The position numbers and the translations under genes were made by a program. From contig NZ_FTOG01000008.1 in the NCBI RefSeq assembly GCF_900156655.1, forward strand, positions 124,001-188,000: 64,000 bases of DNA. Reading direction: 5' to 3'. This DNA is from Rhodobacter aestuarii (GTDB lineage Bacteria; Pseudomonadota; Alphaproteobacteria; Rhodobacterales; Rhodobacteraceae). Below the pieces are notes generated by a model. It worked only from the letters and a program-made list of their open reading frames with translations. It was not told the origin of the DNA and did no database searches. Within the stretch, counting starts at the first letter, position 1, and every line of letters begins with the position of its first letter. Below are positions 1-64,000 of this stretch, piece by piece.

Positions 1-27
1 GCGTTTGCCCCTCGGAATGCCAAAGCC

Positions 28-579
28 ATGCGGCCCTTTCCTGATCCGTTTTGCGCCACCCCGGCGCCGGCACCCATGCTCGCGGGGGATGCAGATTTTG
101 TCTGCATCTTCTCCCATGCGCTGGCGGAGCGGGCGGCGGGGCAGGGGCCTTTGACCGAGCGGCTGGGCCTGTCGGGCGCCGATTTGGCGGCGCTGCGCGA
201 TGCCTATCTGCCCGGCGTAGAGCTTCCCGATCTTGATCTTCCTGCGCCCGGCCAAAGCGCCGAGGAACAGGCGATCACCATGCTCGTTTTGTGGCGCGCG
301 GGGGTGAACAGCCCCGAGGCGCGTCGGCTCGCCGCCATTTTGGCGCGGCGCGCGCAAGAACATCGCCATTTGTGGGAAGATCTTGGTCTGCCCTCACGCG
401 CGCATCTGGGCGCGCTCATTCGGCGGCATTTGCCGGGCCTTGCTGCGGCGAACCATCAAAACATGCGTTGGAAGAAGTTCTTCTACCGCCAGATCTGCTC
501 AGACAGCGCCTTTTCGCTGTGCCTGTCGCCCACATGCGATGAATGTGACGAACGGGCCGAGTGCTTTGCCCCCGATTGA
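28..579 (+). CDS. nifQ: NifQ, molybdenum donor for FeMo-co synthesis
   Basis: NifQ is thought to carry a Mo-Fe-S cluster and deliver molybdenum to NifEN/NifH during FeMo-cofactor synthesis in the cytoplasm. The 183-aa product ends in the family signature: an NMRWKKFFYRQ segment (residues 145-155), then C165-x4-C170-x2-C173-x5-C179, plus C157 just before. Length is normal for the family. The frame stays open from position 28 back to base 1, so translation could begin before the window; ATG 28 is the first ATG in frame that can be seen. It overlaps the next gene by 41 bases. The identification is firm, the start is not. Confidence 0.92.
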   Translation: MRPFPDPFCATPAPAPMLAGDADFVCIFSHALAERAAGQGPLTERLGLSGADLAALRDAYLPGVELPDLDLPAPGQSAEEQAITMLVLWRAGVNSPEARRLAAILARRAQEHRHLWEDLGLPSRAHLGALIRRHLPGLAAANHQNMRWKKFFYRQICSDSAFSLCLSPTCDECDERAECFAPD

Positions 580-1021
580 CCCCACATCTTTGTTGGCGGG
601 GGCAGAGACCGCCCGCTCGCGCCCGGTCGAAAGCGCCGAGGCGATTGCCCGCGCGCTGGATGAGGCGCCCGAAGATATCGAGGTGCGGCTCGCCGCCTAT
701 CGCTTCTATTTCTACAGCCATGATTATGAAGCGGCCCTGCCGCAGGCCCGCGTGATTTTGAGCTTGGCGGCGCGGCGGCTCAATATTCCGCAAGACCCCG
801 CCCAAGTGCGCCCCGAAGACGCCGATTTTACCGCGCATGACTTTGCGCCCGGTCTTTATCTGCAAGCTTTGGTGGGGATTGGCTATTGCGCGGTGCGGAT
901 GGGGCAAACCGATCTGGTGCGCGAAGTGCTTTCCATCGCGGCCTATCTTGACCCGTCCGATCGTTTTGGCGGGGCATGGCTGCTGGAGCGCTATGAAACC
1001 GGCCTTGCGGAAGACATGTAG
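539..1021 (+). CDS. TPR-like protein linked to nifQ, function unknown
   Basis: A 160-aa soluble protein starting at ATG 539, inside the last 41 bases of nifQ, so the two are probably translationally coupled. The middle of the protein (about 45-140) has paired amphipathic helices with the spacing of tetratricopeptide repeats, such as AAYRFYFYSHDYEAALPQAR and a later GIGYCAVRMGQ segment. No catalytic motif or membrane segment is visible. Position next to nifQ and just upstream of the iscA-nifU promoter points to an accessory role in nitrogenase maturation, perhaps as a protein-protein adaptor; that role is inference. An upstream in-frame extension exists but would run inside nifQ, and ATG 539 is preferred. 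Confidence 0.7.
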   Translation: MNVTNGPSALPPIDPTSLLAGAETARSRPVESAEAIARALDEAPEDIEVRLAAYRFYFYSHDYEAALPQARVILSLAARRLNIPQDPAQVRPEDADFTAHDFAPGLYLQALVGIGYCAVRMGQTDLVREVLSIAAYLDPSDRFGGAWLLERYETGLAEDM

Positions 1022-1039
1022 GCCACTTGGCCCGAACTT

Positions 1040-1055
1040 TGTCGTAACCCGCACA
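1040..1055 (+). promoter_or_regulatory. NifA upstream activator site for the iscA-nifU operon
   Basis: The sequence reads TGT-N10-ACA, the consensus NifA binding site. It lies about 63 bases upstream of the -24 element at 1118, a usual distance for IHF-assisted looping. It sits just after the stop codon of the TPR-like gene. Confidence 0.75.
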
Positions 1056-1115
1056 ATCCCCCCACATTGTCAGACGCGACTTGGCCCAAAACCTGCGAAA
1101 ATAAGGGGCCAGCAC

Positions 1116-1132
1116 TTGGCACGATGCTTGCT
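1116..1132 (+). promoter_or_regulatory. Sigma-54 (-24/-12) promoter of the iscA-nifUSVW operon
   Basis: TTGGCAC-N5-TTGCT, with GG at 1118-1119 and GC at 1130-1131 separated by exactly 10 bases, matches the RpoN consensus. Together with the NifA site at 1040-1055 it marks a NifA/RpoN-dependent promoter about 65 bases before the iscA start codon. Confidence 0.88.
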
Positions 1133-1195
1133 GTATCTCTGGTGAGCCCTCGGCCAACCGGCCCAAAGGCACATCATCAGTCACAGGAGAGTGTC

Positions 1196-1516
1196 ATGAT
1201 CGATATTACCGAACCTGCCCAAAGCGCGATCAAAGCGGCCATCGACGGTGCCGGTCAGCCCGTCGCGGGGCTGCGCCTTATGGTGCAATCGGGCGGTTGC
1301 GCGGGCCTGAAATACGGCATGGCGCTGGAACTGGAAGCCCAACCCGATGATGAGGTGGTGAGCTTTGGCGATGTCAATGTGCTGATCGACCCCGCCAGCC
1401 GTGAACACCTCACCGGCGCGAAGATCGACTTCGTTACCAATGTCGAAGGCGCTGGTTTCGTTTTCGACAACCCCAACGCTCAAAACAGCTGCGGTTGCGG
1501 CAAATCCTTCTGCTGA
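1196..1516 (+). CDS. iscA: IscA/HesB-type iron-sulfur carrier, nif-linked
   Basis: An A-type Fe-S carrier of 106 aa, expected to help build or deliver Fe-S clusters for nitrogenase alongside NifU and NifS. The three conserved cysteines are present: C35 in SGGCAGLKY, and C99 and C101 in the C-terminal SCGCG followed by C106. ATG 1196 was chosen because AGGAGA lies about 7 bases upstream and the encoded start (MIDITEPA) matches family N-termini; a longer in-frame start would lie before the sigma-54 promoter. The stop is 10 bases before nifU, so it is the first gene of the nifUSVW transcript. Confidence 0.92.
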   Translation: MIDITEPAQSAIKAAIDGAGQPVAGLRLMVQSGGCAGLKYGMALELEAQPDDEVVSFGDVNVLIDPASREHLTGAKIDFVTNVEGAGFVFDNPNAQNSCGCGKSFC

Positions 1517-1526
1517 GGAGCGCGCG

Positions 1527-2348
1527 ATGTTCGATTACTCCGATAAGGTCAAGGAATACTTCTTCAAACCGCGCAACGCGGGTGTGTTGGAGGATGCCAA
1601 TGCTGTGGGCGAGGCCGGATCGCTTGCCCGTGGCGATGCGCTCAAACTGATGCTGCGCATCAATCCCTTGTCGGAAATGATCGAAGAGGCGCGGTTCCTG
1701 AGCCACGGCGGCGGTTCGATGATCGCCTGTTCTTCGGCGCTGACCGAATTGGTGCGGGGCAAATCTGTTGACGAAGCCTCGCGCCTGACCTCGGCCGATA
1801 TTGCCGAATTCCTTGACGGTTTGCCGCCGGAGAAAATGCACTGCTCCGAAAGCGGGGAAAAGGCGCTGGCCGCCGCGATTGCTGCTTTCCGGGGGGAAAC
1901 CCCGGTCGCGCCCGAACGCCGCCCGGCGGAACCCGCGCTCGTGCAAATCGCCGTGCCGCCGAAGCCGCGCCGCGCGCCGCCGCCTGCTGCGGCGGCTATG
2001 GCCGCGCGCCAAAACGGGGCCGCGCCCGGCATGACGCTGCGCGAGTTGATTGCAAAGAATAACCCGCTTGCCGCTGTCGAAGAAGAAGAGACAGGCCCGG
2101 TCGAACCCGTGAGCGAAGATGACGCCTCGGTGATCTCGAAGATCATCACCGAAATGCGCCCGATCTTCCAACGCGACAAAGGCGATATTGAGCTTTTGGA
2201 AATCAAGGGTCGTCAGGTCTTTGTGCGGCTCTCGGGCACTTGCGCCAGCTGCCTGATGGCAAGCCAAACCCTTGCCGGGGTTCAAAAAAGGATCATGGAG
2301 ACCATCGGTCGCCCGTTCCTTCTGATCCCCTCCACCGCCCGCGCCTGA
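1527..2348 (+). CDS. nifU: NifU-like Fe-S scaffold with altered N-terminal domain
   Basis: NifU is the scaffold on which NifS-derived sulfur and iron form clusters for nitrogenase. This 273-aa form has an IscU-like N-terminal domain (1-125) and a C-terminal Nfu domain (about 200-270) with C239-x2-C242. The N-terminal domain is unusual. The first scaffold cysteine is Arg35 (SLARGDAL, normally SLxCGDAL). The second is Gly62 (HGGGS, normally GCGS), with a new cysteine at 68. Only C106 (KMHCS) remains. The central bfd-like [2Fe-2S] domain of classical NifU is absent and is replaced by a Pro/Ala linker (about 128-168). ATG 1527 follows GAGGAG. Scaffold activity may therefore rest mainly on the Nfu domain; that is inference. 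Confidence 0.9.
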   Translation: MFDYSDKVKEYFFKPRNAGVLEDANAVGEAGSLARGDALKLMLRINPLSEMIEEARFLSHGGGSMIACSSALTELVRGKSVDEASRLTSADIAEFLDGLPPEKMHCSESGEKALAAAIAAFRGETPVAPERRPAEPALVQIAVPPKPRRAPPPAAAAMAARQNGAAPGMTLRELIAKNNPLAAVEEEETGPVEPVSEDDASVISKIITEMRPIFQRDKGDIELLEIKGRQVFVRLSGTCASCLMASQTLAGVQKRIMETIGRPFLLIPSTARA

Positions 2349-2355
2349 GGATAGT

Positions 2356-3567
2356 ATGACCAACGCCGCCCGCATCTATCTCGACAACAATGCCACCACC
2401 CGCGTGGTGGAAGAAGCTGTCGCCGCGATGCTGCCGCTTTACACCGAGGAGTATGGCAACCCGTCTTCGGCCCATGCCTTCGGGGCGGCTGCGGGCAAGG
2501 GGATGCGTGCGGCCCGTAAGGCGATGCAGGGGCTGATCGGCGCGGAAAGCGAGGCGGAGATCATCTTCACCTCGGGCGGCACGGAAGCCAATACCACTGC
2601 GATCCGCTCGGCTTTGGCGGTGCAGGAAGGCCGGCGCGAGGTGATTATCTCCACCGTCGAACATCCCGCGATTTTGCAGCTTTGTGATGCGCTTGAAAAA
2701 TACGAAGGCGTGAAGGTGCAACGCATTCCGGTTGATGCCCAAGGGCGGCTGGAGATTGAGGCGTATCGGGCCGCTTTGTCGGACCGTGTCGCGGTGGTGT
2801 CGTTCATGTGGGCCAATAACGAAACCGGGGTGATCTTCCCGGTCGAGGGGCTGGCCGAACTGGCGCATGAATTTGGGGCGCTGTTCCATACAGACGCCGT
2901 GCAAGCCGCCGGTAAAACCCCTATTTCGGTCAAGGGCACGGCGATTGATATGCTCTCGCTCTCGGCCCACAAGTTCCACGGCCCCAAGGGGGTTGGTGTG
3001 CTTTACCTCAAAAAAGGCGTGGCCTTTCAACCGCTTCTGCGCGGCGGCAAGCAAGAACGCGGGCGCCGGGCGGGCACGGAAAATGCGCCTGCCGTGACCG
3101 GCGCGGGCGTGGCTGCCGAAATCGCCGCCGCCCGTCTGGCTGACGATGCCCCCCGCATCGCTGCGCTGCGCGACCGGCTTGAGGCGGGTATTCTCAACAC
3201 CATCTCGCATTGCACCGTTTTGGGCGCGCCGCGCGATCGGGTGCCGAACACGCTCTGCATCGCCTTTGATCTGGTGGAAGGCGAGGGGATCGTGATGAAG
3301 CTCGACCGCGCGGGCATTGCCGCCTCGACCGGGTCGGCCTGCGCCTCGGGCGCGGTGGAGCCAAGCCATGTGGTGCGGGCGATGGGCGTGCCCTTCACTG
3401 CCGCGCATGGCGTGGTGCGGTTCTCGATCTCGCGCTTCACTACCGAAGACGAAATTGACCGTCTGCTTGAGACCCTTCCCGCCATTGTCGCGGACCTGCG
3501 GGCGCTGTCGCCCTTCTGGTCGGAAAATGGCCCCAACCTGCCGGGCCAAATGCCCGCTGCCCAGTGA
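2356..3567 (+). CDS. nifS: NifS cysteine desulfurase
   Basis: PLP-dependent cysteine desulfurase that supplies sulfane sulfur to NifU for nitrogenase clusters. At 403 aa it has normal length. The PLP lysine is K206 in SAHKFHGPKG. The persulfide-forming cysteine is C329 in STGSACASG, with the short loop typical of group I enzymes. It starts 7 bases after nifU, with GAGGAT upstream of ATG 2356, and is followed directly by nifV. Cytoplasmic and NifA-controlled by virtue of the operon. Confidence 0.96.
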   Translation: MTNAARIYLDNNATTRVVEEAVAAMLPLYTEEYGNPSSAHAFGAAAGKGMRAARKAMQGLIGAESEAEIIFTSGGTEANTTAIRSALAVQEGRREVIISTVEHPAILQLCDALEKYEGVKVQRIPVDAQGRLEIEAYRAALSDRVAVVSFMWANNETGVIFPVEGLAELAHEFGALFHTDAVQAAGKTPISVKGTAIDMLSLSAHKFHGPKGVGVLYLKKGVAFQPLLRGGKQERGRRAGTENAPAVTGAGVAAEIAAARLADDAPRIAALRDRLEAGILNTISHCTVLGAPRDRVPNTLCIAFDLVEGEGIVMKLDRAGIAASTGSACASGAVEPSHVVRAMGVPFTAAHGVVRFSISRFTTEDEIDRLLETLPAIVADLRALSPFWSENGPNLPGQMPAAQ

Positions 3568-3577
3568 GGAGATGACC

Positions 3578-4738
3578 ATGCTCCACGCCCAACCGCTGAC
3601 CCCGCAAACCTTGGCCTTGTGCGACACGACCCTGCGCGATGGCGAACAAACCGCCGGGGTGGCGTTTTCGCTCAGCGAAAAGCGCGCCATCGCCCATGCG
3701 CTGGATTGCGCGGGCGTGGCCGAGATTGAGGTGGGCATCGCCGCGATGGGCTGGAACGAGGTCGCGGAAATCCGCGCCGTGGTGGCCGAAATTCAGCGCG
3801 CCGCCCCGGTGGTTTGGTGCCGCTTGCGGATGAATGACCTCGATATGGCGCAAAAAACCGGGGTGAAACGGGTGCATTTCGCCGCCCCCACCTCGACCGC
3901 GCAACTTGAGGGCAAGCTGCGAGTGGACCGCGACTGGATTCTGCGCGAAACGGCCGAACTCGTTTATTGTGCCACGCAACGCGGGCTTGAGGTCTCGGTC
4001 GGCGCCGAAGATGCGAGCCGCACCGATCCCGATTTTCTGATCCGCTTGGCCGAGGTGGCCAAAGCCGCTGGCGCGATCCGCTTCCGTTTGGCGGATACGT
4101 TGGGGCTGCTTGATCCGCTGGGCGCGTATCGGCTGGTGAGCCATCTGGTCTCCAAGATCGAGCTGCCGATTGAAATGCACGCGCATAATGATTTTGGCAT
4201 GGCGACGGCGAACACAATCATGGCCGCCCATGCAGGGGCCACGCATCTTTCCGTCACTGTGAATGGTTTGGGCGAGCGGGCGGGCAATGCCGCGCTTGAG
4301 GAAGTGGGCGCCGCTTTGGAAGCAGGCGGGATGCATACGGGCATTGACCTCACCGCTTTGCATCCGCTCTCTGACATCGTCGCCCGTGCTTCGGGCCGCG
4401 CGCTTCCGGTGCAAAAGCCGATCACTGGCGCGCTCGTCTTCGCGCATGAAAGCGGCATCCATGTCGATGCAATTTTGAAGCGCGCCGACACTTATGAAGA
4501 CCCGCGCTGCGCGCCCGAGCGTTTTGGCCGGGAACGTCAGATCGTGATTGGCAAGCACTCTGGCGCGGCGGGGCTTTGTGCGGCGCTGTCCGAGGCGGGC
4601 TTGCCGTCGTCGACCGAGATTGCCGCGCAACTCAAACCACTTTTGCGCGCCCATGCCATTCGCACCAAGCGCCCCGCCAATGCCGATGATCTGCGCCGCA
4701 TGGTGGCGCGCCTTACCCGTGCCAGCGCTCAAGAGTAA
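3578..4738 (+). CDS. nifV: NifV homocitrate synthase
   Basis: Condenses acetyl-CoA with 2-oxoglutarate to give homocitrate, the organic ligand of FeMo-co. The 386-aa protein shows the alpha-IPM/homocitrate synthase motifs: CDTTLRDGEQ at residues 15-24, the metal-binding HAHNDFGMA segment near residue 200, and a glycine-rich VNGLGERAGNA motif. Two in-frame ATGs lie at 3572 and 3578. The GAGGAG Shine-Dalgarno at 3566-3571 overlaps the nifS stop and is correctly spaced only for 3578, so 3578 was chosen; the alternative adds two residues. Confidence 0.94.
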   Translation: MLHAQPLTPQTLALCDTTLRDGEQTAGVAFSLSEKRAIAHALDCAGVAEIEVGIAAMGWNEVAEIRAVVAEIQRAAPVVWCRLRMNDLDMAQKTGVKRVHFAAPTSTAQLEGKLRVDRDWILRETAELVYCATQRGLEVSVGAEDASRTDPDFLIRLAEVAKAAGAIRFRLADTLGLLDPLGAYRLVSHLVSKIELPIEMHAHNDFGMATANTIMAAHAGATHLSVTVNGLGERAGNAALEEVGAALEAGGMHTGIDLTALHPLSDIVARASGRALPVQKPITGALVFAHESGIHVDAILKRADTYEDPRCAPERFGRERQIVIGKHSGAAGLCAALSEAGLPSSTEIAAQLKPLLRAHAIRTKRPANADDLRRMVARLTRASAQE

Positions 4739-4751
4739 AAGGAGAAACCTG

Positions 4752-5096
4752 ATGACGACCGAGACCGAAAGCCCCACGCTTGACGCGTTGATGAAGCTGT
4801 CTTCGGCGGAGGATATGTTCGCCTATCTTGGGCTGGAACCCGACCGCCACATCCTCAACGTGGCGCGGCTGCATATCATGAAACGCTTTGGCAGCTATCT
4901 GCGCAGCACCGATTTCTCGGGGCAGAGCGAAGACGAAGTGCTGGCCCAAACCCGCGAAGCGCTCGCCCGCGCGCATGATGATTTTGTCGCCTCCACGCCC
5001 TTGGCGGAAAAGGTCTTCAAAGTGTTTGAGACCCAAGCCGCACGCCAAGCCAATAAGTTTGTTGGGCTCGATAGCTTGAAGATTAACCCGCGCTGA
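4752..5096 (+). CDS. nifW: NifW nitrogenase stabilising/protective protein
   Basis: A 114-aa NifW homologue. The family associates with the MoFe protein and is needed for its full activity or protection from oxygen. Recognisable features are the N-terminal LSSAEDMFAYLGL segment and the C-terminal KVFxVF...QAARQANKFVGLDSLK region. ATG 4752 follows AAAGGAG, 13 bases after the nifV stop. It is the last gene of the iscA-nifUSVW run before a 142-base gap that contains a separate sigma-54 promoter for rpoN. Confidence 0.93.
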   Translation: MTTETESPTLDALMKLSSAEDMFAYLGLEPDRHILNVARLHIMKRFGSYLRSTDFSGQSEDEVLAQTREALARAHDDFVASTPLAEKVFKVFETQAARQANKFVGLDSLKINPR

Positions 5097-5125
5097 GCCG
5101 CGCGACTGCCGGGATATTTCGCGCC

Positions 5126-5142
5126 TGGCATGATCCGTGCTG
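5126..5142 (+). promoter_or_regulatory. Sigma-54 type promoter upstream of rpoN
   Basis: TGGCAT-N6-TGCTG with GG at 5127-5128 and GC at 5139-5140, exactly 10 bases apart. It deviates from consensus only at the sixth -24 base and one -12 base. It lies about 100 bases before the rpoN start and suggests that RpoN can raise its own synthesis. No TGT-N10-ACA site was found in the 80 bases upstream, so the activator, if any, is unclear. Confidence 0.65.
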
Positions 5143-5238
5143 CATTTTTGCGCATACACCCCATGGCCACGCGGCCCCGTTGTCGCAGGCCAGTCATTGT
5201 CGCCGTTCCGGCCCGACCCATTGAGATAGGATGATCCC

Positions 5239-6525
5239 ATGGACCTCGTGCAGACGCTATCACAACGCCAATCGATGCAGATGGGGGGGCAGATGCTCCA
5301 CTCTCTGGCGATCCTTGGCATGTCGTCACAGGATTTGTCGGATCATCTCAACGAACAGGCGACCTCAAACCCCTATCTTGCCTATCGCGCTCCGGCGGCC
5401 TTTGCCGCGCGCGGCGGGGCGGATTTCGATGCCGTTGCCGCGGTCGCCGCACATAAGCCGAGCCTGATGGCCCATGTGGTCGATCAAATCGAGATGGCCT
5501 TCACCCATGCGGGCGACCGGATGGTGGCGCTGCGGTTTGCGGAATCGCTCGAACCCTCGGGCTGGTTGAGTGCTTCGGTTGAAACCATCGCGCTTTCGGC
5601 GGGGGTGTCGACCGCGCGGGCCGAGGCGGTCTTGGCAACGCTGCAGGGCTTTGAACCGGCCGGTCTCTTTGCCCGCGATCTGCCCGATTGTCTGATCATT
5701 CAAGCGCGCGAAGAAGACATCCTGACCTGGGAGGTCGAATGCCTTATTCGCAATATCAATCTCTTGGCGGAAAATCGGCTCACCGATCTGGCCGATTTGT
5801 GCGATTGTGAGGTCTCGGACATTCCAGAGATCGTCAAACAAATCCGCCATCTGAACCCCAAGCCGGGGCTGGCCTTTGACCATCAGCCGACCCCGGTCTT
5901 TCCGCCGGACCTGATTGCCATTCGCGGCGACGAAGGCTGGACGGTGGAACTCAACCGCGCGACCTCGCCCTCTATCACTGTGCGCGAAGACCGCTTGCCC
6001 GATGGCAAAGCCGATAAAGCGGCCCGGGCGGAGCGGCGCAAAGCGCTGGCCGAGGCGCGCGCTTTGGCGCAAGCGCTCGAACGGCGCGGCGATACGCTGT
6101 TGCGCACGGCGGCGGTACTGGTCGCGCGCCAATCTGCTTTCTTGGAAAAGGGGCCCGCTTATTTGGTGCCGCTCACGCTCGAAGATGTGGCCGGGGAGCT
6201 TGGATTGCATGCGTCCACCATCTCGCGTGCGGTTTCGGGCCGGATGATTCAAACCCCGGTGCGCGCCCTGCCGCTGCGGGCGTTCTTCTCCCGTGCGGTC
6301 TCGACCGGGGCAGGGGGTGCGGCGGTCTCGCGCGACTCGGCGCTCGATTTCGTCAACCGCGTTGTGGGCGACGAAGATCCCGCCAATCCGCTCAGCGATG
6401 ATGCCATTGTGGTGCTTGCCGAACGGGCTGGCCTGCGGCTTGCGCGCCGCACCGTGGCGAAATACCGCTCCACGCTTGGGCTGGCTTCGTCTTACGAGCG
6501 CCGCCGCGCGGCCTTGGCTGGATAA
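5239..6525 (+). CDS. rpoN: RNA polymerase sigma-54 factor
   Basis: RpoN recognises -24/-12 promoters and needs an AAA+ activator such as NifA, encoded next. The 428-aa protein has the Gln/Leu-rich N-terminal region I (residues 1-48), a core-binding domain, a helix-turn-helix region around 310-335 (DVAGELGLHASTISRAVSG), and the RpoN box ARRTVAKYR at 402-410. It is shorter than the roughly 480-residue enteric protein because the acidic region II is almost absent (only about 20 residues after position 50), as in other Rhodobacter homologues. GATAGGA precedes ATG 5239. Location between nifW and nifA marks it as the nif-dedicated copy. Confidence 0.95.
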   Translation: MDLVQTLSQRQSMQMGGQMLHSLAILGMSSQDLSDHLNEQATSNPYLAYRAPAAFAARGGADFDAVAAVAAHKPSLMAHVVDQIEMAFTHAGDRMVALRFAESLEPSGWLSASVETIALSAGVSTARAEAVLATLQGFEPAGLFARDLPDCLIIQAREEDILTWEVECLIRNINLLAENRLTDLADLCDCEVSDIPEIVKQIRHLNPKPGLAFDHQPTPVFPPDLIAIRGDEGWTVELNRATSPSITVREDRLPDGKADKAARAERRKALAEARALAQALERRGDTLLRTAAVLVARQSAFLEKGPAYLVPLTLEDVAGELGLHASTISRAVSGRMIQTPVRALPLRAFFSRAVSTGAGGAAVSRDSALDFVNRVVGDEDPANPLSDDAIVVLAERAGLRLARRTVAKYRSTLGLASSYERRRAALAG

Positions 6526-6632
6526 GTCGCATTCAAGATATAGAATGCCGCTTTTCGCGCCACTCTGCGCCCTGTCGCTAGAAACTTGTGCGCCGCCCTG
6601 TGACGGAACGCAAAATTGAGCGACATAACCGC

Positions 6633-6651
6633 CCAGCACCCTAGTTGCTGG
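6633..6651. promoter_or_regulatory. Inverted repeat in the rpoN-nifA gap, possible NtrC-type site
   Basis: CCAGCA-N7-TGCTGG is a perfect 6-bp inverted repeat about 170-190 bases before the nifA start. In Rhodobacter capsulatus nifA genes are switched on by NtrC bound to upstream tandem sites, so an operator is plausible. It has no following T-run, so it does not look like a terminator of rpoN. The remainder of the 295-base gap shows no -24/-12 element. Confidence 0.35.
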
Positions 6652-6820
6652 CCCCGCAAACCCCAGATCAAGCGCATGATGTTTTGGGGAGGCCACGGCA
6701 GCGAGGTGGCAAGATGCGATTCTTTCGCGCAGTGACACAAAGCATGCGGTTGGGCAGTGAGAAGCTTCAGCCAAGGGTTTGCGCCACGCCGCCTTTAGCC
6801 CGCAACAGGGATCTGAAACA

Positions 6821-8698
6821 ATGACCGACCATACGCCCGTCTCCGAGGACAGCCGTCCCGTGGCGCGTCCGCGCAAGCGTTCGGCCCGCCAGATCGCCGA
6901 TAGGCTCGCGCTTGATGCGATCTATGAAATTGCGAAAACCTTCGCAGGTGCCCCCGACCCGATGGCAGTGGTGCCGCAAATTTTCAACGTTCTGTCTTCC
7001 TTTCTTGATTTGCGCCATGGGGTGCTTGCGGTGCTGGCCGAGCCTGACGGCAAGGATAAGCGCGTAAATCCCTATCGGATTGCGGCCACCTCTTTCCGCC
7101 GTGATCCCGATGCCCCACCGTCCGATGTTTTGCCCGATGCGGTGGCGCGGATCGTGTTTCGCTCTTCCGTGCCGTTCGTGGCCTTTGATCTTGAAGAGGA
7201 ATTCGGTCCCGAGGCCGTTCCTCCGCGTTTGCGCGACAGTGGCCAGACGTTGATTGCGGTGCCGCTGCGGGACCCGGAGCGGAGCCATTTCGTGCTTGGT
7301 GTGCTGGCCGCTTATCGCAGCCACGACCATAAGCGCGCGGGCTATTCCGATGCCGATGTGCGGGTGCTGACGATGGTTGCTTCGCTTTTGGAGCAAGCGC
7401 TGGCCTTCCGGGCACGGGTGGCGCGCGACCGCGAACGCGCGCTCGAAGATACGCGCCGGATGCTGCAAAGCATGACCGATCAACGCGGGATCAGCCAGCC
7501 GCCTGTCACAATTGACGGGATCATCGGCGATAGCCCTGCGATCTCTGAGGTCGTGGCGCAGGTCAAACGCGTGGCCGGCACCAAAACGCCGGTGCTTTTG
7601 CGCGGCGAAAGCGGCACCGGGAAAGAGCTTTTTGCCCGGGCTGTGCACAGCCAATCGCCGCGTGCGAAGGGGCCGTTCATCCGGGTGAACTGCGCGGCGC
7701 TTTCGGAAACGTTGCTTGAATCCGAACTTTTTGGTCATGAGAAGGGCGCCTTTACCGGGGCCAACGCGCTCAAGAAGGGGCGCTTTGAGTTGGCCGATAG
7801 CGGCACGCTCTTTTTGGATGAGATTGGGGAGATTTCGCCCACCTTCCAAACGAAGCTCTTGCGCGTGCTGCAAGAGGGTGAGTTTGAACGCGTCGGCGGT
7901 ACCCGCACGCTGAAAGTGGATGTGCGTATTGTTGCGGCCACCAACCGCGATCTGGAAGAGGCCGTTGCGCGGGGGGAATTCCGGGCCGATCTTTACTTCC
8001 GGATTTGTGTCGTGCCGATCGTCTTGCCGCCGCTGCGGCAGCGCAAATCCGACATTAAGCCGCTGGCGCAATTGTTCTTGGATCGGTTCAACAAGTCGAA
8101 CGGGACGAATGTGAAATTCGCCTCTGATGCGTTTGACCAGATTTGCCGCTGCAAATTCCCCGGCAACGTGCGGGAGTTGGAAAACTGCGTGAACCGCGCC
8201 GCCGCGTTGTCGGATGGGGAAATCGTTTTGGCCAACGAGCTTGCCTGTTCGCAAGGGGCGTGTCTCTCGGCAGAACTTTTCCGCTTGCAAGAGGGGGCCT
8301 CGCCCATCGGCGGTTTGGCGTCTGGCCGCACGATCACGCCAAGCGTGCGCGCGCCTGCCTCGCCGCCGCCCGCCTATTCCGCGCCGCCGATGGCCCCGCC
8401 GCCCCAAGCGGCCCCGCCGATGTCGACGCCGCCAATGGCGCCCCCGGTCGCGGCACCCGCGCCGGAACACATGGTGCAGCCTGCTGCCGCTGCGCCCTAT
8501 GAACATCATCCGCACCCGGAACCCGAAGAAGTGCATCAGGTGCGCCGCAAGACCTCCAACATCACCCGCGATGAGTTGATCCGGGCGCTGGAAAGTGCGG
8601 GTTGGGTGCAGGCCAAAGCGGCACGGCTTTTGGGCATGACGCCGCGCCAGATCGCCTATGCGCTGCAAAAGTTCGAGATCGAACTGCGCCGGATTTAA
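6821..8698 (+). CDS. nifA: NifA, sigma-54 activator of nif genes
   Basis: AAA+ transcription activator for nif promoters. In 625 aa: an N-terminal GAF domain (about 25-195), and a central AAA+ domain with Walker A GESGTGKE (262-269), the sigma-54 contact loop GAFTGA (309-314) and Walker B FLDEI (331-335). After it come four cysteines C444-x11-C456-x19-C476-x4-C481, the exact spacing of oxygen-sensitive NifA proteins, then a Fis-type helix-turn-helix (about 581-620). Between the cysteines and the HTH lies an unusually long Pro/Ala/Met-rich linker (about 508-570). ATG 6821 is preceded by AGGG at 10 bases; a TTG at 6779 is an alternative. Activity should be lost in air. Confidence 0.96.
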
Positions 8699-8793
8699 CG
8701 CGCGGCTCTTAGTCCACCCGGTTTCGACCGGGGCGCGCCCGAGGCCCAAATGCGGCTTCGGGCGCTGCTCGTTCCAAAGCTTGGCACAATCAT

Positions 8794-8809
8794 TGTCGGA
8801 CAAGCGACA
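8794..8809 (+). promoter_or_regulatory. NifA upstream activator site for nifB
   Basis: TGT-N10-ACA; the half sites extend to TGTCG...CGACA, a 16-base near-palindrome. It is centred about 50 bases upstream of the -24 element of the nifB promoter, closer than the 70 bases seen at iscA. Confidence 0.78.
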
Positions 8810-8848
8810 AACTTCGTGCCAAACTCCCACAAAGTGCCCGAAAATGCC

Positions 8849-8865
8849 TTGGCACGGTCTTTGCT
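8849..8865 (+). promoter_or_regulatory. Sigma-54 (-24/-12) promoter of the nifB operon
   Basis: TTGGCACG-N4-TTGCT with GG at 8851-8852 and GC at 8863-8864, a full match to the RpoN consensus, 41 bases before the nifB start codon. It should drive nifB, the LRV gene, nifZ, nifT and the SIR2-like gene. Confidence 0.9.
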
Positions 8866-8905
8866 AGATATCCCCTGAACGCGCATTACAGCAAGGGGAA
8901 GCACC

Positions 8906-10402
8906 ATGTCTGGAAATATCGTCTCTCTCGGCGGGCTGACCATCGGTTCGAAAGACGCGCTAGAAAAGGCGATGGCCTCTGATGGCTGCTCCAGCTCCGG
9001 TGCAACGGGCTGCGGCTCGAAACAAGCACCCGAAGATATGGACCCGGCAACCTGGGCGAAGGTGAAAGACCACCCCTGCTATTCGGAAGAGGCGCACCAT
9101 TACTTCGCCCGGATGCACGTGGCCGTTGCCCCGGCCTGCAACATTCAGTGCAACTACTGTAACCGCAAATATGACTGCGCCAATGAAAGCCGCCCTGGGG
9201 TGGTGTCTGAACGCCTGACGCCCGAAGAAGCCGCGCGCAAGGTGATTGCGGTCGCCAATGAGGTGCCGCAACTTTCGGTTTTGGGCATCGCTGGGCCAGG
9301 CGATAGCTGCGCGGATTGGAAAAAGACGAAAGAGACCTTCACCCGCGTCACCGAAGACATTCCCGACATTCGCCTATGCCTGAGCTCGAACGGGCTCGCG
9401 CTGCCTGAACATGTTGAAGAACTGGTCGATATGAATGTCGATCACGTCACCATCACCATCAACATGATCGACCCGGAAGTGGGCGCGAAGATCTATCCGT
9501 GGATCCGCTACGGCAACAAACGCTATTACGGCGTTGAGGCGAGCAAAATTTTGCACGAACGGCAGATGCTTGCGCTCGATATGTTGGTGGAACGCGGCAT
9601 CTTGGTGAAGGTGAACTCGGTCCTGATCCCCGGCATCAACGACGAGCACCTGCTCGAGGTGAACAAAGAGGTCAAGCGCCGCGGCGCGTTCCTGCACAAC
9701 ATCATGCCGCTGATTTCGGACCCGGCGCATGGCACGCATTTTGGCCTCACCGGCCAGCGCGGCCCGACCGCGGCGGAACTGCAAAAGGTGCAAGAAGCCT
9801 GTGCTGGCGGCGCAAATCTGATGAAACACTGCCGCCAATGCCGCGCCGATGCGGTGGGGCTGTTGGGCGAAGATCGCGGCCAAGAATTCAGCCTCGACAA
9901 ACTGCCGGAAGAGGTCGCCTATGATCCGGCAGCGCGCGAGACCTACAAAGATTGGGTTGCGAAAGAACGCGAAGATCGCCGTGCGGCGGCAGAAGATGCC
10001 AAAGCGGAAACCGGCGCGAGCGTGGCTGAAACCGCGCCCAAGCTTTTGGTTGCCGTGGCCACCCAAGGCGGCGGGCGCATCAACCAGCACTTTGGTCATG
10101 CCTCGGAATTCCAAGTCTTTGAGGTGGATACTGATGGCGTGCGCTTCGCTTTCCACCGCCGCTGCGACAATTACTGTGTCGATGGCGCGGGCGAGGAAGA
10201 TCGTCTGGATCGGGTGATTGCAACGCTTGAGGGCATCGATACAGTGCTTTGTGCGAAAATCGGCGATTGCCCGCGCGAAACGCTGGCCGAGGCGGGCATC
10301 ACGGTGCTGCAAGACCACGCCTATGACTACATCGAAACCGCCGTTTCCGCCGTTTACCGCGCGCGCATGGGGCTCGCCCCGGCGCGAGCCGAACGCGCCT
10401 AA
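8906..10402 (+). CDS. nifB: NifB, radical SAM FeMo-co precursor synthase
   Basis: Makes NifB-co, the [8Fe-9S-C] core precursor of FeMo-co, using SAM as carbide source. The 498-aa protein has the radical SAM motif C78-x3-C82-x2-C85, additional conserved cysteines before it (C28, C36, C58) and a HCRQC motif around 314-318 that belong to the auxiliary K-cluster region. A NifX/NafY-like cofactor-binding domain follows (about 375-480). It starts 41 bases after a sigma-54 promoter. The next gene begins 10 bases after the stop with a strong Shine-Dalgarno, so the downstream genes form one operon. Confidence 0.97.
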   Translation: MSGNIVSLGGLTIGSKDALEKAMASDGCSSSGATGCGSKQAPEDMDPATWAKVKDHPCYSEEAHHYFARMHVAVAPACNIQCNYCNRKYDCANESRPGVVSERLTPEEAARKVIAVANEVPQLSVLGIAGPGDSCADWKKTKETFTRVTEDIPDIRLCLSSNGLALPEHVEELVDMNVDHVTITINMIDPEVGAKIYPWIRYGNKRYYGVEASKILHERQMLALDMLVERGILVKVNSVLIPGINDEHLLEVNKEVKRRGAFLHNIMPLISDPAHGTHFGLTGQRGPTAAELQKVQEACAGGANLMKHCRQCRADAVGLLGEDRGQEFSLDKLPEEVAYDPAARETYKDWVAKEREDRRAAAEDAKAETGASVAETAPKLLVAVATQGGGRINQHFGHASEFQVFEVDTDGVRFAFHRRCDNYCVDGAGEEDRLDRVIATLEGIDTVLCAKIGDCPRETLAEAGITVLQDHAYDYIETAVSAVYRARMGLAPARAERA

Positions 10403-10411
10403 GGAGGGACC

Positions 10412-11164
10412 ATGCCCGAGGGACCGGAACCGCTGGATTGGGAGGGCAGGGCGCTTGATTGCGATAGCTGCCGCTTCCGGATGCGGCTCGACCTTGGGCA
10501 ATGCGGTCTGGGCTGGTCGTGCCTGAATGACCGCTATGCCAAGCGGATTGAGCGGTTTTTTCTGCTCAATCCCGAACTGGCCGATGAAAACCTCGCCCAT
10601 CCCTATTTCGAAACGCGGGTGAATGCGGCGCGGCTGGCCTCTGTCTTCCGGTTGCCGCGGCTGCTGGACGATCCGGATCCGGCGGTGCGCTCGATGGCGA
10701 TTTTGCGGCTCCCGCAGGCCAGCGCCGAGCGGCTGATGGATGACCCGGATCGCAATGTGCGCATTGCCGTGGCTTGGCGGTTGCCGCCAAACAAACTCCT
10801 GCCGCTCGTGCATGACGACGATCCCGGTATCCGGCTGGTTGTTGCGCGTCGTGCCGAAGAGGGCATGCTGCCGGTGATGATCTCTGATCCCGACCCAGAG
10901 GTGCGCACCCATGTTGTGCGCCGCATTGGGCCGGATTGGATTGATCGCTTCCGCACCGACCCCGACCCGCTTGTGCGCCGCGAAGCGGCACGCCGCCGCC
11001 CGATGCTGTTTGTCGAAGACCACGACATCCGCGTGCGCCACGCCGCCGCCGAAGAGGGCTGTGAAAAGGTGCTCGCGCATCTGATCGACGACCCCGAAGA
11101 AATCATCCGCGAGACCGCCTCCGCGCGGCTCGCCAAGCTGGAAGGAGCCGCAGATGTCGACTGA
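10412..11164 (+). CDS. 4Fe4S leucine-rich repeat variant (LRV) protein
   Basis: A 250-aa protein with an N-terminal four-cysteine cluster (C17-x2-C20-x10-C31-x5-C37), followed by seven to eight alpha-helical repeats of about 24 residues built around a DPDxxVRxxxA core (for example DDPDPAVR, DDPDRNVR, SDPDPEVR). This is the architecture of the Azotobacter vinelandii LRV protein, which also lies next to nif genes. AAGGAGGG is placed ideally before ATG 10412. It overlaps nifZ by 11 bases. A redox or scaffold role in NifB or MoFe maturation is inferred from position only. Confidence 0.9.
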   Translation: MPEGPEPLDWEGRALDCDSCRFRMRLDLGQCGLGWSCLNDRYAKRIERFFLLNPELADENLAHPYFETRVNAARLASVFRLPRLLDDPDPAVRSMAILRLPQASAERLMDDPDRNVRIAVAWRLPPNKLLPLVHDDDPGIRLVVARRAEEGMLPVMISDPDPEVRTHVVRRIGPDWIDRFRTDPDPLVRREAARRRPMLFVEDHDIRVRHAAAEEGCEKVLAHLIDDPEEIIRETASARLAKLEGAADVD

Positions 11165-11492
11165 TGACCGCGAAATCGAGGTGTATCGCCAACCGCTTTA
11201 TCTGCCGGGCGACAAGGTCGTCTCGCGCAAGCAGGTGAAGAACGATGGCACCATGCCGGGCTGCGAGATTGGCGAGATTGTCGTGAAAAAGGGCGATGTG
11301 GGCTATGTCCGCGACATCGGCACCTTCCTTGGCCAGTTCTACATCTATGCCGTCGATTACCTCGAACGCGGCGCGATTGTGGGGATGCGCGAGGCAGAAA
11401 TCACCCCCGCAGAAGAACTGCGCGCCCGCGACGATGATCGCCCCGCGCTACAATCCCACATCGTCACCCGTGACATGCTGCAAAAAGCCTGA
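11154..11492 (+). CDS. nifZ: NifZ, MoFe protein maturation factor
   Basis: NifZ assists formation of the second P-cluster of the MoFe protein. The 112-aa product has the small beta-barrel of the family, with YLPGDKVVSRKQVKNDGT near the N-terminus and GDVGYVRDIGTFLGQFYIY in the middle. It is translationally coupled to the LRV gene (11-base overlap; AAGGAG lies inside the upstream gene) and is followed by nifT after 30 bases. Confidence 0.94.
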   Translation: MSTDDREIEVYRQPLYLPGDKVVSRKQVKNDGTMPGCEIGEIVVKKGDVGYVRDIGTFLGQFYIYAVDYLERGAIVGMREAEITPAEELRARDDDRPALQSHIVTRDMLQKA

Positions 11493-11522
11493 TTTTCCCT
11501 ATTTCTCCAAGGAGTAAGCCCG

Positions 11523-11735
11523 ATGAAAGTGATGATCCGCGAAACCGCCAAGGGCATTGAAGCCTATGTGCCGAAAAAAGACCTTGAAGAGATGGTGGTC
11601 GAGCAAGAAAAGCCGGGCCTTTGGGGCGGCTGGGCGAAGCTTTCGAACGGTTGGGTCTTTGCGATGCCCGAGTTTGACACGCCTCCCGCGCTGCCGGTCA
11701 CGGTCGATGCGCGCAAGCTTTCCGACGAGGATTGA
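11523..11735 (+). CDS. nifT: NifT/FixT family protein
   Basis: A 70-aa NifT homologue with the family pattern MKVMIR...YVPKKDLEE...GGWAKLSNGW. The function of NifT is not settled; it is a frequent partner of nifZ and nifB. AAGGAG sits 9 bases before ATG 11523. Only 2 bases separate its stop from the start of the SIR2-like gene, so the two are probably co-translated. Confidence 0.93.
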   Translation: MKVMIRETAKGIEAYVPKKDLEEMVVEQEKPGLWGGWAKLSNGWVFAMPEFDTPPALPVTVDARKLSDED

Positions 11736-11737
11736 GC

Positions 11738-12571
11738 ATGGCCGATCTCGACCTGCTGGATACCGCAATGGCCGAGGTGGCGCAGGGGAAACGCGTCCCT
11801 TACCTTGGCGCCGAGGTCTCGGCCCTGTCAGGGAGCGAGGCGCCCTCCACCCCGCCCGCGCTCTCGGCGATTTTGGAAAGCAAAGTCCGGGTGCCGCGCC
11901 GTGCGGTGGGCAACCTTTGGGCCGTGGCGCAATATATCGAAAGCCGCAAGTTCCGGGGTACGCTCAATAAATTGGTGCGTGATGCCTTTGCCGTGCCGCC
12001 CGGCGGCGCGAACCCGGTCTATGATTGGCTCGCCCGTGTGCGCCCGCCGATGGTGGTGGATAGCTGGTATGATGACGCGATTTTGCGCGCCTTCGGGCCG
12101 GGGCGCGATGATTGGGGCTATGTCCAAGGTGTGAGCCGCTCAGGTGGCTGGACCGAAGATTACTACCGTGCCTTCACCGCAGGTGGCGGTGAATTGGATG
12201 CGGCTGACCCAAACTGGCCAAGCCTGATCTACAAGCCGCATGGGCTTGCCACGGCAGAGGGCTCGTTCCTGATGTCGGATGCCGATTATGTGGAAGTGCT
12301 GACCGAGATCGACATTCAAACTCCGATCCCGGAAGAGGTGCAAAACCGCCGCACGGGCCGCCCGTTCCTGTTCTTGGGCTGCCGGTTCGACGATCAGCTT
12401 TTGCGCATCTACGCGCGCCAAATCGCCAAGCGCTCGGGCACGGGCCATATTGCGGTGATCCCCGGTCCGCTGACCAAGATGGAAGAAAAATTCTTTGAGG
12501 AATTGTCCATCACCCGGATCGACGCACCGCTTTCGGAAGTGACAGAACGACTCACGGTTGCGGAAGGATAA
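11738..12571 (+). CDS. SIR2-like protein at the end of the nifB operon
   Basis: A 277-aa protein of the SIR2_2 type. The N-terminal nucleotide-binding motif is degenerate (YLGAEVSALSG at residues 22-32, versus GAGxS in classical sirtuins). Other family landmarks are present: KPHG near 167, a DADYVEVL segment near 183-190 and FLGCRFDDQLLRIYARQ near 213-229. No zinc-binding cysteine quartet is present. SIR2_2 proteins are often NADases or defence effectors rather than deacylases, but here the gene is the last of nifB-LRV-nifZ-nifT and is followed by a terminator. It may bind or consume NAD in relation to nitrogenase; no such role is established. Confidence 0.8.
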   Translation: MADLDLLDTAMAEVAQGKRVPYLGAEVSALSGSEAPSTPPALSAILESKVRVPRRAVGNLWAVAQYIESRKFRGTLNKLVRDAFAVPPGGANPVYDWLARVRPPMVVDSWYDDAILRAFGPGRDDWGYVQGVSRSGGWTEDYYRAFTAGGGELDAADPNWPSLIYKPHGLATAEGSFLMSDADYVEVLTEIDIQTPIPEEVQNRRTGRPFLFLGCRFDDQLLRIYARQIAKRSGTGHIAVIPGPLTKMEEKFFEELSITRIDAPLSEVTERLTVAEG

Positions 12572-12596
12572 ACCCTTTCTCCCGGTTTCACCCAAT

Positions 12597-12639
12597 GCCG
12601 ATTGCGCATGGCTGACGTGTGCAATCGGCGCTTGTTTTT
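12597..12639 (+). terminator. Rho-independent terminator of the nifB operon
   Basis: A 12-bp stem (12597-12608 with 12618-12629, one G-U pair) and a 9-base loop are followed by a TTTTT run at 12635-12639. It lies 25 bases after the SIR2-like gene and isolates mop from nif transcription. Confidence 0.85.
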
Positions 12640-12727
12640 GGGCCTTTTCGGCGCGACCCTGATCTTAGCCGATGTTGTCGGCTGTCGTGACCCGGAGGGG
12701 CCCACAGGCGGGCCGGAAAGGACAGGC

Positions 12728-12931
12728 ATGAAGCTTAGCGCACGCAATGTTCTGACGGGCACCGTAACCGCCATTGAGGTTGGTCAGGTTACCTCCCATG
12801 TGAAAATCGACATTGGCGGTTCGATTGTGACCGCCGCGATCACAAATGAAGCCGTCGCCGATTTGAGCCTGAAAATAGGAGATCGGGCCAGTGCGATCAT
12901 CAAGGCAAGCGATGTGATTGTCGGCCTTTAG
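12728..12931 (+). CDS. mop: Mop molbindin, molybdate storage protein
   Basis: A 67-aa protein made of a single TOBE/Mop domain (MKLSARNVLTG...VTSHVKIDIGG...AIIKASDVIVGL). Such proteins assemble as hexamers and store molybdate or tungstate oxyanions in the cytoplasm. ATG 12728 was chosen because it gives the standard Mop N-terminus and has GGAAAGGA upstream; a longer frame from 12602 would run through the terminator. It lies between the nif operon and convergent modD, fitting molybdenum supply for FeMo-co. No Mo-box was seen in the 88 bases upstream. Confidence 0.93.
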   Translation: MKLSARNVLTGTVTAIEVGQVTSHVKIDIGGSIVTAAITNEAVADLSLKIGDRASAIIKASDVIVGL

Positions 12932-12950
12932 GGGCTGTCTTGTCAGGGCG

Positions 12951-12989
12951 GAAAGGGGCGCGAACGGCCAAGGTGCTCGCGCCCCTTTC
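12951..12989. terminator. Bidirectional terminator between mop and modD
   Basis: A perfect 13-bp GC-rich inverted repeat (12951-12963 and 12977-12989) with a 13-base loop lies between the convergent stops of mop and modD. AAAGG/CCTTT ends provide short U-tracts in both directions. Confidence 0.75.
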
Positions 12990-13021
12990 GCATGTTTAGG
13001 CAATGGGTTGGGGCGCGAAGT

Positions 13022-13861
13022 TCACGCCATGCCAATATGCACTTTCACGTCACGCGGCGGCGCGGTGTAGGGGGCCGAAGTCACCAGAACATGCGCGCCA
13101 GTTGCGGCGTAATCTGCCGCGTTTTTCGCGTTGATGCCGCCTGCAGCGGCGACTTTGCCCGGCCAATCGGGGCCAAGCGCTGCCACGGTCGCAGCGACCT
13201 CGGCGGGCGGGAATTTCTCAAGTTGCAGCACCTCGGCCCCGGCTTTGGCGGCGGCAAGCGCCTCGTCACGGCTCGATACTTCCACCACCACGCGCCGCTC
13301 CGGGCAGCTTTGGCGCAAAAGCGCGATTTGCGTGGCCAGTGCGTCTTCCCCACCAAAAACGCGATGCTCGGCAAAAAGCAGAACTGTATCAGACAGCCCC
13401 GCGCGGTGGATTGTGGCCCCGGCAGCGGTGATGGCCTTGAGCGAAAGCGCCCGCGTGCCCGGCACCGATTTGCGCGTGCAAGCCACGGAAATGGCGGGGT
13501 TCACTGCCTGCGCAGCGCTCAGAATGTCGCTTGCACAAGAGGCCACGCCCGAGGCCCATTCCATCAGCGTTTGCGCGACCTTCCAGCCCGCATGCAGCGC
13601 CTCCGCCTGACCGCGCCCAAACAAAAGCATCTCGCCTTCTTCGACGCGTTTGCCAGAGGGGCAGGCGATCCATGCTTCTGCGCCCAGCAGTTGGAAAATC
13701 CGCACCGCTTCTTCAGAGCAGGCCACCGTCATCGGCGCGCGCGCGCGCATGGTGATTTCGCCCGCATCGGTGGCAATGCCAAGGCTGCGGGTGGTTAGAT
13801 CGCCCGCAGGCACATCTTCGCGGATCAGCGCCATCAGCGCGGTATCATCAATCACGAACAT
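13022..13861 (-). CDS. modD: ModD, QPRTase-like protein of the mod operon
   Basis: A 279-aa homologue of nicotinate-nucleotide pyrophosphorylase (NadC fold). ModD is a standing member of Rhodobacter-type mod operons with no proven activity; it is not the housekeeping NadC. Visible features are the N-terminal EDVPAGDLTTRSLG (residues 15-28), an active-site-like TRKSVPGTRALSLKAI region near 128-143 and a C-terminal AAGGINAKNAADYAATGA segment. Its start overlaps the modC end by 14 bases, so translation is coupled. The gene is the last of modA-B-C-D. Confidence 0.92.
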   Translation of the reverse strand: MFVIDDTALMALIREDVPAGDLTTRSLGIATDAGEITMRARAPMTVACSEEAVRIFQLLGAEAWIACPSGKRVEEGEMLLFGRGQAEALHAGWKVAQTLMEWASGVASCASDILSAAQAVNPAISVACTRKSVPGTRALSLKAITAAGATIHRAGLSDTVLLFAEHRVFGGEDALATQIALLRQSCPERRVVVEVSSRDEALAAAKAGAEVLQLEKFPPAEVAATVAALGPDWPGKVAAAGGINAKNAADYAATGAHVLVTSAPYTAPPRDVKVHIGMA

Positions 13862-14984
13862 CGTCGTCCTCTTGCCAATCGGGGGCTGTTTCCATCGAGG
13901 TGCTGGGGTGTGAAAGCGATGTGGCTTTCAGCCGCGCCACAATCGGCTCCCCCGGCGCAAAGCCCAAGCTGTCCCAGGATTTGCGCGAAATCCGCGCCAG
14001 CAGCAAGGCACCGCCCGTCTCGCGCCCTAGCTTCAGCCGTACGGTGATCAGCGGGCTGCCATTGGGCTCGGGTTCCGCGCTCAAAATCGTGGCGGGCAGC
14101 GCGTTCAAAATGGTCGTGTCAGAGGGTGGGTTGCGCCCAAGGCTGACATCGGCCGCCGGGATACGCATCCGCCGCCGCGCGCCCGCAGGCCCCAGCCGCC
14201 CCGGCACGACGATCACGCCCCCCGGCACGGCGATCTGGCTGAGCCCATAGGCGTCATCGACCGCGACCACCTCGCCCTCTAGCACCGAGGCCAGATCGGG
14301 GCGGTGAATAAGCGGCAGATCCGGGTCGGCGAGCATCGGGGCAAGTGGGCCTTCTGCCCGCACGCGGCCCCTTTCCATCAACACCAACCGGTCTGCCAGA
14401 CGCTCCACTTCGGTCATGTCATGGCTGACCAAGATCACCGGCATTTCAAGCCGTGCATGGAGCCGTTCGAGATAGGGCAAAATTTCCTCGCGTGAGAGCC
14501 GGTCGAGCGCCGAAAGCGGCTCGTCCATCAACAACAATTCGGGCTGGGACAGCAGCGCGCGCCCAATCGCCACCCTCTGGCGTTCCCCCCCCGACAGCGT
14601 GGCGGTGGGGCGCTCAAATAGTGGCGCGATACCCAGAAGTGAAACGACCTCTTCTTCGCCAACGCGCAGGGGGCCTTTGGCGCGTTTGAGGCCGTAGCAA
14701 AGGTTGTCGCGCACGCTTAGATGCGCAAAAAGGCTCGCTTCCTGAAACACATAGCCCACCGCACGGCGATGGATCGGGGTAAATTTGCGCCCAGCTTGCC
14801 AAGTTTTGGCACCGACGGTCAATTGCCCGTCAGGCAGACGCGTCAGCCCCGCCATGCAACGCAATACCGTGGTTTTACCGCAGCCCGAGGGGCCGAATAG
14901 TGCGGTAACGCCGTGGCCCAAGGCCTCGAACTCTGCATCAAGCACAAAGCCGCCGATGCGCCCTTTGAAACTGGCGTGGATCAT
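13848..14984 (-). CDS. modC: ModC molybdate ABC transporter ATPase
   Basis: ATP-binding subunit of the high-affinity molybdate importer. The 378-aa protein has Walker A GPSGCGKT (31-38), the [16 protein letters not shown] signature near 130-145, Walker [13 protein letters not shown] just after, and a C-terminal TOBE region (about 300-365) that senses molybdate. It overlaps modB by 4 bases and modD by 14. Inner-membrane associated with two ModB subunits. Confidence 0.96.
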
Positions 14985-15676
14985 GGCCGCGCCCCCCCGC
15001 GCGCGCCAAGCCGCCGCTCAATCAGCATCATCGCGAGGATCACGGCGAAAGAGAGCACCAGCATCAGCCCAGCCAAAAGATGCGCTTTGTTCCATTCCAG
15101 CGTTTCGACGTAATCAAAGATCGTGACCGACAGAACCTTTGTGCGCCCGGGAATGGCGCCGCCGATCATAAGCACCACGCCAAATTCGCCCACCGTATGC
15201 GCAAACCCCAAGATCGCCCCGGTTGAGATGCCGGGCAGGGCCAGCGGTAGCGCGACGGTGCGAAAGGCGTCCCACGGGCTTGCGCGCAGCGTTGCCGCCA
15301 CCTCCATCGGGCGCGGGCCCATCGCGGTGAAGCTGTTGCGAATGGGGTTCACGACAAAGGGCAGAGAATAGACGACCGAGCCCACCACCAGCCCCGCAAA
15401 GGTGAAGGAGAGTTTTTGCCCCAAAAGCGCTGTGAGCGGTGAATTGGGCCCCATCGCGATCAGCAGATAAAAGCCCAAAACCGTGGGGGGCAACACGATG
15501 GGCAGGGAGACGACCGTGCCCACCACGTCTTTGGAGAGCCCGCCCGGTTGGGCGAGCCACCATGCCAAGGGCGTGCCAATGATCAGCAACACCACGGTGG
15601 TGACCCCGGCCAATTTTAGCGTCAGCGCCAGCGTTTGCAGCATTGCCGGGTCATAAAGGCTCGCCCAATCCATCAC
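14981..15676 (-). CDS. modB: ModB molybdate ABC transporter permease
   Basis: Inner-membrane permease of 231 aa with about five hydrophobic helices. It has the permease EAA-type loop that contacts ModC ([22 protein letters not shown] around residues 126-145). It starts directly after modA, whose stop is at 15677, and overlaps modC by 4 bases, so modABC are co-translated. Confidence 0.96.
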
Positions 15677-16426
15677 TTACTCCCCGGTTTCATAGCCATA
15701 TTTGACTATGATCGCGGTCGCGGCCTCTGTCTTGAGAAAATCAAGGAACGCCTGCGCGGCCGGGTCATTCGCCCCGGGGGTAAGCAGCACCGCATCTTGT
15801 TTGATCGGGCTATAAAGATCGGCGGGCACGACCCAGCTTGAGCCGCTCGTATCGCCCGCCACCTGCGACATGGCCACAAAGCCCAAAGGCGCATTGCCTG
15901 AGGCGGTGAATTGATAGGCCTGCGCGATGCTTTTGCCGGTGATGATCTTGTCTTTCAGCGCGTCGCTGAGCCCAAGCGCGGCAAGCACCTCCATCGCCGC
16001 CGCGCCATAGGGGGCAGAGCTGGGGTCGGCAATTGCCACATGCTCGGGCGCGGCTTGTAGCGCTTCGGGGCCGGTTACGGTGTTGGGGTCGGTGCTCCAC
16101 AGCACCAGCTTGCCCTGCGCATAGGTAAAGGCGCTGCCGGGCACGCCAAAGCCTTCCTCAATCGCCTTGGTCGGGCGCGCCGCATCAGCCGAGAGGAACA
16201 CCTCAAACGGCGCGCCTTGGGTGATTTGCGTGTAAAACTGGCCCGAGGGACCAAAAGATAGCGTCACCTCATGCCCGGTTTCGGCGGTGAAAAGCGCGGC
16301 AATCTCTTGTGCGGGTTTGGTGAAATTGGCGGCGACGGCGGCCATCACCTCATCGGCTTGAACCGGGGCGGTAAGCGCCAAAAGCGCGGGCAGGGCAGTC
16401 AAAAGACGGGGCAGGCGGGCAATCAT
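15677..16426 (-). CDS. modA: ModA periplasmic molybdate-binding protein
   Basis: Periplasmic solute-binding protein of 249 aa with an N-terminal signal peptide (MIARLPRLLTALPALLALTAPVQA, cleavage near residue 24). The mature part starts with the family pattern VMAAVAANFTKPAQEI and contains FGPSGQFYTQI, whose serine normally contacts the oxyanion. It is the first gene of modABCD on the minus strand, 37 bases downstream of a Mo-box, so repression by molybdate-loaded ModE/MopB is expected. Confidence 0.95.
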   Translation of the reverse strand: MIARLPRLLTALPALLALTAPVQADEVMAAVAANFTKPAQEIAALFTAETGHEVTLSFGPSGQFYTQITQGAPFEVFLSADAARPTKAIEEGFGVPGSAFTYAQGKLVLWSTDPNTVTGPEALQAAPEHVAIADPSSAPYGAAAMEVLAALGLSDALKDKIITGKSIAQAYQFTASGNAPLGFVAMSQVAGDTSGSSWVVPADLYSPIKQDAVLLTPGANDPAAQAFLDFLKTEAATAIIVKYGYETGE

Positions 16427-16462
16427 TTTAGTCCTTTCTTCGGGCAGGCCCGAGGTGGAAAG

Positions 16463-16487
16463 CGCTATATACTATACCTGCATAGCG
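16463..16487. promoter_or_regulatory. Mo-box, ModE/MopB operator in front of modA
   Basis: A 25-base imperfect palindrome begins CGCTATATA and ends TGCATAGCG with a 7-base centre, matching the ModE-type operator CGNTATATA...TATANNCG. It is placed between the divergent modA and the ModE-like gene, 37 bases from the modA start, where binding would block modA transcription. Confidence 0.8.
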
Positions 16488-16583
16488 CCTGCGGGGTGCG
16501 TGCCGCAATCGGGGTGCGGCGCCCCGCCTCGGGCAGGGTGCCACTTGGCCCAAGGATTGCGTGGCTATGTGAGGGAATATTGA

Positions 16584-16602
16584 GCAATTGCCTCGCAATT
16601 GC
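16584..16602. repeat. Tandem GCAATTGC palindromes upstream of the ModE-like gene
   Basis: Two copies of the 8-base palindrome GCAATTGC (16584-16591 and 16595-16602) are separated by 3 bases. They lie 100 bases before the ModE-like start. This may be an operator for that gene; no known regulator was assigned. Confidence 0.45.
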
Positions 16603-16701
16603 GCGATTTTGAAGGATGTGCTGGCGGCGTAGGTGCATCATCGGTGGTCATCGCCCTGCGCTTAGGTCAATTTGGCGGCAGACAAGCCGGAAGGACAGGC
16701 C

Positions 16702-17481
16702 ATGACAGAAGGGTTGCGGGGCGCGCTGACGCTGGAACGCACCGGGGCGCGGATGGGCGCGGAGCGGGTGGCGCTTTTGGCCGCCGTGGGGCGCACCGGC
16801 TCTATTTCCGCTGCCGCGCGCGAGCTGGGGCTCAGCTACAAGGCCGCTTGGGATGGCGTGAAGGCAATGAACAACCTCTTTGCCAGCCCGTTGGTCACGG
16901 CGGCGCCCGGTGGGCGTGCGGGCGGCGGCGCTGAACTGACCGAGGCCGGCCAACAGGTGATTGCCACCTATGGCGAGATTGAAGCCGAGCTTGCCAAACT
17001 GCTGAGCCGCCTTGAGAACCGTCTTGAACTGGCGCCCGCACAGGTGTTGCGGGGGCTGAGCCTGCGCACTTCGGCGCGCAATGTCTGGGCCTGCAAGGTG
17101 ATCAGCGTCTTGGCGGATCGGGTGAGTGCAGAGGTCAAGCTTGACCTTGGCGGGGCGCAGCTTGTCTCTGTCATCACCGCACGCTCGGCGCGCGAACTTG
17201 GCTTGATGCCGGGGGTAGAGGTGCTTGCGCTTGTGAAATCCAATTTCGTGCTGCTCACGCGTGAAGAGGCGCCGCGCGTGTCTATCCGTAATCGGCTTTT
17301 CGGCGTGGTGATGGAGCGGATTGACGGCGATCTGGGTACCGAAGTGGTGCTGGATTTGGGGGGCGGTAAAACGCTCGCCGCCGCAATTACCCGCGAAAGT
17401 GCCGAAGGATTGGCCCCCGAACCGGGCGAGCGGATTACTGCACTTGTCAAATCAAGCCATGTGATTCTGGCGCTGCCCTAA
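16702..17481 (+). CDS. mopB: ModE/MopB-type molybdate-responsive regulator
   Basis: A 259-aa ModE-family protein: an N-terminal winged helix (about 15-110; RTGSISAAARELGLSYKAAWDGV carries the recognition region) and two C-terminal TOBE/Mop domains (about 125-190 and 195-258) that bind molybdate. In Rhodobacter capsulatus two such regulators exist, MopA in the mod operon and MopB encoded divergently; this one occupies the divergent position and no MopA gene is present here. ATG 16702 follows AAGGA. It should repress modABCD through the Mo-box. The symbol is assigned by position; modE is equally acceptable. Confidence 0.9.
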   Translation: MTEGLRGALTLERTGARMGAERVALLAAVGRTGSISAAARELGLSYKAAWDGVKAMNNLFASPLVTAAPGGRAGGGAELTEAGQQVIATYGEIEAELAKLLSRLENRLELAPAQVLRGLSLRTSARNVWACKVISVLADRVSAEVKLDLGGAQLVSVITARSARELGLMPGVEVLALVKSNFVLLTREEAPRVSIRNRLFGVVMERIDGDLGTEVVLDLGGGKTLAAAITRESAEGLAPEPGERITALVKSSHVILALP

Positions 17482-17640
17482 GGGAAAACGTGCCACGCAC
17501 GCGCAGCCCAGCGTAACGCTTTCCCGAAGTTTGGCCAAAGCTGGAACGGCGGTTTTTCAAGGGTTTTCAGTCAGATTTCTTCGTGCTTTCAAGGGGCAAA
17601 GGCCGGGGTTCGCCCGGCGAAAGCTGACCGGAGAGACGAT

Positions 17641-18615
17641 ATGAGCCGCATTTTTGAAGACAATTCCCGTTCTATTGGGGGCACGCCTTTGGTGAAGCTG
17701 TCGCGCCTTGGTGCGGGGCTGGGGGCAACGGTGCTTGCCAAGATCGAAGGCCGCAACCCGGCCTATTCGGTGAAATGCCGCATTGGCTCGGCGATGATCT
17801 GGGATGCGGAAGAAAAGGGTCTGCTGACCCCGGGCCGTGAAATTGTCGAACCCACCTCGGGCAACACTGGGATTGCGCTCGCCGCCGTGGCTGCCGCGCG
17901 GGGCATTCCGATCACGCTGACCATGCCCGAAACCATGAGCCTTGAGCGGCGCAAGTTGCTGGTGGCTTACGGTGCGAAACTGGTGCTGACCGAAGGCGCC
18001 AAGGGGATGGGCGGGGCGATTGCCAAAGCCAAGGAAATCGCGGCCTCGGACCCGAAATACGTGCTGCTGCAACAGTTCGAAAACCCGGCGAACCCGGCGA
18101 TCCATGAGCGCACCACCGGTCCCGAGATTTGGGAAGATACCGATGGTCAGGTGGATGTCTTCGTGGCGGGCGTGGGCACCGGCGGCACGATCACCGGGGT
18201 GAGCCGCTACCTGAAACAAAACCGCGGTGCCGATGTGAAGGTGGTGGCGGTGGAGCCTTCGGCAAGCCCTGTGCTGACCCAAGCCCGCGCGGGCGAAGAG
18301 ATCAAACCCGGCCCGCATAAGATCCAAGGCATCGGTGCGGGCTTCGTGCCGGGGGTGCTCGACCTCAAGCTGATCGACGAGGTCGAACAGGTCAGCAATG
18401 AAGAGGCGATGGAAGTTGCTCTGCGTCTGGCCCGAGAAGAGGGCATTTTGTGCGGCATTTCCTGCGGGGCGGCCACAGCGGCGGCGCTGCGGCTGGCGCA
18501 AAAGCCCGAAAACGCGGGCAAGACCATCGTGGTGATCTTGCCCGATTCTGGCGAACGCTACCTGTCCTCGGCGCTTTTTGAGGGCATGTTTGATGCCTCT
18601 GGCGCGCCCGTCTAA
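17641..18615 (+). CDS. cysK: Cysteine synthase A (O-acetylserine sulfhydrylase)
   Basis: Makes L-cysteine from O-acetylserine and sulfide with PLP. The 324-aa protein has the PLP lysine K45 in [10 protein letters not shown], the substrate loop [12 protein letters not shown], the phosphate-binding GTGGT loop near 178 and the [10 protein letters not shown]-terminal motif. It may supply sulfur for Fe-S assembly and methionine-derived products, but it is not part of a nif operon. It ends 3 bases before the convergent protease gene. The 159-base gap upstream shows no clear operator. Confidence 0.95.
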
Positions 18616-18618
18616 GGC

Positions 18619-21189
18619 TTAGAACAGGAAATCATCCACACTCAGCGCGCTGGCCGTCACATCGGCCAGCGTGATTTGAACGCTGTCGAAGCTGATCAGT
18701 GTATCCGTGCTGATTTGCGTGATGTGGCTCGCGATATCGGACCAGCTGCCGATGTCGCGCAGACCCGTCAGGTTCAAAAGGTCTTCGCCGATGGTGAAAT
18801 CGGTGATCGTGTCGGCGCCGTCGCCATCGGCAAAGATGAACGTATCCGCATCGCCGCCGCCGGTTAGCAGGTCATCGCCCGCGCCGCCCATGATCTGGTC
18901 ATTGCCCCAATCGCCAAGGATCGTGTCTTGCCCGGCATCCCCAGACAGATAATCGTCGCCGATGCTGGCTTGAATACGATCATTGCCGTCGCCGCCATAG
19001 ACGATATCGGAATCGCGGCGATCCAAGCTGCGGGCGATATAGACATCGTCGCCTCCATTGAGCATCACGAGATCGCTGCCGCCTGTGTCAATCACGCGGT
19101 CTACCCCGTCGCCGCCCACAAGCGTGTCATCGCCTTGGCCGCCGCGCAGCATTGAGCCATCATTTGAGGCGGTCAGGTAGTCGTTGCCATTTCCGCCCGA
19201 CAGCGTGTCAATGCCACCGTGGCTGGTCAGGATTTCGTCGCCCGCCCCACCACGCACAAGATCGGCGCCGCTGTCATAGGTATCGATGAACGTGTCATTG
19301 CCGCGGCCAAGATCAATACGATCATCGCCTGCGCCGCCGGTCACGGTGTCATCGCCCGCACCGGAAAAGATCGTGTCATTGCCATCATCGCCAAAGATCA
19401 GATCATTGCCGATGTCGGTGGTGATCCGGTCGTTGCCCGCGCCGCCATAAACGCTGTCCCCCGCGCCAAGGCTGTCCCCCGTGCCGGTGTAGCGGTCATC
19501 GCCTGCGCCAAGGTCAACGTAATCTTCGCCGCCCGCGTCGGTGACAAGGTCATCTCCCGCAGCGCCAAGCATCGTGTCATTGCCAAGGCCACCATCCAGC
19601 GCTGCGCCGCCCGATCCTGCCGTCAGATTGTCATCGCCATCGCCGCCCGACAGGCTGTCAAAGCCGCCCGCGCTGCTGATCGTGTCATTGCCATCGCCGC
19701 CCAGCACCGTGTCGTTGCTATCATCGCTGGTGTCGAAGAAGATATCGTCTCCCGCGCCGAGATCCACGAAATCGGCCCCTTTGCCCGCGGTCACCCGGTC
19801 ATTGCCAAGGCCCGCGGCAATCGTGTCATCGCCATCGCCCGCGTCAATCGTATCATTGCCGGCGCCACTGTCGATCGTGTCATTGCCCGCACCGCCCGCA
19901 AGGCTGTCATTGCCCGTCGTTCCGAAAAGCTGCATCGGCGCGAGAGGGGTATCTTCACCCGGCCCGGTGACGAACAGGAAATGCGCCGCGATCAGTCCAG
20001 CAATCGTGTTGCCGGCCAAAATCAGCGTGCCCGCTGCCGTGGCAATCGTGACCCCGTTCACGCTCTCTGACATCAGCGCAAGCAGGCTCGACCAATCGGT
20101 GAGCGAGGCAATCGCGGACACGTCGATATAATCCGTATCCCCAAAATCGGTGATCGTGTCGGAGCCAAAGCCACTGGTAAAGACGAAGGTATCCGCCCCG
20201 TCGCCCCCGGTGAGCGTGTCATTGCCGGCCCCGCCTGTCAGCGTATCATTGCCGCTGCCACCATCAATCACGTCATTGCCCGCACCGGACGAGATCTCAT
20301 TCGCGACCGTGTTGCCGGTGATTGTGTCATTGCCGCTGCCGGTGTGCAGGTTCTCAATCACCGTGCCTGTGGCAATGATCATGTTGCCCGTGCGCCCGAA
20401 GACGTTGGAGATTGCGCCTGCGGTGAGGTCGATGCGGCTGGCTTCACTGCGGTCCGAGAAATCCACCAGATCCGTGCCCGAACTGTCGGTGAGCGTGAAG
20501 GTGACGGAGCTTGAATGGTTCGCAACGCCCAGATAATCAAGCCCCCCCCCTGCGGTCGACCCCACGCCATAGACGGTGTTTCCACCATGGGCGGCAACTG
20601 GCGCACCATAGAGGCTTTGCATCGCAACGATGTCATATTGCATCGGCGTCAGCGTATAGGCGTAGGAGGCGTTGATATAGCTGTTCTGCGTTTGTGAGAA
20701 ATAGGACATGATCGTCCCTTGCCAGCTGTCATTGGCAAAGAGCGCGTTGCTCGAATAGCTGGCCGAGCCGTTGTAATTGCCCGCATGGCCAAGGCCAAGC
20801 GCATGGCCGATTTCATGCACATAGGTCTGGAACCCATATCCGCCGGGGGTATCGCCGTAGCGGCTGACCCAATCGGTGGAGATGCTGACCGTGGCAGAGG
20901 TCATCTTCCCTGCGTAGTTCCACCAAAAATTCGTATAGGCGCCCGAGCTGCTGTGTTGGAAGGTGATCTGCCCGCCAGAGCTTTTTTCAATGAAGTGGAT
21001 GTTGGCGGTATTGCTCCACTCTTCAAATGCCTTCGCGATCATCGCGCGTTCATTCGCCGTCATATCCGACGCGACAGAATAGGTCACAGTGCGTGTGCTG
21101 GTGAGCGCCCATGGATGCGACACGCCCCCCCAATAGCCATGGGTCAGCTGCCATGCTGCTTGTTCGGGGGTATAGACGGGCAAAGCCAT
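18619..21189 (-). CDS. Serralysin-like RTX metalloprotease (M10)
   Basis: An extracellular zinc protease of 856 aa. The N-terminal catalytic domain (1-200) has the zinc motif HEIGHALGLGH at 125-135 and the Met-turn IMSYF at 160-164. From about residue 300 to 820 follow many calcium-binding RTX nonapeptides (GGxGxDxxx variants such as GGAGNDTL, GGDGADTF), interrupted by non-canonical stretches around 380-430. The protein ends in hydrophobic DDFLF, a type I secretion signal pattern, and it lacks a Sec signal peptide. AAGGAG precedes ATG 21189; a TTG 30 bases further upstream is less likely. No type I secretion genes are adjacent, so an unlinked exporter must serve it. Confidence 0.9.
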   Translation of the reverse strand: MALPVYTPEQAAWQLTHGYWGGVSHPWALTSTRTVTYSVASDMTANERAMIAKAFEEWSNTANIHFIEKSSGGQITFQHSSSGAYTNFWWNYAGKMTSATVSISTDWVSRYGDTPGGYGFQTYVHEIGHALGLGHAGNYNGSASYSSNALFANDSWQGTIMSYFSQTQNSYINASYAYTLTPMQYDIVAMQSLYGAPVAAHGGNTVYGVGSTAGGGLDYLGVANHSSSVTFTLTDSSGTDLVDFSDRSEASRIDLTAGAISNVFGRTGNMIIATGTVIENLHTGSGNDTITGNTVANEISSGAGNDVIDGGSGNDTLTGGAGNDTLTGGDGADTFVFTSGFGSDTITDFGDTDYIDVSAIASLTDWSSLLALMSESVNGVTIATAAGTLILAGNTIAGLIAAHFLFVTGPGEDTPLAPMQLFGTTGNDSLAGGAGNDTIDSGAGNDTIDAGDGDDTIAAGLGNDRVTAGKGADFVDLGAGDDIFFDTSDDSNDTVLGGDGNDTISSAGGFDSLSGGDGDDNLTAGSGGAALDGGLGNDTMLGAAGDDLVTDAGGEDYVDLGAGDDRYTGTGDSLGAGDSVYGGAGNDRITTDIGNDLIFGDDGNDTIFSGAGDDTVTGGAGDDRIDLGRGNDTFIDTYDSGADLVRGGAGDEILTSHGGIDTLSGGNGNDYLTASNDGSMLRGGQGDDTLVGGDGVDRVIDTGGSDLVMLNGGDDVYIARSLDRRDSDIVYGGDGNDRIQASIGDDYLSGDAGQDTILGDWGNDQIMGGAGDDLLTGGGDADTFIFADGDGADTITDFTIGEDLLNLTGLRDIGSWSDIASHITQISTDTLISFDSVQITLADVTASALSVDDFLF

Positions 21190-21853
21190 GAAGCACTCCT
21201 TTGCGACGGGCGTGCGCAACCGGGCTTCGCGAAGCGGGCTTCGGGAAGCAGGGCCGACCTGCGCCGGCGGTTCGGTGGCGACACGGGAATATGAGGGTCC
21301 GAGTTCTTCGGAAGTTCGGGTCTCGATAGGTTTTATACTGCCTGAAATCTGTTTCCGCCAAGAGAATAGTCTACGCAGGAAGGGGGTATTAGAGGTTTGG
21401 GCCGCGGGTAAATAAAGACTGGGTAAATGCGTGATTAGGGGTCCAGTGCGTAATTGTGGCGAGGCAATTGAAATGGGGCGATTTGTGGGCGCCTAAAAGG
21501 AGGGAAAAGGGCAAGAAAATTTGGCATATGAGACTGAGTCGGAGCCGCGTGAGAGGTGGCCAGAATACCTTGCGGAATTGGTCCTGATCTACGACCCGCG
21601 ATGCTTGCGGGCAATTGATCAGTGTCTCTTATTATTTTGCATTTTAAAATGTGATCTGCGGTTATTTCCGCTTTTCATTCTGTTTTTTTATGCGCATCTC
21701 TGAAGATATTTTATTTGCGGCGTGAGGTCTTTTGAACTGATGCCTGCGCGCAAAAATGCCTGTGGCAGCATAAGTTTCGGTGCGCGGCACGCCCTTGCCG
21801 AGGGCTGCACTGGCTCGCTAGAGTGATCCATTGGCCTTGCCCCGGGGGGAACG
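21190..21853. other. 664-base gap between divergent protease and DUF2339 genes
   Basis: No gene could be supported. The stretch is clearly more AT-rich than its surroundings, especially 21600-21720. It contains a perfect 12-base palindrome GCTTCGCGAAGC (21224-21235) just upstream of the protease start, CATTTTAAAATG around 21640 and several T-runs. A 60-codon frame from a TTG at 21521 has AAGGAGGG too far upstream and no recognisable sequence. The region probably holds two divergent promoters and may be a remnant of transferred DNA. Confidence 0.5.
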
Positions 21854-24520
21854 GTGGAGATTTTCGTGCTGATTATTTTGCTCGCCGTGGCGGGTGGTGT
21901 TGCGGGGCTCGTTGCGCTCTTGCTCAGCCTTGCCAATCTGCGCAGACGCGTGTCTGCGCTTGAAGCGCGTCTTGCGCTGGGCGGGGACGAAGCCCTCCCT
22001 GTGCCAGAGGCCGTAGAACCGGAGCCAGTCGCGGCTTCCTGGCCGCCAGAGCGGGATGAACCTGCACCACAGGCTCCTCCGGAAGCGGCTGCAGCGCCCG
22101 CGATGCCTCCGCCTTTGCCTGCTGCAGCCCGCGTGCCTTCTGAGCCGAGCTTGGTTGCACTGGTTTGGACGTGGTTGCAGGAAAATTGGTTTTATGCGGT
22201 TGCGGCGGTTTCGCTCGCACTCGCGGGTATTTTCGCCGCGCAATATGCGGCCGAACGCGGGCTCTTGTCGCCCACCGCGCGGGTGATGCTGGCCGCGGCC
22301 TTCGGGGCACTGCTCATTGGCGCGGGAGAGGTGATCCGGCGCCGTTGGGGCGACGCGCCAGAAACGGCGACTGCCTATCTGCCCTCGGTCTTTTCGGGCG
22401 CGGGCGTGGTCACGCTTTACGGGGCGGTCTTAACAGCACAGATGCTTTATGGGCTGATTACCCCTGCGATGAGCTTGGGTCTTTTGGTCATGGTCGCCGT
22501 TTTGGCGATTGTGCTGGGGTGGTTCTATGGCCCGCTTCTGGCGCTGGTCGGCTTGCTTGGGGCCTGCGCCGCGCCGTTTTTGGCGGGAGGCGCGCCCGGT
22601 TCTGAATGGATGATCGCGGGCTATTTCGGGCTGGTAATGCTTTCTGGCCTGTCTATCAACGCGCTCAAGAAATGGCGCGCGGTGGATGAACTGGCCCTGA
22701 TTGCGCCCTTTGCCGCCATGTTTCAGATCGCGCATCTTTCTCAGACTTGGGCTGCGGCGCTTGCCTATTTCGCCCTTGTGCCGGTGATTGGGTCGGTTTT
22801 CTTGGGGGGCGCCTTGCGCCCATGCAGGCCCGCACAGACCATTGTCGCAAAACTACAGTCAGGGGCGGCGCTGATTGAAATCGGTTGGCGCGACTTCTTC
22901 ATGCGGCTTGTCTGGATCGGCGCGGTGGCGGGGCTCTTCTCGGTGATCGGGGCAGAGGAACCGCAACTGGCTGCCGCTTTGGCCGCGCTGACCGGGCTCA
23001 CGCTACTGGCGACATTTTGGAGCCTGCGCGCGCCGGGGGCTGTGGATTTTGCACTGGTTGCCGTTGCTGGGCTTTATCTGCTCGCGCCCCGGATCGTGCC
23101 AACACTCGTGGATATGGGGGAGGAATATCCGGCGCAGGTTTCGGCCACTTTGTTTTACCTGTTGATCGCAGCGGGGGCCGTGATCTCACTCGCTTGTGCT
23201 TGGCGGTCTGCGCGCGGCGTGGGGCGTGATGCGATCGCTTGGGCAATTGGGGCAGCCGTTGCCGGACCGGGGCTTTTGGTGCTGCAAGAGGTGATGAATG
23301 CGCCGGGCGCGGTGATTGGGGCCAATACATGGGCGGGCATTGCGATGGGCTTTGCCGCTTTGGCGACGCTTTTGGCCGAGCGCGCATGGCATCGCGACGC
23401 GCCGGATCGGGAACGTGTTTCGCTTGCCGTTTTGGCGGCGCTGTCGCTGATCGCGCTTGCGCTCTTTATCTGGTTCACGAAAGCGGCGCTGAGCGTGGCA
23501 CTGGCGGTTTTGGTGCTGAGTGCCGTTCTTATGGATCTGCGCTGGAAACTGCCCCGGCTGGCGGGCTTCGCGCAAGTGGGCGTGATGGTTCTTGTCTGGC
23601 GCACGCTGGTTGATCCGGGCCTCTTTTGGGGGGTCGATCATGCCAGATGGTTCGAGATCGTGCTGGCCTATGGGGCCCCGGCACTTGCCTTGCTTGTTGC
23701 GGCTGTGGCTTTGCGCAGCGCAGATCGGCCCCTGACCCGAGCCGCCCTTGAGGGGGGCGGTGCTGTGGTTTTGGCCATGGGGGCGAGCGTGGTGCTGATC
23801 CGCGCGTTTGAGGCCACCGAACATCTTGTCTTTGGTTTGACCGGCGCAAGTTGGTGGCTCGCTGGCTGGGCCTTGCTGCGCACCGCCTCTGTCACGGCGC
23901 CCAAGCAAGAGGCGGGAAGATTGGCGCGTTTCGCCCGGCTGCTGCGGCTTACGCTTGGATGGCTCGATCTTGCGGTGGCGAGCCTCGCTTTGCTGCTGGC
24001 CTTGGCGCTCAACCCGCTTGTCTGGCGGTCCTTTGAGATTGTCGGGCCGGTGTTCTTCAACTCCATGACGTTTGGCTATTTGCTGCCGGGGCTGATCATC
24101 TTGGCGATGGCCGTAACTCTGAAGGGGCTCAAGAAAGCGGTGCGGATCATCTTTGCCGGTTTCGGCTCGGTGCTGGTCTTGGCGTATTTGTTTTTCAGCG
24201 TGGCACAGATTTGGCGTGGCAATCGCCCGGCTGCCTTGCCGATGGGCGAGGGCGAATTGTGGAGCTACACCGCGCTGTTGCTCCTTATTGGTGCCGGGCT
24301 TTTGGGAGCCGCGCTGTGGCGGCGTTCTAATCCGCTGCGCTACCTCGCCGATGCGGTGCTGGTGGTGGCGATCATCAAAGTGTTCTTTGTTGATGCCGCC
24401 GATCTGGGCGGGCTGGTGCGGGCGGGGTCATTCTTGATCCTTGGCTTGGCGCTGGCGGGTTTGGCTTGGGTGAACCGCCGCGCGGCTTTGGCAAGCGTGC
24501 CGCCTGCGCCCGAAAGCTAG
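21854..24520 (+). CDS. DUF2339 multi-pass membrane protein
   Basis: An 888-aa inner-membrane protein of the DUF2339 family. After one N-terminal helix (about 3-27) comes a short coiled coil (LRRRVSALEARL) and a Pro/Ala/Glu-rich linker to about residue 95. Then follow more than twenty hydrophobic segments to the end. The function of the family is unknown. GTG 21854 is the start, with GGGGGGA just upstream; no ATG start fits better. The CIA30-like gene follows after 54 bases on the same strand and may be co-transcribed. Confidence 0.85.
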   Translation: MEIFVLIILLAVAGGVAGLVALLLSLANLRRRVSALEARLALGGDEALPVPEAVEPEPVAASWPPERDEPAPQAPPEAAAAPAMPPPLPAAARVPSEPSLVALVWTWLQENWFYAVAAVSLALAGIFAAQYAAERGLLSPTARVMLAAAFGALLIGAGEVIRRRWGDAPETATAYLPSVFSGAGVVTLYGAVLTAQMLYGLITPAMSLGLLVMVAVLAIVLGWFYGPLLALVGLLGACAAPFLAGGAPGSEWMIAGYFGLVMLSGLSINALKKWRAVDELALIAPFAAMFQIAHLSQTWAAALAYFALVPVIGSVFLGGALRPCRPAQTIVAKLQSGAALIEIGWRDFFMRLVWIGAVAGLFSVIGAEEPQLAAALAALTGLTLLATFWSLRAPGAVDFALVAVAGLYLLAPRIVPTLVDMGEEYPAQVSATLFYLLIAAGAVISLACAWRSARGVGRDAIAWAIGAAVAGPGLLVLQEVMNAPGAVIGANTWAGIAMGFAALATLLAERAWHRDAPDRERVSLAVLAALSLIALALFIWFTKAALSVALAVLVLSAVLMDLRWKLPRLAGFAQVGVMVLVWRTLVDPGLFWGVDHARWFEIVLAYGAPALALLVAAVALRSADRPLTRAALEGGGAVVLAMGASVVLIRAFEATEHLVFGLTGASWWLAGWALLRTASVTAPKQEAGRLARFARLLRLTLGWLDLAVASLALLLALALNPLVWRSFEIVGPVFFNSMTFGYLLPGLIILAMAVTLKGLKKAVRIIFAGFGSVLVLAYLFFSVAQIWRGNRPAALPMGEGELWSYTALLLLIGAGLLGAALWRRSNPLRYLADAVLVVAIIKVFFVDAADLGGLVRAGSFLILGLALAGLAWVNRRAALASVPPAPES

Positions 24521-24574
24521 GGCTGGACGGGGCATCCTCAGGCACTACCTCAGAGCCAACAGGAGGTGTTGTTC

Positions 24575-25150
24575 ATGCGCGTTTTGACCAGCCTGCTTCT
24601 TGCGGTGCCTGTGGCGCTTGGCCTTGGGGTCGGGGCGGCTTCGGCCAACCCGCCAACGCCCGCGCCGCAAATGATCGAGGATTTCACCATGCAGCCTGAG
24701 ACCCGCTGGCGCTTTTTTACCGATGGGGTGATGGGCGGCATTTCAACCGGCGAGCTTTTGATGATCACCGGTGATGGCCCGCCGCATGCGCGGATGACGG
24801 GCCATGTCAGCACCGCCAATCGCGGCGGTTTTATTCAGATGCGTCATGACCTCAACGCGCCGCCGCCGGCGGGCACGCAAGGCCTGCGGCTCATCGTGCG
24901 CGGGAACAACCAGCGCTATTTCGCGCATCTGCGCACCAAGGGCACGCTATTGCCGTGGCAATATTACCAAGCGCCGTTTGAGGTGACCGAAAGCTGGCAA
25001 GAGGTGCAGCTGCCGTTCAGCGCCTTCAAACCCTCTGGCCGGATGCTGCGCGCGGTGCCAGACCCGCATGCCCTGACCTCGGTGGCTGTCGTCGCCTATG
25101 GGCGCGACCACGAAGCCGAGGTTGAGGTGCGCGAGGTCGGCTTTTACTAA
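24575..25150 (+). CDS. CIA30-like exported protein
   Basis: A 191-aa protein with an N-terminal signal peptide (about 1-24, ending ...GAASA) and a CIA30-type jelly-roll domain similar to galactose-binding folds (about 35-190; FFTDGVMGGIS, GFIQMR and LPFSAFKPSGR are typical). In mitochondria CIA30 assists complex I assembly; bacterial homologues are often exported and of unknown role. AGGAGG is 8 bases before ATG 24575. Convergent with the DUF1638 gene. Confidence 0.82.
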   Translation: MRVLTSLLLAVPVALGLGVGAASANPPTPAPQMIEDFTMQPETRWRFFTDGVMGGISTGELLMITGDGPPHARMTGHVSTANRGGFIQMRHDLNAPPPAGTQGLRLIVRGNNQRYFAHLRTKGTLLPWQYYQAPFEVTESWQEVQLPFSAFKPSGRMLRAVPDPHALTSVAVVAYGRDHEAEVEVREVGFY

Positions 25151-25183
25151 GCGCCAAGGGGCTGCAGTTGAACGGGGCCGAAG

Positions 25184-25813
25184 TTAGACCGCGGCGAGTG
25201 CGACGGCCAAATCCCCATAGCCAGTGAAACGGCGTTCATAGGTAAGGTTGAGCCTTTTCGCCGCCTCTTCCGCTTTGGTATCCAACGCCGGGTCATTCGT
25301 CTGAGCGAGAAAAACCAGCTTTTCGTAATTGCCAAACATCATCGGGATCAGATCGGGATGGCGGTCAAAGCCCATCGGCTTCCAGACAAAGGCCTCAAAC
25401 TGTCGCACCAGAAAATCGGTAAGGTAGAAGGCGGTGACTTCGGTTTCGGCATGGGCGGCGAAGGTGTCATTACCTTCAAAAAACGCATAGCAATGCGGGC
25501 CCGGCACCATCTCCACCCCAAGTTCGGCGCATTTCGCCTGCAACTGTCCCCCGGTGCCGCAATCGGCATAGACGATGTAGATCGTCTCATAGGCGGCGCG
25601 GTGTTTTGCGACGGCGGCTTCCACGGCGGCGGTGATCCGCTCGGGGTAAAGGTGCAGGTTTGCGGGCAGGCAAGTCAGGTCGAGATGATCCCAACCATTC
25701 GCCGCTTTCAGCGCCAAAATCTCGCGGGCGAGCGCACCGCAGGCAATCAGCAACACGCGTCCACGCCCCTCGGGAGGCAGACCCGCAACAGTCAGACTCT
25801 GATCAGAAATCAT
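25184..25813 (-). CDS. DUF1638 protein, corrinoid-linked
   Basis: A 209-aa cytoplasmic protein of the DUF1638 family. Conserved cysteine-containing motifs are present: LLIACGALAREI (about residues 21-32), YADCGTGGQL (about 82-91) and GPHCYAFFEG (about 104-113), which may bind a metal or cofactor. The family is commonly encoded near corrinoid methyltransferase genes, as here. ATG 25813 lies 10 bases after the stop of the 56-aa membrane gene; a TTG at 25840 would add 9 residues and overlap that gene. No convincing Shine-Dalgarno precedes either start, so translation is likely coupled. Function unknown. Confidence 0.82.
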   Translation of the reverse strand: MISDQSLTVAGLPPEGRGRVLLIACGALAREILALKAANGWDHLDLTCLPANLHLYPERITAAVEAAVAKHRAAYETIYIVYADCGTGGQLQAKCAELGVEMVPGPHCYAFFEGNDTFAAHAETEVTAFYLTDFLVRQFEAFVWKPMGFDRHPDLIPMMFGNYEKLVFLAQTNDPALDTKAEEAAKRLNLTYERRFTGYGDLAVALAAV

Positions 25814-25823
25814 TTGAGCTGGG

Positions 25824-25994
25824 TCACTCGACGCGCTCAAAGAGCCGCATCACCGCCGCGCCAATCAGCGCTGCGAGGCCCATCAGCATCAGCGGCACCC
25901 CCGCATGCAAGGCCACGGCAATCGTGACCGCCGCAGCCAAGATGACCGCGATCAGCATGATCAGGAAATGGGGCAGGGGCATTGGCTGCATCAT
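25824..25994 (-). CDS. 56-aa two-helix membrane protein before the DUF1638 gene
   Basis: A short gene encoding MMQPMPLPHFLIMLIAV... and ending ...MRLFERVE, 56 aa in all. Two hydrophobic stretches (about 9-30 and 32-50) would form a hairpin in the inner membrane. GGAGA lies 7 bases before the first ATG at 25994, and the stop is 10 bases before the DUF1638 start, so the two genes form a pair. No family was recognised. It may anchor the DUF1638 protein; that is inference. Confidence 0.72.
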   Translation of the reverse strand: MMQPMPLPHFLIMLIAVILAAAVTIAVALHAGVPLMLMGLAALIGAAVMRLFERVE

Positions 25995-26040
25995 GGGCGT
26001 TCTCCTTACCTCAAATATGGGACGGCTTCTCCCAAAGGAA

Positions 26041-26067
26041 AAGGCCCCAAGCGTAGCTTGAGGCCTT
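26041..26067 (-). terminator. Hairpin downstream of the corrinoid protein gene
   Basis: Two 12-base arms (26041-26052 and 26056-26067) with one mismatch and a GTA loop. On the minus strand the stem is followed by TTCCTTT. It separates the corrinoid protein gene from the 56-aa gene, and could act as partial terminator or attenuator within the cluster. Confidence 0.65.
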
Positions 26068-26126
26068 TCTGGTTCACATTTCGTTGCGTCAGACGCGATT
26101 TTGCCTGACTTTGCGGCACGACGGGC

Positions 26127-26825
26127 TCAGGCGCCCATCTGGTTGTGCTTGCGCGCGATCATGTCTTTCGCGATTTCCACCGAAATGGCGGCATCGCGGC
26201 AGTAAGCATCGGCGCCGATGGCTTTGCCGAATTCTTCGTTCAGCGGGGCCCCGCCGACGAGCACCAGATAATTGTCGCGGATGCCTTTTTCTTTCATCGT
26301 GTCGATCACGACCTTCATGTAAGGCATCGTGGTGGTGAGCAGCGCAGACATACCAAGGATGTCGGCTTCTTCACGCTCAAGCGCTTCAAGGTAGTTTTCG
26401 ACCGGGTTGTTGATCCCGATATCCACCACTTCGAACCCCGCGCCTTCCATCATCATCGCCACAAGGTTTTTGCCGATGTCGTGGATGTCGCCCTTCACGG
26501 TGCCGATGACCATTTTGCCCATACGCGGCGCGCCGGTTTCCACCAGCATCGGCTTCAGGATCGCCATGCCGCCCTTCATCGCATTCGCCGCCAAAAGCAC
26601 TTCCGGCACGAACAGAATGCCGTCGCGGAAGTCGTTGCCGACAACCGTCATGCCCGCGACCAGCGCTTTGGTCAGGATGTCATAGGGCGTCCAGCCACGC
26701 TCGACGAGGATGTTAACCGCCTCTTCGATCTCTTCTTTGAGGCCGTCATAAAGGTCATCGTGCATCTGTTGCACGAGTTCTTCGTCGTCGAGTTCCGAGA
26801 GAATGATGTCGTCTTCATCGGCCAT
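26127..26825 (-). CDS. B12-binding corrinoid protein (MtbC/MetH-like module)
   Basis: A 232-aa cytoplasmic corrinoid protein. Residues about 20-105 form the helical cap of MetH-type modules. The following Rossmann part carries the cobalamin-ligating DxHxxG motif as GDIHDIGKNLV (about residues 119-129). Conserved ALLTTTMPYM and GGAPLNEEF segments follow. It carries a methyl group between methyltransferases. Placement near a homocysteine methyltransferase and a DUF1638 gene suggests it is the B12 module of a split methionine synthase, described in some Rhodobacterales. ATG 26825 follows AGGAGA; upstream in-frame sequence lacks family similarity. Confidence 0.9.
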   Translation of the reverse strand: MADEDDIILSELDDEELVQQMHDDLYDGLKEEIEEAVNILVERGWTPYDILTKALVAGMTVVGNDFRDGILFVPEVLLAANAMKGGMAILKPMLVETGAPRMGKMVIGTVKGDIHDIGKNLVAMMMEGAGFEVVDIGINNPVENYLEALEREEADILGMSALLTTTMPYMKVVIDTMKEKGIRDNYLVLVGGAPLNEEFGKAIGADAYCRDAAISVEIAKDMIARKHNQMGA

Positions 26826-27034
26826 GGGCGTTGTTCTCCTGAGCGTGGGGATGTTTCGGTGATGCGGTGAAAGTGGCGGGGTTACTATTGTATTTGCGAC
26901 ATGCGGCGTTCTGTCACCGACGCGGGCACGATGGCATAGGCAAAAGCCGTGCCACGGAAGCACTTAGTTTGCACGGTTGAGTTGTGGCGGCGAATCCCTT
27001 GCGCAATGTTCTCATTTCGTTCTAATTTTCGCAC

Positions 27035-28141
27035 ATGAGTCTTACTGGATCCCTTCCGCTTGATTTGCCGCCCCCCGATCCGCGCCAACGGCTGCGGGCG
27101 CGGGGCGCTGCGGCCAATCCGGCGGGGCGATTTGAACCCTATGCGCGGCTGGTCGAATCCGATGGCTGGGAGATCGCGGAAGAAGAAAAGCTTTTGCGCA
27201 CAGAACTCTGTGTGGAGCGGCCCAAATCCATCATCACTCGCAACACCAGCCCCGATGTGCCGTTTGACCGTTCGGTGAACCCTTACCGGGGCTGTGAGCA
27301 TGGCTGCATCTATTGCTACGCGCGGCCCACACATGGCTATTTGGGGCTGTCGGCGGGGTTGGATTTTGAAACCAAGATCATTGCCCGGCCCGAAGCGCCC
27401 GAACTTTTGGCGCGTGAGCTTTCCAAGAAGGGCTATGCCTGCGCGCCGATCGCGATTGGCACCGCGACCGACCCTTACCAACCGGCTGAGGCCGCGCAGG
27501 GGATCGTGCGGGGCCTGTTGCAGGTGCTGAGCGATTTCAACCACCCCGTTTGCCTGACCACGCGCGGCGCGGGGGTGATGCGTGACATGGATTTGCTTGC
27601 CGATATGGCGGCGCGCAATTTGGTGCATCTGGGTGTGTCGCTCACCACGTTGGATGAAGATTTGGCTCGTAAAATGGAGCCTCGCGCGCCAAGCCCGCAA
27701 ACCCGGCTGCGGATGATCCGCGCCGCCGCGCGGGCGGGGGTTCCGGTGCGGGTGATGGCCGCGCCCATCATTCCGGGTCTCACCGATCACGCGCTGGAGG
27801 CGATCTTGACCGAGGCGCGCCGGGCGGGGGCGCGCGCCGCCGAGATGATCGCCCTGCGTCTGCCCAATGAGGTGGCGCCGCTTTTTGCCGATTGGCTCGC
27901 CCGCCACTACCCGCTGCGCGCGGAAAAGGTTCTGGGCGCGATTGCCGCATTTCGCAGCGGCAAGCTCAACGATCCGCGCTTTGGCAGCCGGATGGAGGGC
28001 GAGGGGACCGAGGCCGAGTTGTTGGCGCGCCGGTTTGAAGTGTCGTGCCGCCGCCTTAGTCTTGCGCGCTATTTGCCGCCGCTTGATGTCACGCGTTTTG
28101 CTGTGCCGCCAAGGCCGGGCGAGCAGTTGGAACTGTTCTGA
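27035..28141 (+). CDS. PA0069-family radical SAM protein
   Basis: A 368-aa radical SAM enzyme with CEHGCIYC (C-x3-C-x2-C, about residues 87-94) preceded by NPYRG. Sequence pattern and length match the PA0069/SplB-like family, whose reaction is unknown; DNA photoproduct repair has been proposed for relatives but not shown. It is transcribed away from the corrinoid gene and convergent with the homocysteine methyltransferase gene, and has no co-directional partner. The 209-base divergent gap before it carries no obvious operator. Confidence 0.88.
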   Translation: MSLTGSLPLDLPPPDPRQRLRARGAAANPAGRFEPYARLVESDGWEIAEEEKLLRTELCVERPKSIITRNTSPDVPFDRSVNPYRGCEHGCIYCYARPTHGYLGLSAGLDFETKIIARPEAPELLARELSKKGYACAPIAIGTATDPYQPAEAAQGIVRGLLQVLSDFNHPVCLTTRGAGVMRDMDLLADMAARNLVHLGVSLTTLDEDLARKMEPRAPSPQTRLRMIRAAARAGVPVRVMAAPIIPGLTDHALEAILTEARRAGARAAEMIALRLPNEVAPLFADWLARHYPLRAEKVLGAIAAFRSGKLNDPRFGSRMEGEGTEAELLARRFEVSCRRLSLARYLPPLDVTRFAVPPRPGEQLELF

Positions 28142-28187
28142 CCTTTCGTGCATCACGCGCCCTTTCAATTGGCACAGCTTTCCCGGT

Positions 28188-28214
28188 CCGGAAGAGGCTC
28201 TCGCGATCTTCCGG
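28188..28214. terminator. Inverted repeat between convergent genes
   Basis: CCGGAAGA and TCTTCCGG arms with an 11-base loop lie between the convergent radical SAM and homocysteine methyltransferase genes. No T-run follows in either direction, so intrinsic termination is only a suggestion. Confidence 0.4.
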
Positions 28215-28255
28215 CCACAGGGGCAGTCTGGCAAGCGTTAGTTCGCAGCGGTTGC

Positions 28256-29269
28256 TTAGCCGCGGCGACGGCCGCGACGCTCGCGGCTCGGGCCGGGGTC
28301 GTCGCCGGTGCCATCGGTGTTCGACGAGAAGGCCCCCAATTTCTCGGTGACATCTTCAAGCGTCGGGCGCGGCCCGCGTTCACGGGTCGAAAGCGCCTCG
28401 TGCATCGCTTTGAGGTGCTCGGGCATGGTGCCACAGCAGCCGCCGATGATGGTGGCGCCCGCGTCGCGCGCGAGGCAGGCGTAATCGCCCATCAGCGCGG
28501 GGGTGCCATCATAATGGATGTGGCCATCATGGTATTTCGGGATGCCCGCATTGCCCTTGGCGATGATCGGGCGCTCGGTGCCCGAAGACACAAAGCCCAT
28601 GATCGTGCGCATCAAATCAGCCGCGCCAACGCCGCAGTTCGCCCCAAAAGCGAGCGGCGGGTTCGGCAGTTTTTCCACAAGGCTGGCGAGCTGCGCCGAG
28701 GTCACGCCCATCATCGTGCGGCCAGCGGTGTCAAAGCTCATCGTGCCACACCAATCCATGCCCGCAAGCTTCGCGGCTTCCGCAGCGGCCTTGAACTCTT
28801 CGGGGGCAGAGATCGTTTCCACCCAAAGCACATCCGCGCCGCCTTCTTTCAGCCCTTCGGCTTGCTCGTGGAACATTTCCACGGCGAGTTCATGGGTGAG
28901 CGTGCCCATCGGTGCGAAAATATCGCCCGTCGGCCCGACCGAGCCGCAAACCGCAACCGGGCGGCCCGCTTTATCGGCCACTTCACGGCCGATTTCGGCG
29001 GCGACGCGGTTCAACTCCCGCACCCGGCCTTGGGCGTTGTGCAGTTTCAGACGGCTGGCATTGCCACCAAAGGAGTTGGTCAGAAACAGATCCGAGCCCG
29101 CATCCACGGCAAAGCTGTAAAGCTTGGCGATCCGGTCGGGGTGGTCAACGTTCCACAATTCTGGCGGTTCGCCCGAAGACAGGCCCATGTTGAACAGGTT
29201 TGTGCCCGTAGCGCCATCGGCCAGCAGCCAGTCACGGGTTTGCAGCAGACGGGTAAGCGTGTTGGTCAT
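28256..29269 (-). CDS. bmt: Homocysteine S-methyltransferase (Bmt/MetH Hcy module)
   Basis: A 337-aa protein with the zinc-dependent homocysteine methyltransferase barrel. The N-terminal LLADGATGTNLF motif, the first zinc cysteine in FGANCGVG (about residue 215) and the Cys-Cys pair in GGCCGTMPEH (about 282-283) are present. Such proteins use betaine or a methyl-corrinoid protein as donor to make methionine. Here a B12-binding module is encoded 1.4 kb away on the same strand, favouring a split MetH. The tail (RERRGRRRG) is very basic and not part of the enzyme fold. The palindrome at 29336-29352 covers the upstream gene's stop. Confidence 0.88.
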   Translation of the reverse strand: MTNTLTRLLQTRDWLLADGATGTNLFNMGLSSGEPPELWNVDHPDRIAKLYSFAVDAGSDLFLTNSFGGNASRLKLHNAQGRVRELNRVAAEIGREVADKAGRPVAVCGSVGPTGDIFAPMGTLTHELAVEMFHEQAEGLKEGGADVLWVETISAPEEFKAAAEAAKLAGMDWCGTMSFDTAGRTMMGVTSAQLASLVEKLPNPPLAFGANCGVGAADLMRTIMGFVSSGTERPIIAKGNAGIPKYHDGHIHYDGTPALMGDYACLARDAGATIIGGCCGTMPEHLKAMHEALSTRERGPRPTLEDVTEKLGAFSSNTDGTGDDPGPSRERRGRRRG

Positions 29270-29336
29270 CGGGCCTCTCCTGATCCGGTCGCGCTCTCCC
29301 TGCCAGAACCGGACGAAAAGTGCAAATTCCTTTCAC

Positions 29337-31331
29337 TCAAGATGATCTTGAGGCACGCCACAGATTACGGACCATTTCAAGCGCGGGCGTCGGAGCCGGT
29401 TCATGGGCCGTAAGCGGGGCAGGGCGGTGGATTGCGCGGGCAATTTCCACCCCTGCCAGCGCCAGCGCCGGGGCCGAGGGGGCCGCGATATAACGCGGGC
29501 TCAGGTTCGGCGCGAAGCTCATTTTGAACTGGCGCAGACCCGCCGCTCCGGCACCTTTTTCCGCGCGCCGCCAGATATGCGCGGCGGGGCCGCTGATGTC
29601 TTCGGCGCGCGGCGGCAGGGCCGCGAGCGACAGCCGTTTCACCCCCGCCTGCGCGGCAGCTTCAAGCGCGCCATTGATCAGCGCCTGCATCGTGCCATCG
29701 GGGGCGTCTTCCCCCGGGCGCATCAGATCCAGCACCCATTCGGTGCGGTTGGCGTGAAAGCTCGCAAAGCCGACCAGCTTGCCCTTCACATGCGCAAGCA
29801 TCACTTGTTGCTGGCGCACATAATCGGGGGCAAAGCGACCCATCGAAAAGCCCCGTTCGCCGCCGCGCGCGCCGCGCCAATGATCGGCAATCGCAATCAT
29901 CTCGGCCATCGGCAGCGGCCCTTCGGCGGGGGTGATGGTCAGGCCCGCCTTTGCGGCCTTGCGTAATTTGCGGCGCAGACCCGAACGCGAGGGGCAATCG
30001 AGCGTATAGCTGCGCGGGTCAAGCCAAACTTCGGTCGCGACCGGTGCGACGACCCAGCCAGCTTTGCGGGCAAGCGCCGCCGTACGTCCGGAGACTTTAT
30101 AAAGGCTGGCACGGCGGCCTTCTGCCCGTGCGGCTTCGCGCAAGGCATTGAACATCCCACCCGACGGCGCGGTGCCAAAGGGCTCCAAGAGCGCCACAAG
30201 CGTTTGCCCGGCGCGGCCCGCCATCCAACCGCCCGGCGCGCGGTCACAACGCAACACGCCCAGATTGCCTTGGTGCATCAGCCCCAGTTCGGCTTGGCGG
30301 TCTTGTGCGACCAGATGCGAGATTTGCGGGCAGTCCATCGGCGCGGCAACAACTTGCGGGGCATCGCCCGCACGTGCTGGGCGCAATGCAACCACGGCCA
30401 TTGCGGCAAGCGCAGGCACACCGAAATAGGCAATCCGCCAGGCGAGAATCGCTGCCAAAAGCTCGGGCTCGGGGGCCGAGGGCAAAAGCGAGATCAGGGT
30501 GATTTCAAAGGGGCCAACCCCACCGGGCGTGCCCGAAACAAAGCCCGCGCCAAGGGCGAGCAGAAAGGCCGGGAACAGCGCCAGCAAGCCGATATCGGTG
30601 CCAGAGGGCAAAAGCGCCCAAAGCGCAAGCGCGGCAAAGGCGGTGTCAATCAGCGCGAGCGCGAGGATTTGCGCCATCACCGCAGGGGCAGGCAAGCGCA
30701 GCGTGAGGCGGCCAATTTTTAGGCCCGGCAACAAAAGTGCGGCCAAGGCCAGCGCGCCGCCAAGCGCAAGACCCAAAAGCGCAAAGCCCTGCACAGTGGC
30801 CAAAGACAGGCCCGGCAAGCTCACGGGGGCAATCAACAACACATGCGCGGTGAGCACGGCCCATGAGATCAGGAAGGTCGCGGCAACGGTTGCGGTGATT
30901 TTTGTGGCGCGCGCGAGCGAGGTTTCGGGCAGCATTCGCCAGCGCACCAGCGCCCCAGATACGAGCCCAAAACCAATGGTTTGGCTCAGCGCAATCGAGG
31001 TCCAACCGGCGCGGCGGGCGGGGCGCGCGGCGGTGCCGGTGCCCAAAAGGCGGTGGATGATCGCATCATATTGCGCAAGCGCGGCAAAGCTGACGAAGGT
31101 TGCGGCGAGCGCGAGGGCCCAATGGGCAATGTCTACGCGCGCAAGGGCAGCCATCACCGCCGCGCCATCGAGCATGGCCAAGCGATCGCGCAGCGCCCAC
31201 AAAAAGGCGCCCACAAGGACGATGCCGAGCACTTGCCGCCCCGCAGCAGCGCCAAAACGCAAAGGCCGCGTTGCCCCCTCGTCTGAGGTAAGTTGCGCAG
31301 CGACGGCCGTGCCCTTGCGATGATCCGACAT
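29337..31331 (-). CDS. MprF-like phosphatidylglycerol lysyltransferase family protein
   Basis: A 664-aa inner-membrane protein. The N-terminal half has about eight hydrophobic segments (a UPF0104/flippase-like domain). The C-terminal part (about 340-640) is a DUF2156/GNAT-type aminoacyl transferase domain (for example CPSRSGLRRKLRKAAKAGL and LDLMRPGEDAPDGTMQALINGAL). The family adds amino acids to phosphatidylglycerol and flips the product, giving resistance to cationic peptides; the amino acid used cannot be told from sequence. ATG 31331 has AGAGGGG upstream; a longer frame adds seven residues. Confidence 0.85.
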   Translation of the reverse strand: MSDHRKGTAVAAQLTSDEGATRPLRFGAAAGRQVLGIVLVGAFLWALRDRLAMLDGAAVMAALARVDIAHWALALAATFVSFAALAQYDAIIHRLLGTGTAARPARRAGWTSIALSQTIGFGLVSGALVRWRMLPETSLARATKITATVAATFLISWAVLTAHVLLIAPVSLPGLSLATVQGFALLGLALGGALALAALLLPGLKIGRLTLRLPAPAVMAQILALALIDTAFAALALWALLPSGTDIGLLALFPAFLLALGAGFVSGTPGGVGPFEITLISLLPSAPEPELLAAILAWRIAYFGVPALAAMAVVALRPARAGDAPQVVAAPMDCPQISHLVAQDRQAELGLMHQGNLGVLRCDRAPGGWMAGRAGQTLVALLEPFGTAPSGGMFNALREAARAEGRRASLYKVSGRTAALARKAGWVVAPVATEVWLDPRSYTLDCPSRSGLRRKLRKAAKAGLTITPAEGPLPMAEMIAIADHWRGARGGERGFSMGRFAPDYVRQQQVMLAHVKGKLVGFASFHANRTEWVLDLMRPGEDAPDGTMQALINGALEAAAQAGVKRLSLAALPPRAEDISGPAAHIWRRAEKGAGAAGLRQFKMSFAPNLSPRYIAAPSAPALALAGVEIARAIHRPAPLTAHEPAPTPALEMVRNLWRASRSS

Positions 31332-31492
31332 CTGATCCCCTCTCTTTACCACATATCCCCGGTGCTCGGGTTTGCGCCTCTAAGGGAAAGAAAGGTTTAA
31401 AATCGAGGTATCAAATCCAAAGATGGTATGCAGAAATTAACCCTGCCAAGCCGCGCCTTTCGTTTGAAGATCGCGTGCTAAGGCTCAGCTAA

Positions 31493-31523
31493 AAAAGAAA
31501 AAACCGGCTCCATAAAGAGCCGG
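31493..31523 (-). terminator. Terminator of the ATPase inhibitor gene
   Basis: A 7-bp stem CCGGCTC/GAGCCGG (31504-31510, 31517-31523) with a 6-base loop. On the minus strand it is followed by TTTTTTCTTTTTT. It is a strong intrinsic terminator 28 bases after the stop. Confidence 0.88.
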
Positions 31524-31550
31524 CTTTCGAAACGCGGTCTGGGCAAATGC

Positions 31551-31865
31551 TCAGCCGACTTCGGTGATTTGTTTCATCGCTTCGCGCATCGCCTCGCCAA
31601 CTTTGGCGCGGATCTTCGCCTCATCGGCGACGCCCGCCAGATCTGCGACCAGTTTGCGGATCACATCTTCTTGGCCCGCTTCCTCGAAATCCGCTGCGAT
31701 CAACGCACCGGTATAGGCCTCTGCTTCTTCGCCGCTTTTGCCCAGCAGTTCCGCCGCCCATTGACCGAGGAGCTTCACAGACCGCGCCTCAACTTTAAAT
31801 CGCAGTTCCGCATCATGCGCGAATTTGGCCTCAAAGGCGTGTTCGCGGTCGTCAAAAGTGGTCAT
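31551..31865 (-). CDS. F1-ATPase inhibitor, zeta subunit (DUF1476)
   Basis: A 104-aa, mostly alpha-helical protein of the DUF1476 family, whose Paracoccus member is the zeta subunit that blocks ATP hydrolysis by F1. The N-terminus MTTFDDREHAFEAKFAHDAE is typical and holds the inhibitory helix. It is monocistronic, transcribed away from purC, and closed by a strong terminator. Confidence 0.92.
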   Translation of the reverse strand: MTTFDDREHAFEAKFAHDAELRFKVEARSVKLLGQWAAELLGKSGEEAEAYTGALIAADFEEAGQEDVIRKLVADLAGVADEAKIRAKVGEAMREAMKQITEVG

Positions 31866-32120
31866 CTGGTCCCCCCAAATCAGTTGTTATCCCAGATATG
31901 GTTTTTTTGGCCTCTTGCTGCAAGACCTCATAAAGCCGCGCCGGGGTGATTGCGCTAGCACGAAACGCAACCGAGAGACGCTCTATTCTAGCATGTTGGC
32001 CGTGAAGGTGCACCGATCTTCTTGCGGCGCGAGGCGGCTTGGCCTATAGGGGCCGAAAGGGGTGCCCCGAGGGCAAGACCCCAGATTGGGTCAACGGACC
32101 CGCCCAGTATCGGAGAGCCC

Positions 32121-32882
32121 ATGGCACCGCGTCGCAAGAAAATCTATGAAGGCAAGGCAAAGATCCTTTACGAAGGCCCCGAGCCCGGCACTTTGGTGCA
32201 ATACTTCAAGGATGATGCGACCGCCTTCAACGCGCAGAAGAAAGCGACGATTGAGGGTAAGGGCGTGCTCAACAACCGCCTGTCCGAGTTCTTCATGAAC
32301 GGTCTGACGAATGTGGGGATTCCGAACCACTTCATCCGCCGTTTGAACATGCGCGAGCAACTGATCCGTCAAGTGGAGATCGTGCCGCTTGAAGTGATCG
32401 TGCGCAACTTTGCGGCGGGTTCGATTGCGAAGCGTTTGGGCCTTGAAGAAGGCACACCGCTGCCGCGCCCGATCGTGGAATACAGCTACAAAAACGATGA
32501 ACTCGGCGACCCGCTCGTGCCCGAGGAATATATCATCGCCTTCGGCTGGGCGAACCAGCAAGACCTTGATGATATTGTCAGCCTTGCGCTGCGGGTGAAT
32601 GACTTCTTGTCGGGCGTGTTCTTTGGCGTTGGCATCAAACTGATCGACTTCAAAATTGAGATCGGTCGTGTTTGGGATGGCGATTTCATGCGCCTGATCA
32701 TTGCCGATGAAATCAGCCCCGACAGCTGCCGCCTTTGGGACGTGAAAACGAACCAAAAGCTCGACAAGGACGTGTTCCGCCGCGACCTTGGCTCGCTGAC
32801 CGATGCCTATACCGAAGTCGCGCGGCGGCTGGGGGTTTTGCCCGCCAATGCCACGCCGATGAAGCCCACCTTGATCAACTAA
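32121..32882 (+). CDS. purC: SAICAR synthetase
   Basis: Phosphoribosylaminoimidazole-succinocarboxamide synthase: joins CAIR and aspartate with ATP. The 253-aa protein has [11 protein letters not shown] at the N-terminus, [11 protein letters not shown] and the signature [13 protein letters not shown] precedes ATG 32121. purS follows after 11 bases and purQ after another 69, forming a purine operon. Confidence 0.96.
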
Positions 32883-32893
32883 AGAGGCCGAAG

Positions 32894-33133
32894 ATGAAAG
32901 CGCGCGTGCATGTGATGCTGAAAGATGGGGTGCTCGACCCGCAAGGCGAAGCGGTGCGCCACGCGCTTGGCCATCTGGGCTTTTCGGGTGTTGAAGGTGT
33001 GCGTCAAGGCAAGGTGATTGAGCTGGATCTGGCTGCCACCGACGCCGCTGCCGCCGAGGTTGAGGTGAAGGCGATGTGCGAGAAGCTGCTCGCCAACACC
33101 GTGATCGAGAAATACACCGTCGAGATCGCCTGA
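32894..33133 (+). CDS. purS: PurS subunit of FGAM synthetase
   Basis: The small 79-aa subunit that bridges PurQ and PurL in the multi-subunit FGAM synthetase. Typical pattern: VMLKDGVLDPQGEAVRHALGHLGF and a C-terminal LLANTVIEKYTVEI. AAGAGG upstream of ATG 32894. purL is not in the window. Confidence 0.95.
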   Translation: MKARVHVMLKDGVLDPQGEAVRHALGHLGFSGVEGVRQGKVIELDLAATDAAAAEVEVKAMCEKLLANTVIEKYTVEIA

Positions 33134-33202
33134 TTTGGGGCGGGGCTCACGCTTGGGCCCCGTTTCCGTCCAAGCCCAGAAGAACGCAGGAGCCCTTTCG
33201 CA

Positions 33203-33871
33203 ATGAAAGCCGCCGTCATCACTTTCCCGGGGTCGAACTGCGACCGTGATCTTGCCGATGCCTTTGCCAAGGCGGGCGCTGAGGTGGTGCGGGTCTGGCA
33301 CAAAGACACCGAAATTCCGGCGGGCACCGATGTTGTGGGCGTGCCGGGGGGCTTTTCCTTTGGCGATTATCTGCGCTGCGGCGCGATTGCCTCGCGCTCG
33401 CCGATTGGCCAAGCCGTGGTCGATTTTGCCGCCAAGGGCGGCCATGTGATCGGCATTTGCAATGGCTTTCAGGTGCTGACCGAAATGGGCCTGCTGCCGG
33501 GGGCGCTGATGCGCAATGCCTCGCTGAAATTCGTCTGCCGCCCGCAAAAACTGGCGGTGGCGACGACCAATAGCATCTTCACCGAAGGCTATGCGGCAGG
33601 CGCCGAAGTGACCTATCCGATTGCCCACCATGACGGCAATTATGTGATCGACGCCGAGGGGCTGAAACGCCTTGAGGGCGAAGATCGCGTGGCCTTCCGC
33701 TATATCGACAATCCGAACGGCTCCACCGCCGATATCGCGGGTGTGCTGAGCGAAAACCGTCGCGTGCTGGGCCTGATGCCGCACCCTGAGCGTGTGGTTG
33801 AAGAGACCCAAGGCGGCACCGATGGGGCGGCGCTTTTCCGCGCGCTTTCGGGTATGCTCGCCCAAGCGTGA
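33203..33871 (+). CDS. purQ: PurQ glutaminase subunit of FGAM synthetase
   Basis: Class I glutamine amidotransferase subunit of 222 aa that provides ammonia to PurL. The nucleophile is C86 in GICNGFQ, and the His-Glu pair lies in MPHPERVVE near 193-200. AGGAG precedes ATG 33203. It is the last pur gene; dctB starts 35 bases later. Confidence 0.96.
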
Positions 33872-33906
33872 TTGCTGGGGGCCGCGGCTTCGCCTAATCT
33901 GCCCCC

Positions 33907-35703
33907 ATGCCAGAGACCCGCTTGCGCCTTGATCCACCGACCCGCGCCGAGACCCGTCGGCGTATCCGCCGCGCGGCCTATCGCGCTTTGGCGGTGGTGG
34001 CGTTGGCGGCAACGATTGCCGGGATCTGGCTCACCAATATCTGGCTGACCGAGCGGTTTACAGAAACCACGCGGATGCGCACCGAATTGCGGCTCGCGCT
34101 TTATTCCGGCAACATCTTGTCAGAGCTTCAGCGCACCTCTGTGGTGCCGCTGTTGTTGGCGCGTGACCCCGAATTGAACAAATCGCTGATTTCGTGGGAT
34201 TTCTCGACCACTTCGGGGATTTTGATTGCCGCGCGCGACGAAGTTGGTGTGGCCTCGATCCGGCTTTTGGATCTACAGGGCCGGGTGGTGGCTGCGACGG
34301 ACCGCAATGTGCTCGGCACCGTGTTCAACGATGCGCCCTTCTTTGTGGATGCGCAGCGCTCGCGCGATACGATTTTTACCGCCGTCAAAGGCGTCACCGG
34401 CGCGTCCGATTTTGTGTATTCCCGCGCGATGATCTCCGAAGGCAAGCTGATCGGGGTGATCGTGGTGGGGGCCGATCTTGCGCGTTTTGAACGCGCTTGG
34501 GCGGGCATTTCCGATGCTGTTGCAGTGATGGATAGCTCGGCCCAGATCGTTTTGGCAACCGAGCCACGCTGGCGCGGCATGACGATGGAAGAGGCTTTGG
34601 CCGTACGGTCGGCCCCTTCGGCGATTGAGCGCGCTTTGCAAGCCACGGCGGATTGGGCCAATGAGCCGCCCGATGCTTGGGTCTCTGGCCAAGCGGTGAT
34701 GCGCACCGAAGCGCGGCTGCCGTTTCGCGGTTGGCGGATGGTGGCGTTCACGCCCTACACCTCGGTGCGCGACCGGGTGAATGCTGTGATCGCGCTTGAA
34801 ATCATGGGCTTTGCGGTGCTGCTGGCGCTTGGGTTCTACTTCGTCTCGCGGCGCGCCAAGGTGCAATCGGCGGTCTATCGGCGCGAATCTGCGGAACTGC
34901 GCGCGCTGAACGCGCGGCTCAAACGCGAGATCGCGGAGCGTGAGCGGGTGCAAAAAGACCTCTCGCTTGCGGAGCAAACGCTGGAACAAAGCTCCAAACT
35001 TGCCGTGCTGGGCGAGATGTCTGCCGCGGTGAGCCATGAGTTGAACCAGCCCTTGGCGGCGATGAAAACCTATCTGGCTGGCGCGCGGCTTTTGCTGCAA
35101 CGCGAGCGGGTGGTGGAGGCGCTGTCGTCGTTCCAGCGCATCGACGATCTGATCGAACGGATGGGGGCGATCACGCGGCAACTCAAATCCTACGCCCGTA
35201 AGGGCGGCGATGCGTTTGAGCCGGTGGATTTGCGCGCGGCGCTATCGTCTGCCTTGGCGATGATGGAGCCGCAGCTGAAGGCACGCACGGTCAAGATCAC
35301 CCGGAGCCTGCCGCGTGGGCAGGTGATGGTGATGGCGGACCGCATTCGGTTGGAGCAGGTGATCATCAACCTTTTGCGCAATGCGCTTGATGCCACCAAG
35401 GGGCTACGCACGCCGCATATCGAGATTGCGCTCGAGGCCGATGAAATGGCGGTGCTGACGGTGCGCGACAATGGGCCCGGTATCACCGATCTGGAAAAAC
35501 TGTTTGAGCCGTTTTGGACCACGAAGAAACCGGGCGAGGGGACGGGGCTGGGCCTTGCGATTTCCTCGTCTATCGTCAGTGATTTTGGCGGTCGCTTGAC
35601 CGCGCGCAATGCCGCAGATGGGGGCGCCGTATTTGAAGTGCGGCTGCCGCGTTTGACGGCGGGGATGAGTTTGTCTGGCAACGGGCAAAGGGCAGCGGAG
35701 TAA
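33907..35703 (+). CDS. dctB: DctB-type C4-dicarboxylate sensor kinase
   Basis: A 598-aa membrane histidine kinase. TM1 lies near 25-45, and a periplasmic double-PAS (dCache-like) sensor domain spans about 46-290. TM2 is near 297-316, followed by a coiled coil (about 325-365). The HisKA domain has phosphorylation site H377 in AVSHELNQPLA. The HATPase domain has NLLRNALDA, DNGPGI and GTGLGLAI boxes. It probably senses succinate, fumarate or malate and phosphorylates the next gene's product (5-base gap). Substrate assignment rests on overall similarity to DctB. Confidence 0.88.
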   Translation: MPETRLRLDPPTRAETRRRIRRAAYRALAVVALAATIAGIWLTNIWLTERFTETTRMRTELRLALYSGNILSELQRTSVVPLLLARDPELNKSLISWDFSTTSGILIAARDEVGVASIRLLDLQGRVVAATDRNVLGTVFNDAPFFVDAQRSRDTIFTAVKGVTGASDFVYSRAMISEGKLIGVIVVGADLARFERAWAGISDAVAVMDSSAQIVLATEPRWRGMTMEEALAVRSAPSAIERALQATADWANEPPDAWVSGQAVMRTEARLPFRGWRMVAFTPYTSVRDRVNAVIALEIMGFAVLLALGFYFVSRRAKVQSAVYRRESAELRALNARLKREIAERERVQKDLSLAEQTLEQSSKLAVLGEMSAAVSHELNQPLAAMKTYLAGARLLLQRERVVEALSSFQRIDDLIERMGAITRQLKSYARKGGDAFEPVDLRAALSSALAMMEPQLKARTVKITRSLPRGQVMVMADRIRLEQVIINLLRNALDATKGLRTPHIEIALEADEMAVLTVRDNGPGITDLEKLFEPFWTTKKPGEGTGLGLAISSSIVSDFGGRLTARNAADGGAVFEVRLPRLTAGMSLSGNGQRAAE

Positions 35704-35708
35704 CAAGA

Positions 35709-37037
35709 ATGCGCATGATGAAGGTGGCGATCGTCGATGACGAGGAAGACATCCGGCAATCCATCAGCCAATGGCTGGCGCTCTCGGGGTTTGATACCGA
35801 AAGTTTTGCCTGCGCAGAAGATGCGCTGAAAGTCATTGGCGCCGATTGGCCAGGGGCCGTGATCACCGATATTCGCATGCCGGGCATGGATGGGATGGCA
35901 TTTCTCAAGCGCTTGATGGGGCTTGATAGCGGGCTGCCAGTGATCATGATCACCGGGCATGGCGATGTGCCGATGGCGGTGGAAGCGATGCGGCTTGGCG
36001 CGATGGATTTCATGGAGAAACCCTTCAACCCTGACCGGATGACCGAGCTTGCCAAACGCGCCACCCAAGCGCGCAGGATGACACTCGATGCCCGCGCTTT
36101 GCGCCGCGATTTGGGCGAGGGCACGAAGGTGATGGGCAAGCTCATTGGCACCTCGGCGCAAATGGAACGGCTGCGCGAAGATGTGCTCGATATTGCGCAA
36201 TCTGATGGCCATGTGCTGCTTGATGGCGAAACCGGCACCGGCAAAACGCTTGTGGCCCATGCGCTGCATGCCGCTGGCACCCGGGCGGGCAAGAAATTCG
36301 TCACCATCTCTTGTGCGGCCTATACCGAAGACGCACTTGGTGAACGGCTCTTTGGCCCGGTGGCCGAGGGGGGCGGGTTGCCGCTGGTCGAGGAAGCGCG
36401 CGGCGGTACTTTGGTGCTCGAAGATATCGAGGCGTTGTCGAGCGGTCTTCAGGCCCGGCTTTTGACGCTTTTGAACGAACAAGGCAGCCCGGCGGAAACC
36501 CGGATCGTGGCGATTTGCAACGCCCATGGCGAGGGGCGGATGCTCGAAGACCTTTTGCGCCCCGATCTTTATTTCCGCTTGGCCGCGCATAAAATCACCC
36601 TGCCGCCGCTGCGCGCGCGTGGCGAAGATGTGTTGACGCTGTTCACCCGGATGGCCGAGCAATTTGCCGATGATTACGGCTGCGACGCGCCCGAAGTCAG
36701 CGCGCAAGAAGCCGCACAACTGCTACAAGCGCCTTGGCCTGGCAATGTGCGCCAGCTGATCAATGTGGCCGAACGCGCGGTCTTGCAAGCGCGGCGCGGG
36801 CAGGGCTCCATTGCCTCGCTTTTGATGGCCGAAAGCGATGAGCTGGGCGCCGCCATGACCACCGAGGGTAAGCCGCTCAAGGAATATGTCGAAAGCTTCG
36901 AGAAGATGCTGATCGACAATACGATGCGGCGTCACAAAGGCTCCATCGCGGCGGTGATGGAAGAGCTTTGCCTGCCGCGCCGGACGCTCAACGAAAAAAT
37001 GGCGAAATACGGCTTAAGCCGTGCCGATTACACCTAA
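35709..37037 (+). CDS. dctD: DctD-like response regulator lacking GAFTGA
   Basis: A 442-aa regulator with a receiver domain (1-120; phospho-acceptor D54, K104), an AAA+ domain and a Fis-type HTH (about 405-440, IAAVMEELCLPRRTLNEKM). Walker A GETGTGKT (173-180) is intact. The segment that should hold the sigma-54 contact loop GAFTGA is shortened to LFGPVAEGGGLPL (214-226), and Walker B reads LVLED instead of LxLDE. It therefore may not activate sigma-54 promoters and could work with another holoenzyme, as Rhodobacter NtrC does. It is paired with dctB. No dicarboxylate transporter genes are nearby. Confidence 0.85.
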   Translation: MRMMKVAIVDDEEDIRQSISQWLALSGFDTESFACAEDALKVIGADWPGAVITDIRMPGMDGMAFLKRLMGLDSGLPVIMITGHGDVPMAVEAMRLGAMDFMEKPFNPDRMTELAKRATQARRMTLDARALRRDLGEGTKVMGKLIGTSAQMERLREDVLDIAQSDGHVLLDGETGTGKTLVAHALHAAGTRAGKKFVTISCAAYTEDALGERLFGPVAEGGGLPLVEEARGGTLVLEDIEALSSGLQARLLTLLNEQGSPAETRIVAICNAHGEGRMLEDLLRPDLYFRLAAHKITLPPLRARGEDVLTLFTRMAEQFADDYGCDAPEVSAQEAAQLLQAPWPGNVRQLINVAERAVLQARRGQGSIASLLMAESDELGAAMTTEGKPLKEYVESFEKMLIDNTMRRHKGSIAAVMEELCLPRRTLNEKMAKYGLSRADYT

Positions 37038-37484
37038 AGTTGTGTGCATCCGTGCGTCTGATGATTATCGTTAATCATTTCTTGATGAAAAACAGATTGT
37101 ATTCATCTGCTCTGCGTTGTTAATGTCGCAGTGTCGGCGGGACTATTCCCGCCCACGGAATTCGCTGATTTCCGAGCCGATGATCTTCGCGGGTGCGAAG
37201 CGGGCTTTGGGTCATCCGATTGGTCGAAAGACCGCTTTCACACCCTCAGGGCCTAGAAAACCAAGGGGGTTTCGTCATCATCGCGCGGCCTGCCGCGTGT
37301 TTGGGAAGAACCGCGATGGAGCGCGCAAGGGCAACTGAGGTGAGGACGGGCGGGCCACAACTGGCCGCCGCCACCCATTTGCGTGCCAGCGCTCCCGCCT
37401 CAACGACAAACCATGCCAGCCTCGCCTTGCCCGCACGATCCAGGTCGTGGTCAGGGCGCGCGCGCGCATGGGGAACCAGGATTA
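37038..37484 (+). promoter_or_regulatory. 447-base leader region of rne with hairpins
   Basis: No coding gene is supported. The first 100 bases are AT-rich and likely contain the promoter. Downstream are hairpins: GGCGGGA-CTAT-TCCCGCC (37136-37153, perfect 7 bp) and GGTC-GAAA-GACC with a GNRA-type loop (37222-37233). G-rich and C-rich stretches lie around 37240-37350. Enterobacterial rne has a structured 5' leader through which RNase E controls its own mRNA; a similar device is plausible here. Confidence 0.5.
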
Positions 37485-40382
37485 ATGGCAAAGAAAATGC
37501 TTATCGATGCCACCCATGCGGAAGAGACCCGCGTTGTGGTGGTGGACGGCAACAAAGTCGAAGAGTTTGACTTTGAAACCATCAACAAACGGCAGCTCGC
37601 CGGAAACATTTATCTAGCAAAAGTCACGCGGGTGGAGCCTTCGCTCCAAGCGGCGTTTGTGGATTACGGTGGCAACCGCCACGGTTTCCTCGCTTTTGCC
37701 GAGATCCATCCCGATTACTATCAAATCCCGACGGCGGATCGTCAGGCGCTTTTGGAAGAAGAGCGGCTTGCGGCTGAGGCCGAAGAGGCTGAAGAAAACC
37801 GCCCGCGCTCGCGCCGTTCGCGCTCCCGTTCGCGGTCGTCTTCGTCCGCCCCTGCGGCGAAGGCCGAAAAGGCGAGCAACATCGATGCCGTGGTGCGTTC
37901 GGAAGATATTCCGGGCATGGCGGTGATCGAATCCGGCGAAGAGGGCGAGGGGGAAGAACCCACCGTTTTGAGCGAGGCGCCGGAAACGGCGCTGGTCTCC
38001 ACGCCTGAAGCTGCCGCACCCGAGGCAGACGAGAGCGCCCCGATGGAAGGCGATGCGCTAGACGCGCCCGTCGCGGAAGCCGCATCCGAGGAAGAAGAAT
38101 CCGTCGAGGATGTCGTGGCGGAAGCCGTGGCCGATGCGCTTTCGGTTGTGGCCGAAATGACCGAAGAAGCCGAAGAGGTGGACGCGGAAGAAGCCGAGGA
38201 CGGCGAAAGCCACGATCACGACCACCACGCGCATCCGGCAGAAGGCGATGACGAGATTGAATCCGTCGCCGAAGAGGATGTGCAGGAAGAAATCCGCGCG
38301 CCGCGTCGCCCGCGTGCGCGCCGCTACAAGATTCAAGAAGTGATCAAAGTGCGCCAAATCATGCTGGTGCAAGTGGTCAAGGAAGAGCGCGGCAACAAAG
38401 GCGCGGCGCTCACCACCTATCTGTCGCTCGCTGGCCGCTACTGTGTGCTGATGCCGAACACCGCGCGCGGTGGTGGCATTTCGCGCAAAATCACCAATGC
38501 TGCCGACCGTAAAAAGCTCAAAGAAATCGCCGCCGAGATGGAAGTGCCGCATGGCGCAGGCCTGATCATCCGCACCGCGGGCAGCCAACGCACCCGCACC
38601 GAGATCCGCCGCGACTATGAATATCTGATGCGGCTGTGGGAACAAATCCGCGACCTCACGATGAAATCGGTCGCGCCTGCGCCGATCTACGAAGAGGGCG
38701 ACCTGATCAAGCGCTCGATCCGCGATCTTTACTCGAAAGACATCGACGAGGTGCTGGTCGAGGGCGAGCGCGGCTACCGTGTGGCCAAGGACTTCATGAA
38801 AATGATCATGCCGTCCCACGCCAAAAACGTGAAGCATTACGCCGAGCAATTGCCGCTGTTTGCGCGGTTCCAGGTCGAAAGCTATCTGGGCGCGATGTTC
38901 AACCCGGTGGTGCAGCTCAAATCGGGCGGCTACATCGTGATTGGCGTCACCGAAGCGCTGGTGGCGATTGACGTGAACTCGGGCCGGGCCACCAAAGAGG
39001 GCTCGATCGAAGATACGGCGCTGAAAACCAACCTTGAGGCCGCCGAGGAAATCAGCCGTCAGTTGCGTCTGCGCGACTTGGCGGGCCTGATCGTCATCGA
39101 CTTCATCGATATGGAGGAGCGCAAGAACAACTCCGCCGTCGAGAAGCGCCTGAAAGAGAAACTGAAAACCGACCGGGCGCGCATTCAAGTGGGCCGGATT
39201 TCGGGCTTTGGTCTTTTGGAAATGAGCCGTCAGCGGCTGCGCCCGGGGATGCTGGAAAGCACCACCCAGCCCTGCCCGCATTGCCACGGCACCGGCCTGA
39301 TCCGCTCGGATGACAGCCTTGCACTGCAAGTGCTGCGCGCGATTGAGGAAGAGGGCACGCGCAAGCGCTCGCGCGAAGTGCTGGTGAAATGCCCGGTCGC
39401 GGTCGCCAACTATCTGATGAACGCCAAGCGCGAGCATATCGCCTCGATCGAGGCGCGATATGGGATGGCGGTGCGGATTGAAGCCGATCCGAGCCTTGTG
39501 AGCCCCGATTTCTCGATCGAGAAGTTCAAAACCGCGACCCGGATCGTGCCCGATCCGATGAGCACGGCGGTGCATGCGAGCGCCGAACTGATGGCCGAGA
39601 TCGACGAGGAAGAGATCCTTGAGGAGGAAGAGGACGAGGTCGAAGAGGCCGAAGCCGAAACCACCGAGGCCGAAGAGGCGCCGAAAAAGAAGAAACGTCG
39701 TCGGCGTCGGCGTAAGAAATCGGGCAATGGCACCGAGGCGGGCGAGTCTGGTGATGCCGACGGCAGCGATGCGGACGACGACGAGGCTGATGAGGGCTCC
39801 TCTGACGAGGACGAGGCCGCTGAGGATGCTGCGCGTGCGGCCGCTGCTGCGGAACTGGCCGAGGTTGCGCTGCCCGAGGTGACGGAAACCGAAGCGGGGG
39901 CGTCGGAAGCGGAAGGCGAGGCGGTTGCGGAGGAAGCGGCGGAAGATGCGCCGAAACCGAAGAGAACCACCCGCTCGCGGAAGAAAAAGACCGAGGACGG
40001 CGAGGAGCCCGCGCCCAAGAAAACCACCCGCTCGCGTTCGCGCAAAAAGGTTGAGCCGGTGGCAGAGGAAGCCCCTGTCGAAGCGACGCCCGAAGCTGCG
40101 CCGGTGGAGCCGGTGAGTGAAACCGTTGCTGAAGCGCCTGCCGAGCCTGTCGCGGAAACGCCGGTTGAGGTGGCACCCGACGTGGCGCCGGAGCCGGTGG
40201 TGGAACCCGCGCCCGAGCCGCAAGCGGAAGCTGCGCCGGAACCGGAGCCGAGCGTCGAACCCGTCGCTGAATCTGCCCCCGAACCTGTGCCGGAGGCGCA
40301 AAGCGCGCCCGAGGCCCCCGCTTCTGAGGCAGAAGAGGGCGGCGAGCCGAAGCCGAAGCGCCGCGGTTGGTGGTCCATCTGA
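37485..40382 (+). CDS. rne: Ribonuclease E
   Basis: Endoribonuclease that starts mRNA decay and matures rRNA; core of the degradosome. The 965-aa protein has the N-terminal MAKKMLIDATHAEETRV and an S1 domain split by an acidic and SR-rich insertion of about 180 residues (about 93-278, including an HDHDHH stretch), as in other alphaproteobacteria. The catalytic DNase I-like part follows, then the zinc-link CPHC (C597, C600). After about residue 690 comes a long Glu/Ala/Pro-rich disordered tail with basic patches (KKKKRRRRRRKK) ending in KRRGWWSI. ATG 37485 gives the conserved N-terminus. Confidence 0.95.
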   Translation: MAKKMLIDATHAEETRVVVVDGNKVEEFDFETINKRQLAGNIYLAKVTRVEPSLQAAFVDYGGNRHGFLAFAEIHPDYYQIPTADRQALLEEERLAAEAEEAEENRPRSRRSRSRSRSSSSAPAAKAEKASNIDAVVRSEDIPGMAVIESGEEGEGEEPTVLSEAPETALVSTPEAAAPEADESAPMEGDALDAPVAEAASEEEESVEDVVAEAVADALSVVAEMTEEAEEVDAEEAEDGESHDHDHHAHPAEGDDEIESVAEEDVQEEIRAPRRPRARRYKIQEVIKVRQIMLVQVVKEERGNKGAALTTYLSLAGRYCVLMPNTARGGGISRKITNAADRKKLKEIAAEMEVPHGAGLIIRTAGSQRTRTEIRRDYEYLMRLWEQIRDLTMKSVAPAPIYEEGDLIKRSIRDLYSKDIDEVLVEGERGYRVAKDFMKMIMPSHAKNVKHYAEQLPLFARFQVESYLGAMFNPVVQLKSGGYIVIGVTEALVAIDVNSGRATKEGSIEDTALKTNLEAAEEISRQLRLRDLAGLIVIDFIDMEERKNNSAVEKRLKEKLKTDRARIQVGRISGFGLLEMSRQRLRPGMLESTTQPCPHCHGTGLIRSDDSLALQVLRAIEEEGTRKRSREVLVKCPVAVANYLMNAKREHIASIEARYGMAVRIEADPSLVSPDFSIEKFKTATRIVPDPMSTAVHASAELMAEIDEEEILEEEEDEVEEAEAETTEAEEAPKKKKRRRRRRKKSGNGTEAGESGDADGSDADDDEADEGSSDEDEAAEDAARAAAAAELAEVALPEVTETEAGASEAEGEAVAEEAAEDAPKPKRTTRSRKKKTEDGEEPAPKKTTRSRSRKKVEPVAEEAPVEATPEAAPVEPVSETVAEAPAEPVAETPVEVAPDVAPEPVVEPAPEPQAEAAPEPEPSVEPVAESAPEPVPEAQSAPEAPASEAEEGGEPKPKRRGWWSI

Positions 40383-40410
40383 GGCCAATGCGCCAGAACT
40401 TAAAATTGCA

Positions 40411-40437
40411 AACGCCGGGCCTCGTGCTCGGCGTTTT
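40411..40437 (+). terminator. Terminator of rne
   Basis: Arms AACGCCGGGC and GCTCGGCGTT with a 5-base loop, followed by TT at 40436-40437. It is positioned 28 bases after the rne stop. Confidence 0.85.
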
Positions 40438-40531
40438 GCGTTGTGACCGCTTCGACTTGGCCCAAATATCCTAGGGGTGAGTTTGGCGCAGCCGAAAAGG
40501 GGGCCGCGCCCTCACAACACTTAATGCTGTC

Positions 40532-40786
40532 TTAGTCTTGCGTGTTTTGCTGCGGGCCGCGCCGCACAAGATAGCGCAGCACAGCGCCCTCATCCGTCGC
40601 GCTTTCGAGCACATGGCCCGCATGGGTGCAAAAATGCGGCACGTCGATCCAACTGGCGCGGTCGGTCGCGATCATTTCCACCAGCACACCTTCGGGTTGG
40701 GCCAGCAACGCCTTGCGCAGGCGCAGCACCGGCAGAGGGCACAGAAGGCCGCGCAGATCAAGGGAAAGGGCAGGGGTGTCGCTCAT
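40532..40786 (-). CDS. TusA-family sulfurtransferase
   Basis: An 84-aa TusA/YeeD/SirA fold protein with the intact motif RGLLCPLPVLRLRKAL; C16 is the sulfane-sulfur acceptor. Role could be tRNA thiolation or Moco sulfur supply. It is monocistronic and divergent from ccdA. Confidence 0.9.
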   Translation of the reverse strand: MSDTPALSLDLRGLLCPLPVLRLRKALLAQPEGVLVEMIATDRASWIDVPHFCTHAGHVLESATDEGAVLRYLVRRGPQQNTQD

Positions 40787-40889
40787 GCGCTTGGCCTAGC
40801 GCCGCACCACGCGCCTGTCCACGGCAATGTGAGCGCCGCGTCAGATCACAGCAGATGACGGCGCGCGCCTGCAATGCTAGGACGGGGCC

Positions 40890-41645
40890 ATGTTCGGGAT
40901 CGACATCATAGATGCAGCCTTTCTGCCCGCCGCCTTCGCCGCTTTTGTGGCGGGGGTGATCTCGTTCCTCAGCCCCTGTGTGCTGCCCATCGTGCCGCCC
41001 TATCTTGCCTATATGGGCGGTGTGACCGTGTCCGAGATGAGCGCGGGCAAAGCCGCTGCGCGTGGCCCTGTGCTGCTGGCTGCGCTTTTCTTTGTGCTTG
41101 GGCTCTCGACCGTTTTCTTGCTGATTGGTCTTGGCGCCTCGGCACTTGGTCAAGCGGTGGGCTCTTGGCGCGATGAATTGGGCAAGGTCGCAGGCGTTGT
41201 CGTGATGATTTTTGGCGCGCATTTCCTTGGCATCTATCGAATCGGCTTTCTCGACCGCGAATTCCGGCTGGAAACGGGCGATCAGGGGGGCTCGGCGCTT
41301 GGTGCCTATCTACTCGGCCTTGCCTTTGCCTTCGGTTGGACGCCTTGCCTTGGTCCAGTGCTGGGCACCATTGCTTCGCTTGCGATGGCAGAGGGCAGCC
41401 TTGGCCGTGGCATGGGGCTTTTGGGCGTCTATGCGGCGGGGCTTGGTTTGCCCTTCTTGCTGGTCGCAGCGTTTTTCCCCGCGCTTGGCGGGGCGATGGC
41501 CTTCATGCGCCGCAACATGGGCCGGATCGAGAAAATCTCTGGTCTCCTTTTGTGGACGGTGGGGCTTTTCATGCTGACCGGGCAACTCTCTGATTTCTCG
41601 TTTTGGATTTTGGACGTTTTCCCGGCGCTTGCCGAATTTGGCTAA
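40890..41645 (+). CDS. ccdA: CcdA, thiol-disulfide transporter for cytochrome c biogenesis
   Basis: A 251-aa inner-membrane protein with six helices. It has the two redox cysteines in SPCVLPIVPPYLAYMGG (about residue 31) and GWTPCLGPVLGT (about 153). It passes electrons from thioredoxin to periplasmic thioredoxin-like proteins for cytochrome c maturation, needed in a phototroph rich in c-type cytochromes. Confidence 0.93.
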   Translation: MFGIDIIDAAFLPAAFAAFVAGVISFLSPCVLPIVPPYLAYMGGVTVSEMSAGKAAARGPVLLAALFFVLGLSTVFLLIGLGASALGQAVGSWRDELGKVAGVVVMIFGAHFLGIYRIGFLDREFRLETGDQGGSALGAYLLGLAFAFGWTPCLGPVLGTIASLAMAEGSLGRGMGLLGVYAAGLGLPFLLVAAFFPALGGAMAFMRRNMGRIEKISGLLLWTVGLFMLTGQLSDFSFWILDVFPALAEFG

Positions 41646-41688
41646 AGCCGCACCTGCGCGGAAACGCGCAGCCTGACGGGAACTTGCT

Positions 41689-41717
41689 TTGACCCATCGC
41701 CCGGCGCGCGCTATAGG
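41689..41717 (+). promoter_or_regulatory. Sigma-70 type promoter of the PBP1A gene
   Basis: TTGACC, a 17-base spacer and TATAGG form a near-consensus housekeeping promoter. A start near 41724 would leave a leader of about 20 bases before the TTG start codon. Confidence 0.75.
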
Positions 41718-41743
41718 GTCGGCACTATCCACGGGGGTGCCTT

Positions 41744-44299
41744 TTGATCCGCTTCGTCCTGTCTTCAATTGGGGGGCTTTTCTCCTGGATCGTCACGGCG
41801 CTGTTTTTCGCCGCGCTGACGGTTGGCGCGATTTTTTGGATGTATGGGCGCAACTTGCCCAGCCATGAACAGTTGGCCCAATACACTCCCAAAACGATCA
41901 GCCGGATTTACTCGGGCGAGGGGCGCTTGATCGACGAATTCGCGCAAGAGCGGCGGATTTTCGTGCCGATCAGTGACATTCCCGATGTGGTGAAACAGGC
42001 CTTTGTCTCTGCCGAAGACCAAAACTTCTATATCCACAAGGGCTATGACGCGCGCGGGATCATCGCGGCGGCCTATGCGGCGATCAAATCCGGCGGGCGC
42101 AATGTGCGCGGCGCCTCGACGATCACGCAGCAGGTGATGAAGAACTTCCTGCTTGATGGCTCGCGCTCGGCGGAACGGAAGATCAAAGAATTGATCTTAG
42201 CCGCCCGCGTGGAAGAGGCGCTCTCGAAAGACCGCATTCTTGAGCTGTATCTGAACGAGATTTTCTTGGGTCAAAACTCCTATGGGGTGGCGGCGGCCGC
42301 GCAGACTTATTTCAACAAAACGCTGAGCGAACTCAGCGTCGGCGAGGCGGCCTATCTGGCGGCTTTGCCGAAGAAACCGGCCTCGCTGCATCCGGTGCGC
42401 GACTATGAAGAGGCGCGACTGCGCCGCAATTACGTGCTGCGGCGGATGTATGAAGACGGCCATATCGACCAAGCGACTTTGCAAGAAGAGCAGGCGAAAG
42501 AGCTGAAATCGGTGCAGCGCGGCGATTACCCGGCCTTCCGCCAAGCTTTGCCGCCGCGGGATTATTTCACCGATGAAATCCGCCGCCAGCTGTCAAAAAG
42601 CTTTGGGCAGGATGAGTTCTTTGGCGGTGGTCTAACGATCCGCGCCACGGTTGATCCCGATTTGCAAAAGCAGGCCGCGAAGGCGCTGCAACATGCGCTT
42701 GAAAAATATGACCGCAACCTTGGCGTCTGGCGCGGCACCGGGGCGACGATCCCGGCTGATCAACTGGGCGAGGAACGGCTGTGGCGTGCGGCGCTTGCCG
42801 ATGTGCCCACCGACAAAGCCCCCCGCGATGTTGAGGGTTGGTATCCGGCCGTGGTGCTGGAACTGGGGGATAAATCTGCCCGGATCGGCATTGAAGGCAT
42901 CGAGGAAGATGCTGACGGCCATTGGATCCCCGCCGATGATGTGACTTGGGCGCGTAAGCTTGGCAAAGATGGCAAGCTTGGTCCGCGCGCCAAGCGGGCC
43001 TCTGATCTGGTTGATGTGGGCGATGTGGTGCTGGTGCGCGCGGTCACCAAAGACAGTGATGGCTCTTTCGTGCGCTGGTCACTGCGGCAGGTGCCGCGTG
43101 TCGAGGGCGCGTTCATGGCGATGGATGTGCACACGGGCCGCGTGCTCGCGATGCAGGGCGGGTTCTCGTATCAAAGCTCGGTCTTCAACCGCACCACACA
43201 GGCGATGCGCCAGCCCGGCTCTAACATCAAACCGATCGTCTATGCGGCGGCGCTCGATTCCGGCTTTAGCCCCGAGACGATCGTTGTGGACGCACCGATT
43301 GAGGTGAACACGCCGCAAGGGCTGTGGCGGCCGCAAAACGCCTCGAACAAATACTACGGGCCGACGCCGCTGCGCACCGGGCTTGAGCAATCGCGGAACC
43401 TGATGACGGTGCGGATTGCGCAAGAAATCGGCATGGATACCGTGGCGCGCTATGCGGAGCGGTTTGGCGTTTATGACCAGATGGGCCCCTATTTGGCGAA
43501 CGCGCTTGGGGCGCAGGAAACCACGATGTATCGGCTCATTTCGGCCTATGCGATGTTTGCCAATGGCGGCAAGCGGCTGGAGCCGACGCTGGTGGACCGG
43601 GTGCAAGACCGTTGGGGCCGCACGATCTATCGGCACGACCAAAGTGATTGTCTCGATTGCGCCGATCCGACCTTGCCCGAGGGGTTGGGGCCGCGCGTGC
43701 GCACCAATTCGGAGCAGGTGATTGATGCGATCACCGCCTATCAGATGATCTCGCTGATGGAAGGCGGCGTGAAGCGCGGCACGGGCACGGGCGTGCGGCT
43801 GCCGGTTCCGGTTGCCGGCAAAACCGGGACGACGAATGACGCGAAAGACGTGTGGTTCACGGGCTTTACCTCGAATATCGTCGCGTCGTGCTACATGGGC
43901 TATGACCAACCGCGCGGGCTTGGCCGGGGCGCTTATGGCGGCACGCTTTGTGTGCCGGTCTTCAATGAGTTCATGCAAGAGGCGATCAAGGAATATGGCG
44001 GTGGCCGCTTCAAGGTGCCGCCGGGGGGCTATTGGCAGAACTTCAACCGGTTCACCGGGGAAAAACTGCCCGATGGCGTGTCGGGGGATTTTGTGCAGGC
44101 CGAATATCTGCGCGAAGATCAAGACATGCGCGGCCTTGGCCTGATTGTGGATGGGGGCTTTGCCATGGGCGCGGACCTGCCGCTTTTCGCGCAGGGTGAA
44201 ACCGATACCGGCACCACCGTCACCACCGCGACTGGCAAGACCCGCGTGATCCCGAAGAAAGCCGATTTCGGCACCTTGTCTGCCGGTGGGCTTTACTAA
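41744..44299 (+). CDS. mrcA: Penicillin-binding protein 1A
   Basis: A bifunctional murein synthase of 851 aa in the inner membrane. TM helix about 8-30; GT51 glycosyltransferase domain with EDQNFYIHKGYD (catalytic Glu near 87) and GASTITQQVMKN. An OB-like PBP1A insert (about 320-430) follows, then the transpeptidase with SNIK (about 492-495) and KTGT (about 692-695). The start is TTG 41744, preceded by CGGGGGTG and a strong promoter; no in-frame ATG gives a complete TM helix. Weak UUG initiation may keep levels low. Confidence 0.94.
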   Translation: MIRFVLSSIGGLFSWIVTALFFAALTVGAIFWMYGRNLPSHEQLAQYTPKTISRIYSGEGRLIDEFAQERRIFVPISDIPDVVKQAFVSAEDQNFYIHKGYDARGIIAAAYAAIKSGGRNVRGASTITQQVMKNFLLDGSRSAERKIKELILAARVEEALSKDRILELYLNEIFLGQNSYGVAAAAQTYFNKTLSELSVGEAAYLAALPKKPASLHPVRDYEEARLRRNYVLRRMYEDGHIDQATLQEEQAKELKSVQRGDYPAFRQALPPRDYFTDEIRRQLSKSFGQDEFFGGGLTIRATVDPDLQKQAAKALQHALEKYDRNLGVWRGTGATIPADQLGEERLWRAALADVPTDKAPRDVEGWYPAVVLELGDKSARIGIEGIEEDADGHWIPADDVTWARKLGKDGKLGPRAKRASDLVDVGDVVLVRAVTKDSDGSFVRWSLRQVPRVEGAFMAMDVHTGRVLAMQGGFSYQSSVFNRTTQAMRQPGSNIKPIVYAAALDSGFSPETIVVDAPIEVNTPQGLWRPQNASNKYYGPTPLRTGLEQSRNLMTVRIAQEIGMDTVARYAERFGVYDQMGPYLANALGAQETTMYRLISAYAMFANGGKRLEPTLVDRVQDRWGRTIYRHDQSDCLDCADPTLPEGLGPRVRTNSEQVIDAITAYQMISLMEGGVKRGTGTGVRLPVPVAGKTGTTNDAKDVWFTGFTSNIVASCYMGYDQPRGLGRGAYGGTLCVPVFNEFMQEAIKEYGGGRFKVPPGGYWQNFNRFTGEKLPDGVSGDFVQAEYLREDQDMRGLGLIVDGGFAMGADLPLFAQGETDTGTTVTTATGKTRVIPKKADFGTLSAGGLY

Positions 44300-44331
44300 G
44301 CCTTCCTCGCGTTTCACGACACCAAGGATTG

Positions 44332-44358
44332 GGCGCCCCAGCGGGCGCCTTTTCTTTT
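44332..44358 (+). terminator. Terminator of mrcA
   Basis: GGCGCCC-CAGC-GGGCGCC stem-loop followed by TTTTCTTTT, 32 bases after the stop. Confidence 0.88.
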
Positions 44359-44422
44359 GCCGCGGTGTTTTGGGGGCAGGACGTGGCGGGGCTGGGGGTC
44401 TTGTTCTTGCGGTTGCTATGCA

Positions 44423-44450
44423 TGAAAAAGGGCGCCCTGCGGCGCCCTTT
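44423..44450 (-). terminator. Terminator of the BCCT transporter gene
   Basis: A perfect 10-bp inverted repeat AAAGGGCGCC-CTGC-GGCGCCCTTT (44427-44450). On the minus strand the stem is followed by more T residues. It is positioned 28 bases after the transporter stop and can also act on the + strand. Confidence 0.85.
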
Positions 44451-44478
44451 TCTGGTTTCGCAACCTCTGGCGTTTGGC

Positions 44479-46158
44479 TTAGCGCGGTTCCGCTTGCAGC
44501 CCGCGCAAGATTGCCCAGCACATCAACAGCAAGATCACCGTGAAGGGCAAACCGGTGGAGATCACCATCGCTTGCAATGCGCCTAGGCCGCCCCCGATCA
44601 ACAGCACAATCGCAACCGCGCCCTCAAACGTGGCCCAGAACACGCGCTGCGGCAGCGGTGCGTCGACCTTGCCACCCGCCGTGATCGTGTCGATCACCAG
44701 CGAGCCCGAGTCCGACGAGGTCACGAAGAACACGATCACCAGCACAATCGCGACAACCGAGGTGATGGAAGACAGCGGCAGCCCTTCGAGCATCGCAAAA
44801 AGCGACAAGGGCGGGTTGTAGCTGTCAATCACATTGGCTTTCACCGCCGAATTGACCGGGTCAGAAAGCACTTGGTCAATCGCCACACCGCCAAAGACGG
44901 CCATCCACAGCACGCAGACGATGGAGGGGATGATCAGCACACAAACCACGAATTCGCGCACCGTGCGGCCCCGCGAAACGCGCGCGATGAACATGCCCAC
45001 GAACGGCGACCAGCTGATCCACCACGCCCAATAGAAGGCCGTCCAGCCTTGGCGATAGCTATCATCCTCGCGCCCGATCGGGTTCGACAGCGGAATGATA
45101 TCTTTCACATAGGCCACCAGACCCTCGCCGAAATCGGTCAAGATCAGCATCGTCGGGCCCGCAATCAGCACGAACAGCAGCAAAAGCGCTGCAATCCCCA
45201 TGTTGATTTCGGAAAGCACCTTCACACCGCCATCAAGCCCGCGCAGCACCGAATAAAGCGCAACGCCGGTGATCACGGTGATCAGCGCGACCTGAACCGG
45301 AATGCCCATCGGCACGCCAAAGACGTGGTTGAGCCCGGCATTGGCTTGTTGAGCGCCGAAGCCAAGCGAGGTGGACAGGCCAAAGAGCGTGGCAAAAACC
45401 GCGATAATGTCGATCAGATGCCCGGTCCAACCCCAGACCCGCTCACCAAAAATCGGGTAGAAGGCGGAGCGGATCGTCAGCGGCAGGCCCTTGTTGAAAG
45501 AAAAGAGCGCAAGCGCCAGCCCCACCACCGCATAGATCGCCCAAGGGTGCAGGCCCCAGTGATAGATCGTTGCGGCCAAGCCCATTGCTTTGGCGGCTTC
45601 GACATTTTCGGGGATGATGTTGCCCGCCGCGTCAAAGGGCGAGGGCGTGCCCAAAGGTGCCGAGATGGCCATGTGATAGACCGGCTCCAGCACGCCAAAG
45701 AACATCAGTCCAATGCCCATGCCCGCCGCAAACAGCATCGCAAACCAGCTTTTGTAGCTGAAATCGGGGGTGGCGTCTCTGCCGCCAAGCCGGACCGCGC
45801 CCCAAGGGCTGACGATCAAGAGCAGACAAAAGAGCACAAAGACGTTGGCCGCCGACAGGAAGAACCAATCGAAGCTTGAGGTGAGGGCCGGACGCAGCCA
45901 GCCAAAGATGCTGGCGGCTTGTTCCGGCAGGGCCAGCGCGTAAAACACGAAGGCTACGACCGAGAGCGCGGAAATCGCAAAAACCGGGTTATGAATGTCA
46001 AACCCGATCGGACCCCATTGGCCCTCGATATTGTGCTGACCAATTTCGTAATCGGTGTCGATCAGTTCTGTTGCGCCTTCGGGGGCGGGAATCCCGGTCA
46101 CCGGATCTGGTTCACCATCGGGAATGGCAGTCCCTGCACTGTCTTCGGGTTCGGCCAT
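44479..46158 (-). CDS. BCCT-family betaine/choline-type transporter
   Basis: A 559-aa secondary transporter with 12 helices that imports quaternary ammonium or sulfonium osmolytes. After an acidic N-terminal tail of about 50 residues come the glycine motif GMGIGLMFFGVLEP (about 143-156) and the Trp-rich box YWAWWISWSPFVGMFIARVSRG near 375-396, which lines the substrate cage and includes the BCCT signature. GMGIG rather than GMGMG suggests sodium rather than proton coupling may vary. Substrates could be glycine betaine, choline or DMSP. It lies 57 bases after uspA on the same strand. Confidence 0.92.
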   Translation of the reverse strand: MAEPEDSAGTAIPDGEPDPVTGIPAPEGATELIDTDYEIGQHNIEGQWGPIGFDIHNPVFAISALSVVAFVFYALALPEQAASIFGWLRPALTSSFDWFFLSAANVFVLFCLLLIVSPWGAVRLGGRDATPDFSYKSWFAMLFAAGMGIGLMFFGVLEPVYHMAISAPLGTPSPFDAAGNIIPENVEAAKAMGLAATIYHWGLHPWAIYAVVGLALALFSFNKGLPLTIRSAFYPIFGERVWGWTGHLIDIIAVFATLFGLSTSLGFGAQQANAGLNHVFGVPMGIPVQVALITVITGVALYSVLRGLDGGVKVLSEINMGIAALLLLFVLIAGPTMLILTDFGEGLVAYVKDIIPLSNPIGREDDSYRQGWTAFYWAWWISWSPFVGMFIARVSRGRTVREFVVCVLIIPSIVCVLWMAVFGGVAIDQVLSDPVNSAVKANVIDSYNPPLSLFAMLEGLPLSSITSVVAIVLVIVFFVTSSDSGSLVIDTITAGGKVDAPLPQRVFWATFEGAVAIVLLIGGGLGALQAMVISTGLPFTVILLLMCWAILRGLQAEPR

Positions 46159-46215
46159 ATGCCGTCCTCCTGTCGTTTCTATTGTCTTTATGGGGCGGGC
46201 GTGCGGACGCCGCGC

Positions 46216-46632
46216 CTAGGCACGCACCAGAAACACCGAGGCCCGCACATGATTGGCGAGCGCCCCGCCATGTGAAGACCAAAGGTAATCGGTCACATTG
46301 GGAAGATGGGTGGCCATCACCACCAGATCAGTGTGAAGCGTGTCACAGGCCTTGATCAGCGCTGCATCAAGCTCGGCTGCGGGATCGTGACTGATCAGCA
46401 GATGGCCCGCCGCATCGTGACCATGCGCAGCGCTTTCATTCGCAACGAAGCTGTTGAGTTTTTCCTCGACCTCGGCCGGGGTGCGGCCAAGGGCGTTCGG
46501 TTCTGGGCTGGTGACGGTGACATAGATCACCTGTGCGCCGTTTGTTTTTGCCAGATCGGCGGCGATGCTCAGCGCCTTACCCTGTGAGGGCAAGTGGCGC
46601 AGATCCACCGGAACCATGATCTTCTTGAACAT
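46216..46632 (-). CDS. Universal stress protein
   Basis: A 138-aa UspA-fold protein starting MFKKIMVPVDL and ending GGALANHVRASVFLVRA. The ATP-binding G-x2-G-x9-G loop is incomplete. It sits upstream of the BCCT gene in a likely operon, reminiscent of TeaD, a Usp protein that tunes the ectoine TRAP carrier in Halomonas; a similar regulatory role is inference. ATG 46632 has GGGGAAAG upstream; longer starts lack support. Confidence 0.88.
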   Translation of the reverse strand: MFKKIMVPVDLRHLPSQGKALSIAADLAKTNGAQVIYVTVTSPEPNALGRTPAEVEEKLNSFVANESAAHGHDAAGHLLISHDPAAELDAALIKACDTLHTDLVVMATHLPNVTDYLWSSHGGALANHVRASVFLVRA

Positions 46633-46794
46633 ATTCAGCTTTCCCCACTTTTCCGCGAGGTAGCCTAGGGATGCGGGAAGGGGATGTCCACCCGGGGGCG
46701 GGCAGATTGTCGCAGTTGCGAAGGGCGTATGCCGCAAGGCCGCGGCGGGACTGGCGCGGTATTTGGGCTGCTTCGCCTTGTTCTTGCGCCGATC

Positions 46795-47424
46795 TTAGCG
46801 CGGCCTTCGGGTCTGGGCCGTATCTGGCGCAAGCCGCAGATGCATGGCGGCGAAAGCAGCCTCGGCCCCCGAGACGGCCAAGGCGAGACGATCTTCATCG
46901 GGCAAGAGCCCGGCAATCAGCGCACGGGTTTCGCGCCAACGCATCGCTGTCGCTTTGCCGTGGCGTTGAAAGTAGCGCGTGGCGGTGCCGAGTTCGTCGC
47001 CAAGGCTGTTGCGCAATCCACGCAAGATCACCAGTCCGCCAAGCCCGGTGCCTTCATGCACGTAAAGCCACCCCGCCGCATGGGCCGGGCAAGGTGCAGG
47101 CGGCGCAGGTGTTTGCGTGGCCGTATCAAGCCCCAGATCGGCCAGATCGGCTTCCAATGCGGGCAGGGCGGCGCGCTCTGCCAAGCTTTGCGGCGGCAGA
47201 TGCGGGGCGAGGGCGGCATGGATCACCGGTTCATAGCGGGCGAAATGCGCGTGTAACCGCCCAAGCACCGCCGTATATTGCGCATGTGTCACCTCTGGCG
47301 CGGTCAGATCGCGCATCACCGACACGGCCTCAATCCGGGCATGAGCGGCAGAGGTCGCTTCTTTCAACACCGTCATGCAATGGTCGACATGGGCCGGTTC
47401 TGGGACACGCGAGAGATCAACCAT
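46795..47424 (-). CDS. bphO: Bacteriophytochrome heme oxygenase
   Basis: Opens heme to biliverdin IXalpha, the chromophore of the phytochrome encoded just upstream. The 209-aa protein has the proximal histidine region SAAHARIEAV (about 25-34) and GWLYVHEGTGLGG (about 118-130), the distal-helix pattern of BphO-type enzymes. ATG 47424 lies 8 bases inside the end of the phytochrome gene, so the two are co-translated. Confidence 0.9.
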   Translation of the reverse strand: MVDLSRVPEPAHVDHCMTVLKEATSAAHARIEAVSVMRDLTAPEVTHAQYTAVLGRLHAHFARYEPVIHAALAPHLPPQSLAERAALPALEADLADLGLDTATQTPAPPAPCPAHAAGWLYVHEGTGLGGLVILRGLRNSLGDELGTATRYFQRHGKATAMRWRETRALIAGLLPDEDRLALAVSGAEAAFAAMHLRLAPDTAQTRRPR

Positions 47425-50308
47425 GGCGCCGCTGCTCCCCCGCAAGCAGGCTGCGCAGATCCGCCACGGGCATTGGGCGGGCGAAATGGAACCCTTGTAG
47501 CACGGTGCAGCCAAGTCCGCGCAAAACCTCGGCGTGATCGCGCGTCTCAACGCCCTCGGCAGTGATGTCGATGCCAAGCGATTGGCCGATTTCCACAATC
47601 GACGCGACCAGTTTGCGCGCGGAGTCAGATCTGACAACAGGTTCAATCAGTTGTCGGTCGATCTTCAAGCGATCCGGGCGCAAGGTCACAAGGCTGACAA
47701 TCGAGGTGCGCCCGGTGCCGAAATCATCAACCTCAATCGGAATTCCCATCTCGCGCAGCCCGGTCAGATTGGCCTCCATCTCGGGCGTGAGCTCATCAAG
47801 ATAGATCGACTCGAGCAGTTCGAAGGAAACCAACTCCCGGTGCGCGCCGATATTGCGCGCAGCCTCCAAGAAGCTCGGGTCTTGCAAACGTCGGGCGGAA
47901 ACATTGAGCGAAAGCTTGGGGATCGTGAGCCCCTCGGTTTCCAGCCGCGCCAAATCCTGCAACGCGGCTTGCATGCCGATACTGTCGAGCGTGGCGACAA
48001 GGTCCAAATCCTCGGCCATGTCCAAGAACTGCGCGGGGGACAGGATGCCATGATCGGGGTGGTTCCAGCGCAGCAGCGCCTCTACCCCGCAAAGGGCAAA
48101 ATCGCTGGCTTTGAATTGCGGCTGATACCAGACTTCAAACCGGCCCGAACGGATGCCTTCGCGAATATCCTCGCCAAGGCGTTGCTTTTCTTCCTGGCGG
48201 CGTTGCAGCACTTCGCTGAATTGGGTGACCCGACCACGGCCGTTGCGCTTTGACTCGTAAAGCGCGAGATCGGCCTGATAGAACAATTCATCGGCACCAA
48301 CAGTGCCGGTGTTGAGCGCGATCCCGACCGAGGCGCCAATTTCGACCTCGCCACAGCTTAGCGTCACCGGGCGAGAGAGCGCTGCAATGATCCGGTCTCC
48401 CATCGCATCCAATTCCCACGGATGGGTGCCGGGCGCGGCCAAGATCAGGAATTCATCTCCGCCTACGCGGGCTGGGAAATCGCCGCTGCGCAAGACCCGC
48501 TTAAGCCGCCGCGCCACCTCGATCAGCAATTCATCGCCTGCCGAATGGCCCATCGTGTCATTGACCTGCTTGAACCGATCAAGGTCGATATGCACGAGCG
48601 CTGAGGGGCGGGTTTCGGCATTTTGCTCCGCCTCATCCAAGCGGCGCTGCAGATAGCGCCGGTTCGGCAAATCGGTGAGCGCATCATGCAAGGCGTTATG
48701 TTCGGTTTCTGCGCGCGCTTGGGCCAGTTCGGCTTCCGACTTTTGCCATTCAAACAGCCAGTCGATCTCGTTGAGGCCCATCGTCAATTCGCGCGCCGCG
48801 ATCATCGCCTCGGGCTCCCAAGGCAGCGCACGATCGCGCACGCTTTCGCGCCACAGATTGAACGAGCCACGCGGGTGCAACCGTTCGCCCGCGGTTTCGG
48901 CGGTTACACGTTTGTAGGGATCGCCCGCCCAATGCAGGTCGGTTTCACGCGCGTTGCGCAGCAAGATCAGATCGTAATTGCACTGGCGCGGTTGGTAGAT
49001 CAGCGCGCCCGCCGCCGCCTCGCCAAGTTGCTCTGACAGATCGGGCCAAAGCCCGGCGGCAAAATGGGTGGAGAACCCATCGCGGTCGACCCCATTCCGA
49101 TGCGCCTCAAGCCGGTTGCGCAACGCGGCCATCAGCGGTTTGTCGGGCAAGTCTCCAAAGCTATAGTCGCGCCCATCAAGCCGATAGACCATGCCGTCGC
49201 ATTGCATCAGCGCCAAAAGATCGGTGGCTTGATCGCGCAAGAAGGCATCAAACCCACCGGATTTTGGCCCCTGCAAAAGTGTGTTGCGCAATTTGCGCAG
49301 GCTTTGGCGCACATGATCAATCGCTTCAGCTTCGGACCGTTCGACCAAGCGCGCGATTGTGCTTGAGACCGCCTCGGCAAACAAACGGCAGGCCGAAGAC
49401 CGCCCCGGCGTGAGCCGATAGGGGGCCGAATAATGGTGGCAGGCCAAAAGCCCCCAGAGCTTGCCACGCACAATCAGCGCGAGCGTGAGCGTGGCACAGA
49501 CCCCCATATTCGAAAGGTATTCGAGATGCACCGGTGAAACACCGCGGATCGAACAATCTGACAAATCATAGGGTTGGCCCGTGCTTGGATGCAGGGGCGG
49601 CACAATCGCGACAGAGGCAGAGGCGACATCAACCACCGGCCGCACCCGGTTGCGCAAAAACAGCGCGCGCGCCTGTTTGGGGATGTCGGAAGATGGGAAG
49701 GACAGCCCTTTGAAGGAATGATCCACATGGGGCGCGAAGGTTTCGCCAATCACTTCGCCATTCCAGTCGGTGTCGAAGCGGTAGAGCATCACCCGGTCGT
49801 AGCCGGACAATTCGTGAAACCGCCGGGTGACGACCGTGGCCAGATGGCGCAGGTCTGCCTCATCCGCGCGGGTCAAACGATCGGTGATTTCGCTGATTTC
49901 GGTAAGCGCTTCGCCCACACCAAGGCCAAAGCCGACCACGTCATGATCGGCGCCTTCGTAGGTGTTGATTTCGACCCCCAATAACCCATCGGTGCGGAGC
50001 AGGCTGACCCAATGTTCCTGCCCGGTCTTGAGCCGAAAATAGCCAGTATTCATGGGCATTTGCCCTGCGGCAATGGCGCGGATCGTGGTGGCGTCGCGGA
50101 TTGTGAAGAACCGCTCTACCGGGGTGCCCAAAAGCGCGCTGGCAGAAGCGCCAAAAAGGGGTTCTAGGTTGTCACTGGCGGCGGCAAGTGCCCCTTGATC
50201 GGGGTCGAAAAGCAGCAAGATCGAGGCAGATTGAATGGCCCCCGGCGCGTGAATCGGTTCTTGTTCGCACTTCACCAAATCAAGTGCGCTTTCCTTCAAC
50301 TCATTCAT
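47417..50308 (-). CDS. bphG: Bacteriophytochrome with GGDEF and EAL domains
   Basis: A 963-aa soluble photoreceptor that couples red/far-red light to c-di-GMP turnover, like BphG1 of Rhodobacter sphaeroides. Order: PAS (about 20-130) with biliverdin-binding C14; GAF with SSDIPKQAR, a variant of PASDIP; PHY (about 330-515); GGDEF with RSGD I-site and intact GGDEF (about 645-650); EAL with EALLRW, DDFGTG and EGVET. Both output domains look catalytically competent, with product inhibition possible. ATG 50308 was chosen for placing C14 close to the N-terminus. It forms an operon with bphO. Confidence 0.93.
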   Translation of the reverse strand: MNELKESALDLVKCEQEPIHAPGAIQSASILLLFDPDQGALAAASDNLEPLFGASASALLGTPVERFFTIRDATTIRAIAAGQMPMNTGYFRLKTGQEHWVSLLRTDGLLGVEINTYEGADHDVVGFGLGVGEALTEISEITDRLTRADEADLRHLATVVTRRFHELSGYDRVMLYRFDTDWNGEVIGETFAPHVDHSFKGLSFPSSDIPKQARALFLRNRVRPVVDVASASVAIVPPLHPSTGQPYDLSDCSIRGVSPVHLEYLSNMGVCATLTLALIVRGKLWGLLACHHYSAPYRLTPGRSSACRLFAEAVSSTIARLVERSEAEAIDHVRQSLRKLRNTLLQGPKSGGFDAFLRDQATDLLALMQCDGMVYRLDGRDYSFGDLPDKPLMAALRNRLEAHRNGVDRDGFSTHFAAGLWPDLSEQLGEAAAGALIYQPRQCNYDLILLRNARETDLHWAGDPYKRVTAETAGERLHPRGSFNLWRESVRDRALPWEPEAMIAARELTMGLNEIDWLFEWQKSEAELAQARAETEHNALHDALTDLPNRRYLQRRLDEAEQNAETRPSALVHIDLDRFKQVNDTMGHSAGDELLIEVARRLKRVLRSGDFPARVGGDEFLILAAPGTHPWELDAMGDRIIAALSRPVTLSCGEVEIGASVGIALNTGTVGADELFYQADLALYESKRNGRGRVTQFSEVLQRRQEEKQRLGEDIREGIRSGRFEVWYQPQFKASDFALCGVEALLRWNHPDHGILSPAQFLDMAEDLDLVATLDSIGMQAALQDLARLETEGLTIPKLSLNVSARRLQDPSFLEAARNIGAHRELVSFELLESIYLDELTPEMEANLTGLREMGIPIEVDDFGTGRTSIVSLVTLRPDRLKIDRQLIEPVVRSDSARKLVASIVEIGQSLGIDITAEGVETRDHAEVLRGLGCTVLQGFHFARPMPVADLRSLLAGEQRRHG

Positions 50309-50400
50309 AATCTTAACCTTTGCACCGAATAACCTACCCGGACTTTTCACCGGGTAAGTTTGATGCAAGGGAGCAAATAAATCGTTAGGCTGCGCGGAAT

Positions 50401-50901
50401 TTATTGCCCGGAAAGCGGGTTGGAGAAGGTGACCACATGCACAAGCGCGGTCTCCGGATCGTTGCACAAATCGTCATTGCCCTCAGAGAAGATGCGCAGC
50501 TCTTGTCCGCCCGTGCCATGGTAGACCGGGCAATTGTCGCGGATTTCGCGCTGGATCAGTATGCCGCTTGCCAAAAGCGCATTTTCGGCAGCAGCCATGC
50601 CTTTCACGAAGGAAACGCTTCCGCTCATCACGCTGCACCACATTGGAAAGCTGTCGCTCGTGGGGGGCAGGGCGATCACCGCGCCATCTGGGCTTTTGAA
50701 GGCTAGGGAGCCAAAATCGGGGTCTTCATAGCTGCGCCAGCCCGCTTCCTCGAACCGATCTTGGGCGAACCAAGGATCGGCGCCAAAACGTAGGCACAAA
50801 TCGACCGCTTCGGCAAAAGAACTGGCGGGGGTCGCCTGCGCGACCGCCGGGGGCAAAAGGCCCGCGCCAAGAAGCGCAAGGGCGAAGCAAAACCGTTTCA
50901 T
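50401..50901 (-). CDS. Exported protein of unknown function
   Basis: A 166-aa protein with a clear signal peptide (MKRFCFALALLGAGLLPPAVA, cleavage near 23). The mature part has cysteines at about 36, 88, 123 and 144 that could form two disulfides. No family was recognised. It is first or second in a run of small exported or membrane proteins on the same strand (50401-52092). An upstream in-frame extension of 17 residues was rejected since the signal peptide begins at ATG 50901. Confidence 0.72.
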   Translation of the reverse strand: MKRFCFALALLGAGLLPPAVAQATPASSFAEAVDLCLRFGADPWFAQDRFEEAGWRSYEDPDFGSLAFKSPDGAVIALPPTSDSFPMWCSVMSGSVSFVKGMAAAENALLASGILIQREIRDNCPVYHGTGGQELRIFSEGNDDLCNDPETALVHVVTFSNPLSGQ

Positions 50902-50959
50902 CAAATCCTCCCGCGAAATGAGGCGCGCGCCCCGGTCGTTTGGGGCGCGCATCTGGCAT

Positions 50960-51286
50960 TTAGCCGCCGCAATAGTAACGGATCACGCAATCCACCCGCG
51001 ATCCGGTGCAAATGTAATGACCGTTCAGGTCATAATAGTTCATCTTGCCCGTGTATTGGCCCGCAGAATTATGTTGGTATTCGGACCAAAAGCGGACCTC
51101 ATTGCCTGCGTTGCAGTGGATGCATGTTTTGCCGTAGCCCTGCGGGCCGGAAGGAGAGGAATGCCATTCTATCCCGTTACACTGGTTATAGACGCCACCG
51201 CTCAGCGCCATCGCTTGGGGCGCAGCCAGAGCGGCGCAGGCGAGTGCCAAGCTTGCGAGTGATTTTTGAAAGTATTTCCGTGGCAT
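50960..51286 (-). CDS. Small exported cysteine-rich protein
   Basis: A 108-aa protein with a signal peptide (MPRKYFQKSLASLALACAALAAPQAMA) and a mature domain rich in Gly, Tyr and Asn with six cysteines, including CIHC and a C-terminal YYCGG. Likely disulfide-bonded in the periplasm or outside. GAGGAGG precedes ATG 51286. It is not recognised as any family. Same-strand gap of 58 bases to the next exported gene. Confidence 0.72.
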   Translation of the reverse strand: MPRKYFQKSLASLALACAALAAPQAMALSGGVYNQCNGIEWHSSPSGPQGYGKTCIHCNAGNEVRFWSEYQHNSAGQYTGKMNYYDLNGHYICTGSRVDCVIRYYCGG

Positions 51287-51384
51287 GGTCGTCCTCCTCA
51301 AATCTTCGTTGGGCGTATAAAAGACATGCCCTGAGACCGACTTTTGGAGCGAGGGCACTGTTGTGCCAGACTAGGAATCACTGG

Positions 51385-51702
51385 TTAACGTCGGGTTCCC
51401 TTGTGCCGATGCGTGCCACCTTGTCGCAGCCCGAAGGCCCCAAGCAAAAGTAAGAGCCCGCCCAAGACCCAACTGGCGGGCGGCGGCAACAGCCAAAGCG
51501 CGAGCACACCAAGTGCAATTTCCAACAGCCCAATCGCGCTATTGAACTGCCGTGATGGGTCTGCGTCGCGTTCCAGCTTTGTGCCGCAGGCCGGGCATTG
51601 ATAAATTACCACGCGGCCATGCCCACCCCAGCCACCGCCGGTGACCATTTCGACGGGATCGGTGGGCGCGCCGCAGTCGGGGCAGGGAGGCTGTTCCGTC
51701 AT
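51385..51702 (-). CDS. Zinc-ribbon membrane protein
   Basis: A 105-aa protein with an N-terminal zinc ribbon (CPDCG at 7-11 and CPACG at 36-40) and two closely spaced hydrophobic helices (about 56-95), ending in a basic tail THRHKGTRR. Function unknown. It starts 12 bases after the next upstream gene's stop (51715), so it is co-transcribed with it. Confidence 0.72.
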   Translation of the reverse strand: MTEQPPCPDCGAPTDPVEMVTGGGWGGHGRVVIYQCPACGTKLERDADPSRQFNSAIGLLEIALGVLALWLLPPPASWVLGGLLLLLGAFGLRQGGTHRHKGTRR

Positions 51703-51714
51703 CCGCTTTTTCCC

Positions 51715-52092
51715 TTAGCGCGGCGCATACAGCCCATCAGAGCCCATTTTCCAAATCTCTGACCAGCCGGAGTTTTCGCACAAGATATCATGCCAGCCAT
51801 GGTGCTGGTCTTTCAGCACTTGGAAAGTCACTTCGCATTGCATCGTGCCGACGGGCGAGAGCGCGCGGCCATTGTCCAGCATCACCACATAAACGGGGCG
51901 CGGCCAGCCGCCCATATTGTCGATGATGGAATAGACCTTGGCCTCGGCACCTTGCGGGAAATCGACCCCTTCAAGCCCCGGCCAACCCACATAAAGCTTG
52001 GCCTCAGCCGGAGAAAATTCCGCCATGCCAGCGGTGGGCGCGCAAAGCGCAAGCGTGGCGGCAAGCAAAATGGCGGTGGGCTTTGCAAACAT
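51715..52092 (-). CDS. Exported protein of unknown function
   Basis: A 125-aa protein with a signal peptide (MFAKPTAILLAATLALCAPTAGMA) and a compact mature domain of about 100 residues with two cysteines (about 87 and 106). No family recognised. It heads the run of four small minus-strand genes; the downstream zinc-ribbon gene begins 12 bases after it. Confidence 0.7.
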   Translation of the reverse strand: MFAKPTAILLAATLALCAPTAGMAEFSPAEAKLYVGWPGLEGVDFPQGAEAKVYSIIDNMGGWPRPVYVVMLDNGRALSPVGTMQCEVTFQVLKDQHHGWHDILCENSGWSEIWKMGSDGLYAPR

Positions 52093-52202
52093 GATGAGGC
52101 CTTTGGTCTGAAAGTGATTGATCCAGACTAGGACCAGCAGCCGTAAAGGGCGCGTAAAAAATCAAGCCTGCGCGCGATTTGACGCGGGTCTCTTTACGCG
52201 AA

Positions 52203-53636
52203 CTAGCCAAAATGCAGGCTTTTCACCTCTTGATAGTCCTCAAGCCCCTGCATCCCGCCTTCGCGCCCATTGCCAGAGGCTTTGTAACCGCCAAAGGGTG
52301 TGCCCCAGCCAAGGCCACCGCCATTGATATGCACCGCCCCTGCGCGCAGCCGCCGCGCCACCCGTTCGGCCCGCATCGGGTCTCCGGTTTGGATATAGGC
52401 TGCAAGGCCATAGTCGGTGGCATTTGCGAGCGCGATCATTTCGGCTTCGTCTTCGGCAGGCAGGATCGATAGCACCGGGCCAAAGATTTCTTGGCGCGCG
52501 ATGGTCATTTCGGGGGTGACATCGGCAAAGACGGTCGGGCGCGCATACCAGCCGTGCTCCAACCCTTCGGGCTTGCCAAGCCCACCCGCCAAAAGCCGGG
52601 CGCCTTCATCAATCCCTTTGGCAATGAGCGCCTGCACCCGGTCCCATTGTAGCTGATCAAACAGCGGGCCAAGGTGATCGCCCTCTTGCTTTGGGTCGGA
52701 GACCTTGGTGGCTTTGGCAGCGGCTTCGGCGATTTCAAGCACCTCGTCATAACAGGCGCGCTCGACAATCAGCCGGGTTGGGGCGTCGCATGATTGCCCG
52801 GTGTTGAGGAAGCACTCCGCCACTGCATAGCGCACGCGTTCTGCCAGCGCCGCGCCGCAATCGGCAAAGACAAGATTGGGGTTTTTACCGCCGAGTTCGA
52901 GCGTGACCCGTTTGACGGTTTCTGCCGCCGCTTTGGACACCGCAATTCCCGCACGCGTTGAGCCGGTGAAAGAGACCATCGCCAGCCCCGGATGGGTCGA
53001 AAGCGCCTCTCCTACCTCTGGCCCGGTGCCGTGAATGAGCGCAAAGGCCCCCGCTGGCACGCCCGCCTCATGTAGAATTTCGGCGTAAAGCTGCGCCGAA
53101 AGCGGCGTGTGTTCCGATGGTTTGAGAATGACCGGGCAGCCGGTGGCGAGCGCGGGCAGCACCTTGAGCGCGATCTGGTTGATCGGCCAATTCCAAGGCG
53201 TGATCGCGCCCACCGGGCCAATCGGCTCACGGGTCAGCGTGTCGCCATTTGGCAAAGTCCAGCGCTCGTCTTGTTTGGCGAGCGCTTCGATGAAGCCATC
53301 GGCATGGCCAATACCAGCTTCGGCTTGCATTGCGCGCGCCATCGAAATCGGGGCGCCCATCTCATGGCTCATCGCCCAAGCCAAATCCTCTTGCCGCGCG
53401 GCGGTGCCCAAGCGGATGCGGCGCAACAGCGCCAATCGTTCGGCTTTGGGCCAGAGGCCAAATTCCTCAAAGGCGCGGGTCGCGGCGTCTACGGCGCGAT
53501 CCACATCTGCGGCGGTGCCCAAAGCGACCGTGCCAATTTTGGCGTTTTGCGCGGGGTCCATGATTGGCATGGAACCGCCTCCCAAAGGCTCAACCCATGC
53601 GCCATCAATATAAAAACGCTCCGCGTTCATCGTCAT
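52203..53636 (-). CDS. Aldehyde dehydrogenase, predicted DMSP-aldehyde oxidation
   Basis: A 477-aa NAD(P)-dependent aldehyde dehydrogenase. Catalytic residues are present: N149 (PWNWP), E247 (TLELGGKNP) and C283 (NTGQSCDAP). It is the last gene of a five-gene operon whose other enzymes predict S-methylmethionine decarboxylation and transamination, so the natural substrate is proposed to be 3-dimethylsulfoniopropionaldehyde, giving DMSP. By sequence alone it could act on betaine aldehyde or other omega-amino aldehydes. Fifteen bases separate it from the methyltransferase gene. Confidence 0.9.
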   Translation of the reverse strand: MTMNAERFYIDGAWVEPLGGGSMPIMDPAQNAKIGTVALGTAADVDRAVDAATRAFEEFGLWPKAERLALLRRIRLGTAARQEDLAWAMSHEMGAPISMARAMQAEAGIGHADGFIEALAKQDERWTLPNGDTLTREPIGPVGAITPWNWPINQIALKVLPALATGCPVILKPSEHTPLSAQLYAEILHEAGVPAGAFALIHGTGPEVGEALSTHPGLAMVSFTGSTRAGIAVSKAAAETVKRVTLELGGKNPNLVFADCGAALAERVRYAVAECFLNTGQSCDAPTRLIVERACYDEVLEIAEAAAKATKVSDPKQEGDHLGPLFDQLQWDRVQALIAKGIDEGARLLAGGLGKPEGLEHGWYARPTVFADVTPEMTIARQEIFGPVLSILPAEDEAEMIALANATDYGLAAYIQTGDPMRAERVARRLRAGAVHINGGGLGWGTPFGGYKASGNGREGGMQGLEDYQEVKSLHFG

Positions 53637-53651
53637 GAGTAGGTTCCTCGC

Positions 53652-54569
53652 TCAAACAGGCGTGCCGCGGATCGTGCAGACCTCATGATAGATCGCCGCT
53701 TGTGGATCTGCATCCATCATCGCTTGTGCCGCCCGCGCGGTGAGCGGTTCGGCTCCCGCCGCATCGCGGTAAAAAGCGCAATTGAAAGCCTCATCAAAGC
53801 CGGTGCCGCCAAGCGCCTTTTCCAGCGCCACAAAGAAGGAAATGTCGGTCCCGGCATGTTGCTCGACGATCTGGGATTGCAGCTTTTCGGGGCGGTAGCC
53901 GTTGGCTTCAAACATATCGCACAAGACGGGCACGCCAACACGGGCCCCGAAATTCAAGATCACCTCGGCCCTTGGCGCACAGGCACGCAAGCGGCGCAAC
54001 AGAGCCTCGTTCAAGCCCAGCCCAACGGTATTGAAGGGAAATTCCTCAAAATCAGCCCAAGGGTAGTAATGCGCGATATGGTCATCTTCGCGCACATCTG
54101 CCGCCACGCCCAATTTGGTGCGATGCGCGTTGCGGAACGCCTCAAACCGCGGATCGCCCGGGCAGGCCACTTGTGGCAGGCAGCCGATCACCACATCCGC
54201 CTGTTCCACCTCGGCCAGAGCCTCGGGTGTGTCGATTAGGCTCACAGCCCCATGCACGGGCTGAAACCGATGTGCCGCGCTTGGCGCAAGGGTCAGCACG
54301 TTATGGGCAGATAAATCGGCCATGCGCGGATCAAGATCACTGCCCGAAACGCGGGCCGCGCCGCAGATTGTCAGCAAGAAAGCGGCGTTCGCGCCCGTGC
54401 CGATCCCCACTTCATAGATGCGCTTGCCGTGCAGGTTCGCCCGTTCCAGCGCGCGTTGAAAGGTTTGTGTCCATGGGTCGCGCGGATCAAAAGCAAATTC
54501 AGGCGCATGCGCGGCGGTGGAAGTGTTTGCGTCGGAAAGCTGAGGTTCGGTCATGTGTGAATGGCTCAT
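53652..54569 (-). CDS. mmtN: Methionine S-methyltransferase, MmtN type
   Basis: A 305-aa SAM-dependent methyltransferase predicted to turn methionine into S-methylmethionine. Motif I is EVGIGTGA (53-60) with acidic SGSDLDP (76-81). From memory of the plant methionine S-methyltransferase N-terminal domain, several stretches match in order: VIGCLPQ (128-133; plant IVGCIPQ), VGLGL (182-186), VILNFGARVG (203-212; plant MIFNMGGRPG), the pattern CDMFEANGYR (217-226), TDISFFVALEK (241-251; plant TDISALVEIEK) and AEPLTARAA (273-281). A generic methyltransferase would not share these. ATG 54569 follows GGAAG. Neighbours supply decarboxylase, transaminase and dehydrogenase, the remaining steps to DMSP. 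Confidence 0.82.
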   Translation of the reverse strand: MSHSHMTEPQLSDANTSTAAHAPEFAFDPRDPWTQTFQRALERANLHGKRIYEVGIGTGANAAFLLTICGAARVSGSDLDPRMADLSAHNVLTLAPSAAHRFQPVHGAVSLIDTPEALAEVEQADVVIGCLPQVACPGDPRFEAFRNAHRTKLGVAADVREDDHIAHYYPWADFEEFPFNTVGLGLNEALLRRLRACAPRAEVILNFGARVGVPVLCDMFEANGYRPEKLQSQIVEQHAGTDISFFVALEKALGGTGFDEAFNCAFYRDAAGAEPLTARAAQAMMDADPQAAIYHEVCTIRGTPV

Positions 54570-54620
54570 CTGTCTTCCGTCATAAGGGTCCAAAGTGCCG
54601 CCCAAGCGGCGGGGCGGCTC

Positions 54621-55862
54621 TTAGTCGAGCAGCATGAGATTGCGCGCCGCGCCGCGCAGGCAGTGGTCAGAGCGCATCGCGGCGGCATAGCCCCCCGCAT
54701 TCAGGAGCGCGATCACATCACCCTCTTCGGGCGGTGGCATCGGGTGATCTTCGGCCCATTTGTCGAGCGCTTCATTGACATTGCCGACCACGGTAAAACG
54801 GCTCGGCGGCGCCTCGCGCGGCACGGTTGGGACTGGTTCACAGGGCAGGTCGTAAAAGGCAGGCTCCATCGCCAAGTTGAACCCGGCATCAAGGCCCAAA
54901 AACTCCACCGTCTTGCGCCGTTCGCGGTAGGTGACGGATGCCAAAAGCACGCCCGCATCCTTGACCAGAAAATCTCCCGGTTCGACGGCAACCGTCAGCC
55001 CCGTGCCACCATAGGCTTGCGCGATGGTATGTGCCCAATGATCAAGGTCGAGCGGCCTGTCAGAAGCGCGATGTGGCACCCCCAAGCCGCCGCCGATATT
55101 GACTTCACTCAGCCCCGGAAGCTGTTCGGTGAAGCGGCGGCTTTCTTGCAGCACGGCGGCAAATTGCGTCATCTCGCGATCTAGGTAGCCACAGCCCGCG
55201 TGGAAATGAAGCCGCGTGATCTTCAGCCGATGGCGCTTGGCGATCTCAATCGCCTCCGGCAACCGATCCAGATAGATGCCAAATTTCGTCGCTGCCGCCC
55301 CGCTATACTGCAGCATCTGACTGCCGCCATAGCCGATGCCGCGGTCTGGGTTGATCCGCAGCCCAACTTTGCGGCCCGGATGCGCGCGGCCAAAGCGGTC
55401 GAGCGCGGCAAGCGCATCAAAGTTGATGGCGATCCTTTCGAACCGCCCCAATATCTCAAGATCGGCAGCACTGAGCGAGGTGCCCGTAAACGAGATATCT
55501 TGCTCACGAAAGCCGCAAGAAAGCGCATGTATCAACTCTTCGGGGGAGCAGACATCGGCCCCGCACAGCCCTTGCCCCGCAAGGTAGGATAAAAGCTGGG
55601 GCGTGCGGTTGGCCTTGATCGCGTAATAAAGGTGATGGTCCAGCCCGACACGGTCCAAGGCGCGGTGCAAAAGCCCTGCCTTCTGCGCCACACGCCGCGC
55701 GCGGATCACATAAGTCGGCGTGCCGAGCTTGCGGGCCAAGGCCGCCAGATCGGTGCTGCCCAGATGCAGCCGTCCGCCCCGATAGGCCAAATCTTCGCGT
55801 TGCCACCAAGGGGCGACGGTCTTTTGTGCGCGGTTTTCCGGGGCGATGTCGGTGTCAGCCAT
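54621..55862 (-). CDS. Fold-III PLP decarboxylase, predicted S-methylmethionine decarboxylase
   Basis: A 413-aa member of the ornithine/DAP/arginine decarboxylase family 2. The PLP lysine is K83 (YYAIKANRTP), with HAG at 221-223 and the phosphate loop NIGGGLG at 255-261. Two usually conserved positions differ: EPG is followed by D297 where most family members have Arg, and the active-site cysteine near the C-terminus is replaced (GNVNEALD, 360-367). This argues against DAP or ornithine as substrate; decarboxylation of S-methylmethionine to dimethylsulfoniopropylamine is predicted from context. Its start overlaps the TusA-like gene by 8 bases; ATG 55862 was chosen for this coupling. Confidence 0.85.
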   Translation of the reverse strand: MADTDIAPENRAQKTVAPWWQREDLAYRGGRLHLGSTDLAALARKLGTPTYVIRARRVAQKAGLLHRALDRVGLDHHLYYAIKANRTPQLLSYLAGQGLCGADVCSPEELIHALSCGFREQDISFTGTSLSAADLEILGRFERIAINFDALAALDRFGRAHPGRKVGLRINPDRGIGYGGSQMLQYSGAAATKFGIYLDRLPEAIEIAKRHRLKITRLHFHAGCGYLDREMTQFAAVLQESRRFTEQLPGLSEVNIGGGLGVPHRASDRPLDLDHWAHTIAQAYGGTGLTVAVEPGDFLVKDAGVLLASVTYRERRKTVEFLGLDAGFNLAMEPAFYDLPCEPVPTVPREAPPSRFTVVGNVNEALDKWAEDHPMPPPEEGDVIALLNAGGYAAAMRSDHCLRGAARNLMLLD

Positions 55863-56109
55863 GTCGGAGCATTCCTTTGCCGGCTTTCGCCAATGCGCGA
55901 CGGTCTTGGGTGGAGTAGACAAGCCGGATATCGGTCGGGTCATGCTTCAGGCTGTGCGCGATACGCTCGGGCGCGTTGCAGTGACGGTCGACCAAAACGT
56001 CAAGCGGCAGGCCACAATCTTGGCGCCCGACCACGGCTTGTTTGATGCGCAACACCGTCAGCGGTGCCGAAAGCCCGCGGCAATCAATGAAGCTTGTTGG
56101 TTGGCTCAT
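55855..56109 (-). CDS. TusA-like protein lacking the CPxP cysteine
   Basis: An 84-aa TusA-fold protein. The motif region reads IDCRGLSAPLTVLRIKQAV: the acceptor cysteine of RGLxCPxP is Ala15, while C10 lies just before, and C32 and C44 occur elsewhere. A classical persulfide relay through the CPxP cysteine is therefore not possible. It is encoded between the aminotransferase (41-base gap) and the decarboxylase (8-base overlap), so it should be made in step with them. It may act as a structural partner or regulator of the pathway enzymes; this is unproven. Confidence 0.82.
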   Translation of the reverse strand: MSQPTSFIDCRGLSAPLTVLRIKQAVVGRQDCGLPLDVLVDRHCNAPERIAHSLKHDPTDIRLVYSTQDRRALAKAGKGMLRHG

Positions 56110-56150
56110 ATCTTGTCTCCTTCGCACCGAGGGGGGTGTGGCTTTGGGGC

Positions 56151-57569
56151 TCAGATCTTGCCCGCTTTTTGATCGGCTTCGGCGCGGTCAAGCGCCTCCG
56201 ACAGGATCGCAACAATCCGGTCGATATCGCTGCGCGTGATAATCAGCGGCGGGGAGAGGATGCAGAGGTTTTCATAAGGCCGCACCAGCAGCCCCGCCTC
56301 TTGGCAATAGCTGTCCACCCGCTGCGCAAGCGCCATATTGGCGGCCGTTGGCCCCACCTCTTCGCCCGTCCAGCATTCGACACAGGCCATCAGATGGTCG
56401 CCGCGCACCGTATAGACGATGTCTTTGCCGCGCAGCGCGCGCAGCTTGTCGATGAAATAGGGGCCAACATCGCGGACATGGCCGCAAATATTCTCGCGCT
56501 CCATGATCTCGATATTGGCAAGCGCAACCGCGCAGGCGACCGGGTGGCCCGAATAGGTGAACCCGTTTGAAAAAACAGGCTTATCGGCGGGTGCGTTGCG
56601 CGCAAGCGCTGTGGCAATGCGGTCCGAGATCAACACCGCGCCCAGCGGTTGATAGCCCGAGGAAAGCCCCTTGGCGGTGATGATCATATCGGGCGCGAGG
56701 CCAAAGCGGACGTCAGAAGCAAAGAAATACCCTAGCCGGCCAAAGCCCGTCACCACCTCATCCGAGATGTAGAGGATGCCGTATTTGTGGCACAGATCGC
56801 AGGTGGCTTTTTGATAGCCCTCCGGCGGGGTCAGCACGCCGCCAGACGCCATGATTGGTTCGGCAATGAAACAGGCGATGTTTTCGGGGCCGATGCGCGC
56901 AATCTCGGCCTCCATCTCAGACAGCAATTCTTGCAGTTTGGCTTCGGCCGAGATGTTGGAGCGGTCCGGGTCATATCCGGGGCTGGAAAGATGGTGCACG
57001 AACTCGGCCTCATAATGAAACAAGGTCCGATCCGCCGATTTGCCCGAAAGCGATTGCGTCAGATAGGTGCCGCCATGATAGGCATTGATCCGCGAGAGCA
57101 CATGGCGCCGTTGCGGCTGGCCTTGCGCAGCAAAATGATACTGCGCGATGCGGATGGCCGATTCCACTGCGGTCGAGCCGCAGGTGGTGAAATGCACCCG
57201 GTTCAAATCCCCCGGCGAAAGCTTGGCGAGCTTTTCTGCCAAACGCGCAGCAGGCTCGCTCGAAACATCGCCAAAGGGGGTGTAATAGGCCATCTGGCGG
57301 GCTTGATCGGCCATTGCCTCGGCCAATTCTTCGCGGCCATAGCCCAAGGTCATGCACCACATACCGCCAATCGCATCGAGGTAGCTTTTGCCCGCGCTGT
57401 CGCGCACCCGCACGCCCTTGGCGGAGTGGATCACCAATGCGTCTTGCGTGCCTAAACTGCTGAGATCTGCCCAAGGGTGCAGCACGTGACGCGCATCAAT
57501 CCTTGGGACAGGACGGGACTGGAGCTTTTGCGTGGTCTTATCTGGGGCGGTTTCAGCCAACAAATCCAT
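56151..57569 (-). CDS. Class III aminotransferase, predicted DMSP-amine transaminase
   Basis: A 472-aa omega-aminotransferase (fold type I, class III). PLP lysine K300 lies in IITAKGLSSGYQPLGA, the aspartate D270 in YISDEVVTGFGR, and GSTAVESAIRIA at 131-142 contacts the cofactor phosphate. Family members move terminal amino groups, for example beta-alanine, taurine or putrescine to pyruvate. In this operon the proposed substrate is dimethylsulfoniopropylamine. It is the first gene, with AGGAGG about 10 bases before ATG 57569. Upstream in-frame residues are not conserved in character. Confidence 0.9.
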   Translation of the reverse strand: MDLLAETAPDKTTQKLQSRPVPRIDARHVLHPWADLSSLGTQDALVIHSAKGVRVRDSAGKSYLDAIGGMWCMTLGYGREELAEAMADQARQMAYYTPFGDVSSEPAARLAEKLAKLSPGDLNRVHFTTCGSTAVESAIRIAQYHFAAQGQPQRRHVLSRINAYHGGTYLTQSLSGKSADRTLFHYEAEFVHHLSSPGYDPDRSNISAEAKLQELLSEMEAEIARIGPENIACFIAEPIMASGGVLTPPEGYQKATCDLCHKYGILYISDEVVTGFGRLGYFFASDVRFGLAPDMIITAKGLSSGYQPLGAVLISDRIATALARNAPADKPVFSNGFTYSGHPVACAVALANIEIMERENICGHVRDVGPYFIDKLRALRGKDIVYTVRGDHLMACVECWTGEEVGPTAANMALAQRVDSYCQEAGLLVRPYENLCILSPPLIITRSDIDRIVAILSEALDRAEADQKAGKI

Positions 57570-57918
57570 GAAGGTTATGCCTCCTGGTTTCGCGCCGAGG
57601 CGCGATTTCGGTGAAGTCTGGCCCCTAGGGGCCCTCTTGGATTGGTGCGGCCATGCCAGCGCCTTTGCGCCAACTGCGTCACGGCTCGATGACCAAGGGC
57701 CAAAGCCGATCCAGACGGACCGCGCCCAAGGAGCGCGCCAGATGACGGCGGGGGCGCTTGATGCCCGCAAAACTCCTCAGATATCTGAATACTTCATCGC
57801 ACAAACGGGCCCACAACTAAACCCATCGGAACGGATTTTTTCGAAATCCGACGCAATGCCTCCCAAAAACGGCATATTTGCCTGTTCAACAGGCAGTCAC
57901 CCGGAGGCGATATCGCGT
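57570..57918. promoter_or_regulatory. Promoter region of the DMSP-type operon with palindromes
   Basis: 349 bases without a gene between the c-di-GMP gene's stop and the aminotransferase start. Four palindromes stand out: CGCGCC-GA-GGCGCG (57591-57604), GGCCCCTAGGGGCC (57620-57633), CGGATTT-TTTCG-AAATCCG (57832-57850) and TGCCTGTT-C-AACAGGCA (57879-57895). They are candidate operators or leader hairpins; no -35/-10 or -24/-12 element could be assigned with confidence. Confidence 0.5.
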
Positions 57919-60060
57919 TTAAGAGGCTGGGGTCGCGGTTCTGAGATAATGATCAATCGGGGCAGGGCGCCCGTAATGATAGCCTTGCAAGAAATCCGCC
58001 CCGTTGATGCGCAGCCGCGCGGCATCGGTTTCGGTTTCGACCCCTTCGGCGACGATGCTCAGCCCCATCGCACGGGCAAGACCGATGATCGAACGGATCA
58101 TTCGCATCCCGTCTTCCCCCTCTTCGATCGCGCGCACAAAGGAGCGGTCGATCTTCAGCGCGTCAAAGGGCATCCGCATCAGATAGCCGATTGAGGCAAA
58201 GCCGGTGCCAAAATCATCCAGCGCGAGGGTGAAGCCATTGGCGCTGAGTGTGATCAGCTCTTGCGAGATGGTGACATCGTCGCGCAGCACGATTTGCTCG
58301 GTCACCTCGACCTCAATCCGCTCCGGCGAAATGTCATGGGCGCGCACATAGGCGGTGAATTTCTCTGCAAAGCCACGGCTCATCAATTGTGTGGGGGAGA
58401 CATTGATACTGACTTTGGCGTCTTTGAGCAGCTTCATATCCTTGCAGATATGATCGAGCAAAACCCACCCCAGTTGCATAATGAGCCCGCTGGCTTCGGC
58501 CACTTTGATAAACTGATCCGGTGGGACTTGCCCCAATTCTGGCGAGAACCAACGCGCCAGCGCTTCATAGCGCAGCGGGCCATCCCCCCCTTTTGCGGGC
58601 AGGATCGGTTGGTAATACATGGTGAAACCGCTCCCATCCGTCAGGGCGCGGCGCAGTTCTCGCTCGATATGCTTGTGGTCGAGGTCTTCGCTTTCCATGC
58701 GCCGGTCGTAGCGGATTACCTCCAGCGTCTCGCGCAGCTTGGCGGAATACATCGCCCGGTCGGCACGGCGCAAAAGCTCCTCGTGATCCATCGCTTGGCG
58801 ATCATCGAAGGCAAGCCCTTTGGAGGTTTGCACCTCAAAGCTGACGCCGTGGCAGATGATCGGCGTATCTGAGAGCCGCTGAAGCGCAAGGCATTTGCGC
58901 GCGACGATCTCTTCGAGCCCTTCGGGGGCGGCGCTCACCACAAAAAACTCATCACCGCCATAGCGTGCAACAAAGGTATGTTCGTCACGCAGTTCATTGA
59001 GCCGTTTTGAGAATTCTACCAAGAAAGCGTCACCGCCCAAATGGCCAACGGTGTCGTTGATCACTTTGAAGCGGACCAAATCAATGGCGATTACCGCGCA
59101 TTGCTGCTCGGCCTGTTTGCGTAATTTGCTTAAGTGCTCGCGCATTGCGTAGCGGTTTGGCAAGCCGGTCAACGCATCGCTGCGCGCGCGCCCAGAGGAA
59201 ATCGCCTCACGTTCGATCAGCACTGCCGCTTTTGAGCGCAGCAGCATCGCCGCCCAATAGGACATGATCACGAACACCACGCTAAAGGCCCCCATGATCG
59301 GGAACATCTTCCAAAAAAGTTGTGTGCCTGGCTGCGGGGGGGACCAGCGCATCCAGGCGACAGGTTCGCCGCTCACGCCAGCCAGGGTGGTGAACACCGT
59401 ATCTTTGGGAGGTGGCTCAGGCAGAACATCCAGCCCGCTGATGGACAATTCCTGCTCCATATCTTGGAAGCGGTCTTTTTCCAAAATCTTGCCGATCACC
59501 GCAATCGCGGCACTGTTCGGTTGCACCTCGGCCAGCAATTGAGCGTTTTCCGGCAGCAGATAAGAGGCCGAGAACATCACCGGCATTCCATCGCGCATTT
59601 CAAAGAAATCAAAGGTTTGCCGTTCGGAACTGTCGAGTGTTGGCACCACCGCGCGCAAGGCGGCGCGGGTCTGGGGGCTTAAAAGGCCGCCTTGCGGCGC
59701 AAGGCCCGCCCCGGCTTGCCACGACACAGGTGCGGGCAGTGGCCCGTCGAACAATTCCGCATATTGGAAGACATCTCCCCGATGTGCGGTGATGCCGTAA
59801 TTCGAAGACAAGCGATCCGTCGCGCGGTTTTGGGCCGCCAGATAAAGATCGGTCCAGTTATGATAATCCCCCGCCAAAAGGGAGACGGAATCTTGCAAGC
59901 TATGCACCCGACCGATCACCCGTTGCGAGGAATCTTCAATCGCATTGGCATCCATCGTCTGGCGCACAGACAGAAGCGCGAGCCACAACACCGCCAACAC
60001 CGCGAGCAAAACCGCTGTTACAAGACCAACAATTTGCCGAGGAAGGGTGTTGCTGCTCAT
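57919..60060 (-). CDS. Membrane GGDEF-EAL protein with CHASE4-like sensor
   Basis: A 713-aa inner-membrane c-di-GMP enzyme. TM1 (about 10-32), a periplasmic CHASE4-like domain (about 33-258; SLAGDYHNWTDLY is typical) and TM2 (about 262-286) precede a GGDEF domain with intact GGDEF but no RxxD inhibitory site, and an EAL domain with YEALARW, DDFGTG and EGVET. Both activities are possible. The start ATG shares one base with the stop of the SET gene (TGATG), so translation is coupled. Confidence 0.9.
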   Translation of the reverse strand: MSSNTLPRQIVGLVTAVLLAVLAVLWLALLSVRQTMDANAIEDSSQRVIGRVHSLQDSVSLLAGDYHNWTDLYLAAQNRATDRLSSNYGITAHRGDVFQYAELFDGPLPAPVSWQAGAGLAPQGGLLSPQTRAALRAVVPTLDSSERQTFDFFEMRDGMPVMFSASYLLPENAQLLAEVQPNSAAIAVIGKILEKDRFQDMEQELSISGLDVLPEPPPKDTVFTTLAGVSGEPVAWMRWSPPQPGTQLFWKMFPIMGAFSVVFVIMSYWAAMLLRSKAAVLIEREAISSGRARSDALTGLPNRYAMREHLSKLRKQAEQQCAVIAIDLVRFKVINDTVGHLGGDAFLVEFSKRLNELRDEHTFVARYGGDEFFVVSAAPEGLEEIVARKCLALQRLSDTPIICHGVSFEVQTSKGLAFDDRQAMDHEELLRRADRAMYSAKLRETLEVIRYDRRMESEDLDHKHIERELRRALTDGSGFTMYYQPILPAKGGDGPLRYEALARWFSPELGQVPPDQFIKVAEASGLIMQLGWVLLDHICKDMKLLKDAKVSINVSPTQLMSRGFAEKFTAYVRAHDISPERIEVEVTEQIVLRDDVTISQELITLSANGFTLALDDFGTGFASIGYLMRMPFDALKIDRSFVRAIEEGEDGMRMIRSIIGLARAMGLSIVAEGVETETDAARLRINGADFLQGYHYGRPAPIDHYLRTATPAS

Positions 60061-60491
60061 CAGGCGGCAACCCCGTGCATTAGGGGCCCGTGAATTAGAG
60101 GCCCGTGAATTAGGGGAGCGGGAGCGGTATCGGCAAAGCCGAGCACACAGACATGGGCATAATTGCAGGTCAGTTCGGTGCCTGCGGGCAGATCGCGCGC
60201 CGCAATCATTTCCTCGCCGCAATCAATAAGGCTTGGGGTCTCGGAATGGTTCATGAACATATCCCCGTCATTCCCAAGCCGAAACACCTGAAGATGCGGG
60301 ATAAATTCGGCATGATGCAGCACGGTTTCCACCGCTTCCTCGGGGAAATGCGCCAATGCGCTGGCCGGGATGTCCACATCGAACATCGGGTCATACCTCC
60401 AGACCGTATTGCCCGCACGGATGGGTTCCCTGGTGAAAACACCCAAACCGTGGATGGGGCTTTGCGAGACATAGTGGTTCACTAAGAGCAT
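60060..60491 (-). CDS. SET-domain protein coupled to a c-di-GMP enzyme
   Basis: A 143-aa protein consisting of one small SET domain: GLGVFTREPIRAGNTVW at the N-terminus, MNHSETPSL (about 79-87) and LPAGTELTCNYAHV near 101-114, matching the SAM- and substrate-binding motifs of lysine methyltransferases. The C-terminus carries a short tandem repeat, HGPLIHGPLMHG, visible as repeated DNA at 60075-60120. Its stop overlaps the start of the GGDEF-EAL gene. Methyltransferase substrate unknown. Confidence 0.83.
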   Translation of the reverse strand: MLLVNHYVSQSPIHGLGVFTREPIRAGNTVWRYDPMFDVDIPASALAHFPEEAVETVLHHAEFIPHLQVFRLGNDGDMFMNHSETPSLIDCGEEMIAARDLPAGTELTCNYAHVCVLGFADTAPAPLIHGPLIHGPLMHGVAA

Positions 60492-60526
60492 CGTGCGACC
60501 TCTTGGTTAATTTTTCGTTTACGATT

Positions 60527-60853
60527 TCAGGCTTCGGTTTCCATGATCACCACGGCAAAAAGCGCGGCGCCAAGCCCAACGATTTGTCTAAGGGAGAGGG
60601 TTTCGCCAAAGAAGGCGACGCCAACGGCCGTGAGCCCCAAGATCGTGGCGGAGCTGTAAAGAACGGCAATTTGGGCGAGGTTGTGGGTCTGCATCAAGAA
60701 GACCCATCCAAGCGCGGTGACGGCATAAAGCACGGTGCCCGCAGCAAACCAAGAGGTCGTAAAGGGCGCGGTTTTGATCGCCGCAGATTTCAACGCATAA
60801 TCGCCAAGTATCGTGAAAGCAACAATGCCCACGAGTATCAGGTAGGATCGCAT
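60527..60853 (-). CDS. Four-helix DMT/SMR-like transporter subunit
   Basis: A 108-aa hydrophobic protein with four predicted helices, the size of SMR and half-EamA transporters (DMT superfamily). AFTILGDYALKSAA in helix 1 and a C-terminal GETLSLRQIVGLGAALFAVVIM match the DMT pattern; the usual SMR helix-1 Glu seems to be Asp. Likely works as a dimer. ATG 60853 gives helix 1 directly; a longer frame adds 19 residues of basic sequence. Substrate unknown. Confidence 0.78.
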   Translation of the reverse strand: MRSYLILVGIVAFTILGDYALKSAAIKTAPFTTSWFAAGTVLYAVTALGWVFLMQTHNLAQIAVLYSSATILGLTAVGVAFFGETLSLRQIVGLGAALFAVVIMETEA

Positions 60854-61020
60854 GACGCAGATTTCCCTACATCGTTTCCATTTTAGAATTGCACATTGAA
60901 AATGCGACATACCTGCTTGCTGGCTGCTTAATGCGACAAGGGAAAATCATTAAAGTTAATGGTAAATGCCAATCGCCCCGGCGCGAGGTCGGGGCGAGAA
61001 ACGTCGTATCGGTGTTGGGA

Positions 61021-62820
61021 TTAAAGCGGCTGGCAAGCGGCCTTGAGCCAATCGCGGGCCGGGGCCGAAACCAACGGGCCAATCCGGGCAAAGACCCCGG
61101 CATGGTAGGTATCCAGCCAGTCGCGCTCGGTGGCGCTGAGCCGCTCCACCAGAATCAGGCGGCGGTCGATTGGCACCCATGTGAGCGTGGCAAAGGCCAG
61201 GTGATCGCGCCCGTCGCCCAGTTTCGGCGCGGTTTCGACCAAGATCAGGTTCTCGATCCGGATGCCCCAATGCCCCTCGCGGTAGTAGCCCGGCTCATTG
61301 GACAAAATCATTCCCGGTGCGAGCGGCACATCAGAGATGCGCGAAATCCGCGCTGGGCCCTCGTGCACGCAAAGCGCCGCGCCCACACCATGCCCGGTGC
61401 CGTGGTCATAGTCATAGCCTGCGGCCCAAAGCGCGCTGCGCGCCAAAGCATCCAGATCGCGCCCCGCCAAGCCTTTGGGGAAGCGCGCGCGTGAAAGCGC
61501 AATCATCCCTTGCAGCACGCGGGTAAAGGCCTCTGCCGCGCCTTCGGGGGGCTGGCCTATGGCGAGTGTGCGGGTGATATCGGTCGTGCCATCGGGATAT
61601 TGCGCGCCGCTATCAATCAACAGCAATTCGCCTGCATTGACGGGGCGGTTTGTTGGCTCGGTCACGCGGTAATGGACAATCGCGCCATTGGGCCCCGCGC
61701 CGCAGATCGTGTCAAAGCTGATATCGAGCAGTTGACCCGTGCCGCGTCGCGCATTTTCGAGCGCCTTGACAACATCAATTTCGGTCAGCCCGCCTTGCGG
61801 CGCGGCATGGTCAAGCCAGCACAGAAACTCCACCAGCGCGGCCGCGTCGCGGATATGGGCGGCTTTCATGCCTGCCACTTCGGCGGCATTTTTGCAGGCT
61901 TTGGGCAGGATGCAGGGATCTTCGCCCCAAATCACCGCCACTTCGGCCTCTTGCAATTCGCGGCCCACCTGATGCGGTGCAGAGCCCGGATCGACCAGAA
62001 CCGGCCCGGTAAGCGAGCGCAAACCGGCCTCAAAAGCGGAGATCGGGCGCAAGGTAACTTCGTCGCCCAAATGCACGCGGACATCTTCTGAAAGCTTCGT
62101 GCCCTCAACGAAAAGCGTCAGATGGCCATTGGCATGCAGCACCGCGAACGCCTGCATCACCGGGTTGCGCGGAATATCGGCCCCGCGAATGTTCAAAAGC
62201 CAAGCGATGCTGTCGGGCAGGGTCAGCACGGCGGCTTCAGCCCCAAGATCGGTCAAAGCCGCGCCCAGACGCGCGCGCTTCTCGCCACTTGTCTCTCCAG
62301 CAAATTCCGGCGGATGAATGCGCGCGGGCGCAAGCGGCGGGGCAGGGCGGTCGGACCAGATCGCGTCGATCAGATTGGCGCTCTCCGCAAGCTCAATCCC
62401 GCTGCCCTCCAACGCGCGGCGCAATTCGTCGATCTCGCGGCGCGTGTGCAGCCAAGGGTCAAAGCCAATGCGCCCCCCTTTGGGAAGCTGTTCAATCAGC
62501 CAAGCCGCCAGTTTGATTTCGGGCCAGTGCACCGGAGTAAAAGCCGCCAAATCCACCTCGGCGCGCACCTGCACCCGGTAGCGGCCATCAATAAAGACCC
62601 CGGCCACCTCGGGCAGGACCGCACAAAACCCTGCCGAGCCGGTGAAGCCTGTCAGCCAACCAAGCCGCGCATCGCAATCGGCCACATATTCGCCCTGATG
62701 CGCATCTGCGCGCGGCACAATGAACCCGGTCAGACCGGCGTGCGTGATCGCTTCCCGTAGCTGTTCAAGCCGCGCGGGGCCATGTTCTGGCGCAGAGCGG
62801 GTGGTGAAATCTTGAAACAT
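61021..62820 (-). CDS. pepP: Xaa-Pro aminopeptidase, M24 family
   Basis: A cytoplasmic metallopeptidase of 599 aa removing N-terminal residues before proline. It has two creatinase-like N-terminal domains and a C-terminal pita-bread domain with metal ligands in LLIDSGAQYPDGTTDITRT, GTGHGVGA (His) and SNEPGYY/GIRIENL (two Glu). The three-domain length is that of the larger aminopeptidase P group. It is 19 bases from the cobT stop and probably co-transcribed with it by proximity only. The symbol is used loosely for the family. Confidence 0.92.
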   Translation of the reverse strand: MFQDFTTRSAPEHGPARLEQLREAITHAGLTGFIVPRADAHQGEYVADCDARLGWLTGFTGSAGFCAVLPEVAGVFIDGRYRVQVRAEVDLAAFTPVHWPEIKLAAWLIEQLPKGGRIGFDPWLHTRREIDELRRALEGSGIELAESANLIDAIWSDRPAPPLAPARIHPPEFAGETSGEKRARLGAALTDLGAEAAVLTLPDSIAWLLNIRGADIPRNPVMQAFAVLHANGHLTLFVEGTKLSEDVRVHLGDEVTLRPISAFEAGLRSLTGPVLVDPGSAPHQVGRELQEAEVAVIWGEDPCILPKACKNAAEVAGMKAAHIRDAAALVEFLCWLDHAAPQGGLTEIDVVKALENARRGTGQLLDISFDTICGAGPNGAIVHYRVTEPTNRPVNAGELLLIDSGAQYPDGTTDITRTLAIGQPPEGAAEAFTRVLQGMIALSRARFPKGLAGRDLDALARSALWAAGYDYDHGTGHGVGAALCVHEGPARISRISDVPLAPGMILSNEPGYYREGHWGIRIENLILVETAPKLGDGRDHLAFATLTWVPIDRRLILVERLSATERDWLDTYHAGVFARIGPLVSAPARDWLKAACQPL

Positions 62821-62839
62821 ATGTCCCCCGAAGGCTGGG

Positions 62840-64000
62840 TCAGATCGCCTTTTTCATCCCCAACACCCGGGCACGGGCGCGCGGATCATTGTCAAAAAGC
62901 GCGGCGAGTTGTTCGGTCATTGCGCCCGCCAACTGCTCGACATCGGTGATGGTCACGGCGCGGCTGTAATAGCGCGTCACATCATGGCCGATGCCAATGG
63001 CAATCAGTTCCACCGCGCGCTTACGCTCCACCATTTCGATCACGTCGCGCAGGTGTTTTTCGAGATAGATCGCGGGGTTGACGGACAAAGTTGAGTCGTC
63101 CACCGGCGCACCATCGGAAATCACCATCAAAATCTTGCGCGATTCCGGGCGCGAGACGGCGCGTTTGTAGGCCCATTCGAGCGCCTCGCCGTCGATGTTT
63201 TCCTTCAGCAGGCCCTCTTTCATCATCAGCCCAAGGTTTGACCGCACACGCCGCCACGGCGCATCGGCCCCTTTGTAGATGATGTGGCGCAGATCGTTGA
63301 GCCGACCGGGGCTTTGCGGGCGCCCTTCGGCCAACCATTTCTCACGCGCTTGGCCGCCTTTCCATGCGCGGGTGGTGAAGCCCAAAATCTCCACCTTGAC
63401 CGAGCAACGCTCCAGCGTGCGGGCCAAAACATCGGCGCAGATCGCGGCAATCGAAATCGGGCGGCCCCGCATCGAGCCGGAATTATCCAGCAGCAGCGTC
63501 ACGCAGGTATCGCGAAACTCGGTGTCTTTTTCGATTTTGAAACTGAGCGGCGTGGTCGGGTTGGCCACCACACGCGCCAAACGCCCCGCATCCAACTGGC
63601 CCTCTTCGCGGTCAAATTCCCACGAGCGGCTTTGCTGCGCTTGCAGCCGACGTTGCAGCTTGTTCGCCAGCCGCGCCACCGCGCCTTTGAGCGGTTCGAG
63701 TTGCTGGTCAAGGTAAGCGCGCAGCCGTTCCAGCTCCGCCGGTTCGGCCAAATCTTCGGCACGAATTTCTTCGTCAAACTCGGTGGTGAAGACGGTGTAA
63801 TTCGGGTCGGCCTGCGAATGCGGTGGGGGCGGCGGGGGCTCAAGCGGCGCATCCGCTTGTGGCATCTCGACTTCTTCGCCCAGTTCTTGGTCGGAAAGAT
63901 CGTCTTGGCTTACCGTCGTTTGGGTTTGGTCTTGCTGTTCTTCTTGGCTGCGCTCGGGCGTCGACTCGCTGTCGTCCTCGACCTGCTCATCTTCATTGCG
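62840..64000 (-). CDS. cobT: CobT subunit of aerobic cobaltochelatase, partial
   Basis: The 3' part of cobT; the frame stays open to base 64000 and the start lies beyond the window. The visible 386 residues begin with an acidic, Gln/Glu/Asp-rich linker (rich in DDLSDQEL-type segments) followed by the C-terminal von Willebrand A domain with [20 protein letters not shown]. CobT with CobS and CobN inserts cobalt into hydrogenobyrinic acid a,c-diamide in aerobic cobalamin synthesis. Cobalamin is used by the corrinoid protein found elsewhere in the window. Confidence 0.94.

Follow-up and report, generated by a model that had tools for sequence, protein, structure and literature searches.

Results

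Organization of the operon and its genomic context

The window, i.e. the whole stretch of 64,000 nucleotides of Rhodobacter aestuarii DNA that was analysed, carries one operon of five genes on its minus strand, all of which were present in the ORF check. In the direction of reading, these genes encode a class III aminotransferase (positions 56151..57569), a TusA-like protein of 84 aa in which the CPxP cysteine is replaced (55855..56109), a fold-III PLP decarboxylase (54621..55862), the methionine S-methyltransferase MmtN with 305 aa (53652..54569), and an aldehyde dehydrogenase (52203..53636). The tight spacing that had been noted at the outset, with gaps of 41, -8, 51 and 15 bases, matches the computed gene ends exactly. 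The order aminotransferase, TusA-like gene, decarboxylase, mmtN was seen again in related genomes, and comparison of the window with the related locus L006 revealed purifying selection on all five genes; therefore, the operon is not a chance arrangement.

Pfam assignments are firm for the aldehyde dehydrogenase (Aldedh, E = 4.6e-147), the aminotransferase (Aminotran_3, E = 8.2e-82) and the decarboxylase (Orn_Arg_deC_N, E = 5.2e-32). The aminotransferase also scored 661 bits with the NCBIfam model PRK07036, which is above the cut-off of 618. The decarboxylase stayed below the LysA threshold, reaching 206.9 bits with the lysA model TIGR01048 as compared to a cut-off of 297.9. There is one other relative of the decarboxylase in the genome, which is LysA-like and obtained 156 bits with the decarboxylase profile (A4) versus 783 bits for the operon copy.

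The original prediction had placed the operon in a nitrogen-fixing and probably phototrophic bacterium. As far as gene content is concerned both traits are upheld, the former by NifU and NifZ within the window and the latter by two Photo_RC genes in the genome. The mmtN-type gene set is patchily distributed, occurring in 2 of 18 genomes of the genus and in 1 of 295 of the family, the window's own genome counted in each case. The class-wide searches scored the best few candidates per genome, and absence in them is no proof.

The methyltransferase belongs to Group I MmtN

A search of PDB sequences matched the methyltransferase to entry 7vvv, the MmtN of Roseovarius indicus (E = 3.2e-126), and the window protein is 67.6% identical over 284 aa to this crystallised enzyme. 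Membership of Group I calls for more than 50% identity with enzymes of the group that have been characterised, a value that the window protein exceeds. In the tree it groups with R. indicus MmtN (fork support 84/90), which is to be read with the composition of this tree in mind: it contains MmtN rows only, neither plant MMT nor an outgroup, and is by itself no test of whether the protein clusters away from MmtN and plant MMT. The motifs IGCLPQ, VGLGL and TDISFFVALEK, on which a relationship to the methyltransferase domain of plant methionine S-methyltransferase had originally been proposed, are all present in the translation. Pfam yielded sub-threshold generic matches alone: the four matches (E up to 0.1) are to methyltransferase-domain and PrmA models and none is to a SET domain, nor did the 305-aa protein match the C-terminal aminotransferase domain of plant-type MMT (Group III). 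Thus, the identification as MmtN has been substantiated, whereas the pairing of MmtN with BurB in the same prediction holds by function but not by sequence, as BurB is, according to passages of PMC12542666, a SET-domain enzyme of 172 aa without significant BLASTP similarity to MmtN.

Most binding residues of Group I MmtN are kept as well. G55, G57 and G59 of the GxGxG motif are invariant in the MmtN alignment, and the SAM residues D78, S110, L111 and C130 (D69, S101, L102 and C121 in R. indicus), the Met residue R141 (R132) and the trimer-pocket residues P178 and R192 (P169 and R183) are all retained. The residue roles are those given for the R. indicus enzyme (PMC9135737). D259 stands in place of E250, an allowed exchange, since some MmtN have Asp at the places of Glu127 and Glu250. 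Position 136, corresponding to Glu127, departs from the Group I clusters, being Cys in the window and L006 only among 17 aligned sequences; this exchange is absent from the substitutions named in PMC9135737 and counts against the predicted route to DMSP. Glu127 of R. indicus MmtN touches both SAM and Met, and the E127A variant kept more than 50% of activity, while the KM for Met rose ~8- to 13-fold in this and two other variants (PMC9135737). By its sequence the window enzyme is a member of Group I MmtN, and it is predicted to S-methylate Met.

A TusA-like protein without the sulfur-carrier cysteine

The most unusual part of the operon is the gene of the TusA-like protein, to which no role had been given originally. 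In size and in its N-terminal half the protein resembles the sulfur carrier TusA (PF01206). However, it stayed below the Pfam gathering score for this family (19.0 bits as compared to a cut-off of 28.6), and 7 of 18 relatives matched PF01206 at E values up to 1. When aligned by hhalign with 10 TusA-family proteins, the family gave a value of 86% over residues 1–42, its C-terminal half lying outside the alignment; these matches suggest a TusA fold. The CPxP sulfur-carrier cysteine is invariant in the 10 TusA-family proteins compared (A5), whereas none of the 22 aligned members of the TusA-like family has Cys at this position. A search of PDB sequences with the family profile returned a single MutS2 chain (E = 0.89), and the PHROGs search yielded nothing. 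Core pN/pS of the gene is 0.25 in the comparison of the window with L006.

The TusA-like gene accompanies mmtN in both cluster types

We compared 25 mmtN loci (the window, L006–L025, L028, L029, L033 and L034), which are not independent, as ten are from Thalassospira, and none of which comes from R. indicus, Novosphingobium sp. BW1 or Streptomyces mobaraensis itself. The loci span at most ~6–14 kb on either side of mmtN, L025 ending ~360 bases past the gene. Ten loci, referred to as type A, are defined by having aminotransferase and decarboxylase genes together with mmtN, and the remaining 15 are type B; the aminotransferase occurs in none of the latter. The TusA-like gene was detected by tblastn or profile and other genes by direct searches of the loci. 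The TusA-like gene lies at mmtN in all 25 cases, and mmtN and the TusA-like gene are the only ones among nine genes tested that are common to both types. In L029 the gene scored weakly (31.7 bits), and a tblastn search of plasmids with the window protein did not pick it up.

A search of 15 genomes, of which 14 are distinct, gave in each one strong match to the TusA-like protein (87–117 bits), followed by scores of 16 bits or less. Within the Thalassospiraceae, mmtN lies within 1.5 kb of the TusA-like gene in 12/12 matches; the other 17 of the 29 genomes are without the TusA-like gene, and the mmtN search covered the genomes that have it. In all three actinobacterial loci (L023, L033, L034) the TusA-like domain is fused N-terminally to the decarboxylase, in frames of 486–501 aa, thus to an enzyme other than MmtN, which counts against a companion dedicated to MmtN. 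Two loci with a related decarboxylase and without mmtN in the stretch covered (L039, L040) have no TusA-like gene, the best score being 3.6 bits; in L040, a SET methyltransferase gene overlaps the decarboxylase gene. Since the TusA-like gene is found beside mmtN in 25/25 loci, fused to the decarboxylase in actinobacteria and absent from the two decarboxylase loci without mmtN nearby, the family tracks MmtN.

These observations also bear on the question of whether the protein instead serves the SMM decarboxylase as a subunit or regulatory domain. The actinobacterial fusions speak for such an arrangement, as does the 8-base overlap of the TusA-like gene with the decarboxylase start in the window, L028 and L029. 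However, no such decarboxylase is present in the stretches examined of the 15 type B loci, all of which nonetheless have the TusA-like gene, and the eight type B genomes searched contain relatives at the level of LysA only (up to ~155 bits). Together with the absence of the TusA-like gene from both decarboxylase loci without mmtN, this renders an assignment to the decarboxylase unlikely.

In type B loci, the TusA-like gene and the ATG of the nearest mmtN are separated by 133–292 bases (12 of 15 loci measured). RNA structure z-scores for this gap range from 0.1 to -3.4 (eight loci), with no shared element visible by eye. At Rfam gathering score, neither a SAM riboswitch nor another known RNA was detected before mmtN in the window, and the scan of seven loci gave four tRNA matches and nothing else.

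Discussion

The original prediction was that the operon makes DMSP, a major marine sulfur compound and precursor of dimethyl sulfide, or a related sulfonium compound, and we consider it likely that a route from methionine to DMSP is indeed encoded. MmtN would use SAM to methylate Met, and from the S-methylmethionine (SMM) thus formed the PLP decarboxylase would make DMSP-amine, a role suggested by its position beside mmtN, the class III aminotransferase would yield DMSP-aldehyde, and the aldehyde dehydrogenase would oxidize the latter to DMSP. Group I MmtN clusters for DMSP are known from R. indicus, Novosphingobium sp. BW1 and S. mobaraensis (Peng et al. 2022, PMC9135737), and the downstream enzyme set fits the S. 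mobaraensis type, as far as the published descriptions go. The same chain of reactions is described for the bur cluster (BurB, BurI, BurD, BurE) of Burkholderia thailandensis in passages of PMC12542666.

The operon could also end at SMM, DMSP-amine or another sulfonium compound, or DMSP could be no more than a step on the way to a larger metabolite. The aldehyde dehydrogenase is a variable member of mmtN loci, which we counted against the DMSP route: at high identity it occurs in 3/10 type A loci, namely in the window and beside mmtN in L006 (85%) and L028 (83%, in pieces). Moreover, Rhizobium lusitanum p_4 has the same gene set continuing into AMP-binding and polyketide synthase genes, and such an outcome is predicted for NRPS-linked mmtN (PMC9135737). 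However, all four steps are encoded in the window, the operon is flanked by GGDEF/EAL genes and small genes without firm family, and no NRPS or PKS gene was recognised by eye in the ORF list, family scans having covered a minority of the window's genes; a product other than DMSP thus appears rather improbable.

As to the companion, a partner at the Met/SMM step is the most likely role. The TusA-like protein, probably no longer a persulfide carrier, may have become a dedicated companion of MmtN, which would either bind the enzyme or take SMM from it and pass it to the next enzyme; that it acts on or with MmtN has about even chances. As a more specific and tentative proposal, which we rate somewhat lower, the TusA fold may have been recruited after loss of the carrier cysteine as an obligate MmtN partner that docks on the enzyme and holds SMM or passes it on, depending on lineage, to the decarboxylase (where fused) or to a transaminase. 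Catalysis does not depend on the companion, because purified MmtN works alone in vitro. We considered whether the high, millimolar KM of MmtN reflects the lack of an activator, an idea we rejected as the KM values of BurB are equally high (1.8 mM for SAM, 16.6 mM for Met). It is improbable that the protein controls the pathway as a redox or metal sensor via Cys10 and Cys44, for although Cys10 is present in 22/22 and Cys44 in 21/22 aligned members, and both in L020, L021 and L024 outside this alignment, Cys44 is missing from L029 and no further domain was seen in the protein.

We found no mention of this companion in the running text of the literature searched, and 'TusA' has no occurrence in the main text of PMC9135737, from whose account the window locus differs in that the TusA-like gene is recognised; grey (unassigned) arrows in the figures of that paper may already draw it.

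Taken together, the full predicted methylation route to DMSP is now placed in a genus in which phototrophy and nif genes occur, traits that set this host apart from those of the published Group I clusters. The DMSP gene set itself is of a known kind, and the companion is its more interesting piece. Its constancy suggests a conserved part of the pathway beyond the four enzymes. The gene is small, with no second copy in the genomes searched, and MmtN pathways in metagenomes could be traced with it as a second marker. If the proposed partnership is true, all Group I MmtN pathways would have in the TusA-like protein a component that has gone unrecognised.

Identity of the operon genes

Re-reading of the window bore out exactly the five genes of the minus-strand operon (52203..57569), together with the order, strand and gaps claimed for them in the original prediction. 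Pfam firmly placed the aldehyde dehydrogenase, the class III aminotransferase and the fold-III decarboxylase (54621..55862), which fails the NCBIfam LysA model (206.9 bits, cut-off 297.9), and yielded only sub-cut-off matches for the methyltransferase (53652..54569) and the TusA-like protein. The methyltransferase matched no NCBIfam model at its cut-off. A PDB sequence search with this enzyme returned a single real match, 7vvv (also 7vvw and 7vvx; E 3.2e-126), these being the Roseovarius indicus MmtN entries of Peng et al. 2022 (PMC9135737); a second match at E 0.78 was dismissed as chance. The window enzyme is 67.6% identical to R. indicus MmtN over 284 residues and, in R. indicus numbering, retains the SAM residues and the equivalents of Arg132, Pro169 and Arg183 in the alignment, with Asp at the place of Glu250. 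Glu127, which touches SAM and Met in the R. indicus enzyme (PMC9135737), is replaced by Cys (residue 136 of window MmtN), and among 17 aligned proteins this is seen only in the window and in L006, the locus of Rhodobacter sp. TJ_12. In a 26-row tree comprising MmtN proteins exclusively and no outgroup, the window enzyme groups with those of Rhodobacter sp. TJ_12, Rhodovulum sp. P5 and Mangrovicoccus (support 100/99); this group joins R. indicus, Pseudoruegeria (L007) and Acidimangrovimonas (L008) at 84/90, with no resolved branching order within this larger group. The methyltransferase is thus almost certainly MmtN. The original prediction had paired MmtN with BurB for this step, and by sequence that pairing does not hold, as BurB belongs to the SET enzymes and a BLASTP comparison with MmtN revealed no significant similarity (PMC12542666).

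About 6 kb from the operon, the window encodes a BCCT-family (betaine/choline/carnitine) transporter (44479-46158, minus strand), possibly an osmolyte importer. An 866-aa protein (18619-21219, minus strand) combines RTX repeats with the C-terminal domain of serralysin-type peptidases.

Two types of mmtN loci and their distribution

The 25 mmtN loci compared are the window, 20 loci from genome contigs (L006-L025), two plasmid loci (L028, Rhodovulum sp. P5; L029, Rhizobium lusitanum) and two from the family of Actinacidiphila (L033, L034). Two mmtN neighbourhoods are named by Peng et al. 2022 (PMC9135737). Ten of the 25 loci, which we call type A (window, L006, L007, L008, L023, L025, L028, L029, L033, L034), carry a class III aminotransferase and the decarboxylase alongside mmtN. 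Only three of the 25 loci have the aldehyde dehydrogenase at high identity, namely the window, L006 and L028; the L025 stretch ends too early for a verdict. In the remaining 15 (type B; L009-L022, L024), mmtN is always accompanied by genes for a class I/II aminotransferase and for a 2-hydroxyacid dehydrogenase; a class II aldolase-like gene is present in 14 of the 15, and a TetR gene likewise in 14. At E 1e-8, all four of these genes went undetected in the type A stretches, as did the class III aminotransferase and the decarboxylase in those of type B. The type B gene set would fit transamination of S-methylmethionine (SMM) to the oxo acid followed by reduction, a route that, read in this way, would join the methylation and transamination pathways.

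Within the window's genus, mmtN was found in 2/18 genomes including the window's own, which is also the only one to yield it among 295 genomes of the family sample and among 385 of the class sample, in the latter with the best few candidates per genome scored. Around Actinacidiphila, 3/297 genomes of the family sample carry mmtN, that genome included, and the decarboxylase profile at E 1e-90 matches in the same three. The distribution is patchy and the gene resides on plasmids in Rhodovulum and Rhizobium; horizontal spread by transfer is therefore likely. Two genes of the Rhodovulum plasmid (L028 8001-10430), mmtN and the aldehyde dehydrogenase, and one of the Rhizobium plasmid (L029 10967-12375), the aminotransferase, each match in two pieces; damage to these copies or errors in their sequencing may be the reason.

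A TusA-like protein accompanies mmtN

The 84-aa TusA-like companion (55855..56109, minus strand) scores under the Pfam TusA cut-off, and 7 of 18 family members match that model at E up to 1. When the family profile was set against one of 10 TusA-family proteins encoded in these genomes, hhalign gave 86%, covering the N-terminal half only. The CPxP cysteine is missing in all 22 aligned companions, while Cys10 is present in 22/22 and Cys44 in 21/22; the three members not in the alignment carry both. A canonical TusA gene with CPxP lies elsewhere in the window (40532-40786, minus strand; 60.1 bits) and shares 36% with the companion over 39 residues. Comparison of the window with L006 gives companion residues 1-69 a pN/pS of 0.25, a sign of purifying selection, next to 0.13-0.22 for the four enzymes; its last 15 codons are less constrained (0.63).

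Using tblastn with the 84-aa protein, a match was obtained upstream of mmtN on the same strand in 20/20 contig loci (E 6e-34 to 0.003). A profile built from 18 members, which excludes the four following loci, detected it at L028 (103.4 bits), L029 (31.7), L033 (78.5) and L034 (77.5), such that the family is present at 25/25 mmtN loci, window counted. All 15 mmtN genomes searched (14 different, as that of L006 was entered twice) contain one strong copy (87-117 bits), the rest scoring at most 16 bits. In Thalassospiraceae, 12/29 genomes have the companion, always with mmtN within 1.5 kb (12/12), most of these genomes being already counted among the 25 loci; in the class sample, with the best few candidates per genome scored, it was found in 1/385, the window's own. 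No account of the companion beside mmtN was found in open-licence literature, figures and supplements aside.

In type A loci the companion is located before the decarboxylase or within its frame, forming the N-terminus of a 486-501-aa frame in L023, L033 and L034; this actinobacterial fusion ties it closely to the decarboxylase. In type B loci it precedes mmtN itself and is retained without the decarboxylase in 15/15 cases; all eight type B genomes searched hold only LysA-level relatives (at most ~155 bits), versus >770 bits with the same profile for the true decarboxylases of three type A genomes. A plasmid search with the decarboxylase at E 1e-40 returned four records, including two loci lacking mmtN within 8 kb. 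In Eleftheria terrae, the decarboxylase sits inside a thioester-reductase and AMP-ligase cluster; on the Sphingomonas paeninsulae plasmid (L040 7480-9218), the overlapping neighbour of an SMM-decarboxylase-like gene encodes a SET methyltransferase, which makes this a BurB-like pair in a genus other than Burkholderia. By profile, the TusA-like family is absent from both the Sphingomonas and Eleftheria loci (best 3.6 and 3.3 bits). Its presence in type B without the decarboxylase and its absence at 2/2 mmtN-less decarboxylase loci argue that the family tracks MmtN. On the simplest reading, the companion is predicted to act at the Met/SMM step; that it acts on or with MmtN has, in our estimate, an even chance.

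A gap of ~130-290 bases separates the TusA-like gene from mmtN in L009, L010, L012-L015, L019 and L022. Hairpins predicted there exceed shuffled sequences in strength at some loci (z -3.4 in L015, -2.7 in L019) but not at others (0.1 in L013); Rfam gave no match to the gap in the loci scanned.

Taken together, DMSP is the probable product of the operon, and the original reading to this effect is well supported as a prediction. The operon represents a further case of a known pathway, and the companion is the part worth laboratory effort.
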